The position numbers and the translations under genes were made by a program. A DNA stretch of 64,000 nucleotides from Acidimicrobiales bacterium (GTDB lineage: Bacteria; Actinomycetota; Acidimicrobiia; Acidimicrobiales; GCA-2861595), in contig DATAIT010000009.1 of assembly GCA_036262515.1 (NCBI GenBank), positions 1-64,000 of the forward strand, written 5' to 3'. Shown piece after piece: positions 1 through 64,000 of this stretch. The notes below the pieces were generated by a model. It was not told the DNA's origin. It was given only the letters and a program-made list of their open reading frames with translations, and ran no database searches. Numbering within the stretch: position 1 is the stretch's first letter; each line of letters starts with the position of its first letter.

Positions 1-398
1 CGCTCTCCGCGACCTGACGGTAAGGCCAGCCTCGGCCGACGGGCGCGCCGATTGCCGGGTATTTGTTGCCTCCGCCAGGAGTCGGGAGGCAGGTCGCGGT
101 GGCGCCACCGGACCGATCTGGAAATACGGAGCGCCGCCTCGGCGGAGGGCGACCAAGAAGCCCTGGCGGGCTTCCTGATCCAGTGTGCCGCCGGACGCCC
201 CCCGGGCCGTCAAGGCTGCCCCTCCGGGCGGCCGCCGGCCGGCCTTGACCGCCCTGGTCCCCCGCGGGCACCGGCGGGTCCTCGGTTCAGACCGCCGAAG
301 GTTCCTGGTGGAGCTCGGTTAGAGAGGATAACTGGGCCGCTTTTGGTGCCGATTTTGAGGCAAAACCGCAGGTCAGCACACTGCTAAGCGAAAAACGC
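1..398. other. No gene recognised; two hairpins
   Basis: I see no convincing gene here. Two inverted repeats stand out: a 7-bp perfect stem with a 4-nt loop at 157-174, and an 8-bp repeat with arms at 209-216 and 242-249. A small A/T-richer patch at about 345-395 contains the inverted pair TTTTG/CAAAA. The stretch directly abuts the broken tRNA-Arg at 399-436 and may be junction DNA of an inserted element. Confidence 0.4.
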
Positions 399-436
399 TC
401 CGTAGTCAGATGCTCTATCCGTTGAGCTACGAGCGC
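399..436 (-). pseudogene. 5' half of tRNA-Arg(ACG), broken after the anticodon loop
   Basis: Read on the minus strand from 436, this is a normal tRNA 5' half: a 7-nt acceptor strand, TA at positions 8-9, a D arm closed by GCTC/GAGC, the anticodon 5' strand TCTGA and the loop CTACGGA (anticodon ACG). Homology stops at the end of the loop. The expected TCAGA strand, T arm and acceptor 3' strand are absent from the remaining 398 bases to the window edge. Anticodon loops are known crossover sites of tyrosine recombinases, so this may be one side of an integration junction; simple truncation is equally possible. Confidence 0.7.
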
Positions 437-479
437 GGGCAGCGCCGAGTGTAGGCGACGAGGTCTTCGTGGGATCGCT

Positions 480-571
480 TGGCGGAGAGGGAGGGATTTG
501 AACCCTCGGACCCAGTTTCCCAGGTCAACTCATTAGCAGTGAGTCCGATTCGGCCGCTCTCGCACCTCTCC
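480..571 (-). tRNA. tRNA-Ser (anticodon GCT), CCA encoded
   Basis: The acceptor stem GGAGAGG (571 downwards) pairs with CCTCTCC (490-484). The discriminator is G and a genomic CCA follows at 482-480. The anticodon loop carries GCT, the long variable arm is typical of serine tRNAs, and the T arm contains GGGTTCAAATCCC. All class II serine features are present. Confidence 0.95.
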
Positions 572-793
572 CGATGGCCAGTCTAGGTCCTGCTCCCGGC
601 CTCCGTCCCGAGCCTGGAGGTCCTCAGTTCAGGCCCATCGTGGGCAGGACGGAGGCGAACTACCGACGGTGCCGGATGGGCAACCCGGCCGCCTCGCCAC
701 GCCGCTGGTGTCGACCCGCGAACGATCGAACCACGGCAGCGGACCGGACCCCGGGCGGCGACCTCGATCCCACGATGGGCGAGAACGGAGCCC

Positions 794-1183
794 TCAGGGC
801 AGCCTCGTCGCGCCCTTCAACTGGGTGCCGGGCTCCTCGTCCTCGTCGAGCACGGACTGCGAGCCGCCGGCCACGGCGTCGGCGTCGAGCGCCTCCCGCA
901 GTGGCGGGAACGAGCCGTCCTCGTCCTCGGCCGCCGGGCTTTCCGGCCGGCGATCGGGCCCCGATCCGATGTGCTCGTCCACGACCACCTCCCCGTCCTT
1001 CGCCGTCCCGGGGGCGGGCCCCGACGGCGGCGCCTCGGGGGAAGGCCATTCGCCGCCGCCCGCCGCGACCTCAGGGTTCTGGTTCTGCTGGGCGATCACC
1101 TTGTCGGCTCCGTCACCCACGTTGGTTGGCAGGGGCACGCTCGTCACCGTGTCTACTCGGGGGTCGCTCGTCGTCTCGTCCAT
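794..1183 (-). CDS. Small acidic hypothetical protein
   Basis: A 129-residue protein starting at ATG 1183 (begins MDETTSDPRVD). It is rich in Asp, Glu, Pro and Gly, has no hydrophobic segment or signal peptide, and is probably disordered and cytoplasmic. The first 35 residues (through VIAQQNQNPEV) look better defined than the low-complexity remainder. A longer frame upstream is possible, but its extra residues look unlike protein. It is divergent from glgX and shares a short upstream region with it. No function can be assigned. Confidence 0.5.
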   Translation of the reverse strand: MDETTSDPRVDTVTSVPLPTNVGDGADKVIAQQNQNPEVAAGGGEWPSPEAPPSGPAPGTAKDGEVVVDEHIGSGPDRRPESPAAEDEDGSFPPLREALDADAVAGGSQSVLDEDEEPGTQLKGATRLP

Positions 1184-1280
1184 GCCGGGACTGTTCCCCG
1201 CCGAGGCCACGGCGACGCATGTCGCCCAGGCGCCACCGCGACGCATGGGCGACTCCCGGCACCTGCGTTAGCGTGCCCCG

Positions 1281-3374
1281 ATGCAGGTCTGGCCGGGACA
1301 GCCCTATCCCCTCGGCGCCACCTACGACGGTGCCGGCACCAACTTCTCCGTGTTCTCCGAGGTCGCCGACCGGGTGGAACTGTGCCTGTTCGACGAGGCG
1401 GGCGAGACCAAGATCACGCTGCCGGAGGTCACCGCTTTCTGCTGGCACTGCTACCTGCCCGGCATCGGCCCGGGGCAGCGTTACGGCTTCCGGGTCCACG
1501 GACCGTACGATCCGGCGGCAGGCAATCGGTGCAACCCCGCCAAGCTGTTGCTCGACCCCTACGCCAAGGCGGTCGAGGGTCAGGTCAAGTGGGCCGAAGC
1601 GGTGTTCCCTTACCGCTTCGGCGCCCCGGACACCATGAACCGGGCGGACAGCGCGGCCTACATGCCCAAGGCGGTGGTCACCAATCCGTGGTTCGACTGG
1701 GCCAACGACCGCCCGCCGGTGTCGCCGTACCACGAGGCGGTCATCTACGAGGTGCACGTGAAGGGCCTCACGATGCGCCATCCGGGCGTGCCCAAGGAGC
1801 TTCGCGGCACCTACGCCGGCATCGCCCATCCGGCGGTGATCGAGTACCTCCAGATGCTCGGGATCACCGCGGTGGAGCTGCTCCCCGTGCACCAGTTCGT
1901 CCACGACTCACACCTCGAGTCGAAGGGACTCCGCAACTACTGGGGCTACAACTCCATCGCCTACCTGGCGCCGCACAACGAGTACAGCGCCACCGGCCAG
2001 GCCGGCCAGCAGGTGCAGGAGTTCAAGCAGATGGTGAAGACGCTGCACGAGGCGGGCATCGAGGTCATCCTCGACGTCGTCTACAATCACACGGCCGAGG
2101 GCAACCACATGGGCCCGGTGCTGTCGCTCAAAGGCATCGACAATGCCGGGTACTACCGCCTGGTCGACGACGACAAGCGGTACTACTACGACACCACCGG
2201 CACGGGGAACAGCCTCGACATGCGGCACCCGCACGTGCTGCAGCTCATCATGGACAGCCTGCGGTACTGGGTCACCGACATGCACGTGGACGGGTTCCGC
2301 TTCGACCTCGCAGCCACGCTGGCCCGCCAGTTCCACGAGGTCGACCGCCTGTCGGCCTTCTTCGACCTCATCCAGCAGGATCCCGTGGTCAGCCAGGTGA
2401 AACTCATCGCCGAGCCGTGGGACCTGGGCGAGGGCGGCTACCAGGTGGGCAGCTTCCCCCCGTTGTGGTCGGAGTGGAACGGGAAGTACCGCGACCACGT
2501 GCGGGACTACTGGCGGGGCGAGGACAAGCTGCTCGACGAGTTCGCATTCCGGTTCACGGGCAGCTCCGACCTGTACGAGTCCGGTGGCCGCCGCCCGTTC
2601 GCCAGCGTCAACTTCGTGACCGCCCACGACGGCTTCACCCTCGCCGACCTCGTCTCGTTCAACGACAAGCACAACGAGGCCAACGGCGAGGACAACAACG
2701 ACGGCGAAAGCCACAACCGGTCGTGGAACTGCGGCGTCGAGGGACCCAGCGACGATCCTGCGGTCATCGAGCTGCGGGCCCGGCAGATGCGCAACTTCCT
2801 CGCCACGCTGATGCTGTCCCAGGGCGTGCCCATGCTGCTCGGCGGTGACGAGATGGGTCGTACCCAGCGCGGAAACAACAACGCCTACTGCCAGGACAAC
2901 GACGTCTCCTGGTACGACTGGGACAACCAGGACGGCGAGCTGGTCGCCTTCACGCAGCGGCTCATCAGCCTGCGCAACACCCATCCCGTGTTCCGGCGGC
3001 GCCACTTCTTCCAGGGCCAGCCGCTCCACGGCGCCGGGGTATCGGACATCGCCTGGTTCCGGGCCGACGGGACGGAGATGTCGGACATCGATTGGCGCGA
3101 GGGATACGCCAAGACCATCGGCGTGTTCCTGAACGGCGACGCCATCCCCGATCTCGGCGCCCGGGGCGAGCGGATCACCGACGACTCCTTCCTCGTGCTG
3201 TTCAACGCCCACTTCGAGCGGGTCGAGTTCGTGCTCCCCGCCGAGGAGTTCGGCGAGCGCTGGGTGAAGGTCCTCGACACGGCCGACGCCTTCGACGAGG
3301 GCCTGCAGCTGAAGGCGACCGAGGCGCTGGACGTCGAGAGTCGCTCGCTGGTCCTGCTCCGACGTGGCGGCTGA
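1281..3374 (+). CDS. glgX: Glycogen debranching enzyme GlgX/TreX
   Basis: A 697-residue GH13 isoamylase-type enzyme that hydrolyses alpha-1,6 branches of glycogen. It has an N-terminal CBM48-like domain (about 10-110) and a TIM barrel carrying the conserved regions: DVVYNH, the nucleophile D342 in GFRFDLA, the acid/base E378 in LIAEPWDLG, and D450 in TAHDG. Length is normal for GlgX. The next gene starts 11 nt inside its end and is treY, followed by treZ, so here the enzyme most likely acts as TreX, making linear maltodextrins for trehalose synthesis. Confidence 0.96.
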   Translation: MQVWPGQPYPLGATYDGAGTNFSVFSEVADRVELCLFDEAGETKITLPEVTAFCWHCYLPGIGPGQRYGFRVHGPYDPAAGNRCNPAKLLLDPYAKAVEGQVKWAEAVFPYRFGAPDTMNRADSAAYMPKAVVTNPWFDWANDRPPVSPYHEAVIYEVHVKGLTMRHPGVPKELRGTYAGIAHPAVIEYLQMLGITAVELLPVHQFVHDSHLESKGLRNYWGYNSIAYLAPHNEYSATGQAGQQVQEFKQMVKTLHEAGIEVILDVVYNHTAEGNHMGPVLSLKGIDNAGYYRLVDDDKRYYYDTTGTGNSLDMRHPHVLQLIMDSLRYWVTDMHVDGFRFDLAATLARQFHEVDRLSAFFDLIQQDPVVSQVKLIAEPWDLGEGGYQVGSFPPLWSEWNGKYRDHVRDYWRGEDKLLDEFAFRFTGSSDLYESGGRRPFASVNFVTAHDGFTLADLVSFNDKHNEANGEDNNDGESHNRSWNCGVEGPSDDPAVIELRARQMRNFLATLMLSQGVPMLLGGDEMGRTQRGNNNAYCQDNDVSWYDWDNQDGELVAFTQRLISLRNTHPVFRRRHFFQGQPLHGAGVSDIAWFRADGTEMSDIDWREGYAKTIGVFLNGDAIPDLGARGERITDDSFLVLFNAHFERVEFVLPAEEFGERWVKVLDTADAFDEGLQLKATEALDVESRSLVLLRRGG

Positions 3375-6090
3375 GCCCGCCGCCGGCGAGCCGGCTGAGC
3401 CCGGGCCGTGGGCCACCTACCGGGTGCAGCTGTCACCGACGTTCACGTTCGACGACGCCGCTGCCATCGCCGGGTACCTGGCCGATCTCGGCATCACGCA
3501 CCTCTACGCGTCGCCGGTGCTCCAGGCCGCACCCGGCAGCACCCACGGCTACGACGTGGTCGACCACCACCGCGTCAACGTGGAGCTCGGGGGCGAGGCC
3601 GGCCATGCCCGGATGTGCGACGCCCTCGGTGCCGCCGGTCTGGGCCAGGTCCTCGACGTGGTCCCCAACCACATGGCCATCGGCGGGCCCGAGAACGCGT
3701 GGTGGTGGGACGTGCTTGAGAACGGGCCGGCCAGCGTGTACGCAGCCTACTTCGACGTCGACTGGGATCCTCCCGAGTTCAAGCTGCGCCACACCGTCCT
3801 CCTGCCCATCCTCGGGGACCACTACGGACGGGTGCTCGAAGCGGGCGAGCTGAACCTGCGCCGGGAAGGTGGCTCGTTCACCGTCCACTACCACGACCAC
3901 GTCGTCCCGGTCGCGCCCAGAACGATCGACCGCCTGCTGGTGGCGGCGGCCGAGGACTGCGGCTCGGCCGAGCTGGAGTCGATCGGCGCCGCCTTCGGTC
4001 GCCTCCCCCCGGCGACGGCCACGGATCGCGACAGCGTCCGCGAACGCCACCGCGACAAGGAGGTGCTCCGCGCCCGGCTCTCGGCGTTGTGCGAGGAGGA
4101 GCCCGAGCGGGCTGCCTCGATCGACCGGCGCGTCGAGGCGATCAACGCCGACTGCGACGCCCTCGACGCCCTCCTCGACCGCCAGAACTACCGCCTGGCC
4201 TTCTGGCGCACGGCCGGCCGCGAGCTCGACTACCGGCGGTTCTTCGACATCAACACGCTGGTGGGCGTGCGGGTGGAGGACCCGCAGGTGTTCGACGACA
4301 CGCACACCCTCCTGCTGGAGTGGCTCGACAAGGGCGTGATCGACGGGCTGCGCATCGACCACCCCGACGGACTGCTCGATCCCGAGGGCTACCTCGACCG
4401 GCTGCACGACGCCACGGGCGGCAAGTGGACCGTCGTCGAGAAGATCCTCGAGCCCGGCGAGCAGCTCCCCGAGTCGTGGCCCGTGGCCGGCACCACTGGG
4501 TACGACTTCCTCAGCCGAGTGGGGGGCCTGTTCGTCGACCCGGCCGGCCGCGACGCGCTCCTCGCCACCTACACCGGGATCACCGGCCGGCCGGCCGACT
4601 TCGACGAGGCAGTGCTGGCCAACAAGCACCTCGTCCTCCGGGACGTCCTGGCCGCCGACCTCAACCGCCTCACGGCCCTGTTCGTCCAGGTGTGCGAGCG
4701 TCACCGGCGCTACCGCGACTACACCCGCCACGAGCTCCACGAAGCACTCCGCGAGGTCCTGGCCTGCTTTCCCGTGTACCGGACGTACGTACGGCCCGCC
4801 GACGGCACCGTGCGCGACGCCGACGTGGCCCGTGTCGAGCACGCCGTTTCGCTGGCCGTCGCCCGCCGTCCGGACATCGACGGTGAGCTGTTCACCTTCC
4901 TCGCCGACCTCCTCCTGCTCCGCCGCCGCGGGGAAGCGGCGGCGCCCGGCTTGCCGGCACCGGTGGGGGAGGTGGAGGCCGAGCTGGTCGCCCGGTTCCA
5001 GCAGGTCACGGGGCCCGTGATGGCCAAGGGCGTGGAGGACACCACGTTCTACGACTACGTGCCCCTCGTGTCGCTCAACGAGGTAGGCGACTCCCCCGGT
5101 CATTGGGGCACGACCGTCGACGAGTTCCACCGCAGCTGCGCCGAGGCGGCCCGGACGTGGCCCCGATCGATGCTGGCCACCAGCACCCACGACACCAAGC
5201 GGAGCGAGGACGTCCGGGCCCGGCTGCACCTGCTCTCGGAGATGCCCGATCGGTGGACTGAGGCGGTGGAGCGCTGGCGGGCCATGAACGTCCGGCACCG
5301 CGCCGGTCCCGATCTGCCCGACTCCAACATCGAGTACCTGCTGTACCAGACGCTGGTGGGCGCGTGGCCGCTTCCCCTGGACCGCGCCGCCGCCTACATG
5401 GAGAAGGCGGCCAAGGAGGCGAAGTCGCAGACGTCGTGGATCGATCCGGACCTCGACTACGACGCCGCTCTCCGGGCGTTCGTGGACGGCGTCATGGGCG
5501 ACGAGGCCTTCCAGGCGGACCTGGCGGTGTTCGTGGCCCCGCTCGTGGCCCCCGGGCGGGTGTCCTCCCTGGCCCAGGCGCTCGTGAAGCTCACGGCGCC
5601 GGGCGTGCCGGACACGTACCAGGGGACCGAGCTGTGGGACCTCAGCCTGGTGGATCCCGACAACCGCAGGCCGGTCGACTATGCGACGCGCCGGCGGCTC
5701 CTGGCCGAGCTGGCCGGGATGGACGCCCGTTCGGTGTGGGCCCGCGCCGACGAGGGCCTTCCCAAGCTGCACGTGGTACGGGAGGCGCTGCACCTGCGAC
5801 AGCGGGTCCCGGAGGCGTTCGGTGCCACCGCCGACTACGTGCCCGTCGCTGCGGGCGGTCAAAAGGCGGCGCACGTCGTGGCGTACTGCCGGGGCGGCCT
5901 GGCCGTCACCGTCGTGCCCCGACTCGTCCTCGGCCTCGGTCGCGACTGGCTCGATACCGTGGTCGACCTGCCGCCCGGGAGGTGGGGCAACGTCCTCACC
6001 GGGGATGACATCGCCGGCGGCTCCGCCGCCGTCGCCGACCTGCTTGCATCCTTCCCGGTGGCCCTGCTCGAGCGATCGCCCGACGCCTGA
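3364..6090 (+). CDS. treY: Malto-oligosyltrehalose synthase TreY
   Basis: A 908-residue GH13 enzyme that turns the reducing-end alpha-1,4 bond of maltodextrins into an alpha,alpha-1,1 bond. Visible signatures are the N-terminal YRVQLSPTFTFDDA, DVVPNHMAIG, the nucleophile D332 in GLRIDHPDG, the acid/base E363 in KILEPGE, and D610 in the family motif THDTKRSEDVR. It starts at GTG 3364, overlapping glgX by 11 nt, which implies translational coupling. TreZ, encoded downstream, releases the trehalose. Confidence 0.96.
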   Translation: MAAEPAAGEPAEPGPWATYRVQLSPTFTFDDAAAIAGYLADLGITHLYASPVLQAAPGSTHGYDVVDHHRVNVELGGEAGHARMCDALGAAGLGQVLDVVPNHMAIGGPENAWWWDVLENGPASVYAAYFDVDWDPPEFKLRHTVLLPILGDHYGRVLEAGELNLRREGGSFTVHYHDHVVPVAPRTIDRLLVAAAEDCGSAELESIGAAFGRLPPATATDRDSVRERHRDKEVLRARLSALCEEEPERAASIDRRVEAINADCDALDALLDRQNYRLAFWRTAGRELDYRRFFDINTLVGVRVEDPQVFDDTHTLLLEWLDKGVIDGLRIDHPDGLLDPEGYLDRLHDATGGKWTVVEKILEPGEQLPESWPVAGTTGYDFLSRVGGLFVDPAGRDALLATYTGITGRPADFDEAVLANKHLVLRDVLAADLNRLTALFVQVCERHRRYRDYTRHELHEALREVLACFPVYRTYVRPADGTVRDADVARVEHAVSLAVARRPDIDGELFTFLADLLLLRRRGEAAAPGLPAPVGEVEAELVARFQQVTGPVMAKGVEDTTFYDYVPLVSLNEVGDSPGHWGTTVDEFHRSCAEAARTWPRSMLATSTHDTKRSEDVRARLHLLSEMPDRWTEAVERWRAMNVRHRAGPDLPDSNIEYLLYQTLVGAWPLPLDRAAAYMEKAAKEAKSQTSWIDPDLDYDAALRAFVDGVMGDEAFQADLAVFVAPLVAPGRVSSLAQALVKLTAPGVPDTYQGTELWDLSLVDPDNRRPVDYATRRRLLAELAGMDARSVWARADEGLPKLHVVREALHLRQRVPEAFGATADYVPVAAGGQKAAHVVAYCRGGLAVTVVPRLVLGLGRDWLDTVVDLPPGRWGNVLTGDDIAGGSAAVADLLASFPVALLERSPDA

Positions 6091-6117
6091 GCCGCGGCGC
6101 CGAGTGTTCGCTGGACG

Positions 6118-6172
6118 TCCTTTCTTTGGCCGCTACACGACACGGAGTGTCGCCAAATGGGAAAAGAAGGCC
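6118..6172 (-). repeat. Dispersed hairpin element, copy A
   Basis: Read on the minus strand this matches copies at 48121-48165 and 49358-49408. It has a 5' tract CTTCTTTTCCC, a palindromic core CGACAC-N3-GTGTCG (6138-6152), a conserved TGTAGCGG 3' of the core, and a closing AAAGAA. The outer stem here is TTTGG/CCAAA. It lies between treY and treZ, pointing against transcription, about 90 nt before the treZ start. Confidence 0.7.
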
Positions 6173-6263
6173 ACCTGCTGAACGGCGGATCGACGCCCCG
6201 CCGTCGCCGACCGCCTGGGAGGGCGGCGGGTTGCCGTCCTCGGATCGGGGAAGGGTGGCTCAG

Positions 6264-7982
6264 ATGACCACGTTCCGGGTGTGGGCGCCGAAGGCGGCGG
6301 TGGTGGAGCTCGACCTGTCCGGCCGCCGGGTGTCCATGGCGGCGATGGCCGGCGGTTGGCACGCGGCCGACGTCCGCGACGCCGCGCCCGGCACGGACTA
6401 CGGGTACGCGCTCGACGGCGGTCCCGTCCTGCCCGACCCCCGGTCGCCCTGGCAACCGGCGGGCGTCGACGGGCCGTCGCGCACCGTCGACCACGCCGCC
6501 TTCCCCTGGACCGACGCGGCCTGGCGAGGCGTCCACCTCCCCTCCGCCGTGCTCTACGAGCTGCATGTGGGCACCTTCACGGCCGAGGGCACCTTCGATG
6601 CTGTCGTCGGCAGGCTCGACCACCTTCGCGACCTCGGAGTGGACGCCATCGAGCTGATGCCGGTGGCCCAGTTCCCGGGGACCCGAGGGTGGGGGTACGA
6701 CGGGGTCGACCTCTATGCCCCGCACGAGTCCTACGGCGGTCCCGAGGGGCTCAAGCGCCTGGTCGACGCCTGCCACGCGCGGGGCCTCGGCGTGGTGATG
6801 GACGTCGTGTACAACCACCTAGGCCCCGCCGGCAACTACCTCGGGGCGTACGGGCCCTACTTCACCGAGCGCTACGCCACCCCGTGGGGAGCGGCCGTCA
6901 ACCTCGACGACGCCGGCAGCGACGAGGTCCGCGCCTTCTTCGTGGACAACGCCCTCATGTGGTTGCGGGACTACCACTGCGACGGGCTGCGCATCGACGC
7001 CGTCCACGCCATCCTCGACACGTCCGCCACCCACCTGCTGGAGGAACTGGCCGTCGGCGTCGAGGCCCTGGCCGCCTCGCTCGGGCGACCGCTGTTCACC
7101 ATCGCCGAGAGCGACCTCAACGACCCGCGCGTGGTGCGCCGGCGGGAGGTGGGTGGCTACGGCATCGACGCCCAGTGGAGCGACGACTTCCACCACGCCG
7201 TGCACGCCGCCCTCACCGGTCAGCGCGACGGCTACTACGCCGACTTCGGCCGCTTGGCCCACGTTGCCACCGCCCTCCGCCGGGCCTTCGTGTACGCCGG
7301 CGAGTACTCCGCCGCCCGCGACCGCCGCCACGGCCGGTTCGACCCCGGGCTGTCCGGGAGTCGCTTCCTCGGGTACGCGCAGAATCACGACCAGGTGGGC
7401 AACCGGGCCCAGGGCGACCGCAGTTCGGCGCTCATGTCGCCCGGTCGGCTGCGCCTGGCCGCTGCCCTGGTGCTGACCTCGCCGTTCGTCCCGATGCTGT
7501 TCCAGGGCGAGGAGTGGGCCGCCACCACGCCGTTCCAGTACTTCACCGACCACGAGGACCCGGCGCTCGGAATTGCCGTCAGCGAGGGCCGGCGCTCGGA
7601 GTTCGTGGCCTTCGGCTGGGAGCCGGCCGACGTGCCCGATCCTCAGGATCGGGCCACCTTCGAGCGGTCCATCCTCGACTGGTCCGAGCTGGGCCGCAAG
7701 GAGCATGCCGCCATGCTCGACTGGCACCGGCGCCTCATCGCTCTGCGCCGGTCCGTGCCCGCCCTCGCCGACGCCCGCATGGAGGCCGTTCGCTGCCGCT
7801 TCGACGAGGAGGCCGGCTGGCTGGAGGTACGCCGGGGGACGGTCACGGTGGCCGGGAACATCGGTGTCCTCCCGGTCGAACTGGTCGCCTCCGGCAACCT
7901 CGTGCTCGCCAGCGAGGGCGCCGAGATGGGCACCGGCGGAACGCTGCGGCTGGCGCCCGATTCCGTTGCCGTGCTGGCCTGA
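6264..7982 (+). CDS. treZ: Malto-oligosyltrehalose trehalohydrolase TreZ
   Basis: A 572-residue GH13 enzyme that cleaves trehalose from maltooligosyl-trehalose. The N-terminal beta domain begins MTTFRVWAPKA. The barrel holds DVVYNHLGP, the nucleophile D245 in GLRIDAVHA, the acid/base E282 in TIAESDLND, and D376 in NHDQVGNRA. I use ATG 6264, preceded by GAAGGG-type ribosome-binding sequence. The frame stays open back to 6126, but that extension is not family-like and would run through hairpin element A. The 173-nt gap from treY suggests some independent control. Confidence 0.95.
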   Translation: MTTFRVWAPKAAVVELDLSGRRVSMAAMAGGWHAADVRDAAPGTDYGYALDGGPVLPDPRSPWQPAGVDGPSRTVDHAAFPWTDAAWRGVHLPSAVLYELHVGTFTAEGTFDAVVGRLDHLRDLGVDAIELMPVAQFPGTRGWGYDGVDLYAPHESYGGPEGLKRLVDACHARGLGVVMDVVYNHLGPAGNYLGAYGPYFTERYATPWGAAVNLDDAGSDEVRAFFVDNALMWLRDYHCDGLRIDAVHAILDTSATHLLEELAVGVEALAASLGRPLFTIAESDLNDPRVVRRREVGGYGIDAQWSDDFHHAVHAALTGQRDGYYADFGRLAHVATALRRAFVYAGEYSAARDRRHGRFDPGLSGSRFLGYAQNHDQVGNRAQGDRSSALMSPGRLRLAAALVLTSPFVPMLFQGEEWAATTPFQYFTDHEDPALGIAVSEGRRSEFVAFGWEPADVPDPQDRATFERSILDWSELGRKEHAAMLDWHRRLIALRRSVPALADARMEAVRCRFDEEAGWLEVRRGTVTVAGNIGVLPVELVASGNLVLASEGAEMGTGGTLRLAPDSVAVLA

Positions 7983-7987
7983 GCCCT

Positions 7988-8947
7988 GTGCCAACCTCGT
8001 CGGGACCGGGAAGGCTCTACGACGCCGTCGTGGTCGGCGGCGGGGCGGCGGGGCTCGCCGCCGCCCTGTGGATCGCCCGCTACCGGCGGTCCGTCGCCGT
8101 GCTCGACGGCGGGGAGCCCCGAAACCAGTGGGTGGACCTGGCCCACGGCTACCTCGGGGAGGATCCTGTCCACCCCGGGGACCTCCTCCAGCGGGCGCGC
8201 GAACAGCTGGAGCGGTACCCCGAGGCCGACCTGTGCTCGGGCCAGGCGGCGGCATCCGAGCGCGACCCCGGCGGCGTCTTCGTGACCGAGGCCGACGACG
8301 GGCTGCGCCTGCGGTCGCGCCGGTTGGTGCTGGCCACGGGCGTCAAGGACCGGTTTCCCGAGGTCGAGCGGTTCTTCGAGCACTACGGGGCCAGCGTCTT
8401 CCACTGCCCGACGTGCGATGGCTACGAAGCCCGCGACGCCCGGGTCGTGGCCTTCGGCTGGAGCGAGGACCTGACCGGCTTCGCCGTCACCCTGCTCGGG
8501 TGGGCCCGTAGCGTCACGATCGTCACCGACGGGCGCCCGTTCGAGGGCGACGACGCCTGCCGCCGCCAGCTGGATGCCGCTGGAATCCCGGTGCTCGAAG
8601 ACGACGCCGTCGAGCTCCTGGGCCGGCGGGGCGACCTGCAGGGGGTGCGGCTGCGGGACGCCGGCGTGGTGCCGTGCGAGCTGGCCTTCTTCTCCATCGC
8701 CCACGAGCCCCGCACGGAACTGGCCCGGCAGCTCGGCTGCCAGCTCACAGACGAGGGCTGCATCGTGGTCGACGAGGATGCGGCCACGTCGGTGCCGGGC
8801 GTCTACGCGGCCGGCGACGTCACTCCCGGTCTCCAGCTGGTGCAGGTCGCAGCGGCCAAGGGGGCGACCGCCGGGGTCGCCTGCGCCCGGTCGCTGCGGG
8901 GCGAGGGCGGCCAGCCGGATGGGTGGACGGGTCTCATCCCTGGGTAG
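7988..8947 (+). CDS. Thioredoxin-reductase-like FAD/NAD(P) oxidoreductase
   Basis: A 319-residue pyridine nucleotide-disulfide oxidoreductase of the low-molecular-weight TrxR type. The N-terminal FAD Rossmann motif is GGGAAGLAAALW, the redox pair is C140-P-T-C143 followed by DGYE, and the C-terminal FAD motif is GVYAAGDVT. It starts at GTG 7988, 5 nt after treZ, so it is co-transcribed with the trehalose genes. The NADP-domain motif is poorly conserved (GWSEDLTG), so the physiological partner, thioredoxin or another disulfide, is uncertain. It may be a TrxR paralogue rather than the housekeeping TrxB. Confidence 0.85.
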   Translation: MPTSSGPGRLYDAVVVGGGAAGLAAALWIARYRRSVAVLDGGEPRNQWVDLAHGYLGEDPVHPGDLLQRAREQLERYPEADLCSGQAAASERDPGGVFVTEADDGLRLRSRRLVLATGVKDRFPEVERFFEHYGASVFHCPTCDGYEARDARVVAFGWSEDLTGFAVTLLGWARSVTIVTDGRPFEGDDACRRQLDAAGIPVLEDDAVELLGRRGDLQGVRLRDAGVVPCELAFFSIAHEPRTELARQLGCQLTDEGCIVVDEDAATSVPGVYAAGDVTPGLQLVQVAAAKGATAGVACARSLRGEGGQPDGWTGLIPG

Positions 8948-8956
8948 GTCCCGGAC

Positions 8957-9517
8957 ATGACAGACGAGCGGAGCCAAGAGCAGGCCGGCCAGGCGTCCAC
9001 CGACGACGACAAGCCGGACGAGCCGAAGGCCACGGATGAGGCGGACGTGAAGCAGTCGGCCGACGACGAGCCGAAGGACACGGATGAGGCGGACGTGGAC
9101 CAGTCGGCCGACGACGAGCCGAAGGCCACCGACCGGACGGACGCCGACCAGTCGGCCGACGACGAGCCGGAGAGCTCGGATGAGGCGGACGTCGACCAGT
9201 CGGCCCAGGACGAGCCGAAGGCCACCGACGGGACGGACGCCGACCAGTCGGCCGACGGCGAGCCGGAGGACACGGACGAGCGGAGCGAAGAGCAGGCCGG
9301 CCAGGCGGCGTCCGGCGACGACGACGAGCCGGAGGACACGGACGGGGCCGACGACGCCGAGACGGCCCCGAAGGACCGGCTGGAGGCCCTCCAGGACGAC
9401 ATCGACGAGGTCCGGCGGCGGGTGGACGACCCGCTCCAGGGAGATCACGCCTTCATTGAGGAGGGCGAGGCAAGCGAGGACCAGCCCGTCGACGACACCA
9501 TCGCCCCCCCGGGCTGA
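8957..9517 (+). CDS. Acidic protein with 16-residue tandem repeats
   Basis: A 186-residue, extremely Asp/Glu-rich protein. Residues about 20-115 hold six imperfect copies of a 16-residue unit beginning EPKATDEADVDQSADD, visible in DNA as a 48-bp repeat. The C-terminal 50 residues are different: DRLEALQDDIDEVRRRVDD followed by a tail ending DDTIAPPG. I recall that kind of ending from small actinobacterial hypothetical proteins, so a conserved C-terminal domain appears to have gained a disordered repeat. It follows the oxidoreductase by 9 nt. Function is unknown. Confidence 0.75.
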   Translation: MTDERSQEQAGQASTDDDKPDEPKATDEADVKQSADDEPKDTDEADVDQSADDEPKATDRTDADQSADDEPESSDEADVDQSAQDEPKATDGTDADQSADGEPEDTDERSEEQAGQAASGDDDEPEDTDGADDAETAPKDRLEALQDDIDEVRRRVDDPLQGDHAFIEEGEASEDQPVDDTIAPPG

Positions 9518-9610
9518 GGCGCCGAACCGTCCCGAAGATTTTTCTCGAGAATCGTGTTTGGGCCCCGGGTCCTCGGGGCAGAACTGAGGTGTCCCGCCCC
9601 CCGGGAGCCC

Positions 9611-9654
9611 CACATACCGGGAAAGCCGCCCATAGCCGGCTTTCCCGGTATGTG
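9611..9654. terminator. 18-bp perfect inverted repeat between convergent genes
   Basis: Arms at 9611-9628 and 9637-9654 are perfectly complementary and separated by 8 nt. The repeat lies between the plus-strand acidic-repeat gene and the minus-strand topoisomerase gene, so it can serve as a bidirectional terminator. There is no T tract, as is common in high-GC actinobacteria. Confidence 0.75.
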
Positions 9655-9693
9655 CGCGTCCGGGCCCGGGTTCGGATCGGCGGCCCGCAGCCC

Positions 9694-10728
9694 TCAGGCC
9701 ACGGCTGACGCCGGGGGGGCGTCGTCGAGCAGGTCGAGGACGGCTCTCTCGATCGGCCCCTGCGTCGACAGCTGGCCGAAGCAGGCGCCCTCGCCCAGCT
9801 TCGACAGGGCGGGGGCCACAGTCACGCCGGCCAGATAGCGGTCCACCACCCGGGGATCGACGTACGACGAGCGGCACACCGCCGGGGTGTTGCCCAGCCA
9901 GTGCGAGACCTGCTTCATGGCCCACGCCACCGCCCGCTTGCGCGCCGCCGGCGACCCGGCCTCCACGCAGACGGCCAGGCTGACCGCGGCCAGCACCGAC
10001 GCGTTCCACGTGCGGAAGTCCTTGGCCGTGAACTCGGCGCCCGTGGCGTCCTTGATGTAGGCGTTGATGTCGGCGGACTTCACGTCCACCCACCGCCGGC
10101 CGTCCCGGAAGGCCAGCAGCTCGGGTCCACCACCCCGGCGCTTCTTGAGCGCCTGTACCAACGCGAAGACCTCGGCGTCGACGACCGCCTGGAAGCGGCG
10201 CTTGCCGCTCTTGGCCACGTAGTCGAACCGCACTTCGCCGTCGACCAGGCGCACGTGGCGCTTCTGGATGGTGGCCAGGCCGTAGCTCTGGTTCTGCTCG
10301 GCGTAGCCCTCGGTACCGATGCGGAAGAAGCCGATGTCGAGCAGTCGCGTGGCGCAGGCCAGCACGCGGGCCCTGGTGGGCTCGTCGCCCGCCAGGTCGG
10401 TGGTGATGACCTTCCGCAGGTGCGGAAGGCAGCGGGCGAAGTCGAGCATGTGGTCGAACTTCTCCCGGTCGCGCCGGGTGCGCCAATCGTCGTGGTAGCG
10501 GTACTGGCGGCGCCCGGCGGCGTCGGTGCCCATGGCCTGGATGTGCCCGTTGGCCAGGGAGCAGATCCACACGTCGGTCCATGCCGGAGGGATGGCGAGT
10601 GCCCGGATGCGGGCCAGATCGGCCGCGTCCGTCACCCGTTGGCCGGCTTCGTGGTACACGAATCCACGCCCGGCGCGCCGGCGCTCGATGCCCGGCCCGG
10701 AGCAGTCGACCCGGCGCAGCCGTGCCAC
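9694..10728 (-). CDS. DNA topoisomerase IB (poxvirus/bacterial type)
   Basis: A 344-residue type IB topoisomerase, which relaxes supercoils through a 3'-phosphotyrosyl intermediate. The N-terminal part matches the bacterial family (IPPAWTDVWIC, HIQAMGTDAAGRRQYRYH). The catalytic domain shows AKDFRTWN and LGNTPAVCRSSYVDP, with Y289 as nucleophile; the usual recombinase His is Asn in LGNT. Start is GTG 10728. It lies 2 nt downstream of the LLM oxidoreductase gene, so the two are co-transcribed. Confidence 0.93.
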   Translation of the reverse strand: MARLRRVDCSGPGIERRRAGRGFVYHEAGQRVTDAADLARIRALAIPPAWTDVWICSLANGHIQAMGTDAAGRRQYRYHDDWRTRRDREKFDHMLDFARCLPHLRKVITTDLAGDEPTRARVLACATRLLDIGFFRIGTEGYAEQNQSYGLATIQKRHVRLVDGEVRFDYVAKSGKRRFQAVVDAEVFALVQALKKRRGGGPELLAFRDGRRWVDVKSADINAYIKDATGAEFTAKDFRTWNASVLAAVSLAVCVEAGSPAARKRAVAWAMKQVSHWLGNTPAVCRSSYVDPRVVDRYLAGVTVAPALSKLGEGACFGQLSTQGPIERAVLDLLDDAPPASAVA

Positions 10729-10730
10729 GG

Positions 10731-11720
10731 TCAGTGGGCCGCAGCCAGCCCCTTCTCGGCCAGGGCGGGGCGCAGCTCCTGCTCCCAGAAACGGATGAAC
10801 CCGTCCTGATCAGGGCCGACCTGGTGGACGTAGAGATGGGTGTACCCGGCGTCGGCGTACTTCCGCACCACGGCGGCGTGACGGGACACGTCGGGGCCGC
10901 ACACCACGGTCTGGGCCACGTCGTCCTCCGTCACCATGCCGGCCGCCTCCTCGAAGTGCTTCGGCGTGGGGAGATCCTGGGAGAGCTGCCCCTTGATGGC
11001 GGCGTTCGGCCACACCTGGAAGGCGGTCTTGCGGGCCTGCTCCTCGTCCTCGGCCCAGCACACGGTGATCTGCCCGTACCGCGGCTTGCCGGCGCCACCG
11101 TCGCTCTCGAACGCGTCGAGCGCCTCGCGGTCGGGAACGGTGCCCCAGTACCCGTCTCCCGCCCGGCCGGCCAGCGATGCCGCCTTCGGTCCGCCGCCGG
11201 CGACGACGATGTCGGGCAGCGTGTCGGGCAGGTCGAAGATGGTGGCGTTCTCGACGGTGTAGTGCTTCCCGTGATGGTCCTGGCTGCCGCCCTGCCACAG
11301 CGTGCGGATCACCTCCACCGCCTCCTCCAGCATCTCCAGTCGCTCGGGTGCGGTGGGCCACCGGTCGCCCAGGATGTGCTCGTTGAGCGCCTCGCCGCTT
11401 CCCACGCCGAGGAAGAATCGGCCGGGCATCAGGCACGCGGTGGTGGCGGCCGCCTGAGCGACGATCGCCGGGTGCAGCCGCACCGTCGGGCAGGTCACGC
11501 CGGTGCCGACCGGAATCCGTTCGGTGGCCTGGGCGATTGCGCCGAGCACGCCCCACACGAACGGGCTGTGGCCCTGCGCCTTGACCCACGGGTGGAAGTG
11601 GTCGGAGATCCCGATGAAGGAGAAGCCGGCCTCTTCGGCCCGGACCGCCTGGCGCACGAGCGCAGAAGGCGGGTGCTCCTCGCTGGAAAGGGCCAACCCC
11701 AGCTCGACGGTTGCGGCCAT
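10731..11720 (-). CDS. F420-dependent LLM-class oxidoreductase
   Basis: A 329-residue luciferase-like TIM-barrel protein resembling F420-dependent glucose-6-phosphate dehydrogenase relatives. It shows GISDHFHPW, TGVTCPTVRLHPAIVAQAAAT and GRFFLGVGSGEALNEH, the usual pattern of the family. Substrate cannot be read from sequence. A strong ribosome-binding site (GAGGAGGAGA) precedes ATG 11720. F420 use is inferred from family membership and implies the host makes F420, as many actinobacteria do. Confidence 0.88.
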   Translation of the reverse strand: MAATVELGLALSSEEHPPSALVRQAVRAEEAGFSFIGISDHFHPWVKAQGHSPFVWGVLGAIAQATERIPVGTGVTCPTVRLHPAIVAQAAATTACLMPGRFFLGVGSGEALNEHILGDRWPTAPERLEMLEEAVEVIRTLWQGGSQDHHGKHYTVENATIFDLPDTLPDIVVAGGGPKAASLAGRAGDGYWGTVPDREALDAFESDGGAGKPRYGQITVCWAEDEEQARKTAFQVWPNAAIKGQLSQDLPTPKHFEEAAGMVTEDDVAQTVVCGPDVSRHAAVVRKYADAGYTHLYVHQVGPDQDGFIRFWEQELRPALAEKGLAAAH

Positions 11721-11837
11721 GACTGTCTCCTCCTCAAGAATCCCGGCGCGCCGGCGGGCTGCTCCACCACCGGCGTTCTCGCTCCTTACCCGCAGGTCGC
11801 CGCGCGGGAACGCCGGCGGGCGCTGCCGGCCGGGCGG

Positions 11838-12038
11838 TCACCGAGGGGCGTCGTCCTCGTCGGGCAACGGGCCGGGGAGGGCCTGCTCGATGGCGTCGGC
11901 CTCGGGAACGTCCGCAGGGATGCGAAACGGCACGGTCTCGATGTCCGGTCGAACGGCCAACTGCTCCTGCTCGGCGCGGTCGGCGTCGGGCACCGGATCG
12001 GGGACGAGGTCGTCTGGGGTGCCGGAGGTGTCGGTCAT
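11838..12038 (-). CDS. Small acidic conserved hypothetical protein
   Basis: A 66-residue soluble protein starting at ATG 12038. Its core motif (VPFRIPADVPEADAIEQA) looks like short actinobacterial proteins I have seen annotated only as hypothetical. It contains no Cys, no membrane segment and no known domain. It is monocistronic, lying upstream of and on the same strand as the LLM gene with a gap of 117 nt, and is divergent from the membrane-protein gene at 12109. Confidence 0.6.
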   Translation of the reverse strand: MTDTSGTPDDLVPDPVPDADRAEQEQLAVRPDIETVPFRIPADVPEADAIEQALPGPLPDEDDAPR

Positions 12039-12108
12039 GTGCCCCGAATCTATTGCGCGCACGCACCGCCGCTGTTTGCGTCTGCCGGGCGACGGGTAGC
12101 CCGCCAGG

Positions 12109-12624
12109 GTGGGCCAATCGACGATCCCTCCCGACGCGCCCGTCGATCGCGCCCGGCAGGCCCGATTCGCCCGCCGCATCTTCATCGTCGTGCTCTGCGC
12201 GTTCCTGCTCGCCGGTGTGCTCGGCATGCTCGGCGTCCGCACGGCAACGGTGCACGGTGAAGGCGGTGGGTACCAGCTCGAGGTCCGCTACGCCAAGGTG
12301 GCGCGGTCGGGTCTGTCAGTCCCGTGGGTGGTGACGATCCGTCACCCCGGCGGCTTCTCCGGCCCCGTCACCCTCGCCACCAACAGCGAGTACTTCGACA
12401 TGCTCGACGAGAACTCGTTCGATCCGGAGCCGGAGTCGACGACGTCCGACGGCGAGCGACTCATATGGCAGTTCCAACCGCCCGAGGGGGGCGACACGAT
12501 GGAGGTCGCCCTGGACACCCGGGTCGGCCTCAACGTGCAGCTGGGCACGACCGGCACCACCGAGGTGCTCGAGGGCGGGGCACCGGTCGCCACCGTCGAG
12601 TACAAGACCTGGATCATGCCCTGA
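12109..12624 (+). CDS. Single-pass membrane protein, unknown function
   Basis: A 171-residue protein with an N-terminal transmembrane anchor (about residues 24-43) and an external beta-rich domain that looks immunoglobulin-like (WVVTIRHPGGFSGPVTLATNS). Start is GTG 12109. Its stop overlaps the ATG of the DUF421 gene by one base, so the two are coupled and probably act together at the membrane. I do not recognise the family. Confidence 0.7.
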   Translation: MGQSTIPPDAPVDRARQARFARRIFIVVLCAFLLAGVLGMLGVRTATVHGEGGGYQLEVRYAKVARSGLSVPWVVTIRHPGGFSGPVTLATNSEYFDMLDENSFDPEPESTTSDGERLIWQFQPPEGGDTMEVALDTRVGLNVQLGTTGTTEVLEGGAPVATVEYKTWIMP

Positions 12625-13100
12625 TGGAGCTACCGCTCCGGGCCACCGCCGTGTTCTTCTTCCTGTGGGCGGTGACGCGCGCCTTGGGCAAGCGTGAGCT
12701 GGCCCAGATGAGCGCCTTCGAACTGGTTCTGCTGATCACGCTCGGCGACCTCGTGCAGCAGGGCGTGACCCAGGAGGACTACTCGGTCACGGGCGCCTTC
12801 CTGGCCGTGGGCACGATCGCCTTTTGGGTGCTCGTGTTCGGCTACGTCGGCTTTCGGTTCCCAGCGTCACGCAACGTCATCGAAGGTGTGCCCCTGGTCA
12901 TCGTGCACAAGGGGAAGCCGATGGAGCAGGCCATGCGGACCGAGCGGCTCACGCTGGACGAGGTCCTCGAGGCGGCGCGGGAGCAAGGGATCAGGGACCT
13001 CGACGAGGTGGAGGCGGCGATCCTCGACCCCGACGGCACGTTCGCCTTCATCAAGGTCGACGGCGAGCAGCATCAGCCGGACGAGAAGCAGGCCACCTGA
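12624..13100 (+). CDS. DUF421 (YetF-type) membrane protein
   Basis: A 158-residue protein with an N-terminal membrane part (helices about 5-20, 28-48 and 55-78, including RALGKRELAQMSAFELVLLI) followed by the cytoplasmic DUF421 domain (GVPLVIVHKGKP, LTLDEVLEAAREQGI, VEAAILDPDGTFAFI). YetF-like proteins are linked to envelope and spore stress but have no proven biochemical activity. It overlaps the upstream membrane protein by one nucleotide. Confidence 0.88.
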   Translation: MELPLRATAVFFFLWAVTRALGKRELAQMSAFELVLLITLGDLVQQGVTQEDYSVTGAFLAVGTIAFWVLVFGYVGFRFPASRNVIEGVPLVIVHKGKPMEQAMRTERLTLDEVLEAAREQGIRDLDEVEAAILDPDGTFAFIKVDGEQHQPDEKQAT

Positions 13101-13142
13101 GGCGCCGGTGATGGTGGCCATCGGGGGCGGGGAGGGTGGCGC

Positions 13143-14015
13143 GTGTCGCCGCCGGTGACGGGCGTGGTGCTGGTGAATCCCAAGTCCGGACCGCTGCCGG
13201 ACCCGCTGGGCGAGGTGCGCGAGCACTTCGGTGGCCATGAGGTCGTCGAGTGCAGCGGTGAGGATCTCGAGGAGCGGGCCCGGACCGCCATCGGGTCGGC
13301 GCCGGGCTTCGTCGCCATGGCCGGGGGTGACGGCAGCGTCCGCTGCGTCGCCTCGCTGCTGGCAGGGTCCGAGACACCCCTGGTGCCGGTCCCCACCGGC
13401 ACGCGGAACCACTTCGCCCGCGAGCTCGGGATCCAGACGGTGGCCGAGGCCGCCGTGGCCGCCGTCGACGGGGTCCGGCGCCGCGTCGACCTGGCCGAGG
13501 TCAACGGCGAGCGGTTCGTGAACAACGCCAGCATCGGCTTCTACGCCGCCCTGGTGCGCGAGCGTCACGCCCACGAGCGCCGCCTGCCCAAAGCGTTGGC
13601 CAACGCGACGGCGGCGTGGGCCCAGGCCCGCAAGGGCCACCGGTTCGCGGTGAAGGTGGACCGGCGGGACTACCGGGCGTGGCTCGTGTTCGTGGGCAAC
13701 GGCTGCTACGGCGAGGGGATCGCCGATCTGATGAATCGGGACGCGCTCGACGCCGCCGTCCTCGACGTCCGGGTGCTGCGCGCCGACGCCGGCCTGGCCC
13801 GGACGCGCATGGTGCTGGCGCTGCTGCTCGGGCGGATCGGGCGCTCGCCCATGATCGTGCAGAACGAGCTGCACGAGGTCGAGATCGGTGTCGAGCGCTC
13901 GGCGGTGGAGGTCGCCCTGGACGGGGAGGTCGTCCGGTTGCGGCCGCCGCTGCGCTTCACCTCCCTGCCCGGAGCGCTCGCCGTCCTGGTGCCGCCGGAC
14001 CGGCCGGACCGGTAG
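13143..14015 (+). CDS. Diacylglycerol kinase-family lipid kinase
   Basis: A 290-residue member of the DAGK/sphingosine kinase-like family. It shows VLVNPKSG, the nucleotide-binding AGGDGSVRCVA and the PTGTRNHFARELG motif, followed by the C-terminal beta-sandwich domain (VEVALDGEVV). It likely phosphorylates a lipid with ATP. The GTG start 43 nt after DUF421 suggests one transcription unit with the two membrane proteins, plausibly an envelope-lipid function. Confidence 0.88.
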   Translation: MSPPVTGVVLVNPKSGPLPDPLGEVREHFGGHEVVECSGEDLEERARTAIGSAPGFVAMAGGDGSVRCVASLLAGSETPLVPVPTGTRNHFARELGIQTVAEAAVAAVDGVRRRVDLAEVNGERFVNNASIGFYAALVRERHAHERRLPKALANATAAWAQARKGHRFAVKVDRRDYRAWLVFVGNGCYGEGIADLMNRDALDAAVLDVRVLRADAGLARTRMVLALLLGRIGRSPMIVQNELHEVEIGVERSAVEVALDGEVVRLRPPLRFTSLPGALAVLVPPDRPDR

Positions 14016-14025
14016 TTTCGACGCC

Positions 14026-14862
14026 ATGAGCGGCTGGGACCCGTACCCCGGCATCCTGGCCGGCCCGGTCGACGATCCCGCCAAGTTGCGGGCCACCTAC
14101 CCGGAGCGAACGGGAGCGGTCGGGATGCGTACCGTGCACCGGGCCTCGGGCTTCAGCGGCGTGGTCGTCCGCTTCGAACCCGACGGCCTCACGCTGCGGG
14201 GAGCATCGGGGCTCGAGCGGGTCTTCGCCTACGGCCCTGGCGCCTTCGCCGTGGACGGCGCGGCGGTGACGCTCCTGCGCCCGTCCCCCTCCCCGCCCTC
14301 CGCACCCTCGGTCACCGCCTCGGGTTCGTTGGCCGTCCCGGACCATCGGCCGCGCGTGGCTCGGGCCAGCCGCATCCTGGTGGAGGGTGTGCACGACGCC
14401 GAGCTGGTCGAGCGCGTGTGGGGCGACGACCTTCGAATCGAAGGCGTCGTCGTCGAGCGGCTCGACGGCCTCGACCACCTGGCCGCCGTGGTGGCGGACT
14501 TCGCGCCCGGGCCCGGCCGCCGCCTGGGCGTGCTGGTCGACCACCTCGTCGCCGGGTCGAAGGAGTCCCGCATGGCGGCGTCGGTCCGTCATCCGCACGT
14601 CCTGGTCACCGGAACGCCGTTCGTCGACGTGTGGGAGGCGGTTGACCCGGCCGTCGTCGGCATCGCCGCCTGGCCCGATGTCCCGCGGGGCGTCGACTGG
14701 AAGGCGGGCGTGTGCCAGCGCCTCGGCGTGGGTGAACCGGCCGCCATGTGGCGGCGCATCCTGGCGTCGGTCTCGACCTACGCCGACCTGGCGCCCGCCC
14801 TCGTGGGTGCGGTGGAACGGCTGATCGACTTCGTCACGGATCCGGGTTCCGCGGGGGGATGA
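14026..14862 (+). CDS. DUF3097 family protein
   Basis: A 278-residue soluble protein of an actinobacterial family (DUF3097). The signature is ILVEGVHDAELVERVWGDDLR, GRRLGVLVDHLVAGSKE and HVLVTGTPFVDVW. The EGxxD and LVDH motifs recall TOPRIM folds, so a nucleic-acid or phosphoryl-transfer role is possible, but this is inference. It starts at ATG 14026, 10 nt after the lipid kinase, and its last 29 nt overlap the convergent HTH gene. Confidence 0.85.
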   Translation: MSGWDPYPGILAGPVDDPAKLRATYPERTGAVGMRTVHRASGFSGVVVRFEPDGLTLRGASGLERVFAYGPGAFAVDGAAVTLLRPSPSPPSAPSVTASGSLAVPDHRPRVARASRILVEGVHDAELVERVWGDDLRIEGVVVERLDGLDHLAAVVADFAPGPGRRLGVLVDHLVAGSKESRMAASVRHPHVLVTGTPFVDVWEAVDPAVVGIAAWPDVPRGVDWKAGVCQRLGVGEPAAMWRRILASVSTYADLAPALVGAVERLIDFVTDPGSAGG

Positions 14863-15070
14863 AGCGGCCGCCGTGCTTGCGGTGCACGGTCTGCTTGGTC
14901 ACGCCGAGCGCACCGGCGACCTCCTGCCACGTCCACCCCAGGGCCCGCGCCCGGTCGACGTGAAGGCGCTCGACGTGGTCGAGCAGGCGGCGGAGGGCGG
15001 CCACCGCCTGAAGGCCCCGGCCGGGGTGGGTGCCTCCGGCGTCCCGGACGAGCTCGGCTGCCGTGGCCAT
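14834..15070 (-). CDS. Small helix-turn-helix protein
   Basis: A 78-residue protein: an N-terminal helix (AALRRLLDHVERLHVDRARALG) followed by a helix-turn-helix (WTWQEVAGALGVTKQTVHRKHGGR). Similar small HTH proteins in actinobacteria often sit beside Clp protease genes; none is seen here. It probably binds DNA as a dimer. The 3' end is antisense to the last 29 nt of the DUF3097 gene. Confidence 0.8.
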   Translation of the reverse strand: MATAAELVRDAGGTHPGRGLQAVAALRRLLDHVERLHVDRARALGWTWQEVAGALGVTKQTVHRKHGGRFIPPRNPDP

Positions 15071-15154
15071 CGGGTCAACATATGGTGACGGGTCCTCAGC
15101 GTCAACACCGGCTGACGGCGACGTCGATTCCGATGTCAGTGTCCGGCCCCTGTT

Positions 15155-15526
15155 CTATGCATGTGCGACGGTGAGAACGTCGGTCATTCCGGTGATCTCG
15201 AGGAGGCGACGGACCGTCAACGGCGGGCGCCGCAGCACGAGAGTGCCGCCCCGAGCCTGCAACAGCCCGTGGATCGACACGACCGCATGCAGGCCGCTCG
15301 AGTCGATGAACCGGACGCCACTGAGGTCGAGCGCGATGACGAGGTTGCCCTGCGCCTCGATCACGTCGAGCAACCGCTCGAGCAGCAGCTGCGTGGACGC
15401 GCAGTCGAGCTCGCCGCCGACCTGGACGACCACCTGGCCGGCCTCCCGCTTGAAGCGGAGCGACAGCTCCGAGGCGACACCCGTCGACGACGACATCGAC
15501 CGACCGGTCGGCGATGAGGCGGGCAT
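15155..15526 (-). CDS. STAS-domain anti-sigma factor antagonist
   Basis: A 123-residue STAS protein. The phosphorylatable segment is VRFIDSSGLHAVV, preceded by VVQVGGELDCASTQLL, the arrangement of SpoIIAA/RsbV-type antagonists in partner-switching of sigma factors. I chose ATG 15526 because GGGAGG sits 6 nt upstream; the frame stays open further upstream but is not protein-like. No anti-sigma kinase or phosphatase gene is adjacent, so its partner is elsewhere. Confidence 0.87.
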   Translation of the reverse strand: MPASSPTGRSMSSSTGVASELSLRFKREAGQVVVQVGGELDCASTQLLLERLLDVIEAQGNLVIALDLSGVRFIDSSGLHAVVSIHGLLQARGGTLVLRRPPLTVRRLLEITGMTDVLTVAHA

Positions 15527-15678
15527 GCATGTCCTCCCGAACGTCGCCACGAGGGAAAAAGGGGGGCATGTCGACAACCGACAATTCCCGACGGCTGCCT
15601 GGCTCAACCGGCGGGACAAGCTACCACGCCATGCGGTCATTCAAACCCGAAACGGACGCCGTTTGATCGGGCGATTGG

Positions 15679-16752
15679 TCAGCGGTCGCGGGGCCCCTTC
15701 AGCCGCTCGACGTCGCGCAGCAGCTTGGCCCCGCGGCGTCCCTGCGCCCGGCGGGCGTGCTCGTCCTTGTGGGCCTCGAGGGCGTCGAGCTCGCTGAGGA
15801 GCTTGTGGTAGCTCGTCAGCCGCCGGGCGTCGAGTGATCCGTCTGCCACGGCGGCCCGCACCGCGCACCCCGGCTCGCCGTCGTGGCGGCAGTCCCGGAA
15901 CCGGCAGCCGGCCGCCGCGTCCTCCACGTCGTCGAAGGCAGCAGCCAGGCCGCCGCCAGCGTCCCAGAGGGGCAGGCTGCGCAGCCCGGGGGTGTCGAGC
16001 AGGACGCCGCCACCGGGGACGGGCACCAGCTGGCGGGCGGTGGTGGTGTGCCGCCCGCGCGAGTCGCCCTCGCGTACCGCACCGGTGGACTGGATCTCGT
16101 CACCGACGAGGCGGTTCACCAATGTCGACTTGCCGGCTCCCGACGGGCCGAGCAGGGCGAGCGTGCGGGCGGGGCGGAGCAGGGCCCGCACGTCGTCGAT
16201 CCCGTCACCGGCAACCGTCGAGGTCACGAGGACTGGCAGTCCGCCGGCCGCCCCGCCGGCCGCCTGCACGGCGTGGTCGAGGTCGGGCGCCAGGTCGGCC
16301 TTGGTGAGCAGGACCACGGGCGACGCCCCGCTCTCCCACGCCGCCGCCAGCATCCGCTCCAGGCGGTTCTGGCCGACCGGGCGGTCGAGGGCGCACACGA
16401 CGCCGACCACGTCGACGTTGGCCGCGAGCACCTGCTCGGCGGTCACCCGCTCGTCGGGGTCCTTCCGCGAGATGGCCGACCAGCGTGGCGCGATGGCCAC
16501 CACGCCAGGGTCGTCACCCCCGATCTCTTGAACTGCGACCCAGTCACCGGTGGCCGGGACGCCGTCCAGCCCGGCCTGGCGGGCTATGGCGCCGAACGGC
16601 GACGCCCGGACCGGGCCGTCGTCGGTGACGACCACGCACGATCCGCGGTCGACACGGGCCACCCGGCCGGCGACGGCATGGGGCGCGTCGAGGGCGGCGA
16701 AGAGGGCGGCCACGCGGTCGTCCCATCCGAAGGAAGTGAGCTGGCCGGCCAT
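15679..16752 (-). CDS. rsgA: Ribosome biogenesis GTPase RsgA
   Basis: A 357-residue circularly permuted GTPase that helps mature the 30S subunit. After an OB-fold, the GTPase motifs appear in the permuted order G4 (LLTKADL), G1 (GPSGAGKST), then G3 (DTPG). The C-terminal zinc site is visible as CRFRDCRHDGEPGC. The Lys/Arg-rich C-terminal tail is typical for rRNA contact. Length is normal. Confidence 0.95.
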   Translation of the reverse strand: MAGQLTSFGWDDRVAALFAALDAPHAVAGRVARVDRGSCVVVTDDGPVRASPFGAIARQAGLDGVPATGDWVAVQEIGGDDPGVVAIAPRWSAISRKDPDERVTAEQVLAANVDVVGVVCALDRPVGQNRLERMLAAAWESGASPVVLLTKADLAPDLDHAVQAAGGAAGGLPVLVTSTVAGDGIDDVRALLRPARTLALLGPSGAGKSTLVNRLVGDEIQSTGAVREGDSRGRHTTTARQLVPVPGGGVLLDTPGLRSLPLWDAGGGLAAAFDDVEDAAAGCRFRDCRHDGEPGCAVRAAVADGSLDARRLTSYHKLLSELDALEAHKDEHARRAQGRRGAKLLRDVERLKGPRDR

Positions 16753-16814
16753 CGGCTCGCGAAGTTATCGGTGCGGCCGGCGGGGGGTGGATGGATATTC
16801 GGGCGGGTACCGGA

Positions 16815-16864
16815 CCGGCGCCGAGGGGTTAGGAGGCGGGCGGTCCCTCGGACCCCTCGGGGCG
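16815..16864 (-). terminator. GC-rich inverted repeat downstream of the small gene
   Basis: GGCGCC-GAGGGG at 16815-16826 pairs with CCCCTC-GGGGCGCC at 16851-16864, with a two-base bulge. It lies just past the stop of the 93-residue gene and probably ends the minus-strand subtilase transcription unit. Confidence 0.5.
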
Positions 16865-16875
16865 CCGGGTCGGGC

Positions 16876-17157
16876 TCAGTACTTGAACCCGCAGAGCAGG
16901 TGACCGAGCTTGATGAGGGCGTACGGCTTCTTGTTCTGGGCCGACTCGGCCCGCGAACCGCTGTAGGCGTTGGGGATCCCCATGACACCGCCCCCGCCCT
17001 GCTCCTCGGGACGCGGTGTCGACGTGAGGGCGGCGGGCATGGTGGGAGCGGGGATGATCGACGTCCGCTCCTCGGGCTCCGCCTCGAACTCGACCAGCTC
17101 GCCCGAGGGGCTCTCGAACTCCTCCCGGACGTCGTCCTGCACGGCCGCGTGTGCCAA
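16876..17157 (-). CDS. Small hypothetical protein at the end of the subtilase set
   Basis: A 93-residue protein, probably starting at TTG 17157, with AGGGAG upstream. The first half is acidic, then comes a Pro/Gly-rich linker (EEQGGGG) and a basic-hydrophobic tail (KKPYALIKLGHLLCGFKY) that looks like the structured or functional end. It has no signal peptide or membrane helix and I do not recognise the family. It lies on the same strand as the I9-like and subtilase genes, 144 nt downstream, so membership of that unit is possible but unproven. Confidence 0.45.
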   Translation of the reverse strand: MAHAAVQDDVREEFESPSGELVEFEAEPEERTSIIPAPTMPAALTSTPRPEEQGGGGVMGIPNAYSGSRAESAQNKKPYALIKLGHLLCGFKY

Positions 17158-17241
17158 TCCCGGCTCCCTTCACTCGCCGCCACTATCGGCTGAACTTCGT
17201 CTAGTATCGCACCTAGTTCCGCCCAGGGGACCCCCCAAATC

Positions 17242-17276
17242 GTGCGCCGTGCGCCGTGCGCCGTGCGCCGTGCGCC
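17242..17276. repeat. Five tandem copies of a 7-bp unit
   Basis: GTGCGCC is repeated exactly five times, followed by GTGG. It lies in the 144-nt gap between the I9-like gene and the 93-residue gene. Perfect heptanucleotide repeats can change in number by slippage. Here it is outside the coding frames I accept, so any effect would be on expression. Confidence 0.8.
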
Positions 17277-17301
17277 GTGGGGTCGAGGTCCTGCTCGCCG
17301 C

Positions 17302-17577
17302 TCAGAGGCGCGGCGGCGGAGGATCGGGCGTCTGCGGGGGCGGCGGGTCCTGCGGTTGCTGGGCGAGGTGCTCGATCAGCGGCTCGATGTGCAGGAACGC
17401 CCCGAGCTCGGCGCGCAGGCGCTCGACCGCATCGCCCGCCGCGCTGATCTGGGCGCGGCCCGACATCTCCCCGACCACGGAGATTCCTTCGGTGGAGCGT
17501 AGCTGGTCGAGCCAGTCCTCCGGGGCCACGGTCCGCTGGCTGCGGCGGACGGCGACGATGTACTGCGGGTCGGCCAT
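17302..17577 (-). CDS. Stand-alone I9/subtilisin-propeptide-like protein
   Basis: A 91-residue protein. Residues 1-70 follow the beta-alpha-beta-beta-alpha-beta order of inhibitor I9/subtilisin propeptides: QYIVAVR, PEDWLDQLRST, ISVVGEM, RAQISAA, DAVERLRAELG, FLHIEPLIEH. The last strand resembles the propeptide end that enters the protease active site. A Pro-rich tail follows. It is encoded 28 nt after a subtilase gene, so it is probably an inhibitor or folding chaperone for one or both neighbouring subtilases. The fold is inferred by eye from pattern, not from a search. Confidence 0.6.
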   Translation of the reverse strand: MADPQYIVAVRRSQRTVAPEDWLDQLRSTEGISVVGEMSGRAQISAAGDAVERLRAELGAFLHIEPLIEHLAQQPQDPPPPQTPDPPPPRL

Positions 17578-17605
17578 CGAGGCCGAGGATACGGCCGCTG
17601 CTCGG

Positions 17606-19138
17606 CTACTTGACCACCAGCTTGGCGGCCGACGGGATGCCCCGGCCCTGGTAGCGGGGGGCCAACCCGATGTCCCGGCTCACCTGGCGGAGGAGCGAAC
17701 GGGCTTTCTCGGCACGGGTGAGGTCGCGGGGCAGTTGCCGGTAGGCCGGCGAGGCGGACAGCACGGCGGCCAGCAGGCCGCACGCCGCCGGGCTCGCCAT
17801 CGAGGTGCCGTCCATCGGGGCGTAGGGCGCCACCATCCCGAAGCGCTCCGGGACGGGGGCGATGATGCCCACGCCCGGGGCGGCGCAGTCGATCTCCGGC
17901 CCGAAGCAGCTGAAGTTGGCGAGATACAGGTTGTCGTCGCCGAACTTCTCCGGCTCTTGCGGGAGGCGGATGGATGCCAGCGAGCCGGGCGGCCCCCACC
18001 CCTCCAGCCCGAGGGCGGACACGGCGATGCACTCTGGAAACGCCGCCGGGAACTCGACCGGACCGGCGCTGTTGGCGGCTGCGCAGACGCACAGGGTGCC
18101 CCGCTCGCTGGCGTCGACGATGGCGTCGTGCTCGATCTCCGAGGGCTGCGGTGCCCCGAGACTCATGTTGACGAGGTCCGCCCTGCGGGTGCGGGAGAGT
18201 TCGTCGATGGCGTTGGCGATGTCGCCCTGGTTGGCACCCGCGTCGGGTCCGGGGAACACGCGGGCGACGATCAGGTCGACGCCGGGTGCGATCCCGCCGG
18301 GTCGGCGGGAGGTGGCCGATGGACGGGCACCGATGGTGCCGCAGACGTGCGAACCGTGGGAGGCGACGTCGCGCCCGGCACCGGCGGTCGTGGCGTGGGC
18401 GGCGTTGATGAAGGCGCCGGCGTCGACGACGTGGCGGAGGTCGCGATGGGGACCGGCACCGGTGTCGGCGACACCGACGGTGATGCCCTCCCCCCACTCG
18501 TGCACGGGGGCCGACAGGCCGAGGGCCTTGTGCCACCAGGCCACGGTCCCGGTGTCCGGCAGCGGGGGACAGGTCACGGTGACCCCGCTGGCCGGCCCCC
18601 GCACCACCATCGTCCAGTGGTCGCCGGCCGGCAGCACGACCAGCGCAGCCGGCGTCCATGCGCCGGAGAAGCTGAACGTGGCTTTCCCCGTGCTCCCGGT
18701 GCGTGCTGACAGCGTGGTCTGGGTCCCGCCCGCCGAGCGCAGGACGAGCATGGCCTCGGCGTTCGCCAGCGGTGCCGCCGCTCCGCCCGCGACGGTGATC
18801 TCGAAGGTGGTGCCGGCTCCGGCCAGCGCCGCCCCGGGCGGGGACGAGCGGCCCGCCCGGGCCAGGTCCAGAGGAAGCGGGGGGACGGGGAAATGCAGGA
18901 TCTCCGGTTCGATCAGCACGTCCGGCCCGGCCAGCGCCGCCTTCGCCGCCACCTCCGCGGGGTTGGCGTCGAAGACGATGACCTCACGGGCCGTCTCGTC
19001 GGCGGGAGCGAGCCGGCTCACCACCTCGGCGCCGGGTTCGAGGAGCAGGAACGACTGCTCGGCGGCGGCCCGCGACGCCCGCTTCTCGACGTCGTGGAAC
19101 TTCCCCGCTCGGCGGTTCGAAAGCACGTATCTGGCCAC
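17606..19138 (-). CDS. Subtilase (S8) with beta domain, no signal peptide
   Basis: A 510-residue subtilisin-like serine peptidase. Residues 1-85 resemble a propeptide (RYVLSNRR to VLIEPEILHF), about 108-190 look like an Ig-like beta domain, and the S8 domain follows with catalytic D225 (GVADTGAG), H261 (SHGSHVCGT), oxyanion N356 (AAANSAG) and S446 (DGTSMASP). No export signal is visible, so it is probably intracellular. Start GTG 19138 lies 26 nt after the other subtilase gene; the I9-like gene follows 28 nt downstream. Divergent from the CHAT/ECF operon. Confidence 0.9.
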   Translation of the reverse strand: MARYVLSNRRAGKFHDVEKRASRAAAEQSFLLLEPGAEVVSRLAPADETAREVIVFDANPAEVAAKAALAGPDVLIEPEILHFPVPPLPLDLARAGRSSPPGAALAGAGTTFEITVAGGAAAPLANAEAMLVLRSAGGTQTTLSARTGSTGKATFSFSGAWTPAALVVLPAGDHWTMVVRGPASGVTVTCPPLPDTGTVAWWHKALGLSAPVHEWGEGITVGVADTGAGPHRDLRHVVDAGAFINAAHATTAGAGRDVASHGSHVCGTIGARPSATSRRPGGIAPGVDLIVARVFPGPDAGANQGDIANAIDELSRTRRADLVNMSLGAPQPSEIEHDAIVDASERGTLCVCAAANSAGPVEFPAAFPECIAVSALGLEGWGPPGSLASIRLPQEPEKFGDDNLYLANFSCFGPEIDCAAPGVGIIAPVPERFGMVAPYAPMDGTSMASPAACGLLAAVLSASPAYRQLPRDLTRAEKARSLLRQVSRDIGLAPRYQGRGIPSAAKLVVK

Positions 19139-19164
19139 GGTGGTTTCCCTGTCCGTCGGGTCTG

Positions 19165-20451
19165 TCAGTCGACGAAGACGCCGCAGCCGTCGGGGCCCGG
19201 GGTCGCGTCCGCGAGGACCCGGGCGAGCGCATCGCGCGCCGGCATCGGCGGGTCGGTGGACGTCATGGCGGCGGCGATGACGCCGGCGACGCGCGGGGCG
19301 GCGAACGACGTGCCGCTCCATGTGGCGGTGGCGTGCGGGAAGTCGATGGCGCCCGGCGGCACGGGCATGGTGCCGAGGACGTAGGTGCTGCGGCGGTCGA
19401 CGCCGTACGCACAGGCCCGCACCCACGGTCCCCGGTTGGTGAAGTCGGCGGCGACCAGCGCGTCGGGCGGCCCGTGGACGGCGGCGACGCCGACGACGTG
19501 CTCGAAGCCCTCCATGCCACCGAAGGCGGCCGGCCACATCCTGCGCTCGGGAACCCCCGCCTTCTTCGCCATCTCGAAGTCGTTGCCCGCCGCCGCCACG
19601 TACACGGCCCGTGACCGCTTCCCCAGCTCGGTGAGCGCCTTGGTCAGTGCCTGCGGCGGCAGGTCGTCCTCCGAGGGCCCGGCCAGCGACAGGTTCACGA
19701 TGTCGGCCGACCGTTGGCGCAGGAGGTCGAGGGCGAGCTCCACGTCGTCGACCACGCCGACCTCGTCGAGGGTGACCTCGGGGTCGAGCTCGGTGTCGGG
19801 GGCGAGCTGGCGGATGACGCCGGCGACGAACGTCCCGTGCCCTCCGAACACGGAGCGGATCTGGTGCATGGCGTCGTCGACGAGGGTGTCCACGTCGTCG
19901 CCGTCGTCGACGTAGTGCTGGGCGAGGAGTGGGTGTTGATGCGCGCTCGAGGCGACGAACCCGGTGTCGAGGACCGAGACGCGCACGCCCTTGCCGCTGC
20001 CAGGGCGCACGGATCGCTCCGGCTCGACCTGGCCTCGACCGCCGTCGTGGGGGAGGTCGCCGGGTCCGAACTTGAAGACGGGAGCGCCCACCAGCACGTG
20101 GGTCAAGGTGACAGCCGCCGCCGCGCCGTCGATGCCGTCGACCGATTTCCTCACCGTGTCCAGCGCAGCCCTGGCGTCGGTGCGTCCGGCAGCCAGCCGG
20201 TAGCGGCGCAGGCCGAGCCCCTCCAGCAGCCGGCCCTCGCGGCTGTGGCAGCGACTGCGCTTGGCGCCGACCTGTTCGAGGGCCGCACCGAGGACCAGCT
20301 CGAAATCGGTGTCGACGAGCAGCTCGTCCGGGCGGTACAGGTACTTGCTGTTCCCCGACTCGTGCCAGGCGACCCGCCCGTCCTTCACGATCGCGTCCCA
20401 CACGATGTCAGCGACGTCCGGTGCCTTGCCGTCGTTCCCGTCCGGTCTCAT
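19165..20451 (-). CDS. Subtilase (S8), no signal peptide, first of a tandem pair
   Basis: A 428-residue subtilisin-like peptidase. The catalytic residues are D162 (SVLDTGF), H205 (GGHGTFVAG), oxyanion N290 (AAAGND) and S382 (WSGTSFAAP). Residues about 36-120 may be a divergent propeptide (YLYRPDELLV to AAVTLTHVL). No N-terminal signal peptide is present. I chose ATG 20451 behind a G-rich ribosome-binding stretch; the frame stays open upstream but runs across the CHAT promoter region. It heads a minus-strand set with a second subtilase and an I9-like protein. Confidence 0.9.
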   Translation of the reverse strand: MRPDGNDGKAPDVADIVWDAIVKDGRVAWHESGNSKYLYRPDELLVDTDFELVLGAALEQVGAKRSRCHSREGRLLEGLGLRRYRLAAGRTDARAALDTVRKSVDGIDGAAAAVTLTHVLVGAPVFKFGPGDLPHDGGRGQVEPERSVRPGSGKGVRVSVLDTGFVASSAHQHPLLAQHYVDDGDDVDTLVDDAMHQIRSVFGGHGTFVAGVIRQLAPDTELDPEVTLDEVGVVDDVELALDLLRQRSADIVNLSLAGPSEDDLPPQALTKALTELGKRSRAVYVAAAGNDFEMAKKAGVPERRMWPAAFGGMEGFEHVVGVAAVHGPPDALVAADFTNRGPWVRACAYGVDRRSTYVLGTMPVPPGAIDFPHATATWSGTSFAAPRVAGVIAAAMTSTDPPMPARDALARVLADATPGPDGCGVFVD

Positions 20452-20514
20452 GCTCCCCCCTCGTGGGTGTCCAGGCGGCGGCGTGGTGCCACAGCCGGCG
20501 CTTCTAACATCTCT

Positions 20515-20540
20515 GTCACGATGCGCCAATCGGCAGTTTC
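20515..20540 (-). promoter_or_regulatory. Candidate ECF-type promoter for the subtilase genes
   Basis: On the minus strand, GAAAC (20540-20536) and CGTGAC (20520-20515) are 15 nt apart, resembling the AAC/CGT core pattern of many ECF sigma promoters. It lies about 65 nt upstream of the first subtilase start, in the 131-nt gap shared with the CHAT operon. The match is short, so this is tentative. Confidence 0.25.
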
Positions 20541-20582
20541 GTACATCGGCGATCGCGGCGCACCCCGGTTCGGCCGACGGGA

Positions 20583-23225
20583 GTGACCGCCGTCGGGGAC
20601 GACCTCTGCGGCGAGGCATCCGCCGCCATCGAGCTGGCCACCGCCGAGCCCGGGCGGGCCCGCCAGGTGGCCGAGGACGTCCTGGCCCGGGCCCGGCGGG
20701 CCCGTGTACCGACGGCCGTCTCCATGGCCGAGCAGGCCCTCGGGCTGGCGGCACGCGAGGTGGGCGAGATCGCAGGGGCCGTGCGCCACCTTCGCAACGC
20801 CGTCCGGGTGGCCGAGAGGGCCGGCCTGGTCACCCGCGCCGCCGAGGCGCGCGTGAGCCTCGCCCCGACCCTCCAGTACGCCGGGCAGGCCGCACCTGCA
20901 CTGCGTGAGGCCGACCGGGCGGCGGCCGTGCTGCGGGGCCCGGCCCTGGCCCGCCTGCAGATGCAGCGGTCGGGCATCCTCGTGCGGCTCGGCCGGACGG
21001 AGGAGGCACTCGACCTCCTCGCCCCCGCGGCCGCCACCTTCCGGCGCACCGGCGACGTGGTGTGGGAGGCGCGGCTGCTCAACCTCCGCGGCATCCTCCA
21101 CGGCAATCGCGGCGCCTACGCCGCGGGTGAGCGGGACTTCCGCCGCGCCGGTGAGCTGTTCGCAGCGGCCGGCGACGAGGTGGCCGCCGCCCACATGGTG
21201 TGCAACCGGGCGTGGCTGAGCGGGCGCAGGGGGGAGGTGCCGGCCGCTCTCGCCCTCTACGACGAGTCGGAGGCGCGCCTGCGGGCGCTGGGCGTGCCCT
21301 TCACCGTCCCTCTGGTCGACAAGTGCGAGGTCCTCCTCGCCGTCCACCTCGGTGCCGAGGCCCGGTCGACCGCAGAAGCGGCAGTGCGGGAGTTCGCGGC
21401 GGGAGGGATGGCGTCGGACGTGCCGGAGGCGCAGCTCAAGGTGGCCCACGCCGCCCTGCTCGAAGGCGACTCCGCCGCTGCGGCGGCCGCCGCCGGGCGG
21501 GCGGCGGCCGCCTTCGCTCGCCAGGGCCGGCCCGGCTGGGAGGCGATGGCACGATGGGCCGCTGTCCGGGCCCGCTGCGAGACGGCGCGGCCGACGGCGG
21601 CGACCCAACGGGCCGCAGTGGCCGCCGCCGAGTCCCTCGACGCCGCTGGGCAGGTCGTGGTCGCCCTCGACGCCCGTCTGGTAGCGGCCCGGATCGCCCT
21701 CCAGCGCCGCAAGGTGGCCGAGGCCGAGTCGCTCCTCGCCCCCGTTCGGGTGCGGCGGGGCACGCCCGCCGAGCTGCGCACGCGCACGTGGTACGCCCAG
21801 GCGCTGCTGCGCACGGCCCAGGGCGACCGGTCCGGCGCCGAGCGGGCGCTGCGTGCCGGCTGGCAGGTGCTCGACGAGTACCGGGCCAGTCTCGGGGCCA
21901 CCGAGCTGCGCGCCAGCGTGTCGGGTCACGGCCAGGACCTGGCCCGGCTCGGCGTCGCCCATGCGCTCGAGGCCGGCCGGCCGGACGGCGTGCTGCGGTG
22001 GGTCGAGCGGGCGCGGGCTGCCGCCCTGCGCCTCCGCCCGGTGCGGCCCCCGGACGACGACGCGCTGGCCCACGATCTGGCCGAGCTGCGCGAGGTCGCG
22101 GCCGAGCTGGCCAAGGCCCACCCGCCGGGTGCGGCGGCCAAGCTCATGAGCCGGCAGGTGGCGCTCGAGGAGGCGGTGCGCCGCCGGGCCCGCCAGGCCG
22201 CCGGCAGCGGCGCGGTCGACGCCGTGCCGACCCTTCCCCGCCTGGCTTCGGCCCTCGCCGAGCGCGTGCTTCTCGAGATCGTCCAGGTGGACGGCTTCCT
22301 CCACGCGCTGGTGGTTCGGGACGGTCGAGCCGTGCTGCACGCCATGGGGCCTGCCGCAGCGGCCGAGCGCGAGCTGGAGCAGCTGCGGTCCGCGCTCCGC
22401 CGCCTGGCCCACCGGCGAGGATCGGCGGCGTCGCTCCAGGCTGCCGTCGCCGCCGCTGCGGCCGCCGGCGAAGGCCTGGAAGCGCTCCTCATCGCGCCGG
22501 TGGCGGCGGACATCGCTGACCGGTCGCTCGTCATCTCGCCTCCGGGTCGTCTGTATGCGCTGCCGTGGTCGGTGCTGCCGTCGTGCCGCGGGCGGCCCCT
22601 GTCGGTGGTGCCGTCCTCGGCCCTGTGGCTCCGGACCCACGAGGCGGCCGCCAGCCTGTCCGGCGACGGTCGGGCGCCGCTCCTCGTCGCCGGGCCCGGG
22701 CTGGCCCATGCCGCCGAGGAGGTCGAGCTCCTGCGCGGGACGTACGCGGCGCCGACCGTCCTCGTGGGCGAGGCGGCGACGGCCGGGGCGGTGGGCGGAA
22801 ATCTCCACGGGGCCGGGCTGGCCCACATTGCGGCCCACGGGTCCTTCCGGGCCGACAACCCGCTGTTCTCGTGCCTGCGCCTGGCCGACGGGCCGTTCAC
22901 CGTGTACGACCTGGAGGCCCTGGGGGCCGCCCCGCCGGTGCTGGTGCTGTCGGCGTGCGAGTCGGGCCTGTCCGCCGTGCGCCCGGGCGACGAGCTGATG
23001 GGGCTGGCCTCGGCGTTGTTCATGATCGGCACGCGTGCGCTCGTGGCCAGCGTGGGTCCGGTGCCCGACGACGCCACCAAGGCGCTCATGGTCCGGTTCC
23101 ACCAGCGGCTCGCCAGCGGGTCGTCCCCGTCACAGGCCCTGGCCTCGGCCGGAGGCGGAGACCGGCCGACGACCGACCCGGCGTGGGTGGCGGCCGCCTC
23201 GTTCCTCTGCTTCGGGGCCGGCTGA
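20583..23225 (+). CDS. TPR-CHAT caspase-like protease
   Basis: An 880-residue protein. Residues 1 to about 470 are Ala-rich helical repeats of TPR type. The C-terminal part (about 550-880) is a CHAT domain with the expected dyad: H752 in HIAAHGSFRADNPLFSCLRLADG and C792 in VLSACESGLS. CHAT proteins are clan CD cysteine proteases related to separase and caspases, often activated by partner binding through the repeats. Start GTG 20583. The ECF sigma gene follows after 17 nt and two subtilases are divergent, suggesting a regulated intracellular proteolysis module. Confidence 0.92.
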   Translation: MTAVGDDLCGEASAAIELATAEPGRARQVAEDVLARARRARVPTAVSMAEQALGLAAREVGEIAGAVRHLRNAVRVAERAGLVTRAAEARVSLAPTLQYAGQAAPALREADRAAAVLRGPALARLQMQRSGILVRLGRTEEALDLLAPAAATFRRTGDVVWEARLLNLRGILHGNRGAYAAGERDFRRAGELFAAAGDEVAAAHMVCNRAWLSGRRGEVPAALALYDESEARLRALGVPFTVPLVDKCEVLLAVHLGAEARSTAEAAVREFAAGGMASDVPEAQLKVAHAALLEGDSAAAAAAAGRAAAAFARQGRPGWEAMARWAAVRARCETARPTAATQRAAVAAAESLDAAGQVVVALDARLVAARIALQRRKVAEAESLLAPVRVRRGTPAELRTRTWYAQALLRTAQGDRSGAERALRAGWQVLDEYRASLGATELRASVSGHGQDLARLGVAHALEAGRPDGVLRWVERARAAALRLRPVRPPDDDALAHDLAELREVAAELAKAHPPGAAAKLMSRQVALEEAVRRRARQAAGSGAVDAVPTLPRLASALAERVLLEIVQVDGFLHALVVRDGRAVLHAMGPAAAAERELEQLRSALRRLAHRRGSAASLQAAVAAAAAAGEGLEALLIAPVAADIADRSLVISPPGRLYALPWSVLPSCRGRPLSVVPSSALWLRTHEAAASLSGDGRAPLLVAGPGLAHAAEEVELLRGTYAAPTVLVGEAATAGAVGGNLHGAGLAHIAAHGSFRADNPLFSCLRLADGPFTVYDLEALGAAPPVLVLSACESGLSAVRPGDELMGLASALFMIGTRALVASVGPVPDDATKALMVRFHQRLASGSSPSQALASAGGGDRPTTDPAWVAAASFLCFGAG

Positions 23226-23242
23226 CGCCTACGATCGCCCTC

Positions 23243-23818
23243 GTGAGCCCGGCTGACGACGGAGCGCTGGTCACGGCCGCAGCCGACGGCGACCAGGCGG
23301 CGTGGGACGCCCTGGTCAAGCGCTTCAGCGGGCTGGTGTGGTCCATCGCCCGGTCGCACCGGCTGTCGCAGGCCGACGCCGCCGACGTCTCGCAGACGGC
23401 GTGGCTGCGCCTGGTCGAGAACCTCGGCCGCCTCCGTGATCCCGACAGGGTGGGTGCCTGGCTGGCCACCACCAGCCGGAACGAGTGTCTCCGCATCATC
23501 CGCCTGTCGGGCCGGATGGTGCCCACCGACCTCGACGCCGACACCGACCTGGGCGCCGGCGACGCCCAGGTCGCCCCGCTCGACGCCGCCCTCCTGGCGG
23601 GCGAACGCGACAGCGAGCTGTGGCGGGCCTTCGCAGGGATCAGCGAGCGGTGCCAGGGCCTGCTGCGGCTTCTCATCGCCGATCCTGCGCCCAGCTACGA
23701 GGAGGTCGGCGCCATCCTCGACATGCCGGTGGGAAGCATCGGCCCCACCCGCGCCCGATGCCTCGAGCATCTCCGGCGCAGAGCCGGTATCACCGGCGCC
23801 GTTCGCGGCTCTGAGTGA
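23243..23818 (+). CDS. ECF-type RNA polymerase sigma factor
   Basis: A 191-residue sigma-70 family protein with region 2 (DQAAWDALVKRFSGLVWSIARSHRLSQADAADVSQTAWLRL and VGAWLATTSRNECLRIIR) and region 4 (SYEEVGAILDMPVGSIGPTRARCLEHLRR). GTG start 17 nt after the CHAT gene; its stop precedes the next gene's strong ribosome-binding site. No classical zinc or membrane anti-sigma factor is adjacent, so its control may lie in the CHAT protein or the following small protein. Confidence 0.94.
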   Translation: MSPADDGALVTAAADGDQAAWDALVKRFSGLVWSIARSHRLSQADAADVSQTAWLRLVENLGRLRDPDRVGAWLATTSRNECLRIIRLSGRMVPTDLDADTDLGAGDAQVAPLDAALLAGERDSELWRAFAGISERCQGLLRLLIADPAPSYEEVGAILDMPVGSIGPTRARCLEHLRRRAGITGAVRGSE

Positions 23819-23838
23819 GCGGGAGGAAGGAGGCAGTC

Positions 23839-24321
23839 GTGGCGGAGGACGTGCAGCATCCCGACGAGGCGGACCAGGAGCTGCTGGCGACGCTGCGCAC
23901 CGTCGTGCAGCTGGCCGATCCGGTGCCGGAGCGCGTGCAGGAGGCGGCCCGGGCGTCGTTCACGTGGCGCACGGTGGACGCCGAGCTGGCCGAGCTGGCC
24001 TACGACTCGCTTCTTGACGACGACCGGCTGGCCGGCGTGCGGGGCGACGAGGCGACGCGCACGCTCACCTTCGAAGGGCCCTCCTACACCGTCGAGCTCG
24101 AGGTCGCCGAGGAGGGCGACGGGCGCCGGCTGCTCGGCCAGCTGGTGCCGCCGGCGGCGGCCACGATCGAGGTCCGCCACTCCGGCGGGCTGCTGCGCCT
24201 GGGCGCCGACGAGGTCGGCCGGTTCTCGGCGACCGGGGTGGCGGCCGGCCCGGTGAGCCTGCGCTGTCAGGTCGCCGGCGCGGACGGCCCGCCCCTCCAC
24301 ACCGCCTGGGTCACCGTCTGA
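23839..24321 (+). CDS. Small protein coupled to the ECF sigma factor
   Basis: A 160-residue soluble protein starting at GTG 23839 behind a strong GGAGGAAGGAGG site. The N-terminal third is helical (VPERVQEAARASFTWRTVDAELAELAYDS); the rest is predicted beta-rich and Gly-rich with alternating hydrophobic residues. It has no membrane helix and no Cys cluster. I recall similar proteins beside CHAT and ECF genes in other actinobacteria. It may be an unconventional anti-sigma or an adaptor; this is inference. Confidence 0.75.
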   Translation: MAEDVQHPDEADQELLATLRTVVQLADPVPERVQEAARASFTWRTVDAELAELAYDSLLDDDRLAGVRGDEATRTLTFEGPSYTVELEVAEEGDGRRLLGQLVPPAAATIEVRHSGGLLRLGADEVGRFSATGVAAGPVSLRCQVAGADGPPLHTAWVTV

Positions 24322-24326
24322 CCCAG

Positions 24327-24363
24327 GCTCCGCCGACCCGCCGACCCGCCGACGCGGCGGAGC
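24327..24363 (+). terminator. Inverted repeat after the CHAT/ECF operon
   Basis: GCTCCGCCG (24327-24335) and CGGCGGAGC (24355-24363) are complementary. The 19-nt loop carries further CCGCCGA repeats. Its position directly after the last plus-strand gene and before a convergent gene suits a terminator. Confidence 0.55.
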
Positions 24364-24375
24364 GGGATGCGGGCG

Positions 24376-25056
24376 TCAGGCGGCGGCGGGGGCGCCGGCG
24401 CCCCCGACCTGCGGGGACAGCACGACCTTGACGCCGTGGCGGCGGGCGGCGGCCCGGAACCAGGCCACGCTCACTCCGACGCCTGCGCCGGTGAGCACCC
24501 AGCCGACGACGGCCCGTGCCACCAGGTACGTGGCGGTGTCCATCTGGAACAGGAGGATGCCCGACACGATGACCTGCAACAGGATGTTGAGGCCCCACAG
24601 GACGGCGATGCGGGCGAAGTACCGGCGGACCCACGCCGCTTCTCGCAGGTCATCGGGAAGGGGGACGAAGTCGCCGGCCAGACGCATCGGCATGGGGCGG
24701 TCCCCCCGCGCCGTTGCACAGAAGGCGATGCCGGTGGCGGCGGTGGTGACGAGGGGCTGGATCAGCACGAGAGCCGGGTTGCGCAGGGCGAGGGCCACAC
24801 CGATGCGGGCCACGCCGGTGAGGGCGCCGAGGGCCATGAGGCCGGGGATGGCACGCCCGAGCATGCGGCGACGGAAGATCGCCAGCCCGGTCCAGATCAT
24901 CCCGGCCACCAGGCCGGCCACCACGCCGGCGGCGCGCATGGTGAGCGTGGACAGCACCAGCGGCGCCACGCTCGACTCGCCCAGGCCGGGAGCGGCATGG
25001 CGGGCCATGCACCGCAGTCCGGGGATGTGGACGGCCGTCGCCGGTGCGGAAGGCAT
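24376..25056 (-). CDS. Integral membrane protein (VC0807-like)
   Basis: A 226-residue protein with about five to six hydrophobic helices (around 37-58, 68-90, 95-115, 148-170 and 175-200). The pattern, with AVLWGLNILLQVIVSGILLF in the second half, recalls the VC0807/septation-protein-A-like family of unknown function, but I am not sure. Convergent with the CHAT operon and monocistronic. Confidence 0.65.
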   Translation of the reverse strand: MPSAPATAVHIPGLRCMARHAAPGLGESSVAPLVLSTLTMRAAGVVAGLVAGMIWTGLAIFRRRMLGRAIPGLMALGALTGVARIGVALALRNPALVLIQPLVTTAATGIAFCATARGDRPMPMRLAGDFVPLPDDLREAAWVRRYFARIAVLWGLNILLQVIVSGILLFQMDTATYLVARAVVGWVLTGAGVGVSVAWFRAAARRHGVKVVLSPQVGGAGAPAAA

Positions 25057-25234
25057 GGTTGGTCTTCGGAATCCCGGGCGCCGGGCTGTATCGACTTCCC
25101 GCCCGCCCGTAGCCTTTTCCGGGCCAGCAAAACGTCCGCGCCCGGCGACTGTGGACGAAAGCGCACGTCGCGATCGCGCAGAGTGCGCCCGCCGAGCCCG
25201 GGAACTGCTCGGGGGCGGCGGCCCGGACCCGGTG

Positions 25235-25813
25235 TCAGGGTGAGAGGCGCTCGATCAGCCAGGCGCCCATGTGGCGGCGGTAACGGAGGCGGTCGTGCAG
25301 CCGGTCCTCCCGGTGGTGCCAGAACTCGATCGAGTCGGGCACCAGCCGGAATCCGCCCCAGAACGGGGGCCGTGGGATTTCGGCGGGGAAGCGGGTGGCG
25401 ACCTCGGCGACGCGCGCTTCGAGGGCGGCCCGGTCGGCCACCACCTCGCTCTGGTGTGAGGCCCAGGCGCTCAGCTGGCTGCCGCGCGGGCGCGAGCCCC
25501 AGTACCGGTCGGACTCGGCCGGGTCGACCCTGGCCACCGAGCCCGTCGCCCGGACCTGGCGGTCGGGGGGCCAGTGGAAGAGCAGCGCGGCACGGGGATT
25601 GGCGTCGAGGTCGCGGGCCTTGGGGCTCGTGTAGTTGGTGAAGAAGGTGAAGCCCCGCTCGTCGGCGCTCTTGAGCAGCACCATGCGCCCGCCCGGTCGA
25701 GCGTCGGCCGACGCCGTCACCAGGGCCATGGCGTCGGTGCCGGCGTCGGCGTACCAGGCGTGGAACTGGGCGATCGGGTCGGGGTCCAGGTCGTCCTCGC
25801 TGAGTGCCGGCAC
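25235..25813 (-). CDS. pdxH: Pyridoxamine 5'-phosphate oxidase PdxH
   Basis: A 192-residue FMN enzyme that oxidises pyridoxine or pyridoxamine 5'-phosphate to PLP. Visible motifs are DPIAQFHAWYADA, GRMVLLKSADERGFTFFTNY, SPKARDLDANPRAALLFHW, RGSQLSAWASHQS and the C-terminal FWGGFRLVPDSIEFWHHREDRLHDR. I use GTG 25813; no ATG lies in frame before the upstream gene's stop. Confidence 0.94.
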   Translation of the reverse strand: MPALSEDDLDPDPIAQFHAWYADAGTDAMALVTASADARPGGRMVLLKSADERGFTFFTNYTSPKARDLDANPRAALLFHWPPDRQVRATGSVARVDPAESDRYWGSRPRGSQLSAWASHQSEVVADRAALEARVAEVATRFPAEIPRPPFWGGFRLVPDSIEFWHHREDRLHDRLRYRRHMGAWLIERLSP

Positions 25814-25859
25814 CGGGGCATCTTGCCCGGTCCCGAGGACCTCGTCCCCGCCGGGGGCC

Positions 25860-26777
25860 CTACGGGCCCGACAGTTGCGTGAGGAGGTCGGGTCGGGGGG
25901 CGACGCCGGTGCCGGGATGCAGGACGGCGGCCAGGGCCTCGACGCCGTCCACCAGGCGGGGGCCGGGACGGGAGAAGCAGGCGTTGGCGTCCGCCGCCCA
26001 GAGCTGGCGGGCGGCGGCCAGGGCCGGATGGCCGACGAGGGCACGCCGGCCCTCGGCCAGCGCCTCGGCCAGCGTGTGGCCGCACGGCATGAACACGACG
26101 ACGTCCGCCCCGGCGCCCGCCACGTCGTCCCACGCCAGACGGCGCGACGGCTGCCCGGACGGGGCCAGCAGCGGGACACCTCCGGCGGCGGCGATCATGT
26201 CGGGGACCCAGTGTCCGCCGCTGAAGGGAGGGTCCGACCATTCGAGGGCGAACACCCGGACCGGGGGCCGACTGGCCACCGCCGCGGCCACGGCTTCGAG
26301 GCGGCGCCGGAGCCCTTCGACCACCTCCCGTGCGCGTGCCGCGGTGCCGGTGGCGTCGCCGACCAGGCTGATGGATGCCAGCACGTCGTCGAGCGAGCAG
26401 GGGTCGAGCGACACGACCCGCGCCGAGCACCCCAGCACGTCGAGGGCGTCCTCCACCGCCCCGGTGGGCACCGCGCACACCTGGCACAGGTCCTGGGTGA
26501 GGATGAGGTCCGGGTCGATGGCGCCGATGCGCGACGCGTCGAGCCGGTAGATCGCTTCGCCGGCACCGATGCTGGCCGACACGAGCCCGTCGATGTCGGC
26601 CGCCGACAGCGGCTCCCCGCTCGGTCGCGCGCCCGGCAGCGCGGTTGTGGACACGACCGTTCTGGAGCGGGCCTCGGGCGGGTGGTCGCACTCGAAGGTA
26701 ACGCCGTGCAGGTCGTCGCCCAGCCCCAGGGCAAAGACGATCTCGGTGGCCGACGGCAGGAGCGAGACGATCCGCAC
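25860..26777 (-). CDS. BtuF/TroA-like cobalamin-binding protein
   Basis: A 305-residue protein with the class III periplasmic-binding fold signature: MRIVSLLPSATEIVFALGLGDDLHGVTFECDHP, DLILTQDLCQVCAV and GAGADVVVFMPCGH. It lacks a signal peptide or lipobox, as in the actinobacterial branch usually annotated cobalamin-binding protein, so an uptake role is uncertain. GTG start 26777, 15 nt after the PhoU/RCK gene, with pdxH following: probably one operon. Confidence 0.82.
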   Translation of the reverse strand: MRIVSLLPSATEIVFALGLGDDLHGVTFECDHPPEARSRTVVSTTALPGARPSGEPLSAADIDGLVSASIGAGEAIYRLDASRIGAIDPDLILTQDLCQVCAVPTGAVEDALDVLGCSARVVSLDPCSLDDVLASISLVGDATGTAARAREVVEGLRRRLEAVAAAVASRPPVRVFALEWSDPPFSGGHWVPDMIAAAGGVPLLAPSGQPSRRLAWDDVAGAGADVVVFMPCGHTLAEALAEGRRALVGHPALAAARQLWAADANACFSRPGPRLVDGVEALAAVLHPGTGVAPRPDLLTQLSGP

Positions 26778-26792
26778 CGGCGACGCGCGCGC

Positions 26793-28019
26793 TCAGGACC
26801 GAGCGGCGAGGGGGACCAGGACGTCCTGCCCCGTGTCGTCGTCGGTGGCGAACCCATAGCCGCACAGCTCGGCCAGGAGGGCCCGCCCCTCGTCGGGACC
26901 GGTGGCGATGAGCTCGTCGTCGGCGGAGAGCACGACGTCCCGGCGGGGCCGGTAGAGGTAGCGCCCGCCCCGGCGGATGGCGAGCAGGTAGAAGCCCGTC
27001 TCGGTCTCCAGGCGCAGCGCACCGAGGGTGCGCCCGTCGGCCTGCGAGCCGGCGGCGACCGGCACCCGCGCCACCACCTCCTCCGCCTCCCCGAAGGCCA
27101 GGGCGAGGATCGGGTGCAGCTCCTCACCGCGCTCCACCGGCCACACCAGCTGCTGGGCGGCGTCGCCCAGCGCCTCGGCGGCGGCCGACAGGTGGAGCAG
27201 CCCACGCAGCGGCGAGGGGTCGGCGTGATTGGCGGCCGAGCGCAGGACCCACGTCTCGAGGCGCTCCTGCATCTCGTCCAAGCGGTCCTCCAGATGCACG
27301 ACCTCGGTGGCGAGCCCGGCGTCGCGCAGCACCAGCGCCGAGTAGGCCAGGCCCACCGCCACCTCCGAGATGTTCTTCATCTCCACGAGCGTGTCGATGG
27401 CGCGGTCCAGGTCCGGCTCCCCCTCCGGCGCGGCCGGCGGCATCCACGGGGCTTCCCCGGCCAAGGTGCGCAGGCCGGCAACGCCGGCGCCCGCACCGCG
27501 AGCCAGCACCATGTCGTCGGGGACGAGGATCACGTCGTCCTCGACCTCGGTGTTCCACTCGCCGCTGCGGCGCAGCGCGACTACTGCCATGCCGACGGCG
27601 GTGGGCAGCTCGAGGTCGCCCACGCACCGGTGGGCCATCTCCGAGCCTTCCCGGACCCGCACCTGGTGGCTGACCTCCTCTGCCACCGCAAGGTCGGCCA
27701 CCAGGGTGGGCGGGATGCCCAGGCGGTGGTTGACGATGCGCCCGATGTCCATGGCCGCCATGCCGATGCGCTCGATGGCGCTCACCACGTCGAGCACCGA
27801 GGCCATGGCGTCGGCGTCGCGGGGCGAGCGGGCCGCCACCACGCACATGGTCCGCATGTCGTGGGCGAGGTCGAGCAGGGTGTCGCCCAGCTCGTCGACC
27901 TCGTCGACCATGTCCGGCTCTGCGTAGTAGAGGGCGGCGTAGGCGATGTCGACCATCAGCTCGGAGATGTCCTTGGCCTCCGAGAGCAGGGTCCGCAGGT
28001 TTCGGGGTCTGTCGTCCAT
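26793..28019 (-). CDS. Duplicated PhoU plus RCK_C (TrkA_C) regulatory protein
   Basis: A 408-residue soluble protein built from two copies of a PhoU-like helical unit followed by an RCK_C ligand-binding unit. PhoU-like: about 1-105 (DISELMVDIAYAALYYAEP) and 207-310 (NISEVAVGLAYSALVLRD). RCK_C: about 130-185 (MAVVALRRSGEWNTEVEDDVILVPDDMVLARG) and 330-390 (FYLLAIRRGGRYLYRPRRDVVLSADDELIATG). It follows the SLC41-type transporter gene by 25 nt and is probably its cytoplasmic gating or sensor subunit. Confidence 0.88.
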   Translation of the reverse strand: MDDRPRNLRTLLSEAKDISELMVDIAYAALYYAEPDMVDEVDELGDTLLDLAHDMRTMCVVAARSPRDADAMASVLDVVSAIERIGMAAMDIGRIVNHRLGIPPTLVADLAVAEEVSHQVRVREGSEMAHRCVGDLELPTAVGMAVVALRRSGEWNTEVEDDVILVPDDMVLARGAGAGVAGLRTLAGEAPWMPPAAPEGEPDLDRAIDTLVEMKNISEVAVGLAYSALVLRDAGLATEVVHLEDRLDEMQERLETWVLRSAANHADPSPLRGLLHLSAAAEALGDAAQQLVWPVERGEELHPILALAFGEAEEVVARVPVAAGSQADGRTLGALRLETETGFYLLAIRRGGRYLYRPRRDVVLSADDELIATGPDEGRALLAELCGYGFATDDDTGQDVLVPLAARS

Positions 28020-28044
28020 CAGTCGTCGCGGGGGTCCCGCGCCA

Positions 28045-29400
28045 TCACGATACGCCCAGCGCAGCGATCGTCAACACGAGCGCGAAGGCGCCGACGAAGT
28101 CGACCGAGGAGCTGACCACGGGGATCCCGTAGGTGTCGGGGTCGAGTCCCGTGCGGACGGCCGCGATGGTGCCGTAGTAGGCCACGACGACGACGAAGGT
28201 CACCGCCGCCATTCCGGCGATGAGCGACACGGCCACCATCTCCAGCAAGCCCGGGCTCGGGTGGTCGAGCAGGCGGCTGACGACGTGGGCCCCGACCCCG
28301 TTGAAGACGTACACGGGCAGCCCCAGGAGGAAGACGAGGGCGATGTCGCCGCGCGCCTCCCGGCCGGGGACGGCACCGGGTGACACCATGCCGAGCACCA
28401 GCTTGGTGGAGAGGCGACCGGACAGGATGCCGCCCAGGGCGCCGGCGCTGCTCAGGTGGGCGGGAACCAGGACGAGCAGGGCGGGCAGGTCGGCGAACGC
28501 CTGGAAGCGGCGCTCGAGGACGATTCCCGCCATGGCGCTGACGGCGCCGGCGACCACGAGCACGGGCATCGACTCCCGGACGATGCGGCGCAACAGGTCC
28601 ATCCGTGACAAGGCGCTGGCCGCCAGCGCGGCGCCGGCGACGGCGAGCGCCACCACGCCGATGGCAGGGGTCACGAACGCGAACCCGACGAGGAAGGTGG
28701 CGACATAGAGGGCCGGAAGGGTCAGCACGTCGCCCAACGTCGACACCAGGGGCGCGTTCACGTTGTCGAGGTCCCAGTCGTAGCGGACGGCGCCGGCCGT
28801 GAGGGCCAGCGAGCCCATCAGCACGAGCACCGAGGCCAGCAGCCCACCGACCACGGAGATGAGGGCGAGGTCGAGGATGGAGACGGTGCCCGTGATGCCG
28901 AGGGCGACGGCCACCGACTTGGCGATCACAGCCAGCACGCCCGACATGGCCAGCGTCAGGGCGAGCACGGCGGTCACGTTCTGGCCGAGCACGGTCGTGC
29001 GCTTGGTGGACAGCTCGAACGTGCCGGCGTGGATCGTGGTGCTGATGCGGTTGCCGAAGGCGCCGAAGATGTTGCCACGGAGGCCGATGGCGGCCGGGAC
29101 GAGCACGAGCAGCCCGGGGAGCTTGGCGAACGTGCCGGTGATCGAGCCGAGGACGGCACCGGCCACCAGGCTGGTGGAGCTGTTCAGGCCGAGCGCCACC
29201 AGGCTCTGGCGGACGGCCTCCTCGCCGGGACCGAAGAGCCCGAAGAGGCGCCGGACCAGCCAGCGCAGCGGCCGGGGCCGCCGCTTGGCCAGGACGACGA
29301 CGTGTTGTGCGCTAGCCCGTGCGCGCGCCGCCCCGTCGAGGGCCGGGCGCGGGATGCGCTCGAGCGGCCGGCGCCGCGTGCGGCCGCGAGTGCGCGGCAC
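28045..29400 (-). CDS. SLC41/MgtE-type divalent cation transporter
   Basis: A 451-residue membrane protein with two MgtE-like integral domains of about five helices each. The paired motifs are VPAAIGLRGNIFGAFGNRISTTIHAG and VPAHLSSAGALGGILSGRLSTKLVLG. This is the duplicated arrangement of SLC41 carriers, without the N and CBS domains of classical MgtE. I chose GTG 29400, with GAGGAGG 9-10 nt upstream. The PhoU/RCK_C gene directly downstream supports a regulated Mg2+ or related cation transporter. Confidence 0.88.
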   Translation of the reverse strand: MPRTRGRTRRRPLERIPRPALDGAARARASAQHVVVLAKRRPRPLRWLVRRLFGLFGPGEEAVRQSLVALGLNSSTSLVAGAVLGSITGTFAKLPGLLVLVPAAIGLRGNIFGAFGNRISTTIHAGTFELSTKRTTVLGQNVTAVLALTLAMSGVLAVIAKSVAVALGITGTVSILDLALISVVGGLLASVLVLMGSLALTAGAVRYDWDLDNVNAPLVSTLGDVLTLPALYVATFLVGFAFVTPAIGVVALAVAGAALAASALSRMDLLRRIVRESMPVLVVAGAVSAMAGIVLERRFQAFADLPALLVLVPAHLSSAGALGGILSGRLSTKLVLGMVSPGAVPGREARGDIALVFLLGLPVYVFNGVGAHVVSRLLDHPSPGLLEMVAVSLIAGMAAVTFVVVVAYYGTIAAVRTGLDPDTYGIPVVSSSVDFVGAFALVLTIAALGVS

Positions 29401-29518
29401 GACTGGGAGGCCTCCTCGAGAGCATGCCCGCAGTCTAGGAGACCTCCCCTCGTCGACCGCGCTTCGACGGGTCGAGCGCGCTGACCGCAGCGCAGCGTGT
29501 GGCCTAGCTTTGCCCGAG

Positions 29519-30517
29519 ATGGCCCTCGCCCCCCGTCGCCGTCGCGGGCGCCGGCCGCGGCTGCTCGTCTTCGGGCTGTTCGCCACCGCCGTCGTCCTGC
29601 TCGTGAACGCCGCCTTTTCGTCGTCCGACAACCCGTCGCGCCGGCTCGCCCAGCTGGCCTACCTCGACAGGGTCCGGCCCGAGATCGACCAGTCGACGGC
29701 ACAGGGTGCGTCTCTCGCCGAGGTTCGCGACGACGCCGTGCGCCTGGGGCGTGATGGCGCGACGCGCCGCGTGGCCCGCGTCAAGCGGGACGCCGACGGC
29801 GTCGTGGCCGCCGTGCGCAAGGCCAAGCCGCCCGAGAGCCTGGCCACGGCGCACAGCATCCTCCTGGCCACCGTCGCCATCCGGGCCCGGGTGGCCGCGA
29901 GCATGGCCTCCGGGCTCACCGCCGCCTTGACCGACGGGCCGCCCGAGCCGGCGGTCGACGCCCTCGTCAAGGCGGGCGAGGAGATGGTGGCGTCCGACCA
30001 GACGTACAAGGTCTTCGTCGACGCCATGCCCACCCCTGCCGGGGTCACGGCGCCCCTGCTGCCGGCGTCGACGTGGGCGCCTGATCCGCTGCTGTGGACC
30101 CGCTCCGAGCTGGGTGCATTCGTGGCGTCCATACGGTCGAGCACCACGTTGACGGCGGTCCACGACGTGAGCGTGCTGACCGTGATGACCGACCCGGTCC
30201 AGGTGGCCACCGACGGGAACACCGCGGTGCTGCCGGTGGTCAAGACGCTTCGTCTCGACATCGTGGTCGCCAACACCGGGAACGCGGCCGAGAAGCGCGT
30301 GCCGGTGGTGGCCACTCTGGTCGGTCCGGCCGGGGAGGTGGACACGGCGCGGGACTTCATCGACCTCGCTCCCGGCCAGCGTCGCGCCGTCCCGCTGGGC
30401 GGCCTGCGCCCGCTCGAGGGGGGGCCGTCCACCCTGACCGTCGTGATCGGCCCGGTCGACGGGGAGGCCTCGTTTCCCGACAACGAGCGCTCGCTCGCCC
30501 TCGTCCTGCGCGGCTGA
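29519..30517 (+). CDS. Membrane-anchored protein with C-terminal beta domain
   Basis: A 332-residue protein with a basic N-terminus (RRRRGRRPR) and one transmembrane anchor (about 14-32). A helical external region (about 40-170) and a C-terminal Ig/CARDB-like beta domain (LRLDIVVANTGNAAEKRVPVVATL to TLTVVIGPVDGEASFPDNE) follow. No catalytic motif is seen. It is divergent from the cation transporter with a 118-nt shared upstream region. Confidence 0.72.
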   Translation: MALAPRRRRGRRPRLLVFGLFATAVVLLVNAAFSSSDNPSRRLAQLAYLDRVRPEIDQSTAQGASLAEVRDDAVRLGRDGATRRVARVKRDADGVVAAVRKAKPPESLATAHSILLATVAIRARVAASMASGLTAALTDGPPEPAVDALVKAGEEMVASDQTYKVFVDAMPTPAGVTAPLLPASTWAPDPLLWTRSELGAFVASIRSSTTLTAVHDVSVLTVMTDPVQVATDGNTAVLPVVKTLRLDIVVANTGNAAEKRVPVVATLVGPAGEVDTARDFIDLAPGQRRAVPLGGLRPLEGGPSTLTVVIGPVDGEASFPDNERSLALVLRG

Positions 30518-30596
30518 CGGGCCGCCGGCGCGGCTGAGGGCGGCGCGGGGGCTTCGGTGGCGGCCGCGGCTTCGTCCGCAGGCTCAGCCCGGAGGC

Positions 30597-31808
30597 TCAG
30601 CCCGCCTCGCCGCCCGTGGTGTCGTCAGCGGCGGGCGGGAGCGGCTCGAGGCGGCGCAGCTCCGCCTCGGCCCGGAACACGACCTCCCGCAGGGGCAGGC
30701 CGGCTCGCCGGGCCACCCGCAGGGCGTCGTCGTGCTCGACCTTCACCCGCCCGGGACTCACCTTGACGCGCACCGGAAGGCCGGCCACGTCGACCGCCGT
30801 CTCGTGGCGGGCCCTCGGCCAGCGCTCGAGGGTCGTGCCGCGGATGCCCAACGAGCCGGTCTCGGTGGTGAGGACGCCGGCCATCTGGGCGGCGAGGACG
30901 GGGTCGCACAGCGCGCTGAGGGTGTAGGCGGGGCGACCCTTCTTCATCATGATCGGTGTGACCCACGCGTCGTGGGCACCTGCGTCGAGCAGCGCGCTCA
31001 CGGCATGGGCGACGGTCTCACCGGTGGCGTCGTCCACGTTGACCTCGAGGAGGGTCACCGGTTGGCCCGGCGTGGACCCCGTGTCGCTCGCAGGGAGGCC
31101 GATGACGACCTGTGTGGCGTTGGGCAGGCCGTCGATGTCACGGGAGCCGGCCCCGAAGCCGACGGCGCCGACGGTCATGGCCGGCATGGGCCCGAACCCT
31201 GACGACAGGGCGGCGAGGAGGGCGGCGCCGGTCGGCGTGGTCAGCTCGACCGTGACCTCCCGGCCGTAGGTGGGGATGCCCTTGAGCAGCTCGACGACGG
31301 CCGGCGCCGGGTTCGGGAGCATCCCGTGGGCGCTGCGGACCATTCCGAGACCGGTGGCCACCGGGCTGGCGTAGACGCGCTCGACGTCGAGGACCTCCAG
31401 GGCCGCGCACGTCCCGACGACGTCGACGATGGCGTCGATGCCACCCACCTCGTGGAAGTGCACCTGCGCGGGGGGACGCCCGTGCAGCCGCCCTTCCACG
31501 TCGGCCAGCGCCGCGAAGGTGGCCAGCGCGCGTTGGCGGACCCGGCGCGGCAGTCGTCCCTCCTCCACCATCCCGGCGATGTGGGCGTGCGTCCGCACGA
31601 CGGGGCTGTCGTCGGCGCGCACGTCGAGCCGGACGGCGGCGATGCCGGCCCGCTGGACGGCGTGCGCCTCGACGGTCCATCCGCCGACCGGGAGGCGACG
31701 GACCAGGGTGAGGACCTCGTCGAGATCGGCGCCCGCATCCACCAGGCTGGCGAGGGCCATGTCGCCGGCGATCCCGGCGAAGCAGTGGAACCAGGCGATC
31801 GACCCCAT
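30597..31808 (-). CDS. larC: Nickel-pincer cofactor nickel insertase LarC
   Basis: A 403-residue LarC protein, which inserts nickel into the pincer nucleotide cofactor used by lactate racemase. It opens MGSIAWFHCFAGIAGDMALASLVDAG and contains VHFHEVGGIDAIVDVVGTCAAL, ELTTPTGAALLAAL and LLEVNVDDATGE. It is one uninterrupted frame, unlike species that make LarC by programmed frameshift. Its start overlaps the larB stop by one nucleotide. Confidence 0.95.
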   Translation of the reverse strand: MGSIAWFHCFAGIAGDMALASLVDAGADLDEVLTLVRRLPVGGWTVEAHAVQRAGIAAVRLDVRADDSPVVRTHAHIAGMVEEGRLPRRVRQRALATFAALADVEGRLHGRPPAQVHFHEVGGIDAIVDVVGTCAALEVLDVERVYASPVATGLGMVRSAHGMLPNPAPAVVELLKGIPTYGREVTVELTTPTGAALLAALSSGFGPMPAMTVGAVGFGAGSRDIDGLPNATQVVIGLPASDTGSTPGQPVTLLEVNVDDATGETVAHAVSALLDAGAHDAWVTPIMMKKGRPAYTLSALCDPVLAAQMAGVLTTETGSLGIRGTTLERWPRARHETAVDVAGLPVRVKVSPGRVKVEHDDALRVARRAGLPLREVVFRAEAELRRLEPLPPAADDTTGGEAG

Positions 31809-32545
31809 CAGCGCAACTGGCGGATCACGGCGCAGGCGGCACCGAACCCGTTGTCGATGCCGACGACGGTGATGCCCGACGCACACGACGCCAGCATGCC
31901 GAGCAGGGCGGTGATGCCCTCGAACGAGCTGCCGTATCCGACGCTGGTGGGCACCGCCACGACCGGGCAGCCCGTGATCCCGCCCACCACGCTGGCGAGC
32001 GCGCCCTCCATGCCGGCCACGACGACGACGGCGTCGGCGGCGGCCAGATCGTCCGCCGTGGCGAGGAGGCGATGGACGCCCGCCACCCCGCAGTCGGCCA
32101 CCATCCGGGGGGCGAAGCCGTGTGCGGTCAGGGTGGCCATGCACTCCTCGCCGACGGGGAGATCGGCCGTCCCTGCGGTGATCACCAGGACCACGCCAGG
32201 GCGGGGGGAGGCTCGCCGCCAGGCGATCGTGCGGCCGGTCTGCGTCGCTCCCGGGTTGTGAGCGAGGGCGGCCGCCGCTTGCTCGGGGTCGGCCCGGGTG
32301 AGCAGCACGGGTGCGCTGCCCGGCTCGGAGAGCAGCTCGGCCACGATGGCGGCGCAGTGCTCGGGCGACTTGCCCGGCGCGTACACGGCCTCGGCCAGCC
32401 CTTGACGCAGGGCCCGGTGGTGGTCGGCCTTGGCGAACCCGAGGTCGACGAACGGGAGGCGCCGCAGTCGAGCGACGGCGTCGTCGGCCGACAGGGCGCC
32501 CGAGCGCACGTCGTCGATCAGCTGGCGCAGCGACCCCTCGTCCAC
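31808..32545 (-). CDS. larB: Pyridinium-3,5-biscarboxylate mononucleotide synthase LarB
   Basis: A 245-residue LarB protein, the carboxylase/hydrolase of nicotinate dinucleotide that starts nickel-pincer cofactor synthesis. Its C-terminal half has the PurE-like domain (VLVITAGTADLPVGEEC, DCGVAGVHRLL, VVAGMEGALASVVGG, CPVVAVPTSVGYG). GTG start. LarE, which adds sulfur, and a racemase LarA are not in this window. Confidence 0.95.
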   Translation of the reverse strand: MDEGSLRQLIDDVRSGALSADDAVARLRRLPFVDLGFAKADHHRALRQGLAEAVYAPGKSPEHCAAIVAELLSEPGSAPVLLTRADPEQAAAALAHNPGATQTGRTIAWRRASPRPGVVLVITAGTADLPVGEECMATLTAHGFAPRMVADCGVAGVHRLLATADDLAAADAVVVVAGMEGALASVVGGITGCPVVAVPTSVGYGSSFEGITALLGMLASCASGITVVGIDNGFGAACAVIRQLR

Positions 32546-32607
32546 GCGTCCAGTCTCACGGATATCGACTGTCGGCGCCTATCGGGGACGCCTAGCCTTG
32601 GCTTCCG

Positions 32608-33564
32608 ATGCCGCGCCTCGCCTTCCTCGGTCCGCCGGGCACGTTCACCGAGGAGGCGCTCCTCACCCAGCCGGACCTGGCCGAGTACGACCTCGTGCCC
32701 ATGCGATCCATGCCCGACGTTCTGGCCTCGGTGGCGGCAGGCGAGATGGATCTCGGCTTCGTGGCGCTGGAGAACTCCATCGAGGGCACGGTCAACGTGA
32801 GCCTCGACACGCTCATCTTCGACACCGACCTGCTCATCCGGCGGGAGGTCGTCCTTCCCGTCTCCCTCGATCTGCTGGCGCCGCCGGGCACCAGCTTGGC
32901 CGACGTCGCACGTGTCGTCTCGTTCCCGCACGCGTCGGCCCAGTGCCGGAGCTGGTTCGCCGACAACCTCCCCGGTGTGGAGTTGGTGGCTTCGAACTCC
33001 ACCGCCGAGGCGGCCGAGCAGGTGGGGCGCGACAGGCCGCCGGGCACGGCTGCGGTGGGCACGGCCCTGGCCGCGAAGCTGTACGGGCTCGACGTCCTGG
33101 CATCGTCGATCGGCGACCACCCGGACAATGCCACCCGCTTCGTGCTGGTGAGCCGGTCGGGGATCCCGGCGCCCACCGGGCACGACAAGACCAGCATCGT
33201 CTGCTTCCAGCGGGCCGACCGGCCGGGCAGCCTGCACGCCATCCTCGGCCAGTTCTCGGCCCGCAACCTCAACCTCACCAAGCTCGAGTCCCGCCCCACC
33301 AAGCGCGGGCTGGGCAACTACTGCTTCGTCATCGACCTCGAGGGCCACGTCGACGACGAGGTCGTCGCCGACTGCCTGCGCGATCTCCATGCCCAGCTGG
33401 CCGGTCTGAAGTTCCTGGGCTCGTACCCGGCGGCCGGCGAGCACGGCCCCACCATCCGCCGGGACGCGGACGAGGCGTGGAAGGCGGCGCACGCCTGGAT
33501 CACCGACGTGCGGGCCGGCATCCTCGCGCCCGGCGAGCCCGGCACGGCGGCACCGCCCGGATAG
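32608..33564 (+). CDS. pheA: Prephenate dehydratase PheA
   Basis: A 318-residue enzyme of phenylalanine synthesis. The catalytic domain (1 to about 185) shows LGPPGTFTEEALL, FVALENSIEGTVN and NATRFVLV; the C-terminal ACT domain (about 195-275) carries the Phe-binding GSLHAILGQFSARNLNLTKLESRP, implying feedback inhibition by Phe. No chorismate mutase domain is fused. It is divergent from larB and followed by tRNA-Ser. Confidence 0.96.
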   Translation: MPRLAFLGPPGTFTEEALLTQPDLAEYDLVPMRSMPDVLASVAAGEMDLGFVALENSIEGTVNVSLDTLIFDTDLLIRREVVLPVSLDLLAPPGTSLADVARVVSFPHASAQCRSWFADNLPGVELVASNSTAEAAEQVGRDRPPGTAAVGTALAAKLYGLDVLASSIGDHPDNATRFVLVSRSGIPAPTGHDKTSIVCFQRADRPGSLHAILGQFSARNLNLTKLESRPTKRGLGNYCFVIDLEGHVDDEVVADCLRDLHAQLAGLKFLGSYPAAGEHGPTIRRDADEAWKAAHAWITDVRAGILAPGEPGTAAPPG

Positions 33565-33579
33565 CCTGCTCTCGCGCCG

Positions 33580-33662
33580 GGAGGGATGGCAGAGCGGCCG
33601 AATGCGAGGCTCTTGAAAAGCCTTGGACGAGAGTCCCGTGGGTTCAAATCCCACTCCCTCCG
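33580..33662 (+). tRNA. tRNA-Ser (anticodon TGA)
   Basis: The acceptor GGAGGGA (33580-33586) pairs with TCCCTCC (33655-33661), with discriminator G. The anticodon loop CTTGAAA reads TGA, the variable arm is long, and the T arm is GGGTTCAAATCCC. CCA is not encoded. An accessory stretch with decayed genes begins directly downstream. Confidence 0.95.
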
Positions 33663-33670
33663 CAGGTCAG

Positions 33671-33693
33671 AGGACCATTTCCATTTCGGTCCT
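33671..33693 (+). terminator. Terminator of tRNA-Ser
   Basis: AGGACC (33671-33676) and GGTCCT (33688-33693) form a stem 8 nt past the tRNA, followed by a pyrimidine-rich run. Confidence 0.5.
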
Positions 33694-34128
33694 AGTTCGC
33701 TCTTATTCTTTCGCCGGCGCCGTGGGGTCGATCACCCCGAGGAGCCGGACAATTTGAGTGCGCATTCCCGAGCGGCTTCGAGCGCCTCGCCGGGGCCGCG
33801 TGCGTCCAGTCGAAGTGGCGATGCCCGGCCCAGCGTCCCAACGGTATGGGGCGATAGCGAGCGGTGGCTGCCACGAGGACCGTCGGATTGTCGAGCGCGT
33901 GTACTGCTCGGTCTCGTATCCCGCCACGCGACCCGAACGCCAGTTCTCGGATGGGCACCGATGCCCTCAGCGTCGTTTCGGGACCCACGGCGGCGGCATT
34001 ATGTGTCGACCTGTCCGACGGCAGTCCGCGCTCATCAGGGCAATCTGCATGCGTGTCGAACGCGGGTGTCGTGGAGCACCCGGTCTCAGACGACAGCGCG
34101 AAGTCGGTTGGTCAGGGCGCAGTCAGGT
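33694..34128. other. No gene recognised downstream of tRNA-Ser
   Basis: This 435-nt stretch has only short, mutually overlapping frames with unconvincing composition on both strands. It is less GC-rich than the flanks. I looked for a second copy of the tRNA-Ser 3' end as an attachment site and did not find one here. Confidence 0.5.
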
Positions 34129-34419
34129 TCAGGGGGTCTGGTAATTCACCAGTTCGGATTCGATGACCTGGACCGGAGCGGGCACCCCTACCTCGCCCAA
34201 CGCGGCGCCCAGGCGCCCAGCCATGAAGGCCTCCTGGTCGGCCTTGCTGTTCCAGATCTCCGACACGACCCAGCCAGTAGCCGTGGGGCCTCCGGCGTGG
34301 CTGACGATCCCCGCCGGCCAATCGCCGCTTCCGTCGGCCTTGATTCCCAGCTTCTCGTTGACGGCCCAGTAGTGGTCGGCCCCGACCCCTTCGAACACCA
34401 ACACGATTCCGTAGGACAT
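34129..34419 (-). CDS. Small dimeric alpha/beta-barrel-like protein
   Basis: A 96-residue protein (MSYGIVLVFEGVGADHYWAVNEKLG, GWVVSEIWNSKADQEAFMAGRLGAAL). The layout, with a Trp-rich strand and the phrase SEIWNSKADQEAF, is that of antibiotic-biosynthesis monooxygenase-like or EthD-like ferredoxin folds that act as dimers. No cofactor motif can be read. GGAGG lies just upstream of ATG 34419. The protein at 54216 has a comparable size and layout. Confidence 0.75.
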   Translation of the reverse strand: MSYGIVLVFEGVGADHYWAVNEKLGIKADGSGDWPAGIVSHAGGPTATGWVVSEIWNSKADQEAFMAGRLGAALGEVGVPAPVQVIESELVNYQTP

Positions 34420-34636
34420 CGGACCTCCTCTTGACGAGACGCCGCGACGCTATCCGACATGACGCTTGACGAGCGGGCGGCGCTCCAAGGAGGACAGCGA
34501 GGAGGCCGCGAGAGTGCGACGCAGTACAGGGCCGGGACGCAGATCTGGCGGTTCTGCGTGGGGTCCCGGGGCCGCGATGCCGTCGATCGCGCTGGAAAAA
34601 TTTGGGTCGTGACGACGCCACATGGTTGGATCCCCG

Positions 34637-35252
34637 CTACCACCCGAGACCAGGGGGCTCGTGGTCGGGCGGCCGAGAGCCGTCGTCGGACATGGGGCCG
34701 TCGTCTGGCGCTGGCAACTCCGGAATCGCCGATTGCAGCCGGCCCCTGAGTTCCTCGAGTGCGGGAAGCTGGTCGAGATCCTTGGGGCGGCGTAGGAGCC
34801 GCTTCGACACGATGAGGTCTTCGAGGCCGCCGACGTGCACCTCCACGCCGCCGACGCTCATCGTCACCGCATGGGCGCTGAGGGCGGGGTACCCGTCCTC
34901 GAATCCGCGCGGCCGCAGGACGATGTCGATGTTGCCGATGGCTGTCACCAAGCCGACGGCAACGCTGTCGGCCTGAAGGTGGCGTGGTTCGAGCCGACCG
35001 CCAGCGATCTTGACCCCTTCGGAAATCCGGGCACCCGCCAGCGTGGTCGCAGTCCGTTGCGGGCGTCGCAGAGCAGGGTGAGGTTCGTCTCTCGGCATCG
35101 GGGACCAGGTCCACGTCGTCGGACTCCAGTGCGGCGCCGTGCAGCCGGGCGGCGTGGCTGCCGAACACGACATAGGCGACTCCCGCCTCGTTGAGGGCCT
35201 GGCACAGCAGCCGGAGTTGGTGATCGGGGTCAGGCGGGTCTGGCGCGGCCAC
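34637..35252 (-). pseudogene. Nucleotidyltransferase-like gene with two frameshifts
   Basis: The protein can be followed through three frames. It starts at 35252 (LLCQALNEAGVAYVVFGSHAARLHG, then SDDVDLVPDAER), continues in a second frame near 35095 (ETNLTLLCDARNGLRPRWRVPGFP), and in a third near 35025 (EGVKIAGGRL, GNIDIVLRPRGF, VHVGGLEDLIVSKRLLRRPKDLDQLPALEELR). The VFGSHAARLHG and DDVDLVP elements match the GSx..DxD nucleotidyltransferase signature of AbiEii/MNT-like proteins. Two shifts within about 130 nt mean decay or sequencing error. Confidence 0.72.
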
Positions 35253-35279
35253 CGTCCTCCAGCTGCTCGCGGACCTCGG

Positions 35280-35842
35280 TCACCCGGCGCCAGTAGCGGC
35301 GGCCCTCGGCCGTGGCCCATCGGCAAGCCCCGAACCAGCGGCCGAGGGGTTCGGGGGCTGAACCGCCCCGGGATCCGCGGGGGCTCCGTAGCTTGGAGGG
35401 AAGCATGGAGCCCTGACGAACAGGGCCACCCGCGGACGCCAGAACATCACGTTGGCGTACCACTCGCCGAGCACTGTCGGGGGCGGGGTTACTCAGATGG
35501 CGACCTACGCGGTCCAGGAACTTCTTGGGACCCCTGACGGCATGCACGTCGTTCAGACTGGCGTGCGCTCGGCAGCCAACTCGCCGTAGGACGGTCCGCG
35601 ATGTCGCCCACGGGGTCGTGATCTCGCCGCTACGGGCCTGGGCGACTCGCCCGACCACATGATCGACGATGGCATGACGAGACACATGGAGATTCGGGCG
35701 CGCCAGGCGGGCGTAGGTCACGGCGAGCGTACAGGTCGACCATCGCCACCTCGGCCCGACGCCACGGTCGAGGCTCGCTGGCCGCAGCAGCAGCGCAGGC
35801 TTCAGTTACGAACGCCACGGGGTCGTCGCTGCGCAGCATCAC
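35280..35842 (-). pseudogene. Decayed gene remnant, part resembling DUF6933
   Basis: Protein-like sequence changes frame at least twice: MLRSDDPVAFVTEACAAAA near 35840-35720, then TYARLARPNLHVSRHAIVDHVVGRVA and GPKKFLDRVGRHL, then a third frame from 35474 (MLGEWYANVMFWRPRVALFV). The last two segments recall DUF6933 proteins, whose hallmark is an LGDWYANLLF-like motif. No continuous frame exists. The upstream part is unrecognised. Confidence 0.35.
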
Positions 35843-35970
35843 TACACGGTCACCGGCTATGTCGATGCCCCTCCCAAGGTGTTTGGTGACGTGCTAGCCC
35901 CACCGCCCCGTCCAAGATCTGGAGGACAGCACGGCGCAGACTGCGTCCGGGACCGTGTTGGCGCGACGGC

Positions 35971-36561
35971 TCAACCCTCGATGGTGCCGGCCGCCTTGCG
36001 GGCGCGGCGCGCCCGGTAGTGGAGAAACACCGTTCCATTCTGGAACCGTCGCTCGTCGAGCAGCTCGAGAGGCGCGCGGACGTCGTTCGGCAGCGCTCGC
36101 TTGCCACCGCCGACGAGGACAGGCACGAACAGTAGATGCAGCTGGTCCACCAGGCCCGCGGCGACCGCCTGACCGGCGAGGTCGGCGCCGCCAATGCCGA
36201 TGTCAGAACCCGAGCTCTGCTTCATCCGCTCGATGGCGTCGGGGTCGAGTTCCCGTTCGATGCTCGTCTTTGCACTTGACACCGATTCGAGCGTCCGCGA
36301 ATAGATCACCTTCTCGGCCGCCTGCCAGATCGCCGCGAACTCTCGCGCCACGACCGGCCAGTCGCCGTTCGGATCGACGGTCTCCCAGAAGACCATCGTC
36401 TCGTACATCCGCCGCCCGTAGAGGTAGGTCCCTATCGGTCGTTCGAGCTCATTGACGAACGCGTGAACCTCCTCGTCAGGCGCCGCCCACTCGAACGCGC
36501 CCGAGCCGTCCTCGACGTAGCCGTCGAGCGAACCAATCGCCGAATAGATCAGCTTTGCCAT
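35971..36561 (-). CDS. Dihydrofolate reductase family (RibD C-terminal-like) protein
   Basis: A 196-residue protein of the RibD_C/DHFR fold: KLIYSAIGSLDGYVEDG, FVNELERPIGTYLYGRRMYETMVFWE, IGIGGADLAGQAVAAGLVDQLHLLFVPVLVGGGKRAL. It is probably an NAD(P)H-dependent reductase; the substrate is unknown. It is less GC-rich than the flanking chromosome, consistent with the accessory character of this stretch. A distant paralogue lies at 56143. Confidence 0.88.
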   Translation of the reverse strand: MAKLIYSAIGSLDGYVEDGSGAFEWAAPDEEVHAFVNELERPIGTYLYGRRMYETMVFWETVDPNGDWPVVAREFAAIWQAAEKVIYSRTLESVSSAKTSIERELDPDAIERMKQSSGSDIGIGGADLAGQAVAAGLVDQLHLLFVPVLVGGGKRALPNDVRAPLELLDERRFQNGTVFLHYRARRARKAAGTIEG

Positions 36562-36640
36562 GTCGTCAGCTTCCGGTCTCGCGCCTGAGTCCCGGCCTTT
36601 GCCGACGAGGTTCGCACGAGGAGCGCCGAGGACGGCGTTC

Positions 36641-37252
36641 TCACCGACGGGGTAGCAGCAGCGCCGGCGGCGGCAAGCGGTAGCCCGTCCGCCCGGTGAG
36701 GGCCTTCACCGATCCGGCGAAGCTGTCGGGGATGGCGAAGTCGAGAGCGTCGGCCAGCCGTGTCACCGTCGAGAAGATCACGCAGACCATCGCCGCGTCG
36801 CGGATGGCGGCATCGTCCAAGCCGGCGGCCCTCGCCTCGTCGATGTCGGCGGCCGTCACCTCGTCTGGCCGCAGTGCAAGGACCTCGATCAGCCGAAGGG
36901 CGGCGCGGACCGCAGGGCTGACCGGCGCTCCGGCCGGATCCCGGAGCACCTGAAGGACCAGGGTGTCGCCGAGGAGGTCGGACGCGACCGCGCCGTGGGC
37001 GCCTGTTCAGAAGGGGCACTGCAGCAGGCTCGACGTGTAGGCGGCGAACAGCTCCCGCTCGCCGGCCGTCCACCGGGACGGTCCCCGCATGATGTCCTGG
37101 AACGCGGGCGACGCCCAACGCCCGAAGAGATTGGGCCGGTAGAGATGCACCTTGACGATGTCGGGCGGCTCGGCCCGGCCCGCTCGGCGAATCACCGCCG
37201 CGAGCAGCCTTGCCGGCAGGGCGAAGTCCCCATCGACGGCGCGCAGTCTCAC
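36641..37252 (-). CDS. AhpD/CMD-like protein, candidate selenoprotein (in-frame TGA)
   Basis: Reading from GTG 37252 gives 81 codons, then TGA at 37007-37009, then 121 more sense codons in the same frame to the stop at 36641. The break falls in C79-P-F-[TGA]-T-G-A-H86, where AhpD/carboxymuconolactone-decarboxylase proteins have C-x-x-C-x-x-x-H; the paralogue at 47464 has CRFCALFH. TGA therefore stands exactly for the second redox Cys, as in CxxU selenoproteins. A SECIS-like hairpin follows. Decay by a TGC-to-TGA change is the alternative. It overlaps the upstream gene by 4 nt. Confidence 0.65.
36976..36989 (-). promoter_or_regulatory. SECIS-like hairpin downstream of the in-frame TGA
   Basis: On the mRNA, GGUCG pairs with CGACC around the loop CGUC, beginning 17 nt after the TGA, so the loop starts 22 nt after it. 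Bacterial SECIS hairpins are described as having small apical loops with a G among the first loop bases at about this distance. The stem is short, so support is moderate. Confidence 0.4.
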
Positions 37253-37617
37253 GACCCGCCCTCGAGCAGGCGGTCGATGACTGCCCGCCGCCGAAGCCCT
37301 TCGCCGACGGCGGTGGCCACAACCAGTTCGAACAGCTGGCTGTCGCTCCACCCGGTCTCGCGTTGGGTGCCCTTCACGTCCTCGTCGGTCACTGCGTACG
37401 CCCGGCGCCGGATCTTGTCGACCAGTCCCGCCGCGGCGGATGGGACCTCGCCGCCCTCGAGGGCGGCTCGGCGTACGGCGTCGTCCAATTCGCCCGGGCC
37501 GTCGCGTAGCCGGTCCCGCATCCGGTCGAGCGCTGTGTCGGCCCGCCGTTTCACCGTTGCGACGGTACCGCAGGCGAGCCGGCGCAGGTACTCGGGCGCG
37601 GCCCGCTGACCGTACAT
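37249..37617 (-). CDS. Helical partner of the AhpD-like gene
   Basis: A 122-residue all-helical protein without a redox Cys pair (its single Cys is near the N-terminus). Its second half (VTDEDVKGTQRETGWSDSQLFELVVATAVGEGLRRR) resembles the helical core of carboxymuconolactone-decarboxylase-like proteins minus the CxxC. It overlaps the start of the AhpD-like gene by 4 nt (GTGA), so the pair is translationally coupled and probably forms a complex. ATG 37617. Confidence 0.75.
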   Translation of the reverse strand: MYGQRAAPEYLRRLACGTVATVKRRADTALDRMRDRLRDGPGELDDAVRRAALEGGEVPSAAAGLVDKIRRRAYAVTDEDVKGTQRETGWSDSQLFELVVATAVGEGLRRRAVIDRLLEGGS

Positions 37618-37635
37618 CCCACGGTGGCGAAGCGA

Positions 37636-38118
37636 TCAAGCGGCGATGTTGACGAAGGTCACCCTGACGTAGGTGGGCGTCCAGCCGTAGGCACAGGGCG
37701 CCAGGTACGGGCAGGAGCTGAACTCGACGCGACCGGTTCCATCACATGGGACCCCGACGGCGGCGGGGATGGTCTGGGGGACTCCGTAGGCCGTGAACGT
37801 CACCTGCTGTGGACCCGTGTCCGAGGTGTCCTGCTGGAACCAGGCGTGGACCTGGTCGAACGGACCCGTGAATCCGCCTCGGGAGGCGACGTGAGCCACG
37901 GCCAGGTCCTGGTCGCCGGCGACCTGGCCGGTGCGCCCATCGGCCACCGGGCCCGGACAAACCGTGTACACGACCGGGTGGAGGCGGGTTCCGTTGACCA
38001 AGCCGATGAAGTGCTGGTTGGGCCGGATCGCCCTGGCAGCCTCGGCCCGACCGACGCCGGCGCCAGGAACGAGAATGGCCAGGATCCCCGCAACCATCAA
38101 CCGCGACACGAGGCGCAT
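37636..38118 (-). CDS. Secreted protein of unknown function
   Basis: A 160-residue protein from ATG 38118 with a signal peptide (MRLVSRLMVAGILAILVPGAGVGRAEA), then a mature part with Cys residues (VCPGPV, VPCDG, SSCPYLAPCAYG) and beta-like segments (VVYTVCPGPVADGRTGQVAGDQ, YVRVTFVNI). I do not recognise it. It may be disulfide-stabilised outside the cell. Confidence 0.72.
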   Translation of the reverse strand: MRLVSRLMVAGILAILVPGAGVGRAEAARAIRPNQHFIGLVNGTRLHPVVYTVCPGPVADGRTGQVAGDQDLAVAHVASRGGFTGPFDQVHAWFQQDTSDTGPQQVTFTAYGVPQTIPAAVGVPCDGTGRVEFSSCPYLAPCAYGWTPTYVRVTFVNIAA

Positions 38119-38302
38119 CAGTGCCTTCCCTCCACACGACAAGCCGGCCTTTCCCCACTGGACAAACGGTGTGCCAGCCGATCGATCTCGACGACGCCTA
38201 CGGTACTGCTCGATCACGTATGGCCAAAGGCGGCCAGAGGCTGCAGCGAGTTTTGCGACAGGTGTGATGGCATCGACGCACGACAACGTCAATGCTGGTG
38301 CC

Positions 38303-39028
38303 ATGACAGGCGCACGGCCGGTCCGCTCTCCCGGTTGGCGACTCGACGAGGTGACGAGCGCCGGCCGCGAGAATCTCGACGCTCGTCACGTCGCTCTCTA
38401 CGACGAGAAGGAGGACGCCGGTGCAGGCGCAGAGGTGGCGCTCCTCATCGGCCTCGGCCTCGCCCGCGATGCGCACGTCGTGGACCTTGGAGCAGGGACC
38501 GGCCAGTTCACACTCGCCGTTGCCGCGCACTGCGCCCGTGTTGTCGCTGTTGACGTCTCGCCGGTGATGCTCCGGCGACTTCGTGCAAAGGTGACTGCGT
38601 CAGGCCAGACCAACATCGAGGTTGTCGACAGCGGCTTCCTCACCTACCAGCACGAGGGCCAGCCAGCCGACGTCGTCTACTCGCGCTGGGCACTCCACCA
38701 CCTCCCGGACTTCTGGAAGGCGGTGGCGCTTCACCGGATGCGTGGAATCCTGCGCCCCGGCGGCATCCTGCGTCTGTGCGACGTCGTCTACTCCTTCGAC
38801 CCGTCGGATGCCGAGGTACGACTCGAGGATTGGTGCTCGACAGCTCCCGTCGAGGCGGCGAGCGCCTCTTCGTGGGTGCGCGCCGATCTCGAGGAGCATG
38901 TTCGAGACGAGCACTCGACGTTCACGTGGCTGTTGGAGCCGATGATCGAGCGCAGCGGCTTCCGCATCGACCACGCCACTCACACACCGGATGGGATCTT
39001 CGCGGAGTACGTCGCACGAGCGGTCTGA
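38303..39028 (+). CDS. Class I SAM-dependent methyltransferase
   Basis: A 241-residue methyltransferase. SAM-binding motif I is VVDLGAGTGQFTLAVA, with the acidic end of strand 2 at VVAVDVSP and post-motif YSRWALHHLPDFWKAVALHRM. I use ATG 38303; an in-frame ATG at 38267 would add 12 residues, and neither has a clear ribosome-binding site. The substrate is unknown. Confidence 0.85.
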   Translation: MTGARPVRSPGWRLDEVTSAGRENLDARHVALYDEKEDAGAGAEVALLIGLGLARDAHVVDLGAGTGQFTLAVAAHCARVVAVDVSPVMLRRLRAKVTASGQTNIEVVDSGFLTYQHEGQPADVVYSRWALHHLPDFWKAVALHRMRGILRPGGILRLCDVVYSFDPSDAEVRLEDWCSTAPVEAASASSWVRADLEEHVRDEHSTFTWLLEPMIERSGFRIDHATHTPDGIFAEYVARAV

Positions 39029-39140
39029 TGTTCGTCGTGATTCCCTGCATGCCCGGCCCCCGCTGTGCCACCATCAGGGCCGGCGTCGAAAGAGCGCGAA
39101 ACGGACCGATGTCGGTGGATCGCGACGATTCCGCTGGGCT

Positions 39141-40132
39141 GTGCCGATCGTGGCGGCCGTCATCGCCGTCACTACGACGGGGTCGGCCTCCGCCGAGCGC
39201 GGCGGGCGGGGTCACGGCGCCCATTTCCGCTTCGCCTGGTTGGCGAACGACCCGGCGAACTCCTACGACAACGCCATCCGGGCTGGCATCGAGGAGGTGG
39301 CGGCCAAGGCGCACAGCACGGTGGACCCGTTCTTCGCCGGCTTCGATCCGGCGTTGCAACTGGCCCAGTGCACCGACGCCCTCGCCGCCGGTGGCTACGA
39401 CGCTCTGATCGTCATCGCCGCCGACCCGCTGGGCATCGTCCCGTGCGTCGAGGCGGCACGAGCGGCGGGGGTCGCCGTGGCCTCCGTCGACCTCCCGATC
39501 GGTACCGACCCGTCCGCAGTGGAGCCCCAGGTTGCGGGCGTGGTGGCGTCGGCCCTGATACCCGCGGCGGCATGGGGCGGCGCCGTCACCCGATCGTGCC
39601 CGGGCTGTGCGCTGGGCTCGAGCCGTGCAACGTGTTCTACCTGGCGGGCCTGGCGTCATTCCCGATCGACCAGATCGGCCTGGCCGCCGCCCAAGCCGCC
39701 GCCGACGGGACGTCGGTGAACCTCGCCGGGAGCGCCGAGGCGTTCTACGACACCACGGTCGCGCGCGACGTGTTCGCCGCTGCGCTGGCCGCCGACCCGA
39801 CCATCAACGCCGTGATCGCGTCGGGCGACCAGATGGCGCTCGGCGCCGAGCAGGCGGCGGCAGACGCGGGGCTGTCGGTCCGCATCGCCGGGGCAGGCGC
39901 AGGCTCCTCGGCCCTCGACGCCGTTCGTGAGGGCCGTTGGTACGCGACGGCGACCAGCCTGCCTCGCACCGAAGGCAGGCTGGTCACCGAGCTGCTGGTG
40001 CGCGCCCTGCGGGTGCGGCCCGCGGCGCCGGCCGGCGTGGACCCGGTGGCCGAGTCTGGCCTCCCCCTGTGGTGGACGGCGGCCACACTGGCCGAGCATC
40101 CCGAGCTCACCGGCGAGTGGCCCGGGCCCTAG
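39141..40132 (+). pseudogene. Sugar-type periplasmic binding protein, frameshifted
   Basis: An N-terminal portion with a hydrophobic signal segment (PIVAAVIAVTTTGSASA) and the first lobe of a type I binding protein (FAWLANDPANSYDNAIRAGIEEVA, DALIVIAADPLGIVPCVEAARAAGVAVASVD) runs in one frame to about 39600. The second lobe (VFYLAGLASFPIDQIGLAAAQAAADG, INAVIASGDQMALGAEQAAADAG) continues in another frame to 40132. One indel near 39590-39610 would join them. No clear start codon is seen; no transporter genes are adjacent. Confidence 0.7.
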
Positions 40133-40231
40133 ATCGAGGTTCGCACCGGCCCGCCTCCCGCAGCACGCAGACGCGAGGGCGAGGCGACGGCCGCGCGAGG
40201 CGACGGCGACGGCGTCCGTACGATTGCGGCC

Positions 40232-41173
40232 GTGACTGATGGAAGGCCCCTCGAGAACCCTGCCCAGGTCGCCGCGCGCGTTGGGGAGTTGACCGCCGCG
40301 GCGTGGGTCCTGAGCGCGATGGCCACCGTGCTGGCGCGGGGCGTGGAGGCGCCGCTGTCGACCGACGACCCCGCCGGACGGGTCCTCGTCTCCTACGGCT
40401 TCTTCGAGGAGAGCGGCGACGGGCTCGTGCCGACCCCAGCATGCGCGCAGGCCCTGGGCGAGCGGGCTCGACCGTTCGCAGACGGCATTCGCAGCACCCT
40501 CGGCCAAGCGGCCACGGCGGCGTTCCGAGGGGCGTCGGAAGCAGGCTGGGGGCGTGCGTTCGGCGCCGAGATCCTGCTCGCCCAGGGTCGGGCGTCGGCG
40601 ATGGGCGGGCGCCTCACCGCCGCCTACGCCCTGCCGGCCCTGGAAGGACTGGCCGAGCGGTTCGGCGCGGTGGAGGGAGGGGCCTTCCTCGACGTCGGCG
40701 TCGGCGTGGCCGAGCTGGCCTGCGCGTTCTGCGAAGCGGTGCCACGTGCCCGGGTGGTGGGGCTGGATCCGCTGCCCCAGGCCATCGAGCTGGCGATCCG
40801 GACGGTGGCCGCCCACGGCCTCGGCGACCGGATCGAGTTGCGGCACCAGGGCGTGGAGGAGCTGGACGACGAGGCGGTGTTCGACCTGGCGTGGATGCCA
40901 CTGCCGTTCATTCCGCCCCCCCTCGTGCGCGAGGGGTTGGGACGGGTGTGGCGGGCATTGAAGCCGGGCGGATGGCTGCTCCTGCCCGGATCGACGATGG
41001 AGCCCGGCGCCGGTGGCGACATCGCCCGGTGGCAGGTGCATCTCACCGGCGGCACCCTTCTGGCCGAGGACGAACGGGCGCGGGTGGTCGAGGAAACCGG
41101 ATTCACGTCGTCGGTCCACCTCGACACGCCTCCCGGGACTCCTCAGATGCTTGCCGTCCGCCGCCCACGATGA
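40232..41173 (+). CDS. SAM-dependent methyltransferase, two-domain
   Basis: A 313-residue protein. The N-terminal part (1 to about 130) is helical like the winged-helix cap of small-molecule methyltransferases (VSYGFFEESGDGLVPTPA). The catalytic domain has AFLDVGVGVAELACAF, RVVGLDPLPQAI and FDLAWMPLPFI. Start is GTG 40232. The acceptor is unknown. Confidence 0.82.
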   Translation: MTDGRPLENPAQVAARVGELTAAAWVLSAMATVLARGVEAPLSTDDPAGRVLVSYGFFEESGDGLVPTPACAQALGERARPFADGIRSTLGQAATAAFRGASEAGWGRAFGAEILLAQGRASAMGGRLTAAYALPALEGLAERFGAVEGGAFLDVGVGVAELACAFCEAVPRARVVGLDPLPQAIELAIRTVAAHGLGDRIELRHQGVEELDDEAVFDLAWMPLPFIPPPLVREGLGRVWRALKPGGWLLLPGSTMEPGAGGDIARWQVHLTGGTLLAEDERARVVEETGFTSSVHLDTPPGTPQMLAVRRPR

Positions 41174-41249
41174 CCGGGCATCTCGCGGGACCTCCCCACG
41201 ACGCCGGCGCGGTGCGGCGGGGCGCCCGACGTCGGCAGCGTGGTCGCCG

Positions 41250-41879
41250 GTGACGTTCCGGGGCTGGCCGGCCGAGGCACTCGAGTTCTTCGATGGTCTG
41301 GAGGCCGACAACTCGAGGGCCTACTGGCAGGACCACAAGGCGACCTACGAGTCGGCGGTACGGGGCCCCATGGACGAGTTGCTGGCCGAGCTGCGCGAAG
41401 AGTTCGGCGCGGGCAAGGTCTTCCGCCCGTACCGGGACGTGCGCTTCAGCGCCGACAAGTCGCCGTACAAGACGCACATCGGCGCCACCCTCGACAAAGG
41501 TGGGTACGTCCAGCTGTCGTCGTCGGGTCTGGGCGCGGGCGCCGGCTACTGGCACATGGCGCCGGACCAGCTCGACCGTTTCCGGCGGGCGGTGGCCGAC
41601 GACGCCACCGGTGAGCCGCTGGCTGCGCTGGCGGCCGCGGTCGGCAGCAAGGGCGTCGAGGTCACGTCCATCGCCTCCCTCAAGACGGCGCCGCGCGGCT
41701 TCCCGAAGGATCACCCGCGCGTCGAGCTGCTGCGCCACAAGGGTCTCGCCGCGTACCGGTCGTGGCCGGTGGCGCCGTGGCTCGGGACCAGAGCGGCGAA
41801 GAACCGAGTCGTGGAGCTCCTCCACGCCGCGCAACCGCTGCTCGACTGGCTCGACGTCCACGTGGGCCCGCCTGACTGA
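41250..41879 (+). CDS. DUF2461 family protein
   Basis: A 209-residue protein typical of DUF2461/TIGR02453: GWPAEALEFFDGLEADNSRAYWQDHK near the start, VFRPYRDVRFSADKSPYKTHIGA in the middle, and APRGFPKDHPRVELLRHKGLAAY later. Family function is unknown. I chose GTG 41250, where family similarity begins. Confidence 0.9.
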   Translation: MTFRGWPAEALEFFDGLEADNSRAYWQDHKATYESAVRGPMDELLAELREEFGAGKVFRPYRDVRFSADKSPYKTHIGATLDKGGYVQLSSSGLGAGAGYWHMAPDQLDRFRRAVADDATGEPLAALAAAVGSKGVEVTSIASLKTAPRGFPKDHPRVELLRHKGLAAYRSWPVAPWLGTRAAKNRVVELLHAAQPLLDWLDVHVGPPD

Positions 41880-41947
41880 CCGCAGGCCGCTCCCGCTCGC
41901 CCGGCCGCTGACGTCGACCGCCGGGACGGCTGGAGGACAATGACGTC

Positions 41948-44900
41948 GTGCGCGTCCGGTTGCTCGGGTCGTTCGAGGTCGAGGGAATCGCCGAGCGCCG
42001 GCTGGGCAGCCGCAAGGGGCGCACCCTCCTGAAGATGCTCGCCCTGGCACGGGGCGCGCCCGTGTCCGTCGACCGCATCGCCGACGTCGTGTGGGGCGAC
42101 GAGCAGCCGTCCCGGCCGGCCGACCAGGTCGGCGTGCTGGTCTCACGGCTCCGGGGCGTGCTCGGCGCCGAGCGCATCGCACGATTCGACGCCGGGTTCG
42201 CGCTGGTCGCCGACTGGGTCGACGTGGAGGAGGTCGCCGATCTGGCGGCCGTCGGCGCGGAGGCGCTGGCCGCCGGGCGCCTGGGGGCAGCCCGTGCGGC
42301 GGCCGACGCCGCCCTCGCCCTTGTCCGAGGCCCCTTGCTGCCCGACGAGAGCGGGCCGTGGATCGAGGCGGAGCGGGCCGCGGTCCGGGTCACGGTGACG
42401 CGTGTCCAGCGGCTGGCCGTCGATGCGGCGGTGGCCGCGGGCGACCACACCGCCGCCGCCGCGTCGGCCGAGCAGGCGCTGGCCAGCGATCCCTATGACG
42501 AGACCGTGCTGCGCGCGCTGATGGAGGCCCACCTGGCGGCGGGGCGCCCGGCATCGGGACTGGCCGCCTACGCCCGGGTGCGGGAACGGCTGGCCGAGGA
42601 CCTGGGCGTGCCCCCGACGGCAGAGACGGAAGCCGTGTACCTGCGCCTGCTGGCCGCCGCCGACGGGGACGGCGCGCCTGTGGCCCCCGCGCCGCGGGCG
42701 GCCCCGGCAGGACTGATCGGGCGCGGCGACGAGCTGGCGTCGCTCGATGCCGCTCTGTCCGAGGCCGCCACCGGCGGCGTCGCCCTCGTCGTCGTGGAGG
42801 GACACGCGGGGATCGGCAAGACGACCCTGGTGGATGCGTGGTCGCGCTCGGTGGAGAGCGACGCCGTGGTCCTGCGGGGCCAGTGCGACGAGCTGGGCCG
42901 GGATCTTCCGCTCCAGCCGGTGACCGATGCGCTGGCGGATCACCTCCGCACGATGGGCGCCGAGCGGGCAACGGCCGTCGTGGGCGGTGCCGCCACGGTG
43001 CTCGGTCCGGTGCTTGGGCCCGCCCTCGGGACGTCGGCGACCGTGGTGACCGACACCGACGCGGGGCGGGCACGACTGTTCGCCGCCCTCGTCGAGGTGC
43101 TCGACCGCGCCGGCGACGGGCGACCGACGGTGCTCGTCATCGAGGATCTCCACGTCGCCGGCGCCAGCACCCTCGCATGGCTCGCCTTTGCGCCGCGCCG
43201 CTGCCATCACAGCGTGTTCGTCGTCACGACCCGGCCGGGCGGCGCCAAGGGCCTCGAGCCGACGCACCTCGTCGAGCTCGGGCCGTTGGGACGCGACGCC
43301 GTCGTCGAGCTGGTGGGAGATGAGCGGGCGGGCGTTCTCTACGAACGCAGCGAGGGGCACCCGCTGCTCCTGGCCGCCCTGGCCACCGCCGCCGACGAGG
43401 AACTGCCGCCCACCTTGCGGGATGCGGTGGCCTTGCGCGTCGACTCCCTGGGCCGGGAGGCCGCCCTGACGCTGCGGGCGGCGGCCGTGCTCGGGCCGGA
43501 GTGCGATCTCGAGCTGGTGGCACAGGTGGTCGGGCATCCGGTGGTCGAAGTCCTCGGTCACCTGGAGGCGGCGGCGCGCGCCGGGCTCATCATCGAGCGC
43601 GGCAATGGCTTCGGCTTTCGCCACCAGCTCATCCGCGAAGCGCTGGAGGCGGCCACCGGCGCGGCCCGGCGTGCGCTCGTCCACCAGCAGGCGGCCCGCG
43701 CCCTCGCCTCCCGCCCCCGTGCCGATCCGCTGGCCGTGGCCGTTCATGCGCGGGCGGGCGGCGACCACCAACTGGCGTCGTCGTCGTTCGTGGCGGCCGC
43801 CGCCGCGGCGGCGGCCCGGTTCGACCTGGACGCAGCCGAGGAGCACCTCCAGGCCGCCCTCGAGCGGGACGAGAGCGCCGAGGCGTACACGGCGCGGGCC
43901 CGGGTGCGCATGAGCCGGCTGGCGTTCGAGCCGGCCGCCTCGGATGCCGAGCGGGCGGTCGCCCTCGGCGGCAGCGCCGCTGCCCTGGAGGTCGCCGGGT
44001 GGGTCGCCTACTACCGGCGCCGCTACGACGACGCCCGCGCCTACGCCGAGCAGGCGTCAACCCGCGCCGGCGACATCGGCGACGAGGCGGTCCGTGTCAG
44101 CGCCCTCGCATTGGCCGGGCGGGTCCGGCACGGTGAAGGGGATCTGACCGGAGCGGCCGAGATCCTCGGTGGGGTGGGCGACGCGCCGCCACCGGTGCGA
44201 GGCGTCGCCGACGTCTGGCTGGCCCAGGCTCGCCTCCACCAGGGCCGTCCGCTCGACGCGCTGGACGCCCTGGCCCGGCCCATGGTCGATCCGGACGCGC
44301 TCGGCCACCCGTGGGCGCCGCTGCACCTGCGGTTCAACCGCATCCTCGCCCTCGGACAGCTGGGGCGGGTCTCCGATGCGCTCCGGGTGGCGGCCGAGCT
44401 CGACGCCGACCTGATGCGGAAGGGCCCGATCGGGGCCCGGTTCGCGGCGCCGGCCGCCAACGCCGGGGCGTGGGTCCTGCGATGGTCGGGCCGGGGCGAC
44501 GAGGCCGACGACCGGAATCGGGCAGCAGTCGAGCTGACCGGCGGGAGCACTGGCCCCTCGGCCAGCGCCATGGCCGAGGGCCATTACGTCGCGTTGCTGG
44601 ACCTGGCCGACGGCTGCATCCTGCGCGGGAGCTGGGCGGAGGCGACCTCGCACGCCAGCCGCCTCGCCGCTCTCGACACGTGGCGGGGAACGATGGCCTG
44701 GCACCAACGCCACCGCCTCGGATTGCTGCGAGCGCGCGTGGCCATGGCCGCCGGCGACGCCGCGGAAGCGGCGCAGCTGGCGTCGGCCGTGGCCGCGGAC
44801 GCAGCGGCGCGCGGGGCCCGGCGCTACGAGCTGTTGGCGCGCGCCCTTGTCGGCCTGGTCGACCCCGCCGTCCCCCACCACGAGCTGGACGACGTCGTCG

Positions 44901-45079
44901 ATGGTCTCGGCCGCTGCGCCGTCCTGGACGGATGGCCGGTGATCGCCGCCCTCGCCGCCGCCCGCCGGTCCGGACCGTGGCGGGCCGAGGCCGACCGTCT
45001 TGCCGCCCGCGTCGTCGGCGAGGCCGGCGCCCACGCCGACGCGGCCCGGCGCTTCGCCGAGCGCATGCTCACGGGCTGA
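41948..45079 (+). CDS. BTAD/SARP-type transcriptional activator with ATPase and TPR
   Basis: A 1043-residue regulator. An OmpR-type DNA-binding domain (about 1-90: RVRLLGSFEVEG, SVDRIADVVWGDEQPSRPADQVGVLVSRLR) and BTAD domain (about 95-240, with SDPYDETVLRALMEAHLAAGRPASGLAAY) are followed by a STAND/AAA ATPase (Walker A GHAGIGKTT at about 285; Walker B LVIEDLHVAG) and C-terminal TPRs. Such proteins activate secondary-metabolite or stress genes. GTG start. Its 3' end overlaps the convergent methyltransferase by 11 nt. Confidence 0.92.
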   Translation: MRVRLLGSFEVEGIAERRLGSRKGRTLLKMLALARGAPVSVDRIADVVWGDEQPSRPADQVGVLVSRLRGVLGAERIARFDAGFALVADWVDVEEVADLAAVGAEALAAGRLGAARAAADAALALVRGPLLPDESGPWIEAERAAVRVTVTRVQRLAVDAAVAAGDHTAAAASAEQALASDPYDETVLRALMEAHLAAGRPASGLAAYARVRERLAEDLGVPPTAETEAVYLRLLAAADGDGAPVAPAPRAAPAGLIGRGDELASLDAALSEAATGGVALVVVEGHAGIGKTTLVDAWSRSVESDAVVLRGQCDELGRDLPLQPVTDALADHLRTMGAERATAVVGGAATVLGPVLGPALGTSATVVTDTDAGRARLFAALVEVLDRAGDGRPTVLVIEDLHVAGASTLAWLAFAPRRCHHSVFVVTTRPGGAKGLEPTHLVELGPLGRDAVVELVGDERAGVLYERSEGHPLLLAALATAADEELPPTLRDAVALRVDSLGREAALTLRAAAVLGPECDLELVAQVVGHPVVEVLGHLEAAARAGLIIERGNGFGFRHQLIREALEAATGAARRALVHQQAARALASRPRADPLAVAVHARAGGDHQLASSSFVAAAAAAAARFDLDAAEEHLQAALERDESAEAYTARARVRMSRLAFEPAASDAERAVALGGSAAALEVAGWVAYYRRRYDDARAYAEQASTRAGDIGDEAVRVSALALAGRVRHGEGDLTGAAEILGGVGDAPPPVRGVADVWLAQARLHQGRPLDALDALARPMVDPDALGHPWAPLHLRFNRILALGQLGRVSDALRVAAELDADLMRKGPIGARFAAPAANAGAWVLRWSGRGDEADDRNRAAVELTGGSTGPSASAMAEGHYVALLDLADGCILRGSWAEATSHASRLAALDTWRGTMAWHQRHRLGLLRARVAMAAGDAAEAAQLASAVAADAAARGARRYELLARALVGLVDPAVPHHELDDVVDGLGRCAVLDGWPVIAALAAARRSGPWRAEADRLAARVVGEAGAHADAARRFAERMLTG

Positions 45080-45863
45080 TCGCCCGCAGGACGAGGACGG
45101 ACCGCACGAGGGTCGGGGGACGGTCGCCCAGCCGGCGCACGGCGTCGGCCTCGAGCACCCGGCGTTCGGCCGTCGGCAGCCCGGCCACGTATGGCGCGTG
45201 CTGCGCCAGGCCGAGCCGCCAGGCGACGAGTTGACGTGGGTCCAGCCCGGAGACGGGCACGTCGATCACCTCGACGGACGCCTCCAGGCCGGCGCCGGCG
45301 GCAGCGGCCCGGCCGTGCGCGACCGTGGCCAGCGCAGCCGTGGCCCGGGCCCGCATCGTCAGGTACCACGGATCGGGCGTCCATCCGTGGGCGGCCAGGG
45401 CGGCCTCCACGCACGCCTTCACCGGGTGAGCGTCGTCGACGCCGTAGGAGGCGGCCAAAAGGGGGCCGCCTCGACGGGTCACGCGGGCCATCTCTCGCAG
45501 CCCGACCGAGGGTTCGGCGAGGTGGTTGAGGGAGAAGGCGGCGACGGCGGCATCGAAGGCGCGGTCCACGAACGGAAGGGCATTGAGGTCACCGACGGCC
45601 GCCGGCGGCCGTTCGACCGCCTGATGGGCGAGCATCCCGTAGGCGGCGTCCACTGCGACCACCGCACGTGCTCCGGCGGCGATCACGGCCCGGGTGGCCG
45701 CGCCCGTCCCCGCTCCCACATCCAGGACCCGGGCTCCGTCCAAGGGCACAGGAGAGCCGGCCACCAGCACCTCGGCCAGCCTGTCGTAGATGCGTCCGGG
45801 GCCCTGTTCCCAGGCTCCGCCGGTCGCCGAGTAGGCGGCGGCGACTGCGCCGGTCAGAGCCAC
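45069..45863 (-). CDS. SAM-dependent methyltransferase (UbiE-like)
   Basis: A 264-residue class I methyltransferase: VLDVGAGTGAATRAVIAAGARAVVAVDAAYGML, PFVDRAFDAAVAAFSLNHLAEP. The N-terminal AAAYSATGGAWEQGPGRIYDRLAEVLV is usual for ubiquinone/menaquinone-type methyltransferase relatives. It is last in a three-gene set with 10-11 nt overlaps (NTF2-like, kinase-like, methyltransferase). Confidence 0.88.
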   Translation of the reverse strand: MALTGAVAAAYSATGGAWEQGPGRIYDRLAEVLVAGSPVPLDGARVLDVGAGTGAATRAVIAAGARAVVAVDAAYGMLAHQAVERPPAAVGDLNALPFVDRAFDAAVAAFSLNHLAEPSVGLREMARVTRRGGPLLAASYGVDDAHPVKACVEAALAAHGWTPDPWYLTMRARATAALATVAHGRAAAAGAGLEASVEVIDVPVSGLDPRQLVAWRLGLAQHAPYVAGLPTAERRVLEADAVRRLGDRPPTLVRSVLVLRAISP

Positions 45864-46870
45864 GCCGCGCCGGCGGACGCAGCGTCGCACCACCACGTGA
45901 GCTCGGCGCCGTCGCCGAACGCCTTCTCCCAGCCGAACTGCACGAGCGCTCCGAGCATGCACAACGCCAGTTGGCGGTCCCACCAGCCGGCGGTCTCGAC
46001 GCCGTGGCGCTCCAGGCCCGACCGGAAGGCGGCGATGGTGGCCTCCTTGGAGATCGGAAGCCGGGAGCGGTCCAGGGCGAGGTGCCAGGTCAGCTCGTGG
46101 CACGCAGGGCCCTCGCCGACGTAGGCCCAGTCGATCAGCACGGTGCGGCCGTCGGCGGCCACGCCGGCGTTCGACGCCTTGACGTCGCCGTGCAGGAAGC
46201 ACGAGGGCGTGCACTGGAGGGCCTCCGCCAGCGGCGCCGGGTCGTGACGCAGATCGTCCACGAGGCGGGCGAGAGACGCCGGGGCCCGCTCGGCGAAGAG
46301 CGACCAGCCTTCGTCGGCCAGGCGCGGAACCCGCTCTGGCCACCCCAGCGCCCGCTCGCCGTCCAGGGCGGCGTGGCCGAACCATGCCCACCGGGCCGCG
46401 TACGGCAGCAGCTGGGGACCCGACGCCTGATCGTCGCGCCAGCCCCAGCCCGCCGCGCAGAACCCGGCCAGGTTGTCGACGAAGGCGCCGTGCTGGTCGG
46501 TGCCGATCGGCCCGTCGCCCGGCGGGATCAGCTCGGCCGACACGTCCCGCATGAGCAGGGCCGCCCCCCAGCCGTTGCGGCCGTGCCCGGCCGCCGCTCC
46601 CACGATGGCATGGTCGACCAGGCGGGGCGCGATGTCGAGGTGCCCGGCCGCCCAGGCCCGCACTGTCCGGCAGCCGAGGTCGCCCGAGACCCGCATCGTG
46701 AAGTCGTCGTCGAGGTGCAGGTACTTCACCACGTGGGCGGCGCCGTCGATCCACACGCGCTCGAACGGGGCCGAGGAGCGCCCGTCGGGATTGACGAACG
46801 GCTCCCGCCGCTCGGCCCCGGCCAGCAGCTCCTCGACCGATCCCACCGGCTGTCGCACGTCAACCAGCAT
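45854..46870 (-). CDS. Aminoglycoside phosphotransferase-like kinase
   Basis: A 338-residue protein of the APH/choline-kinase fold. The catalytic loop is FLHGDVKASNAG and the metal-binding segment VLIDWAYVGEGPACHEL. The N-lobe (ERVWIDGAAHVVKYLHLDDDF) is weakly conserved. It could phosphorylate a small molecule or antibiotic. It overlaps the preceding NTF2-like gene by 11 nt and the following methyltransferase by 10 nt. Confidence 0.85.
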   Translation of the reverse strand: MLVDVRQPVGSVEELLAGAERREPFVNPDGRSSAPFERVWIDGAAHVVKYLHLDDDFTMRVSGDLGCRTVRAWAAGHLDIAPRLVDHAIVGAAAGHGRNGWGAALLMRDVSAELIPPGDGPIGTDQHGAFVDNLAGFCAAGWGWRDDQASGPQLLPYAARWAWFGHAALDGERALGWPERVPRLADEGWSLFAERAPASLARLVDDLRHDPAPLAEALQCTPSCFLHGDVKASNAGVAADGRTVLIDWAYVGEGPACHELTWHLALDRSRLPISKEATIAAFRSGLERHGVETAGWWDRQLALCMLGALVQFGWEKAFGDGAELTWWCDAASAGAAWL

Positions 46871-47288
46871 CGTTCGCCTCGGCCATCCTGGCGAGCATGC
46901 CGGCGTCCCAGCGGCCGCCGCAGAAGAACCGGTCGCCGGCGATGCGGCCCGAGGGGTCGAAGCGCAGGACGTGGCAGTGGTGGGCGGCGTGCGGGACACC
47001 CCGCTCCGACCAGCTCAGCAGGTACGTCACCACCTCACCGCCGTCGACGGCGAGCCGCTCCAGTTCCTCGAGTCCGCCGGGGTGCGCGAACCAGCCGCTG
47101 TACTGCTCGGACAGCCTGTCAGCGCCGTGCAGGGGGAAGCGCCACCCGGGAACGGTGGCGTCGAGGACGGCATCGCCGGCGAAGAGCTCCGCCGGAACGC
47201 CGTCACCGCCGGCGATGGCGTCGAGCAAGCGGTCGACGGTGCGACCTCCGAGGACGGCGGCGTCGGTCGTTGTGCTGGTCGGAGTCAT
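46860..47288 (-). CDS. SnoaL/NTF2-like protein
   Basis: A 142-residue protein with the NTF2-like pattern: VDRLLDAIAGGDGVPAELFAGDAVLDATVPGWRF, then WFAHPGG and HHCHVLRFDPSGRIAGDRFF. Such domains act as small hydrolases, isomerases or ligand binders. First gene of the coupled minus-strand set with the kinase and methyltransferase. Confidence 0.8.
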   Translation of the reverse strand: MTPTSTTTDAAVLGGRTVDRLLDAIAGGDGVPAELFAGDAVLDATVPGWRFPLHGADRLSEQYSGWFAHPGGLEELERLAVDGGEVVTYLLSWSERGVPHAAHHCHVLRFDPSGRIAGDRFFCGGRWDAGMLARMAEANDAG

Positions 47289-47463
47289 GGCGTCATCGTC
47301 AGTCGTGGCTCCTGCAGGAACCCTGCACCATCGCCGTGGCCCGGCAGCTCAGGCCGGCGGCGACCCGGGGGTGCGACTGCAGGGGATCTGCAAGGACCGG
47401 TCCGTACGGTTCCTCCCGGGCCCCACGGTGGCGGCCCGACAGCGGAAAAAGGGAGAAGACGCC

Positions 47464-47850
47464 ATGGCGAGGACCGACGTCCAGCGGGAGATGAAGGAGA
47501 TGTTCGGCGAGGTGATCGGCTTCGTCGACCTGATCCCCGACCAGTACATCGACGCCGAGTGGGATCTCATCAAGCGGGTGCAGTTCGGGGAGACGCTGAT
47601 CCCGAACAAGTACAAGGAGCTGATCGGGCTGGCCGTGTCGGCCGCGACGCGGTGCCGCTTCTGCGCACTGTTCCACACCGAGGCGGCCAAGCTCTTCGGC
47701 GCCAGCGACGAGGAGATCGAAGAGGCGATGCACTACACGAAGCTCGTGAGCGGCTGGAGCACCTACATCAACGGGATGCAGGTCGACTACGACGAGTTCA
47801 AGACGCAGGTCGAGCGTGTCGTCGAGCACGTCAAGGCGACGGCGGCCTGA
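47464..47850 (+). CDS. AhpD-like carboxymuconolactone decarboxylase family protein
   Basis: A 128-residue CMD-family protein with the redox motif C64-R-F-C67 and H71 (CRFCALFH), expected to have alkylhydroperoxidase-like disulfide activity. YKELIGLAVSAATRC is typical of the family. GGGAG lies before ATG 47464. It supplies the cysteine version of the motif that is interrupted by TGA in the gene at 36641-37252. Confidence 0.9.
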   Translation: MARTDVQREMKEMFGEVIGFVDLIPDQYIDAEWDLIKRVQFGETLIPNKYKELIGLAVSAATRCRFCALFHTEAAKLFGASDEEIEEAMHYTKLVSGWSTYINGMQVDYDEFKTQVERVVEHVKATAA

Positions 47851-47851
47851 C

Positions 47852-48055
47852 ATGCGACTGGGTTGGGACCGGCCCGGCGTCGTCCGGGCCACGCTGAAGG
47901 TGGAAGAGCTGGCTGCTCTGGTGGCCGGCGCCCGCATGGCCGCCGCCGCGCTGGCCGGGCCGTCGGCTGAGCAGGCCGAGGAGCTCGAACGGGTGCTCGG
48001 CAGCTTCGACCGGGCCGTTGCCCACCTCGGGCCGGTCCCGGATCCGACGGTCTGA
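47852..48055 (+). CDS. Small helical hypothetical protein
   Basis: A 67-residue protein starting one nucleotide after the AhpD stop (MRLGWDRPGVVRATLKVEELAALVAGARMAAAAL). Mostly alpha-helical and Ala/Glu-rich. It is co-transcribed with the AhpD-like gene; function unknown. Confidence 0.6.
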   Translation: MRLGWDRPGVVRATLKVEELAALVAGARMAAAALAGPSAEQAEELERVLGSFDRAVAHLGPVPDPTV

Positions 48056-48073
48056 GACTCCGCGCCAAACGGG

Positions 48074-48102
48074 GGCTGGCGGGCACGACCCGCCGGCCAG
48101 CC
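48074..48102 (+). terminator. GC hairpin after the small AhpD-linked gene
   Basis: GGCTGGCGGG pairs with CCCGCC..CCAGCC across a 5-nt loop with a small bulge. It lies 19 nt past the stop and about 20 nt before hairpin element B, whose TTTTCC tract may add to termination. Confidence 0.5.
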
Positions 48103-48120
48103 GCCCGCCGGTCCGCGTGC

Positions 48121-48165
48121 ATTTTCCTTTCGGCGACACCCGGTGTCGTGTCGCGGACGAAGAAC
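48121..48165 (+). repeat. Dispersed hairpin element, copy B
   Basis: Matches copies A (6118-6172, minus) and C (49358-49408): TTTTCC tract, core CGACACC/GGTGTCG, then TGTCGCGGAC and GAAGAA. The outer stem is TTCG/CGAA. It ends about 95 nt before the start of the beta-propeller gene at 48260. Confidence 0.7.
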
Positions 48166-48259
48166 GACCCTGGCGGCGGAGGTCTGGGTGCAGCCCGTAA
48201 CGCCTCGCCGTCCTACGGAGACTGCACACCGTCCGTCTACCGAAGGAGGGGGTACGCCG

Positions 48260-49291
48260 ATGTCCGATCCGAGCACGGCCGGAGGGGTGTTCGTCCAGAC
48301 CAACGAGGCTCGCAACCGGGTGGTCGCCTTCGCCCGATCCGACGAAGGGCTTCTCGACTCGATCGAGTGGTACGAGACCGGAGGCGCCGGCGACGCAACT
48401 CCGCATCTTCCCTCCCAGGGGTCCGTCAGCCTCACCGGCGACGGGGGTCACCTGCTCGTCACCAACGTGGGAAGCGGCGACGTGAGCGTCTTCACCGTCC
48501 TGCCAGACGCGACGCTCGAGCTCGCCGGCCGTGCGCCGGCCGCCGCCGTCCCGAGGAGCGTCGCGGAGCACCACGGCTTGGTCTATGTGCTTGCGACCGG
48601 CAAGGCGGCGGTGATCGGCTACCGACTCGTCGAGGACAGGTTGCAGCCGATCGCCGGCGGCGAGCAGTCGCTGGCCACGCTCGACGCCGACCCAGCGCAT
48701 ATCGGCTTCACCCCCGATGGCTCGGCCCTGATCGTCACCGAGCGCGGCACCGACACGATCGCCGTCCTGCCCGTCGACGCCGACGGTCGGGCCGGCGCGC
48801 CGCACTCCGTGGCGTCGTCGGGACCCACGCCCTACGGCTTCGCGGCCACCAGCACGGGAACTCTCGTCGTCACCGAGGCCTACCGGGCGGAGAAGGGGGC
48901 GGCGGCTGCGTCGTCGTACCGCCTCGACGGGACCGCCGTCACGCCCGTCACCCGCTCTGCGGGGAACGGGCGCAGCGAGATCTGCTGGGCGGTGGTGACG
49001 CCGGACGACCAGTGGGCGTTCACAACGAACTTCGCCGACGGTGCGGTGTCGCGCTACGCCATCGGCGACGACGGTTCGCTGGTGCTGGACGACGCGACGG
49101 CAGGCGTCACCGTCGACGGCCGGAAGGGGCTGCGCGACCTCGGCATGAGCGCCGACGGCCGGTACCTGTACGCCCTGGACGCCGACGCCGGCAGCGTCTT
49201 CGGCTGGGACGTCGGTCCCGGTGGGTCGCTGGAGCCGGCCGGCTCGTGGGGCGGTCTTCCGGCGACGGCGGCCGGGCTCTCTGCTCGCTGA
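48260..49291 (+). CDS. Lactonase/YncE-like beta-propeller protein
   Basis: A 343-residue seven-bladed propeller protein of the 6-phosphogluconolactonase/YncE type: GGVFVQTNEARNRVVAF, GDGGHLLVTNVGSGDVSVFTV, FTPDGSALIVTERGTDTIAVL, VTPDDQWAFTTNFADGAVSRYAI, MSADGRYLYALDADAGSV. No signal peptide at ATG 48260 (AAGGAGGGGG upstream). Enzymatic activity is not proven by these motifs. Confidence 0.85.
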   Translation: MSDPSTAGGVFVQTNEARNRVVAFARSDEGLLDSIEWYETGGAGDATPHLPSQGSVSLTGDGGHLLVTNVGSGDVSVFTVLPDATLELAGRAPAAAVPRSVAEHHGLVYVLATGKAAVIGYRLVEDRLQPIAGGEQSLATLDADPAHIGFTPDGSALIVTERGTDTIAVLPVDADGRAGAPHSVASSGPTPYGFAATSTGTLVVTEAYRAEKGAAAASSYRLDGTAVTPVTRSAGNGRSEICWAVVTPDDQWAFTTNFADGAVSRYAIGDDGSLVLDDATAGVTVDGRKGLRDLGMSADGRYLYALDADAGSVFGWDVGPGGSLEPAGSWGGLPATAAGLSAR

Positions 49292-49357
49292 GCCACAGCC
49301 TCCGGGAAGGGTCGGTCGACGTTGGCCCGTGCTCGCCCCCGCGCCGAGCGGGGCCGG

Positions 49358-49408
49358 CCTTCTTTTCCCGTCCCGCGACAGCCCGTGTCGTGGAGCGGAC
49401 GAAGAAAC
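49358..49408 (+). repeat. Dispersed hairpin element, copy C
   Basis: Best match to copy A: CCTTCTTTTCCC, core CGACA/TGTCG, then TGGAGCGG and GAAGAAA. The outer stem is CGTCC/GGACG. It follows a GC hairpin in the gap between two convergent propeller genes, so terminator and element overlap. Confidence 0.7.
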
Positions 49409-49494
49409 GGGCGACGAGTGCGGGTGCGGGGCCGTGTCATGCTACCCACGGCACCGCACCCGCCAGGCACGCCGCCTCCCGTCTCGTGACAGGC

Positions 49495-50574
49495 TCAGAG
49501 CTGGATCTTGCCCACCTTGTTGCCCGCCAGCTCGGTGAAGTACATGCTCGTGCTGTCCGGGCCGCTGGTGATGCTGCCTGGGTTGCTGCCGGCGGTCGGC
49601 ACGGCCAGCTCCTCCACCAATGCGCCGGCTGTCGTCATCCGCCCGATACGGTTCGCGGCCGTCTCGGTGAACCAGAGGTTGCCGTCGGGACCGGTCGTGA
49701 TGTTGTGCGGATCGGACCCTGCGGCCACCGGGAAGAGCGTCAACGCCCCGGACGTGGTGATGCGGCCCACGGCGTCGCCGCCCCGGGGAGCCGTCGTGTT
49801 GCAGCGACTGGCCTTGGTCACGAACCACAGCGCGCCATCGGGCCCCCTGGTGATCCCGTGCGGGCAGCTGGGCGAGGCGAGCGGGTACTCCGTCACGGCG
49901 CCGGCCGTGGTGATCTTGGCGATGCGGCCGGCGTCGGACTCGGTGAACCAGAGATTGTTGTCCGGGCCGGCGACGATCACGTCGGGACTGCTGTTGCGCT
50001 TCGGCAGAGCGAACTCGCTGATCGTGCCCGCCGTCGTCACGCGCCCGATCTTGTCGGCCCCCTTCTCGGTGAACCACATCGCTCCGTCGGGACCCTGCGT
50101 GATGGTGTGCGTGGCACTGAAGCGCGTGGGAACCAGGAACTCCCGGATCACGCCCGACGGGGTGATGGAGCCGACCCGGTCGCCGGAGGACTCGGTGAAC
50201 CACACGTTGCCGTCGGGCCCGAGGGCCACCCCCCCGGGCTGGGTGCCGGAGATCGGCAACGCGTACCCGGTGACGACCCCGGTGGCCGGGTTCAGCTTCC
50301 CGATCTGCCCGGCGTTCTCCTCCGCGAACCACAGGTTGCCGTCCGAGCCGACGGTGATCCCCGCCGGGCGGCTGTCGGCGATGTTGGACGGATACTCGGC
50401 GACGACCGTGCTGGCCGACGCTCCGAGGAACGGCAGGCCCACGCCGCCGATCGCCACACCCGCGCCCAGCAGGGCCCGGGACCACCTGCGTGACGGTCGC
50501 CGGCGTCGGGGCCCACCCGATGCGGGCACCCCGTGCCGCTCCCGTCCGACGAGTTCTGCGCGTGCCTCGCCCAT
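49495..50574 (-). CDS. Virginiamycin B lyase (Vgb)-like propeller, exported
   Basis: A 359-residue protein with a basic N-terminus and signal-like segment (about 30-56, WSRALLGAGVAIGGVGLPFLGASAS), then seven repeats of the streptogramin-lyase type (GSDGNLWFAEENAGQIGKL, GPDGNVWFTESSGDRVGSI, GPDGAMWFTEKGADKIGRV). Whether it has Vgb lyase activity or is a structural propeller cannot be told. Confidence 0.87.
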   Translation of the reverse strand: MGEARAELVGRERHGVPASGGPRRRRPSRRWSRALLGAGVAIGGVGLPFLGASASTVVAEYPSNIADSRPAGITVGSDGNLWFAEENAGQIGKLNPATGVVTGYALPISGTQPGGVALGPDGNVWFTESSGDRVGSITPSGVIREFLVPTRFSATHTITQGPDGAMWFTEKGADKIGRVTTAGTISEFALPKRNSSPDVIVAGPDNNLWFTESDAGRIAKITTAGAVTEYPLASPSCPHGITRGPDGALWFVTKASRCNTTAPRGGDAVGRITTSGALTLFPVAAGSDPHNITTGPDGNLWFTETAANRIGRMTTAGALVEELAVPTAGSNPGSITSGPDSTSMYFTELAGNKVGKIQL

Positions 50575-50728
50575 ATTCTTCCCCCTCGGTCAGCCGTTCG
50601 TCCAGTTGATTTGTAGTCAGGCTAAACGAATCGCCGGGCGTCGGGTAGTGGCGAACGGCTGCTAGCGGGAGGGTCCGGGGATCACAACGGCACGCCCGTA
50701 CCCGGCGACGGGTGCCCGGCGGCGGCAC

Positions 50729-51118
50729 TCAGAACTGGGCGCGGCCCTTGCAGATCTCGCCCGTCACGAGGTTCGTCGCCCTGGCCGCGATGGTGTCCGT
50801 GCCGGCGGCGTCGGGGAGCACCCGGCGCACCTCGAACGACCCGCTCGGAGCCTGGGTGGTGCGCTTGCCCCGGAACACGACCGTCCCGTTCTGCTCGAGC
50901 ACGACCCTCCACTCCTGACCCACCACGTTCTGGTCCACCTCGAAGTCCGTCTCGATGGCGCCGTTCTCGGGGCTCAGCTTCAGCTTCCAGGTGCTGCCGC
51001 CTGAACAGGCGCCCTCCCTGACGACATCCGCAGCGTTGGCGGACACCGGACCGCCGAGGCCGCCGAGAAATCCGGAACCGACAAGGGTGGCCACGCCGAA
51101 TGCTGCGATCCTCTTCAT
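50729..51118 (-). CDS. Small secreted beta protein
   Basis: A 129-residue protein with a signal peptide (MKRIAAFGVATLVGSGFLGGLGGPVSANA), then a mature beta-rich domain (WKLKLSPENGAIETDFEVDQNVVGQEWRVVLEQNGTVVFRG) and two Cys (ACSGGS, EICKG) that could form a disulfide. No family recognised. It is divergent from the LuxR-type ATPase regulator with a short shared upstream region. Confidence 0.75.
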   Translation of the reverse strand: MKRIAAFGVATLVGSGFLGGLGGPVSANAADVVREGACSGGSTWKLKLSPENGAIETDFEVDQNVVGQEWRVVLEQNGTVVFRGKRTTQAPSGSFEVRRVLPDAAGTDTIAARATNLVTGEICKGRAQF

Positions 51119-51227
51119 GTTCCCGCTCCTTCATCGTTCGCTCGAATGTGTCTTCCGCGCCGCACGCCGATGCGGCGGTGCGGCCTACGAATCGTCCGGG
51201 CCGCCGGGTCTGGGGGGCAACTGCCCA

Positions 51228-54110
51228 ATGGTCGTAGGACCATCGGGCGCCGCCAGCGCCACTGCGCTCGGGGGCTACCACCAGGAGACGGCCGCCGAGG
51301 TGGATCATGGTGCCCTGGTGCAGGAAGGGATCCTCGGACGACAGAGCGAGCTCGGCGCCTTGGGCGCGTGGCTGAATGCCGCACGCAACGGCTCCGGGCG
51401 CCTCATCCTGTGCGCCGGTGCGCCGGGTATCGGAAAGACGAGGCTGGCCCAGGAGGTCGCCGGCCTCGCCCTCGCCGGGGGGACGACGGTGGCATGGGGG
51501 CGCTGCGTCGAGGCGGAGGGGTCGCCACCCTTCTGGCCGTGGCGCCAGGTGCTGCGCTCCCTCGGGCTCGACCCCGCGCCTGCCATGGGTTCCGCGGTCG
51601 ACCCGGAGGATCGCTTCCGCGTGTTGGACGGTCTGGCTTCGACGATCCGCGAGGCGGCCGAGCGCACGCCGGTGCTCGTGATCCTCGACGACGTCCACTG
51701 GGCGGATGAGCCCTCGCTGCTCGTGCTGCGCCATGTCGCCCTCCATCTGGCCGACGGGCGCCTCGCCGTGCTCGCCACCTTCCGTGACATGGAGCCGGCC
51801 AGCCGCCTCCCGGTGGTCCTTCCCGACCTGCTGCGGGCGCCGGCGGTCGAGCGCGTCAACCTGCAGGGCTTCGGGCTGGCCGAGGTGCGCGAGCAGCTGG
51901 AGCGGGCCGGTGCCGGCGCCTCGGGCGACACCGAGGCCGAGGTCGTGCTGGACGTCACGGCCGGGAATCCCCTCTTCGTCCGCGAGGTGGCCCGGACCAT
52001 GGCGGACGGCACGTGGCGCCCGGACCGCCCTCCGCGCAGCGTCCTCGATCTGGTCGGCGACCGCCTGCGGCGCGTCTCCCCGTCGTGCCGCCGGCTGGTC
52101 CAGGCCGCCGCCGTCGTGGGCCGGGATTTCGGGCTGGGGCTGGTCGCCGCGTCCCTCGGTGAGCCGGTGGAGACCTGCCTGCCATTGGCGGACGAGGCGG
52201 TCGCCCACGGGCTCGTCGATCGGGTCGGGTCGGCCGCCGACCACCGGTTCGTCCACGCCCTGACGCGAGAAGCGGTCGAAGCGTCGCTGACCACGGCCGA
52301 CCGGGTGCACCTGCACCGGGCCGTCGCCACAGCCATGCAGGAGGGGTTCGCCGGCGAAGTGTCCGAGCACTTGGGCGACATCGCCCGCCACTGGTCGGAG
52401 CTTGCGCCCTACGGCGAGGCCGACAGGGCGCGGGAATGGGCGTTGCGAGCCGCCGACGACGCCGTGCAACGCCTGGCCTACGCCGAAGGAGCGCGCTTGT
52501 ACCGCTCGGCCTTGGCCCTGGCGGGAACGGCGGCGGGCGACGTCGAGCGGTGCCGGACATGGATGGCCCTGGGACGGGCCTGCTACTTCGCCGGCGACGT
52601 CCAGGGGTGCGCGGACGCCGCCGTGGCGGCCGCAGACGCGGCGCGAGCCGCAGGGGATCCCGAGCTGGCCGGCGAGGCCGCCCTCGTGCTCGAAGTGTCC
52701 GCCGACCCGGGCGTGAACGCCGTCGCCGAGCAGCTGTGCGGGCGGGCGTTGGACGGGCTGGGGAACGCCGGCCACGACGCGCTCCGGGCCCGGCTGCTGG
52801 CCCAGCGCAGCCACCTCGCGTACTACGACGGCGACGTGCCGCGCACCGAGTCCCTCAGCGCCGCCGCCCTCGAGGTGGCCCGGGAATCGGGCGACGACAG
52901 AGCCCTGGCCGCCGCCTTCCATGCCCGCAAGGAGGCCTGCCCGGGGCCGGGTGGCCGGGCGGAGCGGACGTCGTTGGCCGACGAGATGGCGGCGCTCGGG
53001 ATCCGGGGCGGCAACCGGCGGGCTGTCATGTGGGGTGCGTTGTGGCGCGTCGAGGTGCTCATCGAATGCGGTGACCTGGCCGGCGCCTCCGATGCCCTGA
53101 CGCGCCTCGAGGCGGCGGCCGAACGGGTGGGCGGCCCGATCAGTGCCTGGCACCACGACCGCGTGGCGGCCTGCGTCGCCCAGGCCCAGGGCCGCTACGC
53201 CGACGCAGCGGCGCTCGCCCGCCGCGGGCTCGAACGAATGCAGCCGGTCGAGCCGGGACCGGCACGAGGCACCTTCTTCGCCCTCCATGCGGCGATGGCC
53301 GCCCACATCGGGGCCACCGAAGACTCGGCGCCCTTCGTCGTCCAGGCCTTCCGGCCCCTTCCCCGCTTCCGGGGCATGGCGCCGCTGCTGCGTGCCCATC
53401 TCCTCGTGTGCTCCGGCCGGCCCGAAGACGCGGCCGCTTCCTACCAGCTCGCCGGGCCGATCGCCGGGTGGGCGCCCAACGGGTTCTACATGCTCGTCTG
53501 CTTCGTCGCCGCCACCGTGACGGCGGCCGCCGTCGGCTGCCACGACGACCTCGCCGTCCTGATCGACTGGCTGGGGCCCTACCGAGGCGAGCACGCGTCC
53601 GGTGACGGCGTGGTGTACTTCGGCCCGGTGGACCTGGCGCTCGGCCGGGCGGCCGCCGCGCTCGGACGATTGGACGACGCGGTCGCGGACCTGTCCGCCG
53701 CCGCCGAACTGGCCGACCGGGCGGGAGCGGCGGGCCATGCCGCCGAAGCCCGGTTCCACCTGGCCACGGCGCTCGTGGCGCGCGATGGCCCGGGGGACCG
53801 GGCCGCCGCCTTCGTGGCCGCCCGCCACGCCGACCGTCGGGCGCAGGTGCTCGGCATGGCCGCCTACATCGACCGCACGGCGGCGCTAGTCGCGTCCCTG
53901 GGCGACGCCGCTCCTGCCGCCCTGAGCCGCCGAGAGACGGAGGTCGCCCAGTTGGTGGCGGAGGGCCTGACCAATCGTCAGATCGCCGACCGACTGGTGA
54001 TCTCCGAGCGGACTGCCCAGAACCACGTCCAGCACATCCTCACCAAGCTCGGGTTCAGCACCCGCAGCCAGATTGCGGCCTGGCGGGCGTCGGCCGGCGC
54101 CGCACGATGA
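51228..54110 (+). CDS. LuxR-family ATPase (LAL-type) transcriptional regulator
   Basis: A 960-residue LAL-type regulator. The N-terminal AAA/STAND ATPase has Walker A GAPGIGKTR and Walker B VILDDVHWADEPSLLVLRH. A long helical/TPR middle is followed by a C-terminal LuxR HTH (LSRRETEVAQLVAEGLTNRQIADRLVISERTAQNHVQHILTKLGFSTRSQIAAW). I use ATG 51228; a later GTG at 51300 is an alternative. Target genes are unknown. Confidence 0.9.
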   Translation: MVVGPSGAASATALGGYHQETAAEVDHGALVQEGILGRQSELGALGAWLNAARNGSGRLILCAGAPGIGKTRLAQEVAGLALAGGTTVAWGRCVEAEGSPPFWPWRQVLRSLGLDPAPAMGSAVDPEDRFRVLDGLASTIREAAERTPVLVILDDVHWADEPSLLVLRHVALHLADGRLAVLATFRDMEPASRLPVVLPDLLRAPAVERVNLQGFGLAEVREQLERAGAGASGDTEAEVVLDVTAGNPLFVREVARTMADGTWRPDRPPRSVLDLVGDRLRRVSPSCRRLVQAAAVVGRDFGLGLVAASLGEPVETCLPLADEAVAHGLVDRVGSAADHRFVHALTREAVEASLTTADRVHLHRAVATAMQEGFAGEVSEHLGDIARHWSELAPYGEADRAREWALRAADDAVQRLAYAEGARLYRSALALAGTAAGDVERCRTWMALGRACYFAGDVQGCADAAVAAADAARAAGDPELAGEAALVLEVSADPGVNAVAEQLCGRALDGLGNAGHDALRARLLAQRSHLAYYDGDVPRTESLSAAALEVARESGDDRALAAAFHARKEACPGPGGRAERTSLADEMAALGIRGGNRRAVMWGALWRVEVLIECGDLAGASDALTRLEAAAERVGGPISAWHHDRVAACVAQAQGRYADAAALARRGLERMQPVEPGPARGTFFALHAAMAAHIGATEDSAPFVVQAFRPLPRFRGMAPLLRAHLLVCSGRPEDAAASYQLAGPIAGWAPNGFYMLVCFVAATVTAAAVGCHDDLAVLIDWLGPYRGEHASGDGVVYFGPVDLALGRAAAALGRLDDAVADLSAAAELADRAGAAGHAAEARFHLATALVARDGPGDRAAAFVAARHADRRAQVLGMAAYIDRTAALVASLGDAAPAALSRRETEVAQLVAEGLTNRQIADRLVISERTAQNHVQHILTKLGFSTRSQIAAWRASAGAAR

Positions 54111-54215
54111 GTACGCGGATGAGTCATCCGGCGGATGTGCCGGACCCCCCTCCATTCGTACCGTTCGTCCTGTGGCGCCGCACCGGCCGCCACCACCGGA
54201 CAAGGAGGAGTTCCC

Positions 54216-54506
54216 ATGTGGATCACCGTCGCCACCCCCCCGTTCACGAGTATCGACCAGGTCGACGCCGTTCTGGCCCAGCTTCCGGCCGCCCCCGAGG
54301 GCATGGAGGCCCGCTACGTCGGTACGACCGCTGACGGCGAGCTGCGGATCGTCTCGCTGTGGAAGTCCCGGGACCATGCCGACCGCTTCTTCGTCGACAC
54401 GCTCGGTCCCGTGCTGGCCAAGGTGCTGGCACCCGAACCGGTGGGGATCTCCCAGGCGCTCGGCATCGAGGTCGCCCGCCGGTACGAGAGCCAGCCCGTC
54501 GGCTGA
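54216..54506 (+). CDS. Small ferredoxin-fold (ABM-like) protein
   Basis: A 96-residue protein (MWITVATPPFTSIDQVDAVLAQLPAAPEGMEARYVG, ELRIVSLWKSRDHADRFFVDTLGPVLAK). The SLWKSRDHADRFF segment is typical of dimeric alpha/beta-barrel proteins. AAGGAGGAG precedes ATG 54216. It lies between the LuxR regulator and the P450; possible shared expression. Confidence 0.75.
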   Translation: MWITVATPPFTSIDQVDAVLAQLPAAPEGMEARYVGTTADGELRIVSLWKSRDHADRFFVDTLGPVLAKVLAPEPVGISQALGIEVARRYESQPVG

Positions 54507-54627
54507 GCCGGCAGCGGGGCGGGCGGTGGGGTCGGGTTCTTCGGCCCTCACCGCCTGCGCTGCGGTTGCGTCCCCCCCGCGTCCCGCCCGCGTGGACGGG
54601 CGGGATCGACGGGAGCAAGCTTGGTCC

Positions 54628-55998
54628 ATGGCGACTGCTCCGCCGTCCGCATCCGGCTCGTTGCTCCTGGGGGCGACCCTCGAGCTCCAGCGCGACCAGC
54701 TGGGCGCCTATGCCCGGGCCATGGAGGCCCACGGTGACATCGCCCGCTTCCGTGTCGGTCCGCCCGGCATCGGCTTCGAGTTCGACGCCGTGTTCGCACC
54801 CGACGGCGCCCGCCAGGTCCTCGCCGCCGACTCGTCGCACTACGTGAAGGACGCCCCTGTCATCGGCGAGTTCCGCCACTTCCTGGGCGACGGGCTCCTC
54901 GTCAGCGAAGGCGATCGCTGGCTGCAGCACCGCCGCATCGCCCAGCCGCTGTTCACCCGGAAGGCGGTCAGCGCCCACCTCGGCACGGTGGCCGCCGCCG
55001 CCGCCGACCTCGTCTCGTGGTGCGAGGGGGACGCCGCGGCACAGCGCCCGATCGACGTGCACGCCCTGGGCATGCGCTATGCCCTCCACGCGTTGGGCAC
55101 CACCGTCTTCGGTGACGACATCGTCCACGCCGCCCCCGTCCTGCGCAGGGTTCTGCCGCCGCTGGGCAACCATCTCAAGCGCCGGTCGCTCTCGCCGGTG
55201 CGCAGCCCCCACTGGCTCCCGTTGCCGGCCAACCGGCGGGCGGAGCAGATCCGGCGCACGGTGTGGGGCCTGGCCGACTCGCTCATCGCCGAGCGGCGGC
55301 GGACCGGCGGCGGTGGGAGCGACCTGCTCAGCCGCCTCCTGGCCGCCCGCGACGTCGAGAGTGGCGCCGCGCTGGACGACGACAGCCTGCGGGACGAGGC
55401 CATCATCTTCCTCATCGCCGGCCATGAGACCACGGGAAGCGCCCTGGCCTTCACCCTGTGGCTGCTCGGTCGTCACCAGGACGTGCAGGACGCCGTGCGC
55501 GTCGAGGTCGCCGGGCTCGGGGCCGGCGCCGACGGTCCGGTCGAGATCGAGCAGGTTCCGTACACGCACCAGGTCATCGCCGAGTCGATGCGGTTGTACC
55601 CTCCGGCCCACACGGTGGTGCGGCGGGCCTCCGCCGACACCGAGTTGCTCGGCTACCCGGTGCGGAGGGGCCGCATCATGGCCGTCAACATCTGGGGCAT
55701 CCACCACCGCCCGTCGATCTGGGACGACCCGTTCCGGTTCGACCCGGGCCGGTTCGCAGCGGGGGGCGCAGGGGGGCGCAGCCGCCGGTCGACCAAGTAC
55801 ACCCACCTGCCCTTCGGAGGTGGCCCTCGGGCCTGCATCGGCGAGCACCTCGCCATGGCCGAACTGGCGGGCGCCGTGGTCGCCCTCGTCCGCCGCTACC
55901 GGATCACCGCCCTCGAGCCCGAGCCGGGCGTCGAGGTCGACCTGTCGCTGCGCCCTCGGGGCGAGCTTCCCTGCCGCTTCGACCTCGTCGGTCCGTAG
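54628..55998 (+). CDS. Cytochrome P450
   Basis: A 456-residue soluble P450. The heme-binding loop is FGGGPRACIGEH with ligand C403; the I-helix has AGHETTGS, the K-helix E-S-M-R (ExxR), followed by FDPGRF. Length and features fit CYP102/CYP4-like bacterial P450s acting on fatty acids or related substrates, but the substrate cannot be read. No ferredoxin gene is adjacent. Confidence 0.95.
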   Translation: MATAPPSASGSLLLGATLELQRDQLGAYARAMEAHGDIARFRVGPPGIGFEFDAVFAPDGARQVLAADSSHYVKDAPVIGEFRHFLGDGLLVSEGDRWLQHRRIAQPLFTRKAVSAHLGTVAAAAADLVSWCEGDAAAQRPIDVHALGMRYALHALGTTVFGDDIVHAAPVLRRVLPPLGNHLKRRSLSPVRSPHWLPLPANRRAEQIRRTVWGLADSLIAERRRTGGGGSDLLSRLLAARDVESGAALDDDSLRDEAIIFLIAGHETTGSALAFTLWLLGRHQDVQDAVRVEVAGLGAGADGPVEIEQVPYTHQVIAESMRLYPPAHTVVRRASADTELLGYPVRRGRIMAVNIWGIHHRPSIWDDPFRFDPGRFAAGGAGGRSRRSTKYTHLPFGGGPRACIGEHLAMAELAGAVVALVRRYRITALEPEPGVEVDLSLRPRGELPCRFDLVGP

Positions 55999-56142
55999 CA
56001 GGCTGCTCCGGCCCTCGGATCCGTGTGTCTCGCTCCTCCCGGTCCGGTGAACCTTCCCCCGTCTCCAACCCCATGGAGCGATGAGTCCGGCGGTCGCCGT
56101 ACGTCGTAGAAAGGAGCAGGAGCGAGAGCGAGGGAGGGTGGT

Positions 56143-56898
56143 ATGCGGAACGTGGCGGTGAACGCGTTCGTGACGCTCGACGGCGTCATGCAGGCGCCGG
56201 GTGGTCCCGAGGAGGACCCCACCGGAGGGTTCAGCGACGGCGGCTGGTCGGTGAACTACTGGGACGAGTCGATGGGCAGGGTGATGGCCGAGTCCATGGC
56301 CGAGCCGTTCGACCTGCTCCTCGGGCGGCGCACCTACGAGATCTTCGCCGCCCATTGGCCCCGTGCCGGCGAGGGCGCACGGGACGACCTGGGCGGCACC
56401 GCCAGCGAGATCGAGGACCCCGCCGCCCACGCCCTCAACTCGGCCCGCAAGTACGTGGCCTCCCGGACGCTCACCACCGTCGAGTGGAACAACTCCGTGC
56501 TGCTCGAGGGCGACGCAGCCGAGGCGGTGGCCAAGTTGAAGACCGAGGACGGGCCGACGCTCGCCGTGCACGGCAGCAGCGACCTGATCCAGACCCTGCT
56601 GGCCCACGACCTCGTCGACGAGATCCGGATCTGGACGTTCCCGGTCACCGTCGGACCGGGCAAGCGCCTGTTCGGGGACGGCACGCGGTCCGCTGCCTTC
56701 CAGGCGGTCGCCAGCACGACGTCGAGCACCGGCGTGGTGATCACCACCTACCGTCGGGCCGGCGAGATCGAGCGGGGGTCGTTCGCCTTCGAGACGGCGA
56801 CGGACGACGAGTTGGCTCGGCGCAGGCGGCTGGCCGCCGAGGACACGGCCAACGCATCGGGCAGCACCACAACCGACCACGACCAAGCGAGGACATGA
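56143..56898 (+). CDS. Dihydrofolate reductase family (RibD C-terminal-like) protein
   Basis: A 251-residue RibD_C/DHFR-fold protein: VAVNAFVTLDGVMQAPGGP, LLLGRRTYEIFAAHWP, SSDLIQTLLAHDLVDEIRIWTFPVTVGPGKRLF. It carries about 45 extra C-terminal residues rich in Thr/Ala. Its stop overlaps the start of a VOC-family gene, a pairing common in actinobacteria. Confidence 0.9.
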   Translation: MRNVAVNAFVTLDGVMQAPGGPEEDPTGGFSDGGWSVNYWDESMGRVMAESMAEPFDLLLGRRTYEIFAAHWPRAGEGARDDLGGTASEIEDPAAHALNSARKYVASRTLTTVEWNNSVLLEGDAAEAVAKLKTEDGPTLAVHGSSDLIQTLLAHDLVDEIRIWTFPVTVGPGKRLFGDGTRSAAFQAVASTTSSTGVVITTYRRAGEIERGSFAFETATDDELARRRRLAAEDTANASGSTTTDHDQART

Positions 56899-57314
56899 TG
56901 GCGTTTCGTCCCTACCTCTTCTTCGGCGGCAACTGCCGGGAGGCGTTCACCCGCTACCAGGAGATCTTCGGCGGCGAGCTGACGGTGCTCCGCATGAAGG
57001 ACGTTCCCGGCGGTGAGGCGCCGGCCGGCAAGGAGGACCTCGTCATCCACGCCGCCATCAAGATCGGCGAGGACCTCCTGATGGCGTCCGACGACCCCAT
57101 GTCCGACGACTTCGGCCCGGTCCAGGGGATGATGGTGAGCTACGACGCCCGAGACGTCGACGACGCCACCCGGGTCTTCGAGGCGCTGGCAGACGGTGGC
57201 ACCGTCACCCAGAAGCTGGAACCGGCCTTCTTCTCGCCCGCCTTCGGCATGTGCACCGACCGGTTCGGCACGCCGTGGATGGTCGTCGCCGCCCAGGAGC
57301 AGCCGCCTGCGTGA
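56895..57314 (+). CDS. VOC (PhnB-like) superfamily protein
   Basis: A 139-residue glyoxalase-fold protein of the PhnB type: RPYLFFGGNCREAFTRYQEIFGGELTVLRM, MASDDPM, GMCTDRFGTPWMV. Translationally coupled to the DHFR-family gene (ATG at 56895 or 56898). Function is unknown; PhnB-type proteins lack a defined reaction. Confidence 0.9.
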   Translation: MMAFRPYLFFGGNCREAFTRYQEIFGGELTVLRMKDVPGGEAPAGKEDLVIHAAIKIGEDLLMASDDPMSDDFGPVQGMMVSYDARDVDDATRVFEALADGGTVTQKLEPAFFSPAFGMCTDRFGTPWMVVAAQEQPPA

Positions 57315-57389
57315 CCGAGCACACCGGGCGGCTCGGCGGATCCGCCGCGCCTGAGGTGGTCGGGGTCGTGACGTTCCGAGCCGGTGGTC

Positions 57390-57803
57390 TCAACCATCCT
57401 CGGCATGGGCGCACACCTCGAGCTCCATGCCGTCGATGTCCCGGAAGAACAACGACCACTCGCCGCCGAGGCGCTGGATCTCGCCGATGTCGGCGCCCGC
57501 ATCGACCAACCGTTGCTTGACCTGCTCGAGGTCCGTCAGGGAGTCGACGGCGATGCCGAAATGGTCGATGGCGCCCCGTCGGCCTTGCGTACGCCGCTCA
57601 CCGATGATCTCCTCCGGCGAGGTCTCGAAGACATTCAACGCGGCGCCGTTCCCGAGATCGAGGATGAACATCCGTGGGTGGTCCGGAGCGGCGTCCATGC
57701 GGAAGGTGACCTCCGCCCCGAACACCCGGCGGTAGAAGTCCGCATGCCGTTCGAGGTCCGTCGTGAGCGTCGCGACATGGTTGAACCCGCTGGTGATCGG
57801 CAT
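57390..57803 (-). CDS. VOC/glyoxalase family protein
   Basis: A 137-residue VOC protein: FNHVATLTTDLERHADFYRRVFGAEVTFRM, AIDHFGIAVDSLTDLEQVKQRLVDAGAD, LFFRDIDGMELEVC. The His and Glu of the paired metal site (H9, H79-region, E129-region) are present, so a metal-dependent reaction is plausible. Convergent with the PhnB-like gene. Confidence 0.9.
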   Translation of the reverse strand: MPITSGFNHVATLTTDLERHADFYRRVFGAEVTFRMDAAPDHPRMFILDLGNGAALNVFETSPEEIIGERRTQGRRGAIDHFGIAVDSLTDLEQVKQRLVDAGADIGEIQRLGGEWSLFFRDIDGMELEVCAHAEDG

Positions 57804-57860
57804 GGGGACCCCCTTCTCAGGACCTGTGCGCGAGCGTAGGCATTCCCGTCGTTCTATCGC

Positions 57861-57981
57861 TGCGATCGCAACCTCTCCACAAAGCCGTCACGGTCGTCAT
57901 TCCCGCACCGGTGCGGGGTCTGGATGCCCCGACATCACCGAAACGGCTCAAGCTTTCCGGTGTCGGGCGTCGAAGCCATAC
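57861..57981 (+). promoter_or_regulatory. Upstream region of the WAGSR subtilase: palindromes and promoter-like sites
   Basis: A 10-bp palindrome (57861-57870) and a 16-bp perfect palindrome CCCGCACC/GGTGCGGG (57902-57917) look like operator sites. Nearer the gene, CTCAAG, 16 nt and GTCGAAG resemble the sigma-28 style layout (CTAAA-N16-CCGAT), but the -10 part is a weak match. All inferred by eye. Confidence 0.3.
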
Positions 57982-57983
57982 CC

Positions 57984-59924
57984 ATGACTCCGAGCGCGCC
58001 CAAGCCACGCCCGTCCCGCCGGGCGAATCGCGCACTTGCGGCCGCCGCGGCCGCCGCCGCCACCGTCGCCGGCCTGCTGCCCATCAGCGCCGGGGCCGCC
58101 ACCCCTGTCGCGCCTGCTCGACCTGTCATCGTGTGGGGCGCGTCGGCCGGACGGGCGGCCGCTACGGTCGACGCCGCGGGTGGCACCGTCGTGAACTCGC
58201 TCGACCTCATCGGTGGCGTGGTCGCGACCTTGGATGCCGGCCAGGTCGCCGCCGTGAAGGCACAGGGCTTGTCCGTCGCCGACGACGCCCCGATGGAGGT
58301 GGCGTCCACCGACGTGGCGCAGGTGCCGGCCGCCGACCACCAGTTGGCCGCCGTCAACCCGGGTGGGGACTGGGACCTCGACGCCGGAGCGGGCGTGGGT
58401 GTGGCCCTGGTGGACACGGGCGTGACGGAGGTCGAGGACCTTCGGGGCAGGGTCGTCCAGGGTCCGGACCTGAGCGGAGAGGACAACGGCCGCGACACCT
58501 ACGGGCACGGCACGTTCATGGCCGGGCTCATCGCCGGGGACGGTGCGCTGTCGAGCACGGGCGTCACCCGCCACGTCGGCGTGGCTCCTGGCGCGCACAT
58601 CGTCTCGGTGAAGGTCGCCGGCGGCGACGGCGACACGACGCTCTCCAAGGTGCTGGACGGGATCGGCTGGGTCGTGACCCACGCCGACGAGCACGCCGTG
58701 CGCGTCCTGAACCTCTCCGTGGCGTTCCCGACGGTCTCGAAGAGCTACACGAGCGATCCGCTCTCCGCCGCCGTCGAAGCGGCGTGGGCGACGGGCATCA
58801 CCGTCGTGGCCGCCGCCGGCAACGATCCGTCCACAGTCCCGTCGCCGGGGCGTGACCCGTGGATCATCACGGCGGGCGCCCTCGACACGGGCGGCGCGCT
58901 CGGAGCAGCCGACGACTCGGTCGCGCCGTGGTCTGGGAGCGAGACGACGAGGTTCGCCACCAAGCCCGAGCTGCTGGCGCCGGGCGTCTCCGTGGTGTCC
59001 CTGGCCGCTCCCGGTTCGAGGATCGTCGCCGAGAACCCGGCCTCGGTCGTCGACGGCCAGTACCTGTTGGGCTCGGGGACCTCGATGGCGACCGCCATGA
59101 CCAGCGGTGTCGTCGCCGTCCTCACCGAGCACCACGCGGCCGCGACGCCCGATGACTTCAAGGCGGCGTTGGTGTCCACCGGCCACGCCGTGACGGGCGG
59201 TCCGGGCCGCAGCGTCGACCTCGCCGCCGCCGATCTGGCTCCGGCCGGCTCCACCGCGACGTGGTGGCAGCAGGCACCGGTCGCCTTCGCAGGCCTCGGC
59301 CTCGGCGACCGCATGCCGTGGTCGGCCGGTGGCTGGAACGGCGACGAGTGGGTCGGCAGCCGCTGGGCCGGCTCGCAGTGGGCGGGTAGCCGTTGGGCCG
59401 ATCACACGTGGACCGGGTCGCGGTGGGCGCAGGAGGAGTTCCCCGGAGCCCGCTGGGCCGGGTCCCGCTGGGCCGGGTCGCGCTGGGTGGGGTCGCGCTG
59501 GGCCGGCAGCCGGTGGGCGGGAAGCCGCTGGGCCGCCGAGCTGTGGGCCGGATCCCGCTGGGCGGGAAGCCAGTGGGCCGGTGCCCGCTGGGCCGGCAGC
59601 CAGTGGGCCGGCTCGCGCTGGGCCGGCAGCCGCTGGGCCGGATCCCGCTGGGCCGGCAGCCAGTGGGCCGGGTCCCGCTGGGCCGACGACGACTGGGCCG
59701 GCTCGCGCTGGGCCGGGTCCCGCTGGGCCGACGACGACTGGGCCGGCGCCCGATGGGCGGGCAGCCAGTGGGCCGGCGCCCGATGGGCGGGCAGCCAGTG
59801 GGCCGGCAGCCAGTGGGCCGGCAGCCAGTGGGCCGGCAGCCAGTGGGCCGGCAGCCAGTGGGCCGACATGTCCTGGACCGGTGCTCGCGCAGGGGACGGC
59901 TGGGCCGCCTCGCTCGGCGAGTAG
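57984..59924 (+). CDS. Secreted subtilase with C-terminal WAGSR pentapeptide repeats
   Basis: A 646-residue S8 peptidase. A signal peptide (RRANRALAAAAAAAATVAGLLPISAGA) precedes a propeptide-like region (about 48-110) and the catalytic domain with D144 (ALVDTGV), H175 (TYGHGTFMAG), an AAAGND oxyanion loop and S367 (SGTSMATA). From about residue 449 the chain is some 35 pentapeptides of type W-A-G-S-R/Q, with a few spacers (WADDD, WAAEL). Start ATG 57984. A sensor kinase follows 36 nt downstream. The repeat may anchor or polymerise the enzyme on the cell surface; this is inference. Confidence 0.93.
   Translation: MTPSAPKPRPSRRANRALAAAAAAAATVAGLLPISAGAATPVAPARPVIVWGASAGRAAATVDAAGGTVVNSLDLIGGVVATLDAGQVAAVKAQGLSVADDAPMEVASTDVAQVPAADHQLAAVNPGGDWDLDAGAGVGVALVDTGVTEVEDLRGRVVQGPDLSGEDNGRDTYGHGTFMAGLIAGDGALSSTGVTRHVGVAPGAHIVSVKVAGGDGDTTLSKVLDGIGWVVTHADEHAVRVLNLSVAFPTVSKSYTSDPLSAAVEAAWATGITVVAAAGNDPSTVPSPGRDPWIITAGALDTGGALGAADDSVAPWSGSETTRFATKPELLAPGVSVVSLAAPGSRIVAENPASVVDGQYLLGSGTSMATAMTSGVVAVLTEHHAAATPDDFKAALVSTGHAVTGGPGRSVDLAAADLAPAGSTATWWQQAPVAFAGLGLGDRMPWSAGGWNGDEWVGSRWAGSQWAGSRWADHTWTGSRWAQEEFPGARWAGSRWAGSRWVGSRWAGSRWAGSRWAAELWAGSRWAGSQWAGARWAGSQWAGSRWAGSRWAGSRWAGSQWAGSRWADDDWAGSRWAGSRWADDDWAGARWAGSQWAGARWAGSQWAGSQWAGSQWAGSQWAGSQWADMSWTGARAGDGWAASLGE
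59332..59890 (+). repeat. 15-bp tandem repeat array encoding WAGSR/WAGSQ
   Basis: About 35 consecutive or near-consecutive 15-bp units, each TGGGC(C/G)GG-type, encode W-A-G-S-R, W-A-G-S-Q, W-A-G-A-R and variants. The last five full units before the end are near identical (WAGSQ), pointing to recent expansion. The array is prone to length change and assembly collapse. Confidence 0.9.
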
Positions 59925-59960
59925 CCGGTCGATCCGTCGGCTGGACCGAGTGCATCCTCG

Positions 59961-61904
59961 ATGAAGCACCCGCAGGTTCTCGCTCTCACCGCGCTGCACC
60001 TCGGCCTGGCCGCGCTGCTGGCCGTCGCCGCCTCGGAGGCCGGAAGCCTGGGTTCGCCGACCCTTGCCGTCGTCCCCTTCGCCGCCGCCATCGCCCTCGT
60101 CGGGTCGCTGCACATGAACGTGGAGCTCGGCCGCCACGCGGTGTCCGTCACCCTCGTGGAGGCGGTCGTCGTCGTCATGCTCCTGTTCATGTCGCCCGCC
60201 GGCGTCCTCGCAGCAGCCGTGTTCGGTGAGGTCCTGGCCTGCGTGTGGCAGCGCCAGCCCCTGGCCAAGGTGGCGTTCAACGCGGGGAGCGCGGCGCTGG
60301 CGGCCATCGCCGGAGCCGTGGTCTTCCAACTCCTCTGGACGGGCGGACGGGCCAACGGCGCGGCGTGGGCCGCCGCCCTGGTCGCCGCCAGCGTCTACGC
60401 CACGACCACCCACGGCTGCACCTCCGCGGTGCTGGCCGTGTTCGAGACGGCCCGCTTCACGCGGATCTTCGCGGCGTCGCTCGTCCCGGTCGCCCTGGCC
60501 AGTCTCATCTCGGCCACCATCGGACTGGCCGCCGCCGTCCTCTACGAGGTCACCCCCGGCGCCGTCCTCCTCGTGGCACCCCTCGTCGTGCTCATGGCGG
60601 CCGAGACGCGCCGCCTCGCCGCCCAGCGGGCCGAACAGCTGCGCTTCGAGCGGCTGTACGCCGCCTCGTCCCGAACGGGCGGCCTCACCAGCTTGCGAGA
60701 GGTGATGGCGACCCTTGCCGAGGAGTCACGGTCGCTCGTGACCGGTGCCGCCGCCGTGTGCTGCACGATGGACGCCGACGGGACGTGGTGGGGTGTCGTC
60801 CGCAGCGACGACGGCGTCAGCGACGCGCCGGTCGAGGCAGTGGAGGCCTCCCTGGCGCTCCTCGCCGGTGCGACGGACGCCGAGGTGGCCTCCGATCGGG
60901 TGCCCGGGAGCGTGCGGGCGCTGTCACCGGCGACGGAGTCCCTCGTGCTGGCCCGCTCCGACGAGACGGCGGCCGCTCCCGTGCTGCTCGCCGTGCTCCG
61001 CCAGCTCTCCGGCGACGACCACACGCAGCGGCGATCGGACGTGCTCGCGGCGTTCGTCGGCCACGCCGCCCTCACGGTGGCGAACGCCCGCCTCTACGCC
61101 GACGTCGAGGACGCGCTGGCCCACCAGGTCGACCTGAACCGCCAGAAGGACGATTTCGTGTCGGCCGTGTCCCACGAGCTGCGGACGCCGCTGGCCGCCA
61201 TGATGGGCTCCGTCCTGACCCTCCGCCGCCTGGACGACCGGCTCAAGACCGACCAGCGCATCAAGCTCCTCGACGTCTCGTGCCGGCAGGCCAAGCGGTT
61301 GCAGCGCCTGATCGAGGAGCTGCTGACCCTGGCCTCCGTCGAGAACAGGGATGCCGTGCCCGCCGATCAGGCGGTGGCCGTGGCCGAGCTCGTCGAGGAG
61401 ATCACCGACGACCTGCGCACGCAGCGGGGCGCCGACGAGCTCCCGCCGATCCAGTTCGTCGACACCGGGCTCGGCACGGTGTGGTCGTCCGAGCAGCGGC
61501 TCCGTCAGGTCGTGTCGAACCTCATCGAGAACGCGTGCAAGTACGCGCCCGGAGGGGCCATCGAAGTCCGCCTCGAGCCCGGTTCCGACGACACCGTCCG
61601 CCTCTCGGTCAGCGACAACGGCCCCGGCATCGCGGCGGCCGACAGGGAACGGGTCTTCGAGCGCTTCGTCCAGCTCGACCAGAGCTCGACGCGCGCCCAG
61701 GGCGGCCTGGGACTCGGCCTGTACCTGTGCCGGGAGGTGGCCGCCCAGCTCGGAGGGTCGCTCACCTTGTCGGAGGCGCCAGGGGGCGGCTCGCGCTTCA
61801 CCCTCACGCTGCCTGCCACCAGGCGCCCCGACCCGTCGAGCCACGCCGACGCCGGTGGGGCGCAGGACCTGGCGCGCGCTTCCACCTCCGGCGAGGCCGC
61901 ATGA
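59961..61904 (+). CDS. Membrane sensor histidine kinase
   Basis: A 647-residue kinase. About eight hydrophobic helices fill residues 5-220, a GAF-like sensor region spans about 235-395, HisKA has phospho-acceptor H405 (SHELRTPLAAMM), and the HATPase has NLIENACKYAP, DNGPGIA and GGLGLGLYL. It follows the WAGSR subtilase by 36 nt and overlaps the response-regulator gene by 4 nt, so all three are probably one unit. Confidence 0.94.
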   Translation: MKHPQVLALTALHLGLAALLAVAASEAGSLGSPTLAVVPFAAAIALVGSLHMNVELGRHAVSVTLVEAVVVVMLLFMSPAGVLAAAVFGEVLACVWQRQPLAKVAFNAGSAALAAIAGAVVFQLLWTGGRANGAAWAAALVAASVYATTTHGCTSAVLAVFETARFTRIFAASLVPVALASLISATIGLAAAVLYEVTPGAVLLVAPLVVLMAAETRRLAAQRAEQLRFERLYAASSRTGGLTSLREVMATLAEESRSLVTGAAAVCCTMDADGTWWGVVRSDDGVSDAPVEAVEASLALLAGATDAEVASDRVPGSVRALSPATESLVLARSDETAAAPVLLAVLRQLSGDDHTQRRSDVLAAFVGHAALTVANARLYADVEDALAHQVDLNRQKDDFVSAVSHELRTPLAAMMGSVLTLRRLDDRLKTDQRIKLLDVSCRQAKRLQRLIEELLTLASVENRDAVPADQAVAVAELVEEITDDLRTQRGADELPPIQFVDTGLGTVWSSEQRLRQVVSNLIENACKYAPGGAIEVRLEPGSDDTVRLSVSDNGPGIAAADRERVFERFVQLDQSSTRAQGGLGLGLYLCREVAAQLGGSLTLSEAPGGGSRFTLTLPATRRPDPSSHADAGGAQDLARASTSGEAA

Positions 61905-62305
61905 CGGCGAACGATCCCATCCGCACCGTTCTCATCGCGGACGACGATCCCGACATCCGCGAGATGCTCGCCCTGAACCTCGAGCTCAGCGGGTACACCG
62001 TCAGCGTGGCCGAGAACGGCGGCCGGGCAGGCGAGCTGGCCAGGCAGTTGCTTCCCGACGTGATCGTGTTGGACGTCATGATGCCCGTGAGCGACGGGTT
62101 CTCCATCCTGCGGAACCTCAAACAGGACCAGGCGACGGCGCACATCCCCGTGGTGTTGCTCACTGCTCGCGCCACTGACCAGGATGCATGGGCCGGGTGG
62201 CAGGCCGGCGCCACGTACTACATGACCAAGCCCTTCGACCCGGACCACCTCCTGCGGTTCCTCGGGTACCTCGACGACCCGGACGGGTGCCCGCTTCCGG
62301 GCTGA
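61901..62305 (+). CDS. Receiver-only response regulator
   Basis: A 134-residue protein with one CheY-like receiver domain: acidic pocket ADDDPD, phospho-acceptor D58 (VIVLDVMMP), conserved T (LLTARA) and K (TKPF). No output domain follows. Start ATGA overlaps the kinase stop. A separate winged-helix gene lies 134 nt downstream. Confidence 0.94.
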   Translation: MTANDPIRTVLIADDDPDIREMLALNLELSGYTVSVAENGGRAGELARQLLPDVIVLDVMMPVSDGFSILRNLKQDQATAHIPVVLLTARATDQDAWAGWQAGATYYMTKPFDPDHLLRFLGYLDDPDGCPLPG

Positions 62306-62439
62306 CGATGCGGGTGCAGGCTCCGCCGCCAGCGGGTCGACCGGCCCGCCGCCTGCGTTCAGATTGGCGTCAGGATTGTGCACGCCACGCGTAATGATTC
62401 GTCAACAGAACGGACACGGCCGCGTCGTAGCGTGAACTT

Positions 62440-62760
62440 GTGCCAGCGGAGGGGCTCGGGCGAATCGAGGTGGACGTAGCGCTCGGCGTGGCCAGCCGCG
62501 ACGGGCACCGCCTCGACCTGTCCGCCCAGGAGGTCGCGATCCTCGGCGTGCTGGCGGGGGCCGGCGGGCGGGTGGTGGGCCGTAACGAGCTCCAGCGCCG
62601 CGTCGGGTTGTCGCACCGCACGCCGCGCTGCTGCGACGCCCTCATCGTCGGCCTGCGCCGGGCGCTCGGTCCGGCCGCCATCGTCACCGTCCGGGGCCGG
62701 GGTTGGCGGTGCTGCTGGAGCGTGGGCTCCGCCTGCGCCGCCGCATCCGTGCCGGCGTGA
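62440..62760 (+). CDS. Stand-alone OmpR-type winged-helix protein
   Basis: A 106-residue protein matching only the DNA-binding part of OmpR/PhoB regulators: LDLSAQEVAILGVLAGAGGRVVGRNELQRRVG, then RCCDALIVGLRRALGPAAIVTVRGRGWR. No receiver domain. GTG start; its stop overlaps the antiporter start, so it probably controls that gene or its own unit. Confidence 0.82.
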   Translation: MPAEGLGRIEVDVALGVASRDGHRLDLSAQEVAILGVLAGAGGRVVGRNELQRRVGLSHRTPRCCDALIVGLRRALGPAAIVTVRGRGWRCCWSVGSACAAASVPA

Positions 62761-64000
62761 ACGGAGTCCTCCTCGACATCCTCGTCGTCCTGGTGGCGGC
62801 CAAGCTGGCGGCGGAGGGAGCCGAGCGGCTGGGGTTGCCGGCGGTGGTGGGCGAGATCCTGGCCGGCCTGGCCATCGGGCCGTCGGTGCTCGGCCTCGTC
62901 GGACCGAGCGAGGTGCTGCGCACGCTCGGCGAGCTCGGGGTCATCCTGCTCCTGCTCCAGGTGGGGCTGGAGATGGACCTGGCCGAGCTCGGCGCGGTCG
63001 GCCGGTCGTCACTCCAGGTCGCGTGCGTGGGCGTCGTGCTGCCCTTCGTGGCGGGCTGGGCGGTCGCCCTCGCCTTCGGCGAGTCCTCGAACACTGCCAT
63101 CTTCGTGGGCGCCTCCCTGACGGCCACGTCGGTCGGCATCACGGCGCGTGTGTTCGGCGACCTGCGGGCGCTGGCCAGCGTTGAGGCGCGGACGGTCCTG
63201 GGCGCGGCCGTGGCCGACGACGTCATCGGCCTCGTGATCCTCACCGTCGTCGTTCGGCTCGTCGCCGAGGGCTCGATCTCGCTGGCCGGCGTGGCGGGCG
63301 TCGCCGGGCTGGCCATCGTGTTCCTCGCCGTCACCACCGGCGTGGGGGCGCAGGTCGCGCCTCGCCTGTTCGGCCTCGTCCACCGCGTCTCGCGATCCCC
63401 GGGAACCCTCGTCGCCGTGGCCTTGGCCTTCGCCCTGGCCGTGGCCGAGCTGGCCAGCGCGGCCCGGCTGGCCACGGTGGTCGGTGCCTTCGTGGCCGGG
63501 CTGTCGCTCGGCTGCACGGAGCAGGCCGAGCACATCCGTACCGAGCTCACCCCGGTGGGGCACCTGTTCGTGCCGGTGTTCTTCCTCCAGATCGGCATCG
63601 ACGCCGACGTGGCCAGCCTCCTGCGGGCGCACGTGCTGCTGCTCGCCGGCGCGCTGCTCGTCGTCGCGATCCTCGGCAAGGTGGCGGCGGGCACGGCGGT
63701 CGTCGGCCGCCGGGGCGACCGCCTCCTGATCGGGCTCGGGATGCTGCCAAGGGGCGAGGTCGGGCTGATCTTCGCCGGTCTCGGCCTGCGCGAGGGGATC
63801 CTGAGCGCCGACCTGTACGGTGCCGTGCTGCTGGTCGTGCTGGCCACGACCCTGGTGACGCCGCCTCTCCTCGGATGGCGCCTGCGCCGGGTCCAGGCGT
63901 CGCGGCGGGCTTCGGTGGCGAGCGTGCCGGCGCCTCCGGGAGGCTGGTTGGTGGTGGCCGACGGCGTCGTCGATCTCCGCGGCGAGGCCGACGCCCGTCC
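62757..64000 (+). CDS. CPA2-type cation/proton antiporter, 3' end outside the window
   Basis: At least 414 residues of a KefB/NapA-type Na+(K+)/H+ antiporter with about 12 hydrophobic helices: LGLPAVVGEILAGLAIGPSVLGL, GVILLLLQVGLEMDL, ASLTATSVGITARVF, GAAVADDVIGLVIL, GEVGLIFAGLGL. The ADD motif is the ion-binding site. GTG 62757 overlaps the winged-helix stop. The frame runs off the window edge, where a cytoplasmic domain begins (WLVVADGVVDLRGEADA). Confidence 0.92.
   Translation, partial: MNGVLLDILVVLVAAKLAAEGAERLGLPAVVGEILAGLAIGPSVLGLVGPSEVLRTLGELGVILLLLQVGLEMDLAELGAVGRSSLQVACVGVVLPFVAGWAVALAFGESSNTAIFVGASLTATSVGITARVFGDLRALASVEARTVLGAAVADDVIGLVILTVVVRLVAEGSISLAGVAGVAGLAIVFLAVTTGVGAQVAPRLFGLVHRVSRSPGTLVAVALAFALAVAELASAARLATVVGAFVAGLSLGCTEQAEHIRTELTPVGHLFVPVFFLQIGIDADVASLLRAHVLLLAGALLVVAILGKVAAGTAVVGRRGDRLLIGLGMLPRGEVGLIFAGLGLREGILSADLYGAVLLVVLATTLVTPPLLGWRLRRVQASRRASVASVPAPPGGWLVVADGVVDLRGEADAR

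Follow-up and report, generated by a model that had tools for sequence, protein, structure and literature searches.

A separase-like TPR-CHAT protease and a candidate cleavable partner of an ECF54-type sigma factor in Actinomycetota

How is an ECF sigma factor controlled when its gene sits among genes for proteases? We addressed this question at one locus in a window of 64,000 nucleotides, the whole stretch of DNA that was analysed, from an Acidimicrobiales bacterium whose genome is a high-GC draft of 3.4 Mb in 129 contigs. An ORF check found all seven ORFs described in an earlier note on this DNA to be open, at the same coordinates. Pfam matches in the locus comprised one CHAT, one Sigma70_r2 and two Peptidase_S8 domains, and the remaining ORFs had no match. 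The gene for the subtilase S8a (19165–20451, minus strand, 428 aa) and that for the TPR-CHAT protease (20583–23225, plus strand, 880 aa) are divergent, with 131 bp between them (20452–20582). The ECF sigma factor gene (23243–23818, plus strand, 191 aa) starts 17 nt past the CHAT stop. The gene for p160, a 160-aa putative sigma inhibitor or partner (23839–24321, plus strand), lies within ~20 nt of the ECF gene or, from an alternative start at 23815, overlaps its stop. Behind S8a, the minus strand carries a second subtilase gene (S8b), a 91-aa I9-like ORF and an 88-aa small protein.

We searched 59 related genomes with the CHAT and p160 proteins, and all window proteins were then compared with the recovered loci by tblastn. 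S8a, CHAT, ECF and p160 were found together in about a dozen of the 59 genomes, and tblastn detected S8b and the I9-like protein in none of these loci. A species-level genome collection scanned with an alignment of the ECF protein yielded 80 actinobacterial loci, 55 of them fully flanked. Among the fully flanked loci p160 was present in 52/55, CHAT in 45/55, S8a in 43/55 and all three in 40/55; these counts describe the family and not an unbiased sample, the ECF profile having been built from module members. The module recurs across Actinomycetota. S8a adjoins CHAT in most relatives, and p160 adjoins the ECF gene in 74 of the 80 loci, often with a 4-nt overlap. Where a genome had ECF and p160 without an adjacent CHAT, a long CHAT match was located elsewhere in that genome (7/7). 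A phylogenetic profile over 197 genomes of the class, free of locus-based selection and with CHAT called at E<1e-60, placed p160 in 28 genomes, CHAT in 23 and both in 22, where 3.3 were expected (Fisher 1e-22). The 23rd CHAT genome had a p160 fragment beside CHAT at a contig end (L166). We concluded that the core consists of four genes (S8a, CHAT, ECF and p160) and not seven, and that their co-occurrence is far beyond chance. In all of the CHAT-less p160 loci of the class the ECF gene was still beside p160. That is, because this pair persists where CHAT and S8a are gone, ECF and p160 form the tightest, irreducible pair of the module.

The two S8 subtilases of the window scored 111.7 and 76.4 bits against PF00082, the lower score being that of S8a, which has its own N-terminal domain and a catalytic domain from about residue 150. 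By simple hydropathy, neither subtilase had a signal peptide-like or membrane segment, and such a segment was seen in 0/68 members of the S8a family. The earlier note's view of the CHAT, ECF and subtilase genes as one intracellular module was therefore borne out: the module is genuine and widely conserved, and CHAT and ECF co-occur with the subtilase S8a in related genomes, as in the 40 loci with all partners. In several S8a homologues the linker ahead of the catalytic domain contained long tandem repeats (L036:6673–8058, L040:1766–3319, L042:12139–13581, L043:7456–8979), with a unit that differs by lineage (NPVYA, TPVYA, HPASFA, TPYPGG). No fused ORF joining two core proteins was found in the first locus set. 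At L165:197–934, a weak, degenerate ORF resembling a fusion of sigma region 2 with p160 lies beside S8a and a contig-cut CHAT.

The sigma factor matched Sigma70_r2 (E 1.2e-12) and TIGR02937 (67 bits), and in the family alignment its protein ends in the motif GSIGPTR.RCL. According to a review (PMC8999054, citing Casas-Pastor 2021 for the ECF54 group), the conserved carboxypeptidase, subtilase and CHAT neighbours of this group led to the proposal that it is controlled by proteolysis and has no anti-sigma factor. Because the 40 full loci carry CHAT, a subtilase and a CarboxypepD_reg-like p160, the sigma factor is ECF54-type, group membership being judged by gene context only. That ECF54 genes occur together with CHAT, subtilase and carboxypeptidase-like proteins is already published (PMC8999054), and a search of the literature on CHAT with ECF and subtilisin found nothing beyond that paper. 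The neighbours reported there, actinobacterial like ours, are the same (CHAT, subtilase and a carboxypeptidase-like or carboxypeptidase-regulatory-like protein). The ECF54 literature names no substrate, whereas we point to p160 as the sigma partner and a candidate substrate. Since 33 of 62 p160 homologues weakly match a carboxypeptidase regulatory-like domain (CarboxypepD_reg, PF13620, at E<=1; best 7.5e-6; p160 of the window has no match), the published ‘carboxypeptidase’ is most simply p160, which would then, on its sequence, most simply be a regulatory-like domain and not a peptidase. What is new here is p160 as the constant partner of the sigma factor.

An AlphaFold2 model of p160 built from 62 sequences has helices at residues 8–25 and 31–63 followed by a seven-stranded beta domain that is modelled with confidence; the stretch at ~61–70 was of low confidence, and pLDDT in the linker was about 55. 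Foldseek and VIA gave matches confined to the beta domain (residues ~70–160), all of them immunoglobulin-like beta domains (top Z 9.5), and neither program matched the N-terminal helices to an anti-sigma structure. The model suggests that the beta domain is carboxypeptidase-regulatory-like. Mean column identity among the 62 p160 sequences was 26%, and a single column was invariant (62/62). This residue, Arg68 (codon 24040–24042, plus strand), is the predicted P1 of the site LAGVR/GDEA and lies in the linker, where it carries 3.6 bits and columns 58–66 and 70–73 carry at most 1.2 bits. The preceding residue (P2) was V, A, T, L, I or M (V in 44/62) and the following one (P1') was G, S or A in 59/62, so that the context is mostly V-R-G/S/A. 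Arg68 resembles a protease site, because it is an isolated invariant residue in a variable, low-confidence linker and is followed by a small P1'.

If CHAT cuts at Arg68, genomes that have lost CHAT should no longer be bound to keep the arginine. We gathered the p160 loci of the class and read the residue aligned to Arg68 in each protein. A relaxed search of five genomes (G142, G245, G158, G099 and G137) found no CHAT match beyond TPRs. Arginine was present at position 68 in 26/26 p160s with CHAT and in 2/6 without it (p = 0.0004); one further p160 copy, itself truncated, stands outside the 26. Counted per genome, the values were 22/22 with CHAT and 2/5 without (p = 0.003). The arginine was lost in G158, G099 and both G137 copies, all CHAT-less, and was retained in the CHAT-less genomes G142 and G245. 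The losses are limited to three CHAT-less families and hence to few lineages. Of the p160s that had diverged furthest (profile E above 1e-21), 5/5 with CHAT and 0/4 without carried arginine; because diverged CHAT-bearing proteins keep the residue, divergence alone does not explain its loss. The p160 of G242 is diverged and weakly aligned, and its arginine is the least certain. We regard this correlation between aligned residue and gene content as a strong lead, not proof.

Is CHAT a suitable enzyme for such a site? The CHAT domain matched PF12770 with 123.5 bits against a cut-off of 24. The catalytic dyad is at the positions the earlier note had assigned, His752 (codon 22836–22838, plus strand) and Cys792 (22956–22958, plus strand), and both residues were invariant in 51/51 CHAT homologues. 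The AlphaFold2 model (pLDDT 93.9) consists of a TPR superhelix (~1–540), a pseudo-caspase-like half and a caspase-like half. Separases and Csx29 were the closest solved structures by fold: VIA gave Z 25.6 for separase 5fc2 (2.9 Å over 307 residues, in the paired caspase-like part) and Z 27–29 for Csx29. When the CHAT domain alone was used in a sequence search of the PDB, only Csx29 was returned (E 1e-4). Separase and several clan CD families cut after arginine, and clan CD enzymes most commonly prefer a basic P1. Glu713 (invariant in 51/51) is part of the helix that follows the first strand (700–703), and the same region supplies the S1 acid or P1-Arg contact in gingipain-R and MALT1; by its position in the model, Glu713 is a plausible Arg-specificity residue. 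An S1 aspartate, Asp829, was rejected as a mark of Arg specificity: it is present in 44/51 module CHATs and is Ala or Thr in the other 7/51, whose p160 keeps Arg68. Both Glu713 and Asp829 are shared by another CHAT protein that this genome encodes outside the module. Specificity of CHAT for arginine is only plausible.

These observations suggest that, in a module of the ECF54 type, the sigma factor is controlled by a separase-like TPR-CHAT protease by way of p160, a cleavable partner; we give this reading an even chance. In the resting state the sigma factor would be bound by p160, with the N-terminal helices as the most likely contact. A signal read by the TPR part would activate CHAT, and CHAT would then cleave p160 after Arg68, within the linker that joins the helices to the beta domain. 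The freed sigma factor would transcribe a regulon that probably includes the module itself (S8a and CHAT), and the intracellular subtilase S8a would be a likely output or amplifier. What we observed is the conserved composition and order of the genes, the intact dyad, the linker position of Arg68, the invariance of this residue among the 62 sequences, the loss of the arginine in lineages that have no CHAT, and a fold like that of separase and Csx29. We infer the binding of p160 to the sigma factor, its cleavage, the activating direction, the signal and the role of the subtilase. The earlier note had likewise supposed that a proteolytic step releases the sigma factor, and such a step is the best reading of the new evidence, namely the invariant, CHAT-linked arginine in p160.

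The correlation alone cannot pick the protease, because the CHAT-less genomes are also without an adjacent S8a. S8a might itself cut p160 at Arg68, with CHAT acting upstream, for example by activating S8a; this would agree with the place of S8a in the core (43/55 full loci) and with the absence of both proteases beside p160 in the CHAT-less genomes. However, Arg68 is kept in loci and genomes that have CHAT without an adjacent S8a (L048, L068, L073, L074, L093, G035 and G237), and an Arg-P1 site suits the separase-like fold well. We therefore consider cleavage by S8a unlikely.

A different possibility is that Arg68 is not scissile. It could be a structural or docking residue, for instance one that touches CHAT or the sigma factor, with p160 serving as a co-activator or as a partner that is released uncut. 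Invariance alone fits a cut site and a contact equally, but the isolation of Arg68 in a variable, low-confidence linker before a small P1' is typical of protease sites, and the invariant CHAT dyad implies that catalysis matters. A non-scissile Arg68 seems to us improbable.

The published ECF54 proposal (PMC8999054) would require no anti-sigma step at all: the proteases would act directly on the ECF sigma factor, and p160 would be an adaptor or scaffold. Yet the invariant CHAT-linked arginine sits in p160, the ECF/p160 pair persists without either protease, and the reported carboxypeptidase would be this same regulatory-like protein. Direct proteolysis of the sigma factor appears to us quite unlikely.

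Control by cleavage of p160 would resemble a known system. Craspase relies on Csx29, which is activated by target RNA and then cleaves Csx30, so that CASP-sigma is no longer inhibited (PMC10028731). Craspase and the present module share a TPR-CHAT protease, an ECF sigma factor and a two-domain protein with a linker. They differ in that no Cas7-11/gRAMP, crRNA or CRISPR array was seen among the annotated neighbours of the module, and in that the module has an added subtilase, which Craspase is without. Csx30 is 565 aa long and p160 160 aa; cleavage of Csx30 falls between residues 427 and 429 and depends on no essential residue, whereas the p160 linker has an invariant arginine. The Csx29 equivalog model NF041237 gave the window CHAT 16.6 bits, below its cut-off of 300. 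We propose, by analogy, that the module works like the sigma-releasing arm of Craspase, yet is not a member of that system.

DdvA of Myxococcus xanthus (PDB 8rot, 8rw5) was among the CHAT matches by both sequence and fold. It pairs with the sigma factor DdvS, the likeness being a CHAT-domain protein tied to an ECF sigma factor. However, DdvA is titled a transmembrane anti-sigma factor. The CHAT protein of the module contains TPRs but no membrane segment, and a separate small protein takes the part of sigma partner. DdvS controls an antiphage island (PMC12288465). Separase (clan CD, C50) shares with the module CHAT a helical-repeat N-terminus and a paired caspase-like C-terminus, but it is a eukaryotic cohesin protease with a sequence identity of about 16% to the module CHAT.

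Taking these comparisons further, we tentatively suggest, with somewhat less than even confidence, that ECF54 modules are CRISPR-free switches of the caspase/separase type, in which a signal-gated TPR-CHAT protease would cut the unrecognised sigma inhibitor p160 at its invariant arginine and so start an intracellular programme of proteases, accompanied in some lineages by a contractile injection system; type III-E Craspase may be a CRISPR-recruited version of such a switch. Control of ECF54 factors has so far been an open guess, and our analysis names a candidate substrate (p160), cut site (Arg68) and protease (CHAT). If true, the Craspase logic of a protease paired with a sigma inhibitor is not confined to CRISPR and is common among actinobacteria. 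It would also bear on the way in which CRISPR systems came by such arms, and on the roles of bacterial separase-like proteases.

The spacer between S8a and CHAT holds a 28-bp block (20521–20548) that is 26/28 identical in a same-genus genome, where its distance to each of the two genes matches that in the window, which is consistent with shared divergent control. In about 10 other lineages a promoter-like motif, CAGAG[CT]-N16/17-TGATACA, was found upstream of CHAT or ECF, mostly by 22–51 nt (loci L042, L044, L052, L068, L074, L076, L098 and L122); it is absent from the window. Its frequency was about tenfold above background (0.9% of 330-nt windows), as enumerated on the very data that were scored, and the motif is an only suggestive hint of autoregulation in those lineages.

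At six loci of Micromonosporaceae type (Catellatospora, Allorhizocola and Rhizocola; L052, L053, L056, L061, L076 and L097, at about 60–6200 of each), CHAT is followed immediately, on the same strand, by genes of a contractile injection system: sheath, tube, CIS tube/LysM-like, baseplate hub and a Pvc16-like protein with a CarboxypepD_reg tail. Contractile injection systems of Streptomyces mediate cell death (PMC10066040). A Pfam search found no sheath gene in the source genome of the window, and a contractile injection system is for this reason not the general output of the module.

The genes flanking the locus are mostly housekeeping: YetF-like, diacylglycerol kinase-like, DUF3097, STAS and RsgA on one side, and pyridoxamine oxidase-like, periplasmic binding protein-like, PhoU/TrkA-C and MgtE on the other. 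A defence island was not evident around the locus, the sole weak match being RsgA as a GTPase. No PADLOC model called the core a defence system; its proteins gave weak family-level matches only, namely generic subtilase matches and a weak match of CHAT to BovA (E 7.5e-4). The earlier note had put forward, as a hypothesis, a role in regulated death, defence or stress proteolysis.

The three remaining genes, S8b (17606–19138), the I9-like protein (17302–17577) and the small protein (16876–17142), all on the minus strand, are lineage-specific neighbours outside the core. The earlier note had counted S8b and the I9-like protein as parts of the module, with two subtilases held by an I9-like inhibitor, and the adjacency of all seven genes and the common strand of these three would agree with that; but S8b and the I9-like protein are absent from the same-genus orthologous locus, the best relative of S8b, likewise accompanied by a small ORF of similar kind, is found outside the module in a different genome (G033), and conservation speaks against a seven-gene module, which we hold to be very improbable. 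Nor does the I9-like protein appear to be the controlling inhibitor, as the evidence points to p160 as sigma partner and CHAT substrate. The I9-like protein had no Pfam match at E<=1; it is probably a partner of S8b, and its I9-like assignment is weakly suggested by its size, its look and one relative. In that relative (L158:5197–6946), an S8b homologue is followed by an 81-aa ORF resembling the I9-like protein, possibly a stand-alone subtilase/inhibitor pair; BLASTP between the I9-like protein and this small protein was not significant, and the I9-like protein showed no other conservation. Between the I9-like and small-protein genes of the window lies a tandem heptamer, CGTGCGC x5.6 (17241–17279).

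The small protein is kept in the same-genus locus (73% identity over 66 aa), and another genome of the family has a diverged copy at a site apart from the module. Its C-terminus, ...KP[YG].L[IV][KR]LGH..CG, is shared by the window protein and those at L032:7690–7869 and L156:7392–7667. The gene for the small protein adjoins RsgA in two of the genomes and has a different location in the third.

Follow-up and report, generated by a model that had tools for sequence, protein, structure and literature searches.

A predicted AhpD-like selenoprotein and its upstream half-AhpD partner gene in an Acidimicrobiales genome

The window analysed here, a stretch of 64,000 nucleotides from contig DATAIT010000009.1 of an Acidimicrobiales bacterium, contains a gene interrupted by a single TGA, and the question raised by the locus is whether this codon ends a broken gene or encodes selenocysteine (Sec). 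A sequence-only reading of the region had proposed a candidate selenoprotein on the basis of one frame broken only at 37007-37009, within C-P-F-[TGA]-T-G-A-H, without naming the strand. Translation agreed and placed the frame on the minus strand (37252-36641), with TGA 37009-37007 as its sole interruption and C79-P-F-[TGA82]-T-G-A-H86 as the motif around it, while the plus-strand frame at 36641-37252 was unrelated to the AhpD-like protein. The evidence presented below indicates that the in-frame stop almost certainly encodes a Sec residue in the active site of a redox enzyme resembling peroxidases. The GTG start of the gene (Table 1) is a point counted against this explanation.

Table 1. Features of the locus, with positions in the window.
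Feature	Position	Strand	Description	Evidence
AhpD-like selenoprotein gene (predicted)	36641..37252	-	203 residues, Sec at residue 82; start GTG 37252-37250, terminal TGA 36643-36641	translation
Predicted Sec codon	37007..37009	-	TGA; residue 82, in place of the second Cys of AhpD CxxC	
Conserved hairpin, predicted SECIS	36981..36994	-	GGCGC-GGUC-GCGUC, loop 36989-36986	conservation, covariation, frozen third bases
Hairpin of the sequence-only reading	36976..36989	-	GGUCG-CGUC-CGACC	not conserved
Partner gene	37249..37617	-	122 residues, upstream; stand-alone relative of the AhpD-like C-terminal half, without CxxC	

Protein family and active site

The protein read through the TGA matched the TIGR01926 model (peroxidase-related enzyme) with 83.0 bits, over the curated cut-off of 81.8, and also Pfam CMD. 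All 40 family members were matched by TIGR01926 (E up to 0.001), and a profile built of them found the AhpD structures 6k40, 2pfx, 3c1l, 2oyo and 2prr. In the alignment of these 40 sequences E67, C79, C/U82 and H86 were invariant, forming the AhpD-type pattern E-x11-C-x2-C/U-x3-H. The AlphaFold model of the selenoprotein was all-helical and confident (pLDDT 91.4), and Foldseek related it to AhpD-type structures, the best being 3c1l (E 5e-9, TM 0.73-0.80). The same spacing, E-x11-C-x2-C-x3-H, is found in Mycobacterium tuberculosis AhpD, the site of which we take to be E118, C130, C133 and H137; Sec82 would then fall at the position of Cys133, presumably the attacking residue. The window also includes the CxxCxxxH paralogue mentioned in the sequence-only reading: ORF 46897-47850 (plus strand) ends in a second AhpD-like protein, a Cys form with CRFCALFH that belongs to another subfamily.

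Members of the CMD superfamily catalyse varied reactions, and peroxidase activity is what we infer for this one. A selenoprotein acting on another substrate, as a redox enzyme of thiol-disulfide or dehalogenase type within the superfamily, therefore keeps appreciable weight, also because the debrominase Bmp8 was among the weaker structural matches. It is nevertheless less probable than a peroxidase-like enzyme, since the full AhpD set E-x11-C-x2-U-x3-H is invariant and the closest matches among models and structures are peroxidase-related. In a peroxidase-like enzyme Sec82 would most likely attack, reducing a peroxide or other oxidised substrate, and would then form a selenenylsulfide with Cys79, to be reduced by a thiol donor.

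The TGA codon, the Sec machinery and the downstream hairpin

Relatives were sought in 84,980 genomes using a profile with the Sec position masked. The scan found 281, of which the 80 closest were kept. The aligned codon was TGA in 73 of the 80 and TGC or TGT in the remaining seven (74 TGA against seven Cys with the window included), and because of this recurrence a chance origin of the in-frame TGA is excluded. Judged by record title, the TGA members came from Actinomycetota, Gemmatimonadota, Chloroflexota, Myxococcota, Acidobacteriota, Planctomycetota and other groups, some of the labels of metagenome-assembled genomes (MAGs) being doubtful. One such genome carrying the two-gene module, labelled Bifidobacterium breve, grouped with MAGs of Myxococcota and Pseudomonadota. 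In the plasmid records searched, all relatives were distant. The apparent TAG codons inside some order-level homologues were rejected as recoded positions, being ordinary terminal stops overrun by the match in the two that were read.

A pseudogene, in which a nonsense mutation made the TGA an ordinary stop, would account for the mechanically interrupted frame, which a standard ORF caller breaks into two ORFs. It is very improbable, as the same TGA is present in relatives whose proteins are only about 38-67% identical and which are spread over many phyla, and the protein remains under selection beyond the codon. When the window was compared with L050, the nearest relative (67% identity), the coding signature persisted 3' of the TGA, with 30, 20 and 44 differences at codon positions 1, 2 and 3 and pN/pS 0.55. 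Also the hairpin described below speaks against a pseudogene, being conserved only where the codon is TGA or in likely Cys descendants of TGA.

The checks proposed with the sequence-only reading, namely the codon in homologues, the Sec machinery of the genome and a SECIS element downstream, all turned out in its favour. The draft genome comprises 129 contigs (3.41 Mb, 98% complete). On contig C48 it carries neighbouring selA and selB genes (412.9 and 280.1 bits, each over its cut-off), and it also has a selD with the Cys form of the active site, and one copy of tRNA-Sec with anticodon TCA (UCA; Rfam 67.3 bits, ARAGORN concurring). The Sec pathway is therefore complete. At least one further client is plausible: the gene on contig C88 for the formate dehydrogenase alpha subunit reads NQARI-U-HSSTVPGLGTSFGRG across an in-frame TGA. 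Its hairpin, GUCCCC-GGUCU-GGGGAC, comes after that codon, with the loop and very nearly the spacing seen in the AhpD-like gene. Among the 50 genomes of relatives tested, selA was detected in 48, the exceptions being one MAG with the TGA form and Nocardia anaemiae with the Cys form.

The seven Cys forms comprised five from Mycobacterium, one from Nocardia and one from Chloroflexi. They were scattered on the tree, where parsimony required five changes, two of them forced by well-supported branches and many forks being unresolved. After the TGC or TGT, the five Mycobacterium genes have a relic hairpin, GAGGC-GGUC-GCUUC and variants, and their genomes still have selA; the retention of both suggests that these Cys forms arose by Sec-to-Cys conversion.

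Downstream of the codon, the sequence-only reading had described a GGUCG/CGACC hairpin as the SECIS element. Such a hairpin exists in the window and appears in the minimum-energy fold of the window sequence alone, but the pairing was wrong: GGUC forms the loop and not the stem. In 61 relatives only 25.9% of the cells of the proposed stem were paired, with no excess over shuffles, and it was rejected as a functional SECIS. The conserved hairpin sits five bases nearer to the TGA, its GGUC loop beginning 17 nt past the UGA and being closed by GGCGC/GCGUC.

This hairpin is present in the 74 TGA sequences at positions 16-29 counted from the TGA, and its five inner pairs were standard in every one of them. 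The prevailing form was GGCGC-GGUC-GCGUC (56 sequences), followed by GCCGC-GGUC-GCGGC (nine) and GGCGC-AGUU-GCGUC (seven), with UCCGC-GGUC-GCGGA and GACGC-GGUC-GCGUC once each. The compensatory changes, G.U to C-G, G-C to U-A and G.U to A-U, kept all the pairs. In 61 distinct sequences three pairs had changed on both sides and 98.6% of the cells were paired; the covariation score was matched by none of 500 shuffles, a figure that relatedness of the sequences can inflate. Third bases at fourfold-degenerate sites were nearly frozen, with entropy of 0-0.59 in the five hairpin codons compared with 1.13-1.84 in the conserved codons around them. The hairpin also offers an example of protein sequence constrained by mRNA structure. 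The pattern occurs only once in the window's genome, and no Rfam model matched it.

The window's stem is 5 bp long, while most relatives have 6 bp. The upper stem alone had an energy of -6.8 kcal/mol in the window and in L050, whereas the four further TGA relatives that were folded gave -8.1 to -10.8. The minimum-energy fold of the window mRNA favoured competing pairings, and the conserved hairpin had a probability of 0.001 when the 40 nt following the UGA were folded, or 0.16 when the first 9 nt were assumed to lie inside the ribosome. The predicted course is that SelB with Sec-tRNA would decode UGA 37009-37007 as Sec, guided by the coding-sequence hairpin at 36994-36981.

General UGA recoding occurs in some bacteria, so the codon might be read as Trp or Cys, or passed by general leaky readthrough. 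This is as improbable as a pseudogene: the genome has the complete Sec pathway, the terminal codon of the gene is also TGA, the relatives substitute Cys and never Trp, and a SECIS hairpin is predicted downstream of the UGA. Least probable of all is an error of sequencing or assembly over a real TGC or TGG, for which the draft state of the genome could be cited but not the TGA in 74 distinct sequences from independent assemblies, among them isolate genomes of Ktedonobacter, Dictyobacter and Nannocystis.

The partner gene

The sequence-only reading had noted a partner gene overlapping the start by 4 nt, and this is indeed the case: the partner ORF ends in GTGA, and these last four bases overlap the GTG start of the selenoprotein gene. 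In 79 of the 80 related loci a homologue of the partner was the gene immediately upstream, most commonly with an overlap of 1 or 4 nt, and it accompanied Sec and Cys forms alike. No third gene common to most of the 80 loci was found, the other recurrent neighbour clusters being lineage-specific or overlapping the selenoprotein gene in another frame. Among the order-level AhpD homologues, the partner occurred only with the four that belong to this selenoprotein's subfamily (83 to 113 bits). The other order-level matches to the partner profile (30 bits or less) fell within the AhpD proteins' own frames, a result to be expected of their C-terminal halves.

In 2oyo the partner HMM matched residues 120-172, and in 6k40 it matched residues 121-184. 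The AlphaFold model of the partner (pLDDT 92) matched AhpD structures with Foldseek probability up to 1.00, yet with E of 0.25 or weaker, and with VIA-align the Z-score was 8.6 or less, which is middling for a helical protein. In the alignment of 48 partner sequences only R49 and E97 were invariant, and the conserved columns included no Cys. We read the partner as a catalytically dead half-AhpD that would assemble with the selenoprotein; translated together with it, the Cys-less protein would probably serve as a non-catalytic subunit or assembly partner.

Taken as a whole, we consider it highly probable that the locus encodes an AhpD-like, peroxid_rel-type selenoprotein the UGA of which is decoded by SelB under guidance of the hairpin, and which is co-translated with a half-AhpD. 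The comparative sequence data support the predicted Sec codon, SECIS element, machinery, catalytic motif and conserved gene pair; the enzymatic reaction, the substrate, the heteromeric complex and the function of the partner are what we infer from them. A further-reaching proposal, to which we give slightly less than even credence, is a two-subunit selenoenzyme with the dead half-length AhpD as an obligate, translationally coupled partner. The two genes would then have been passed together between Actinomycetota, Chloroflexota, Gemmatimonadota, Myxococcota, Acidobacteriota and Planctomycetota, with the RNA signal keeping the protein sequence H-G-A-V-A-S nearly fixed. Whether an AhpD relative that lacks Cys can be a selenoenzyme subunit is a question that this gene pair makes readily testable.

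Comparison with known systems

The bacterial SECIS model, as set out in a 2026 review (PMC13188914), has a G among the first two bases of the loop (G[G|U]), a flanking N1-N2 pair, a UGA-to-loop distance of 16-37 nt, a stem of 4-16 bp and an energy of -7.5 kcal/mol or lower. Measured by this model, the window hairpin agrees in its GGUC loop, the 17-nt spacing and the stem of 5-6 bp, and its N1-N2 pair varies between G-C and A-U, while the upper stem at -6.8 is slightly weaker than the limit. The open-access literature searched for a GGUC tetraloop or such selenoproteins in Actinobacteria yielded nothing useful.

AhpD-like selenoproteins with Sec in CxxC were said to be known in the sequence-only reading, correctly so: they have been catalogued since 2005 (PMC1088965, PMC2398784, PMC13188914), and because of this the window gene joins a known class. 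These sources include the "AhpD-like protein" selenoprotein of the Sargasso Sea (PMC1088965) and, in the AhpD passages of the 2026 review, TIGR01926 among the AhpD-like selenoproteins (PMC13188914), and MCB9421940.1 is given as a published representative. The window protein shares with this class (TIGR01926 / COG2128) the superfamily and Sec at the second CxxC position, differing in that it barely clears the cut-off. With NF041238 (AhpD_rel_CFYUT, alkylhydroperoxidase-related (seleno)protein), a profile of 357 residues, it shares homology over residues 66-171 and Sec in CxxU, but it reached only 39 bits against a curated cut-off of 175. In NCBIfam 20.0 the general TIGR01926 model alone catches the subfamily, and an ordinary ORF caller would split such genes at the TGA; the present data add a widespread selenoprotein subfamily, in which the Mycobacterium Cys members with the relic hairpin are a likely case of Sec-to-Cys conversion.

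Four loci from genomes of the same order represent a second AhpD-like group in which a TGA stands in frame. This group has the motif CHY-U-xxHHRRGL, from which that of the window protein differs, and, 18 nt downstream of the TGA, the hairpin CGGCGC-GGUCU-GCGCCG or one very similar to it. Many further order-level genomes had AhpD-like matches with one TGA inside.

Mycobacterium tuberculosis AhpD (1knc, 1gu9) is of the same fold class and was weakly found by Foldseek (TM about 0.4-0.5), but has Cys where the window protein has Sec. The closest solved structures by profile and fold, Deinococcus radiodurans AhpD (6k40) and Mlr4105 (3c1l), with about 26% identity, are likewise Cys enzymes, unlike the window protein. 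The upstream half-AhpD partner sets the window subfamily apart from the CHYU loci and the other AhpD loci examined, which are without it. The AhpD passages of the open-access reviews do not mention a two-gene module, which is not to say that it is unpublished; relative to these passages, the partner upstream in 79 of 80 loci is what is new here, the CxxU AhpD-like class itself being already known.
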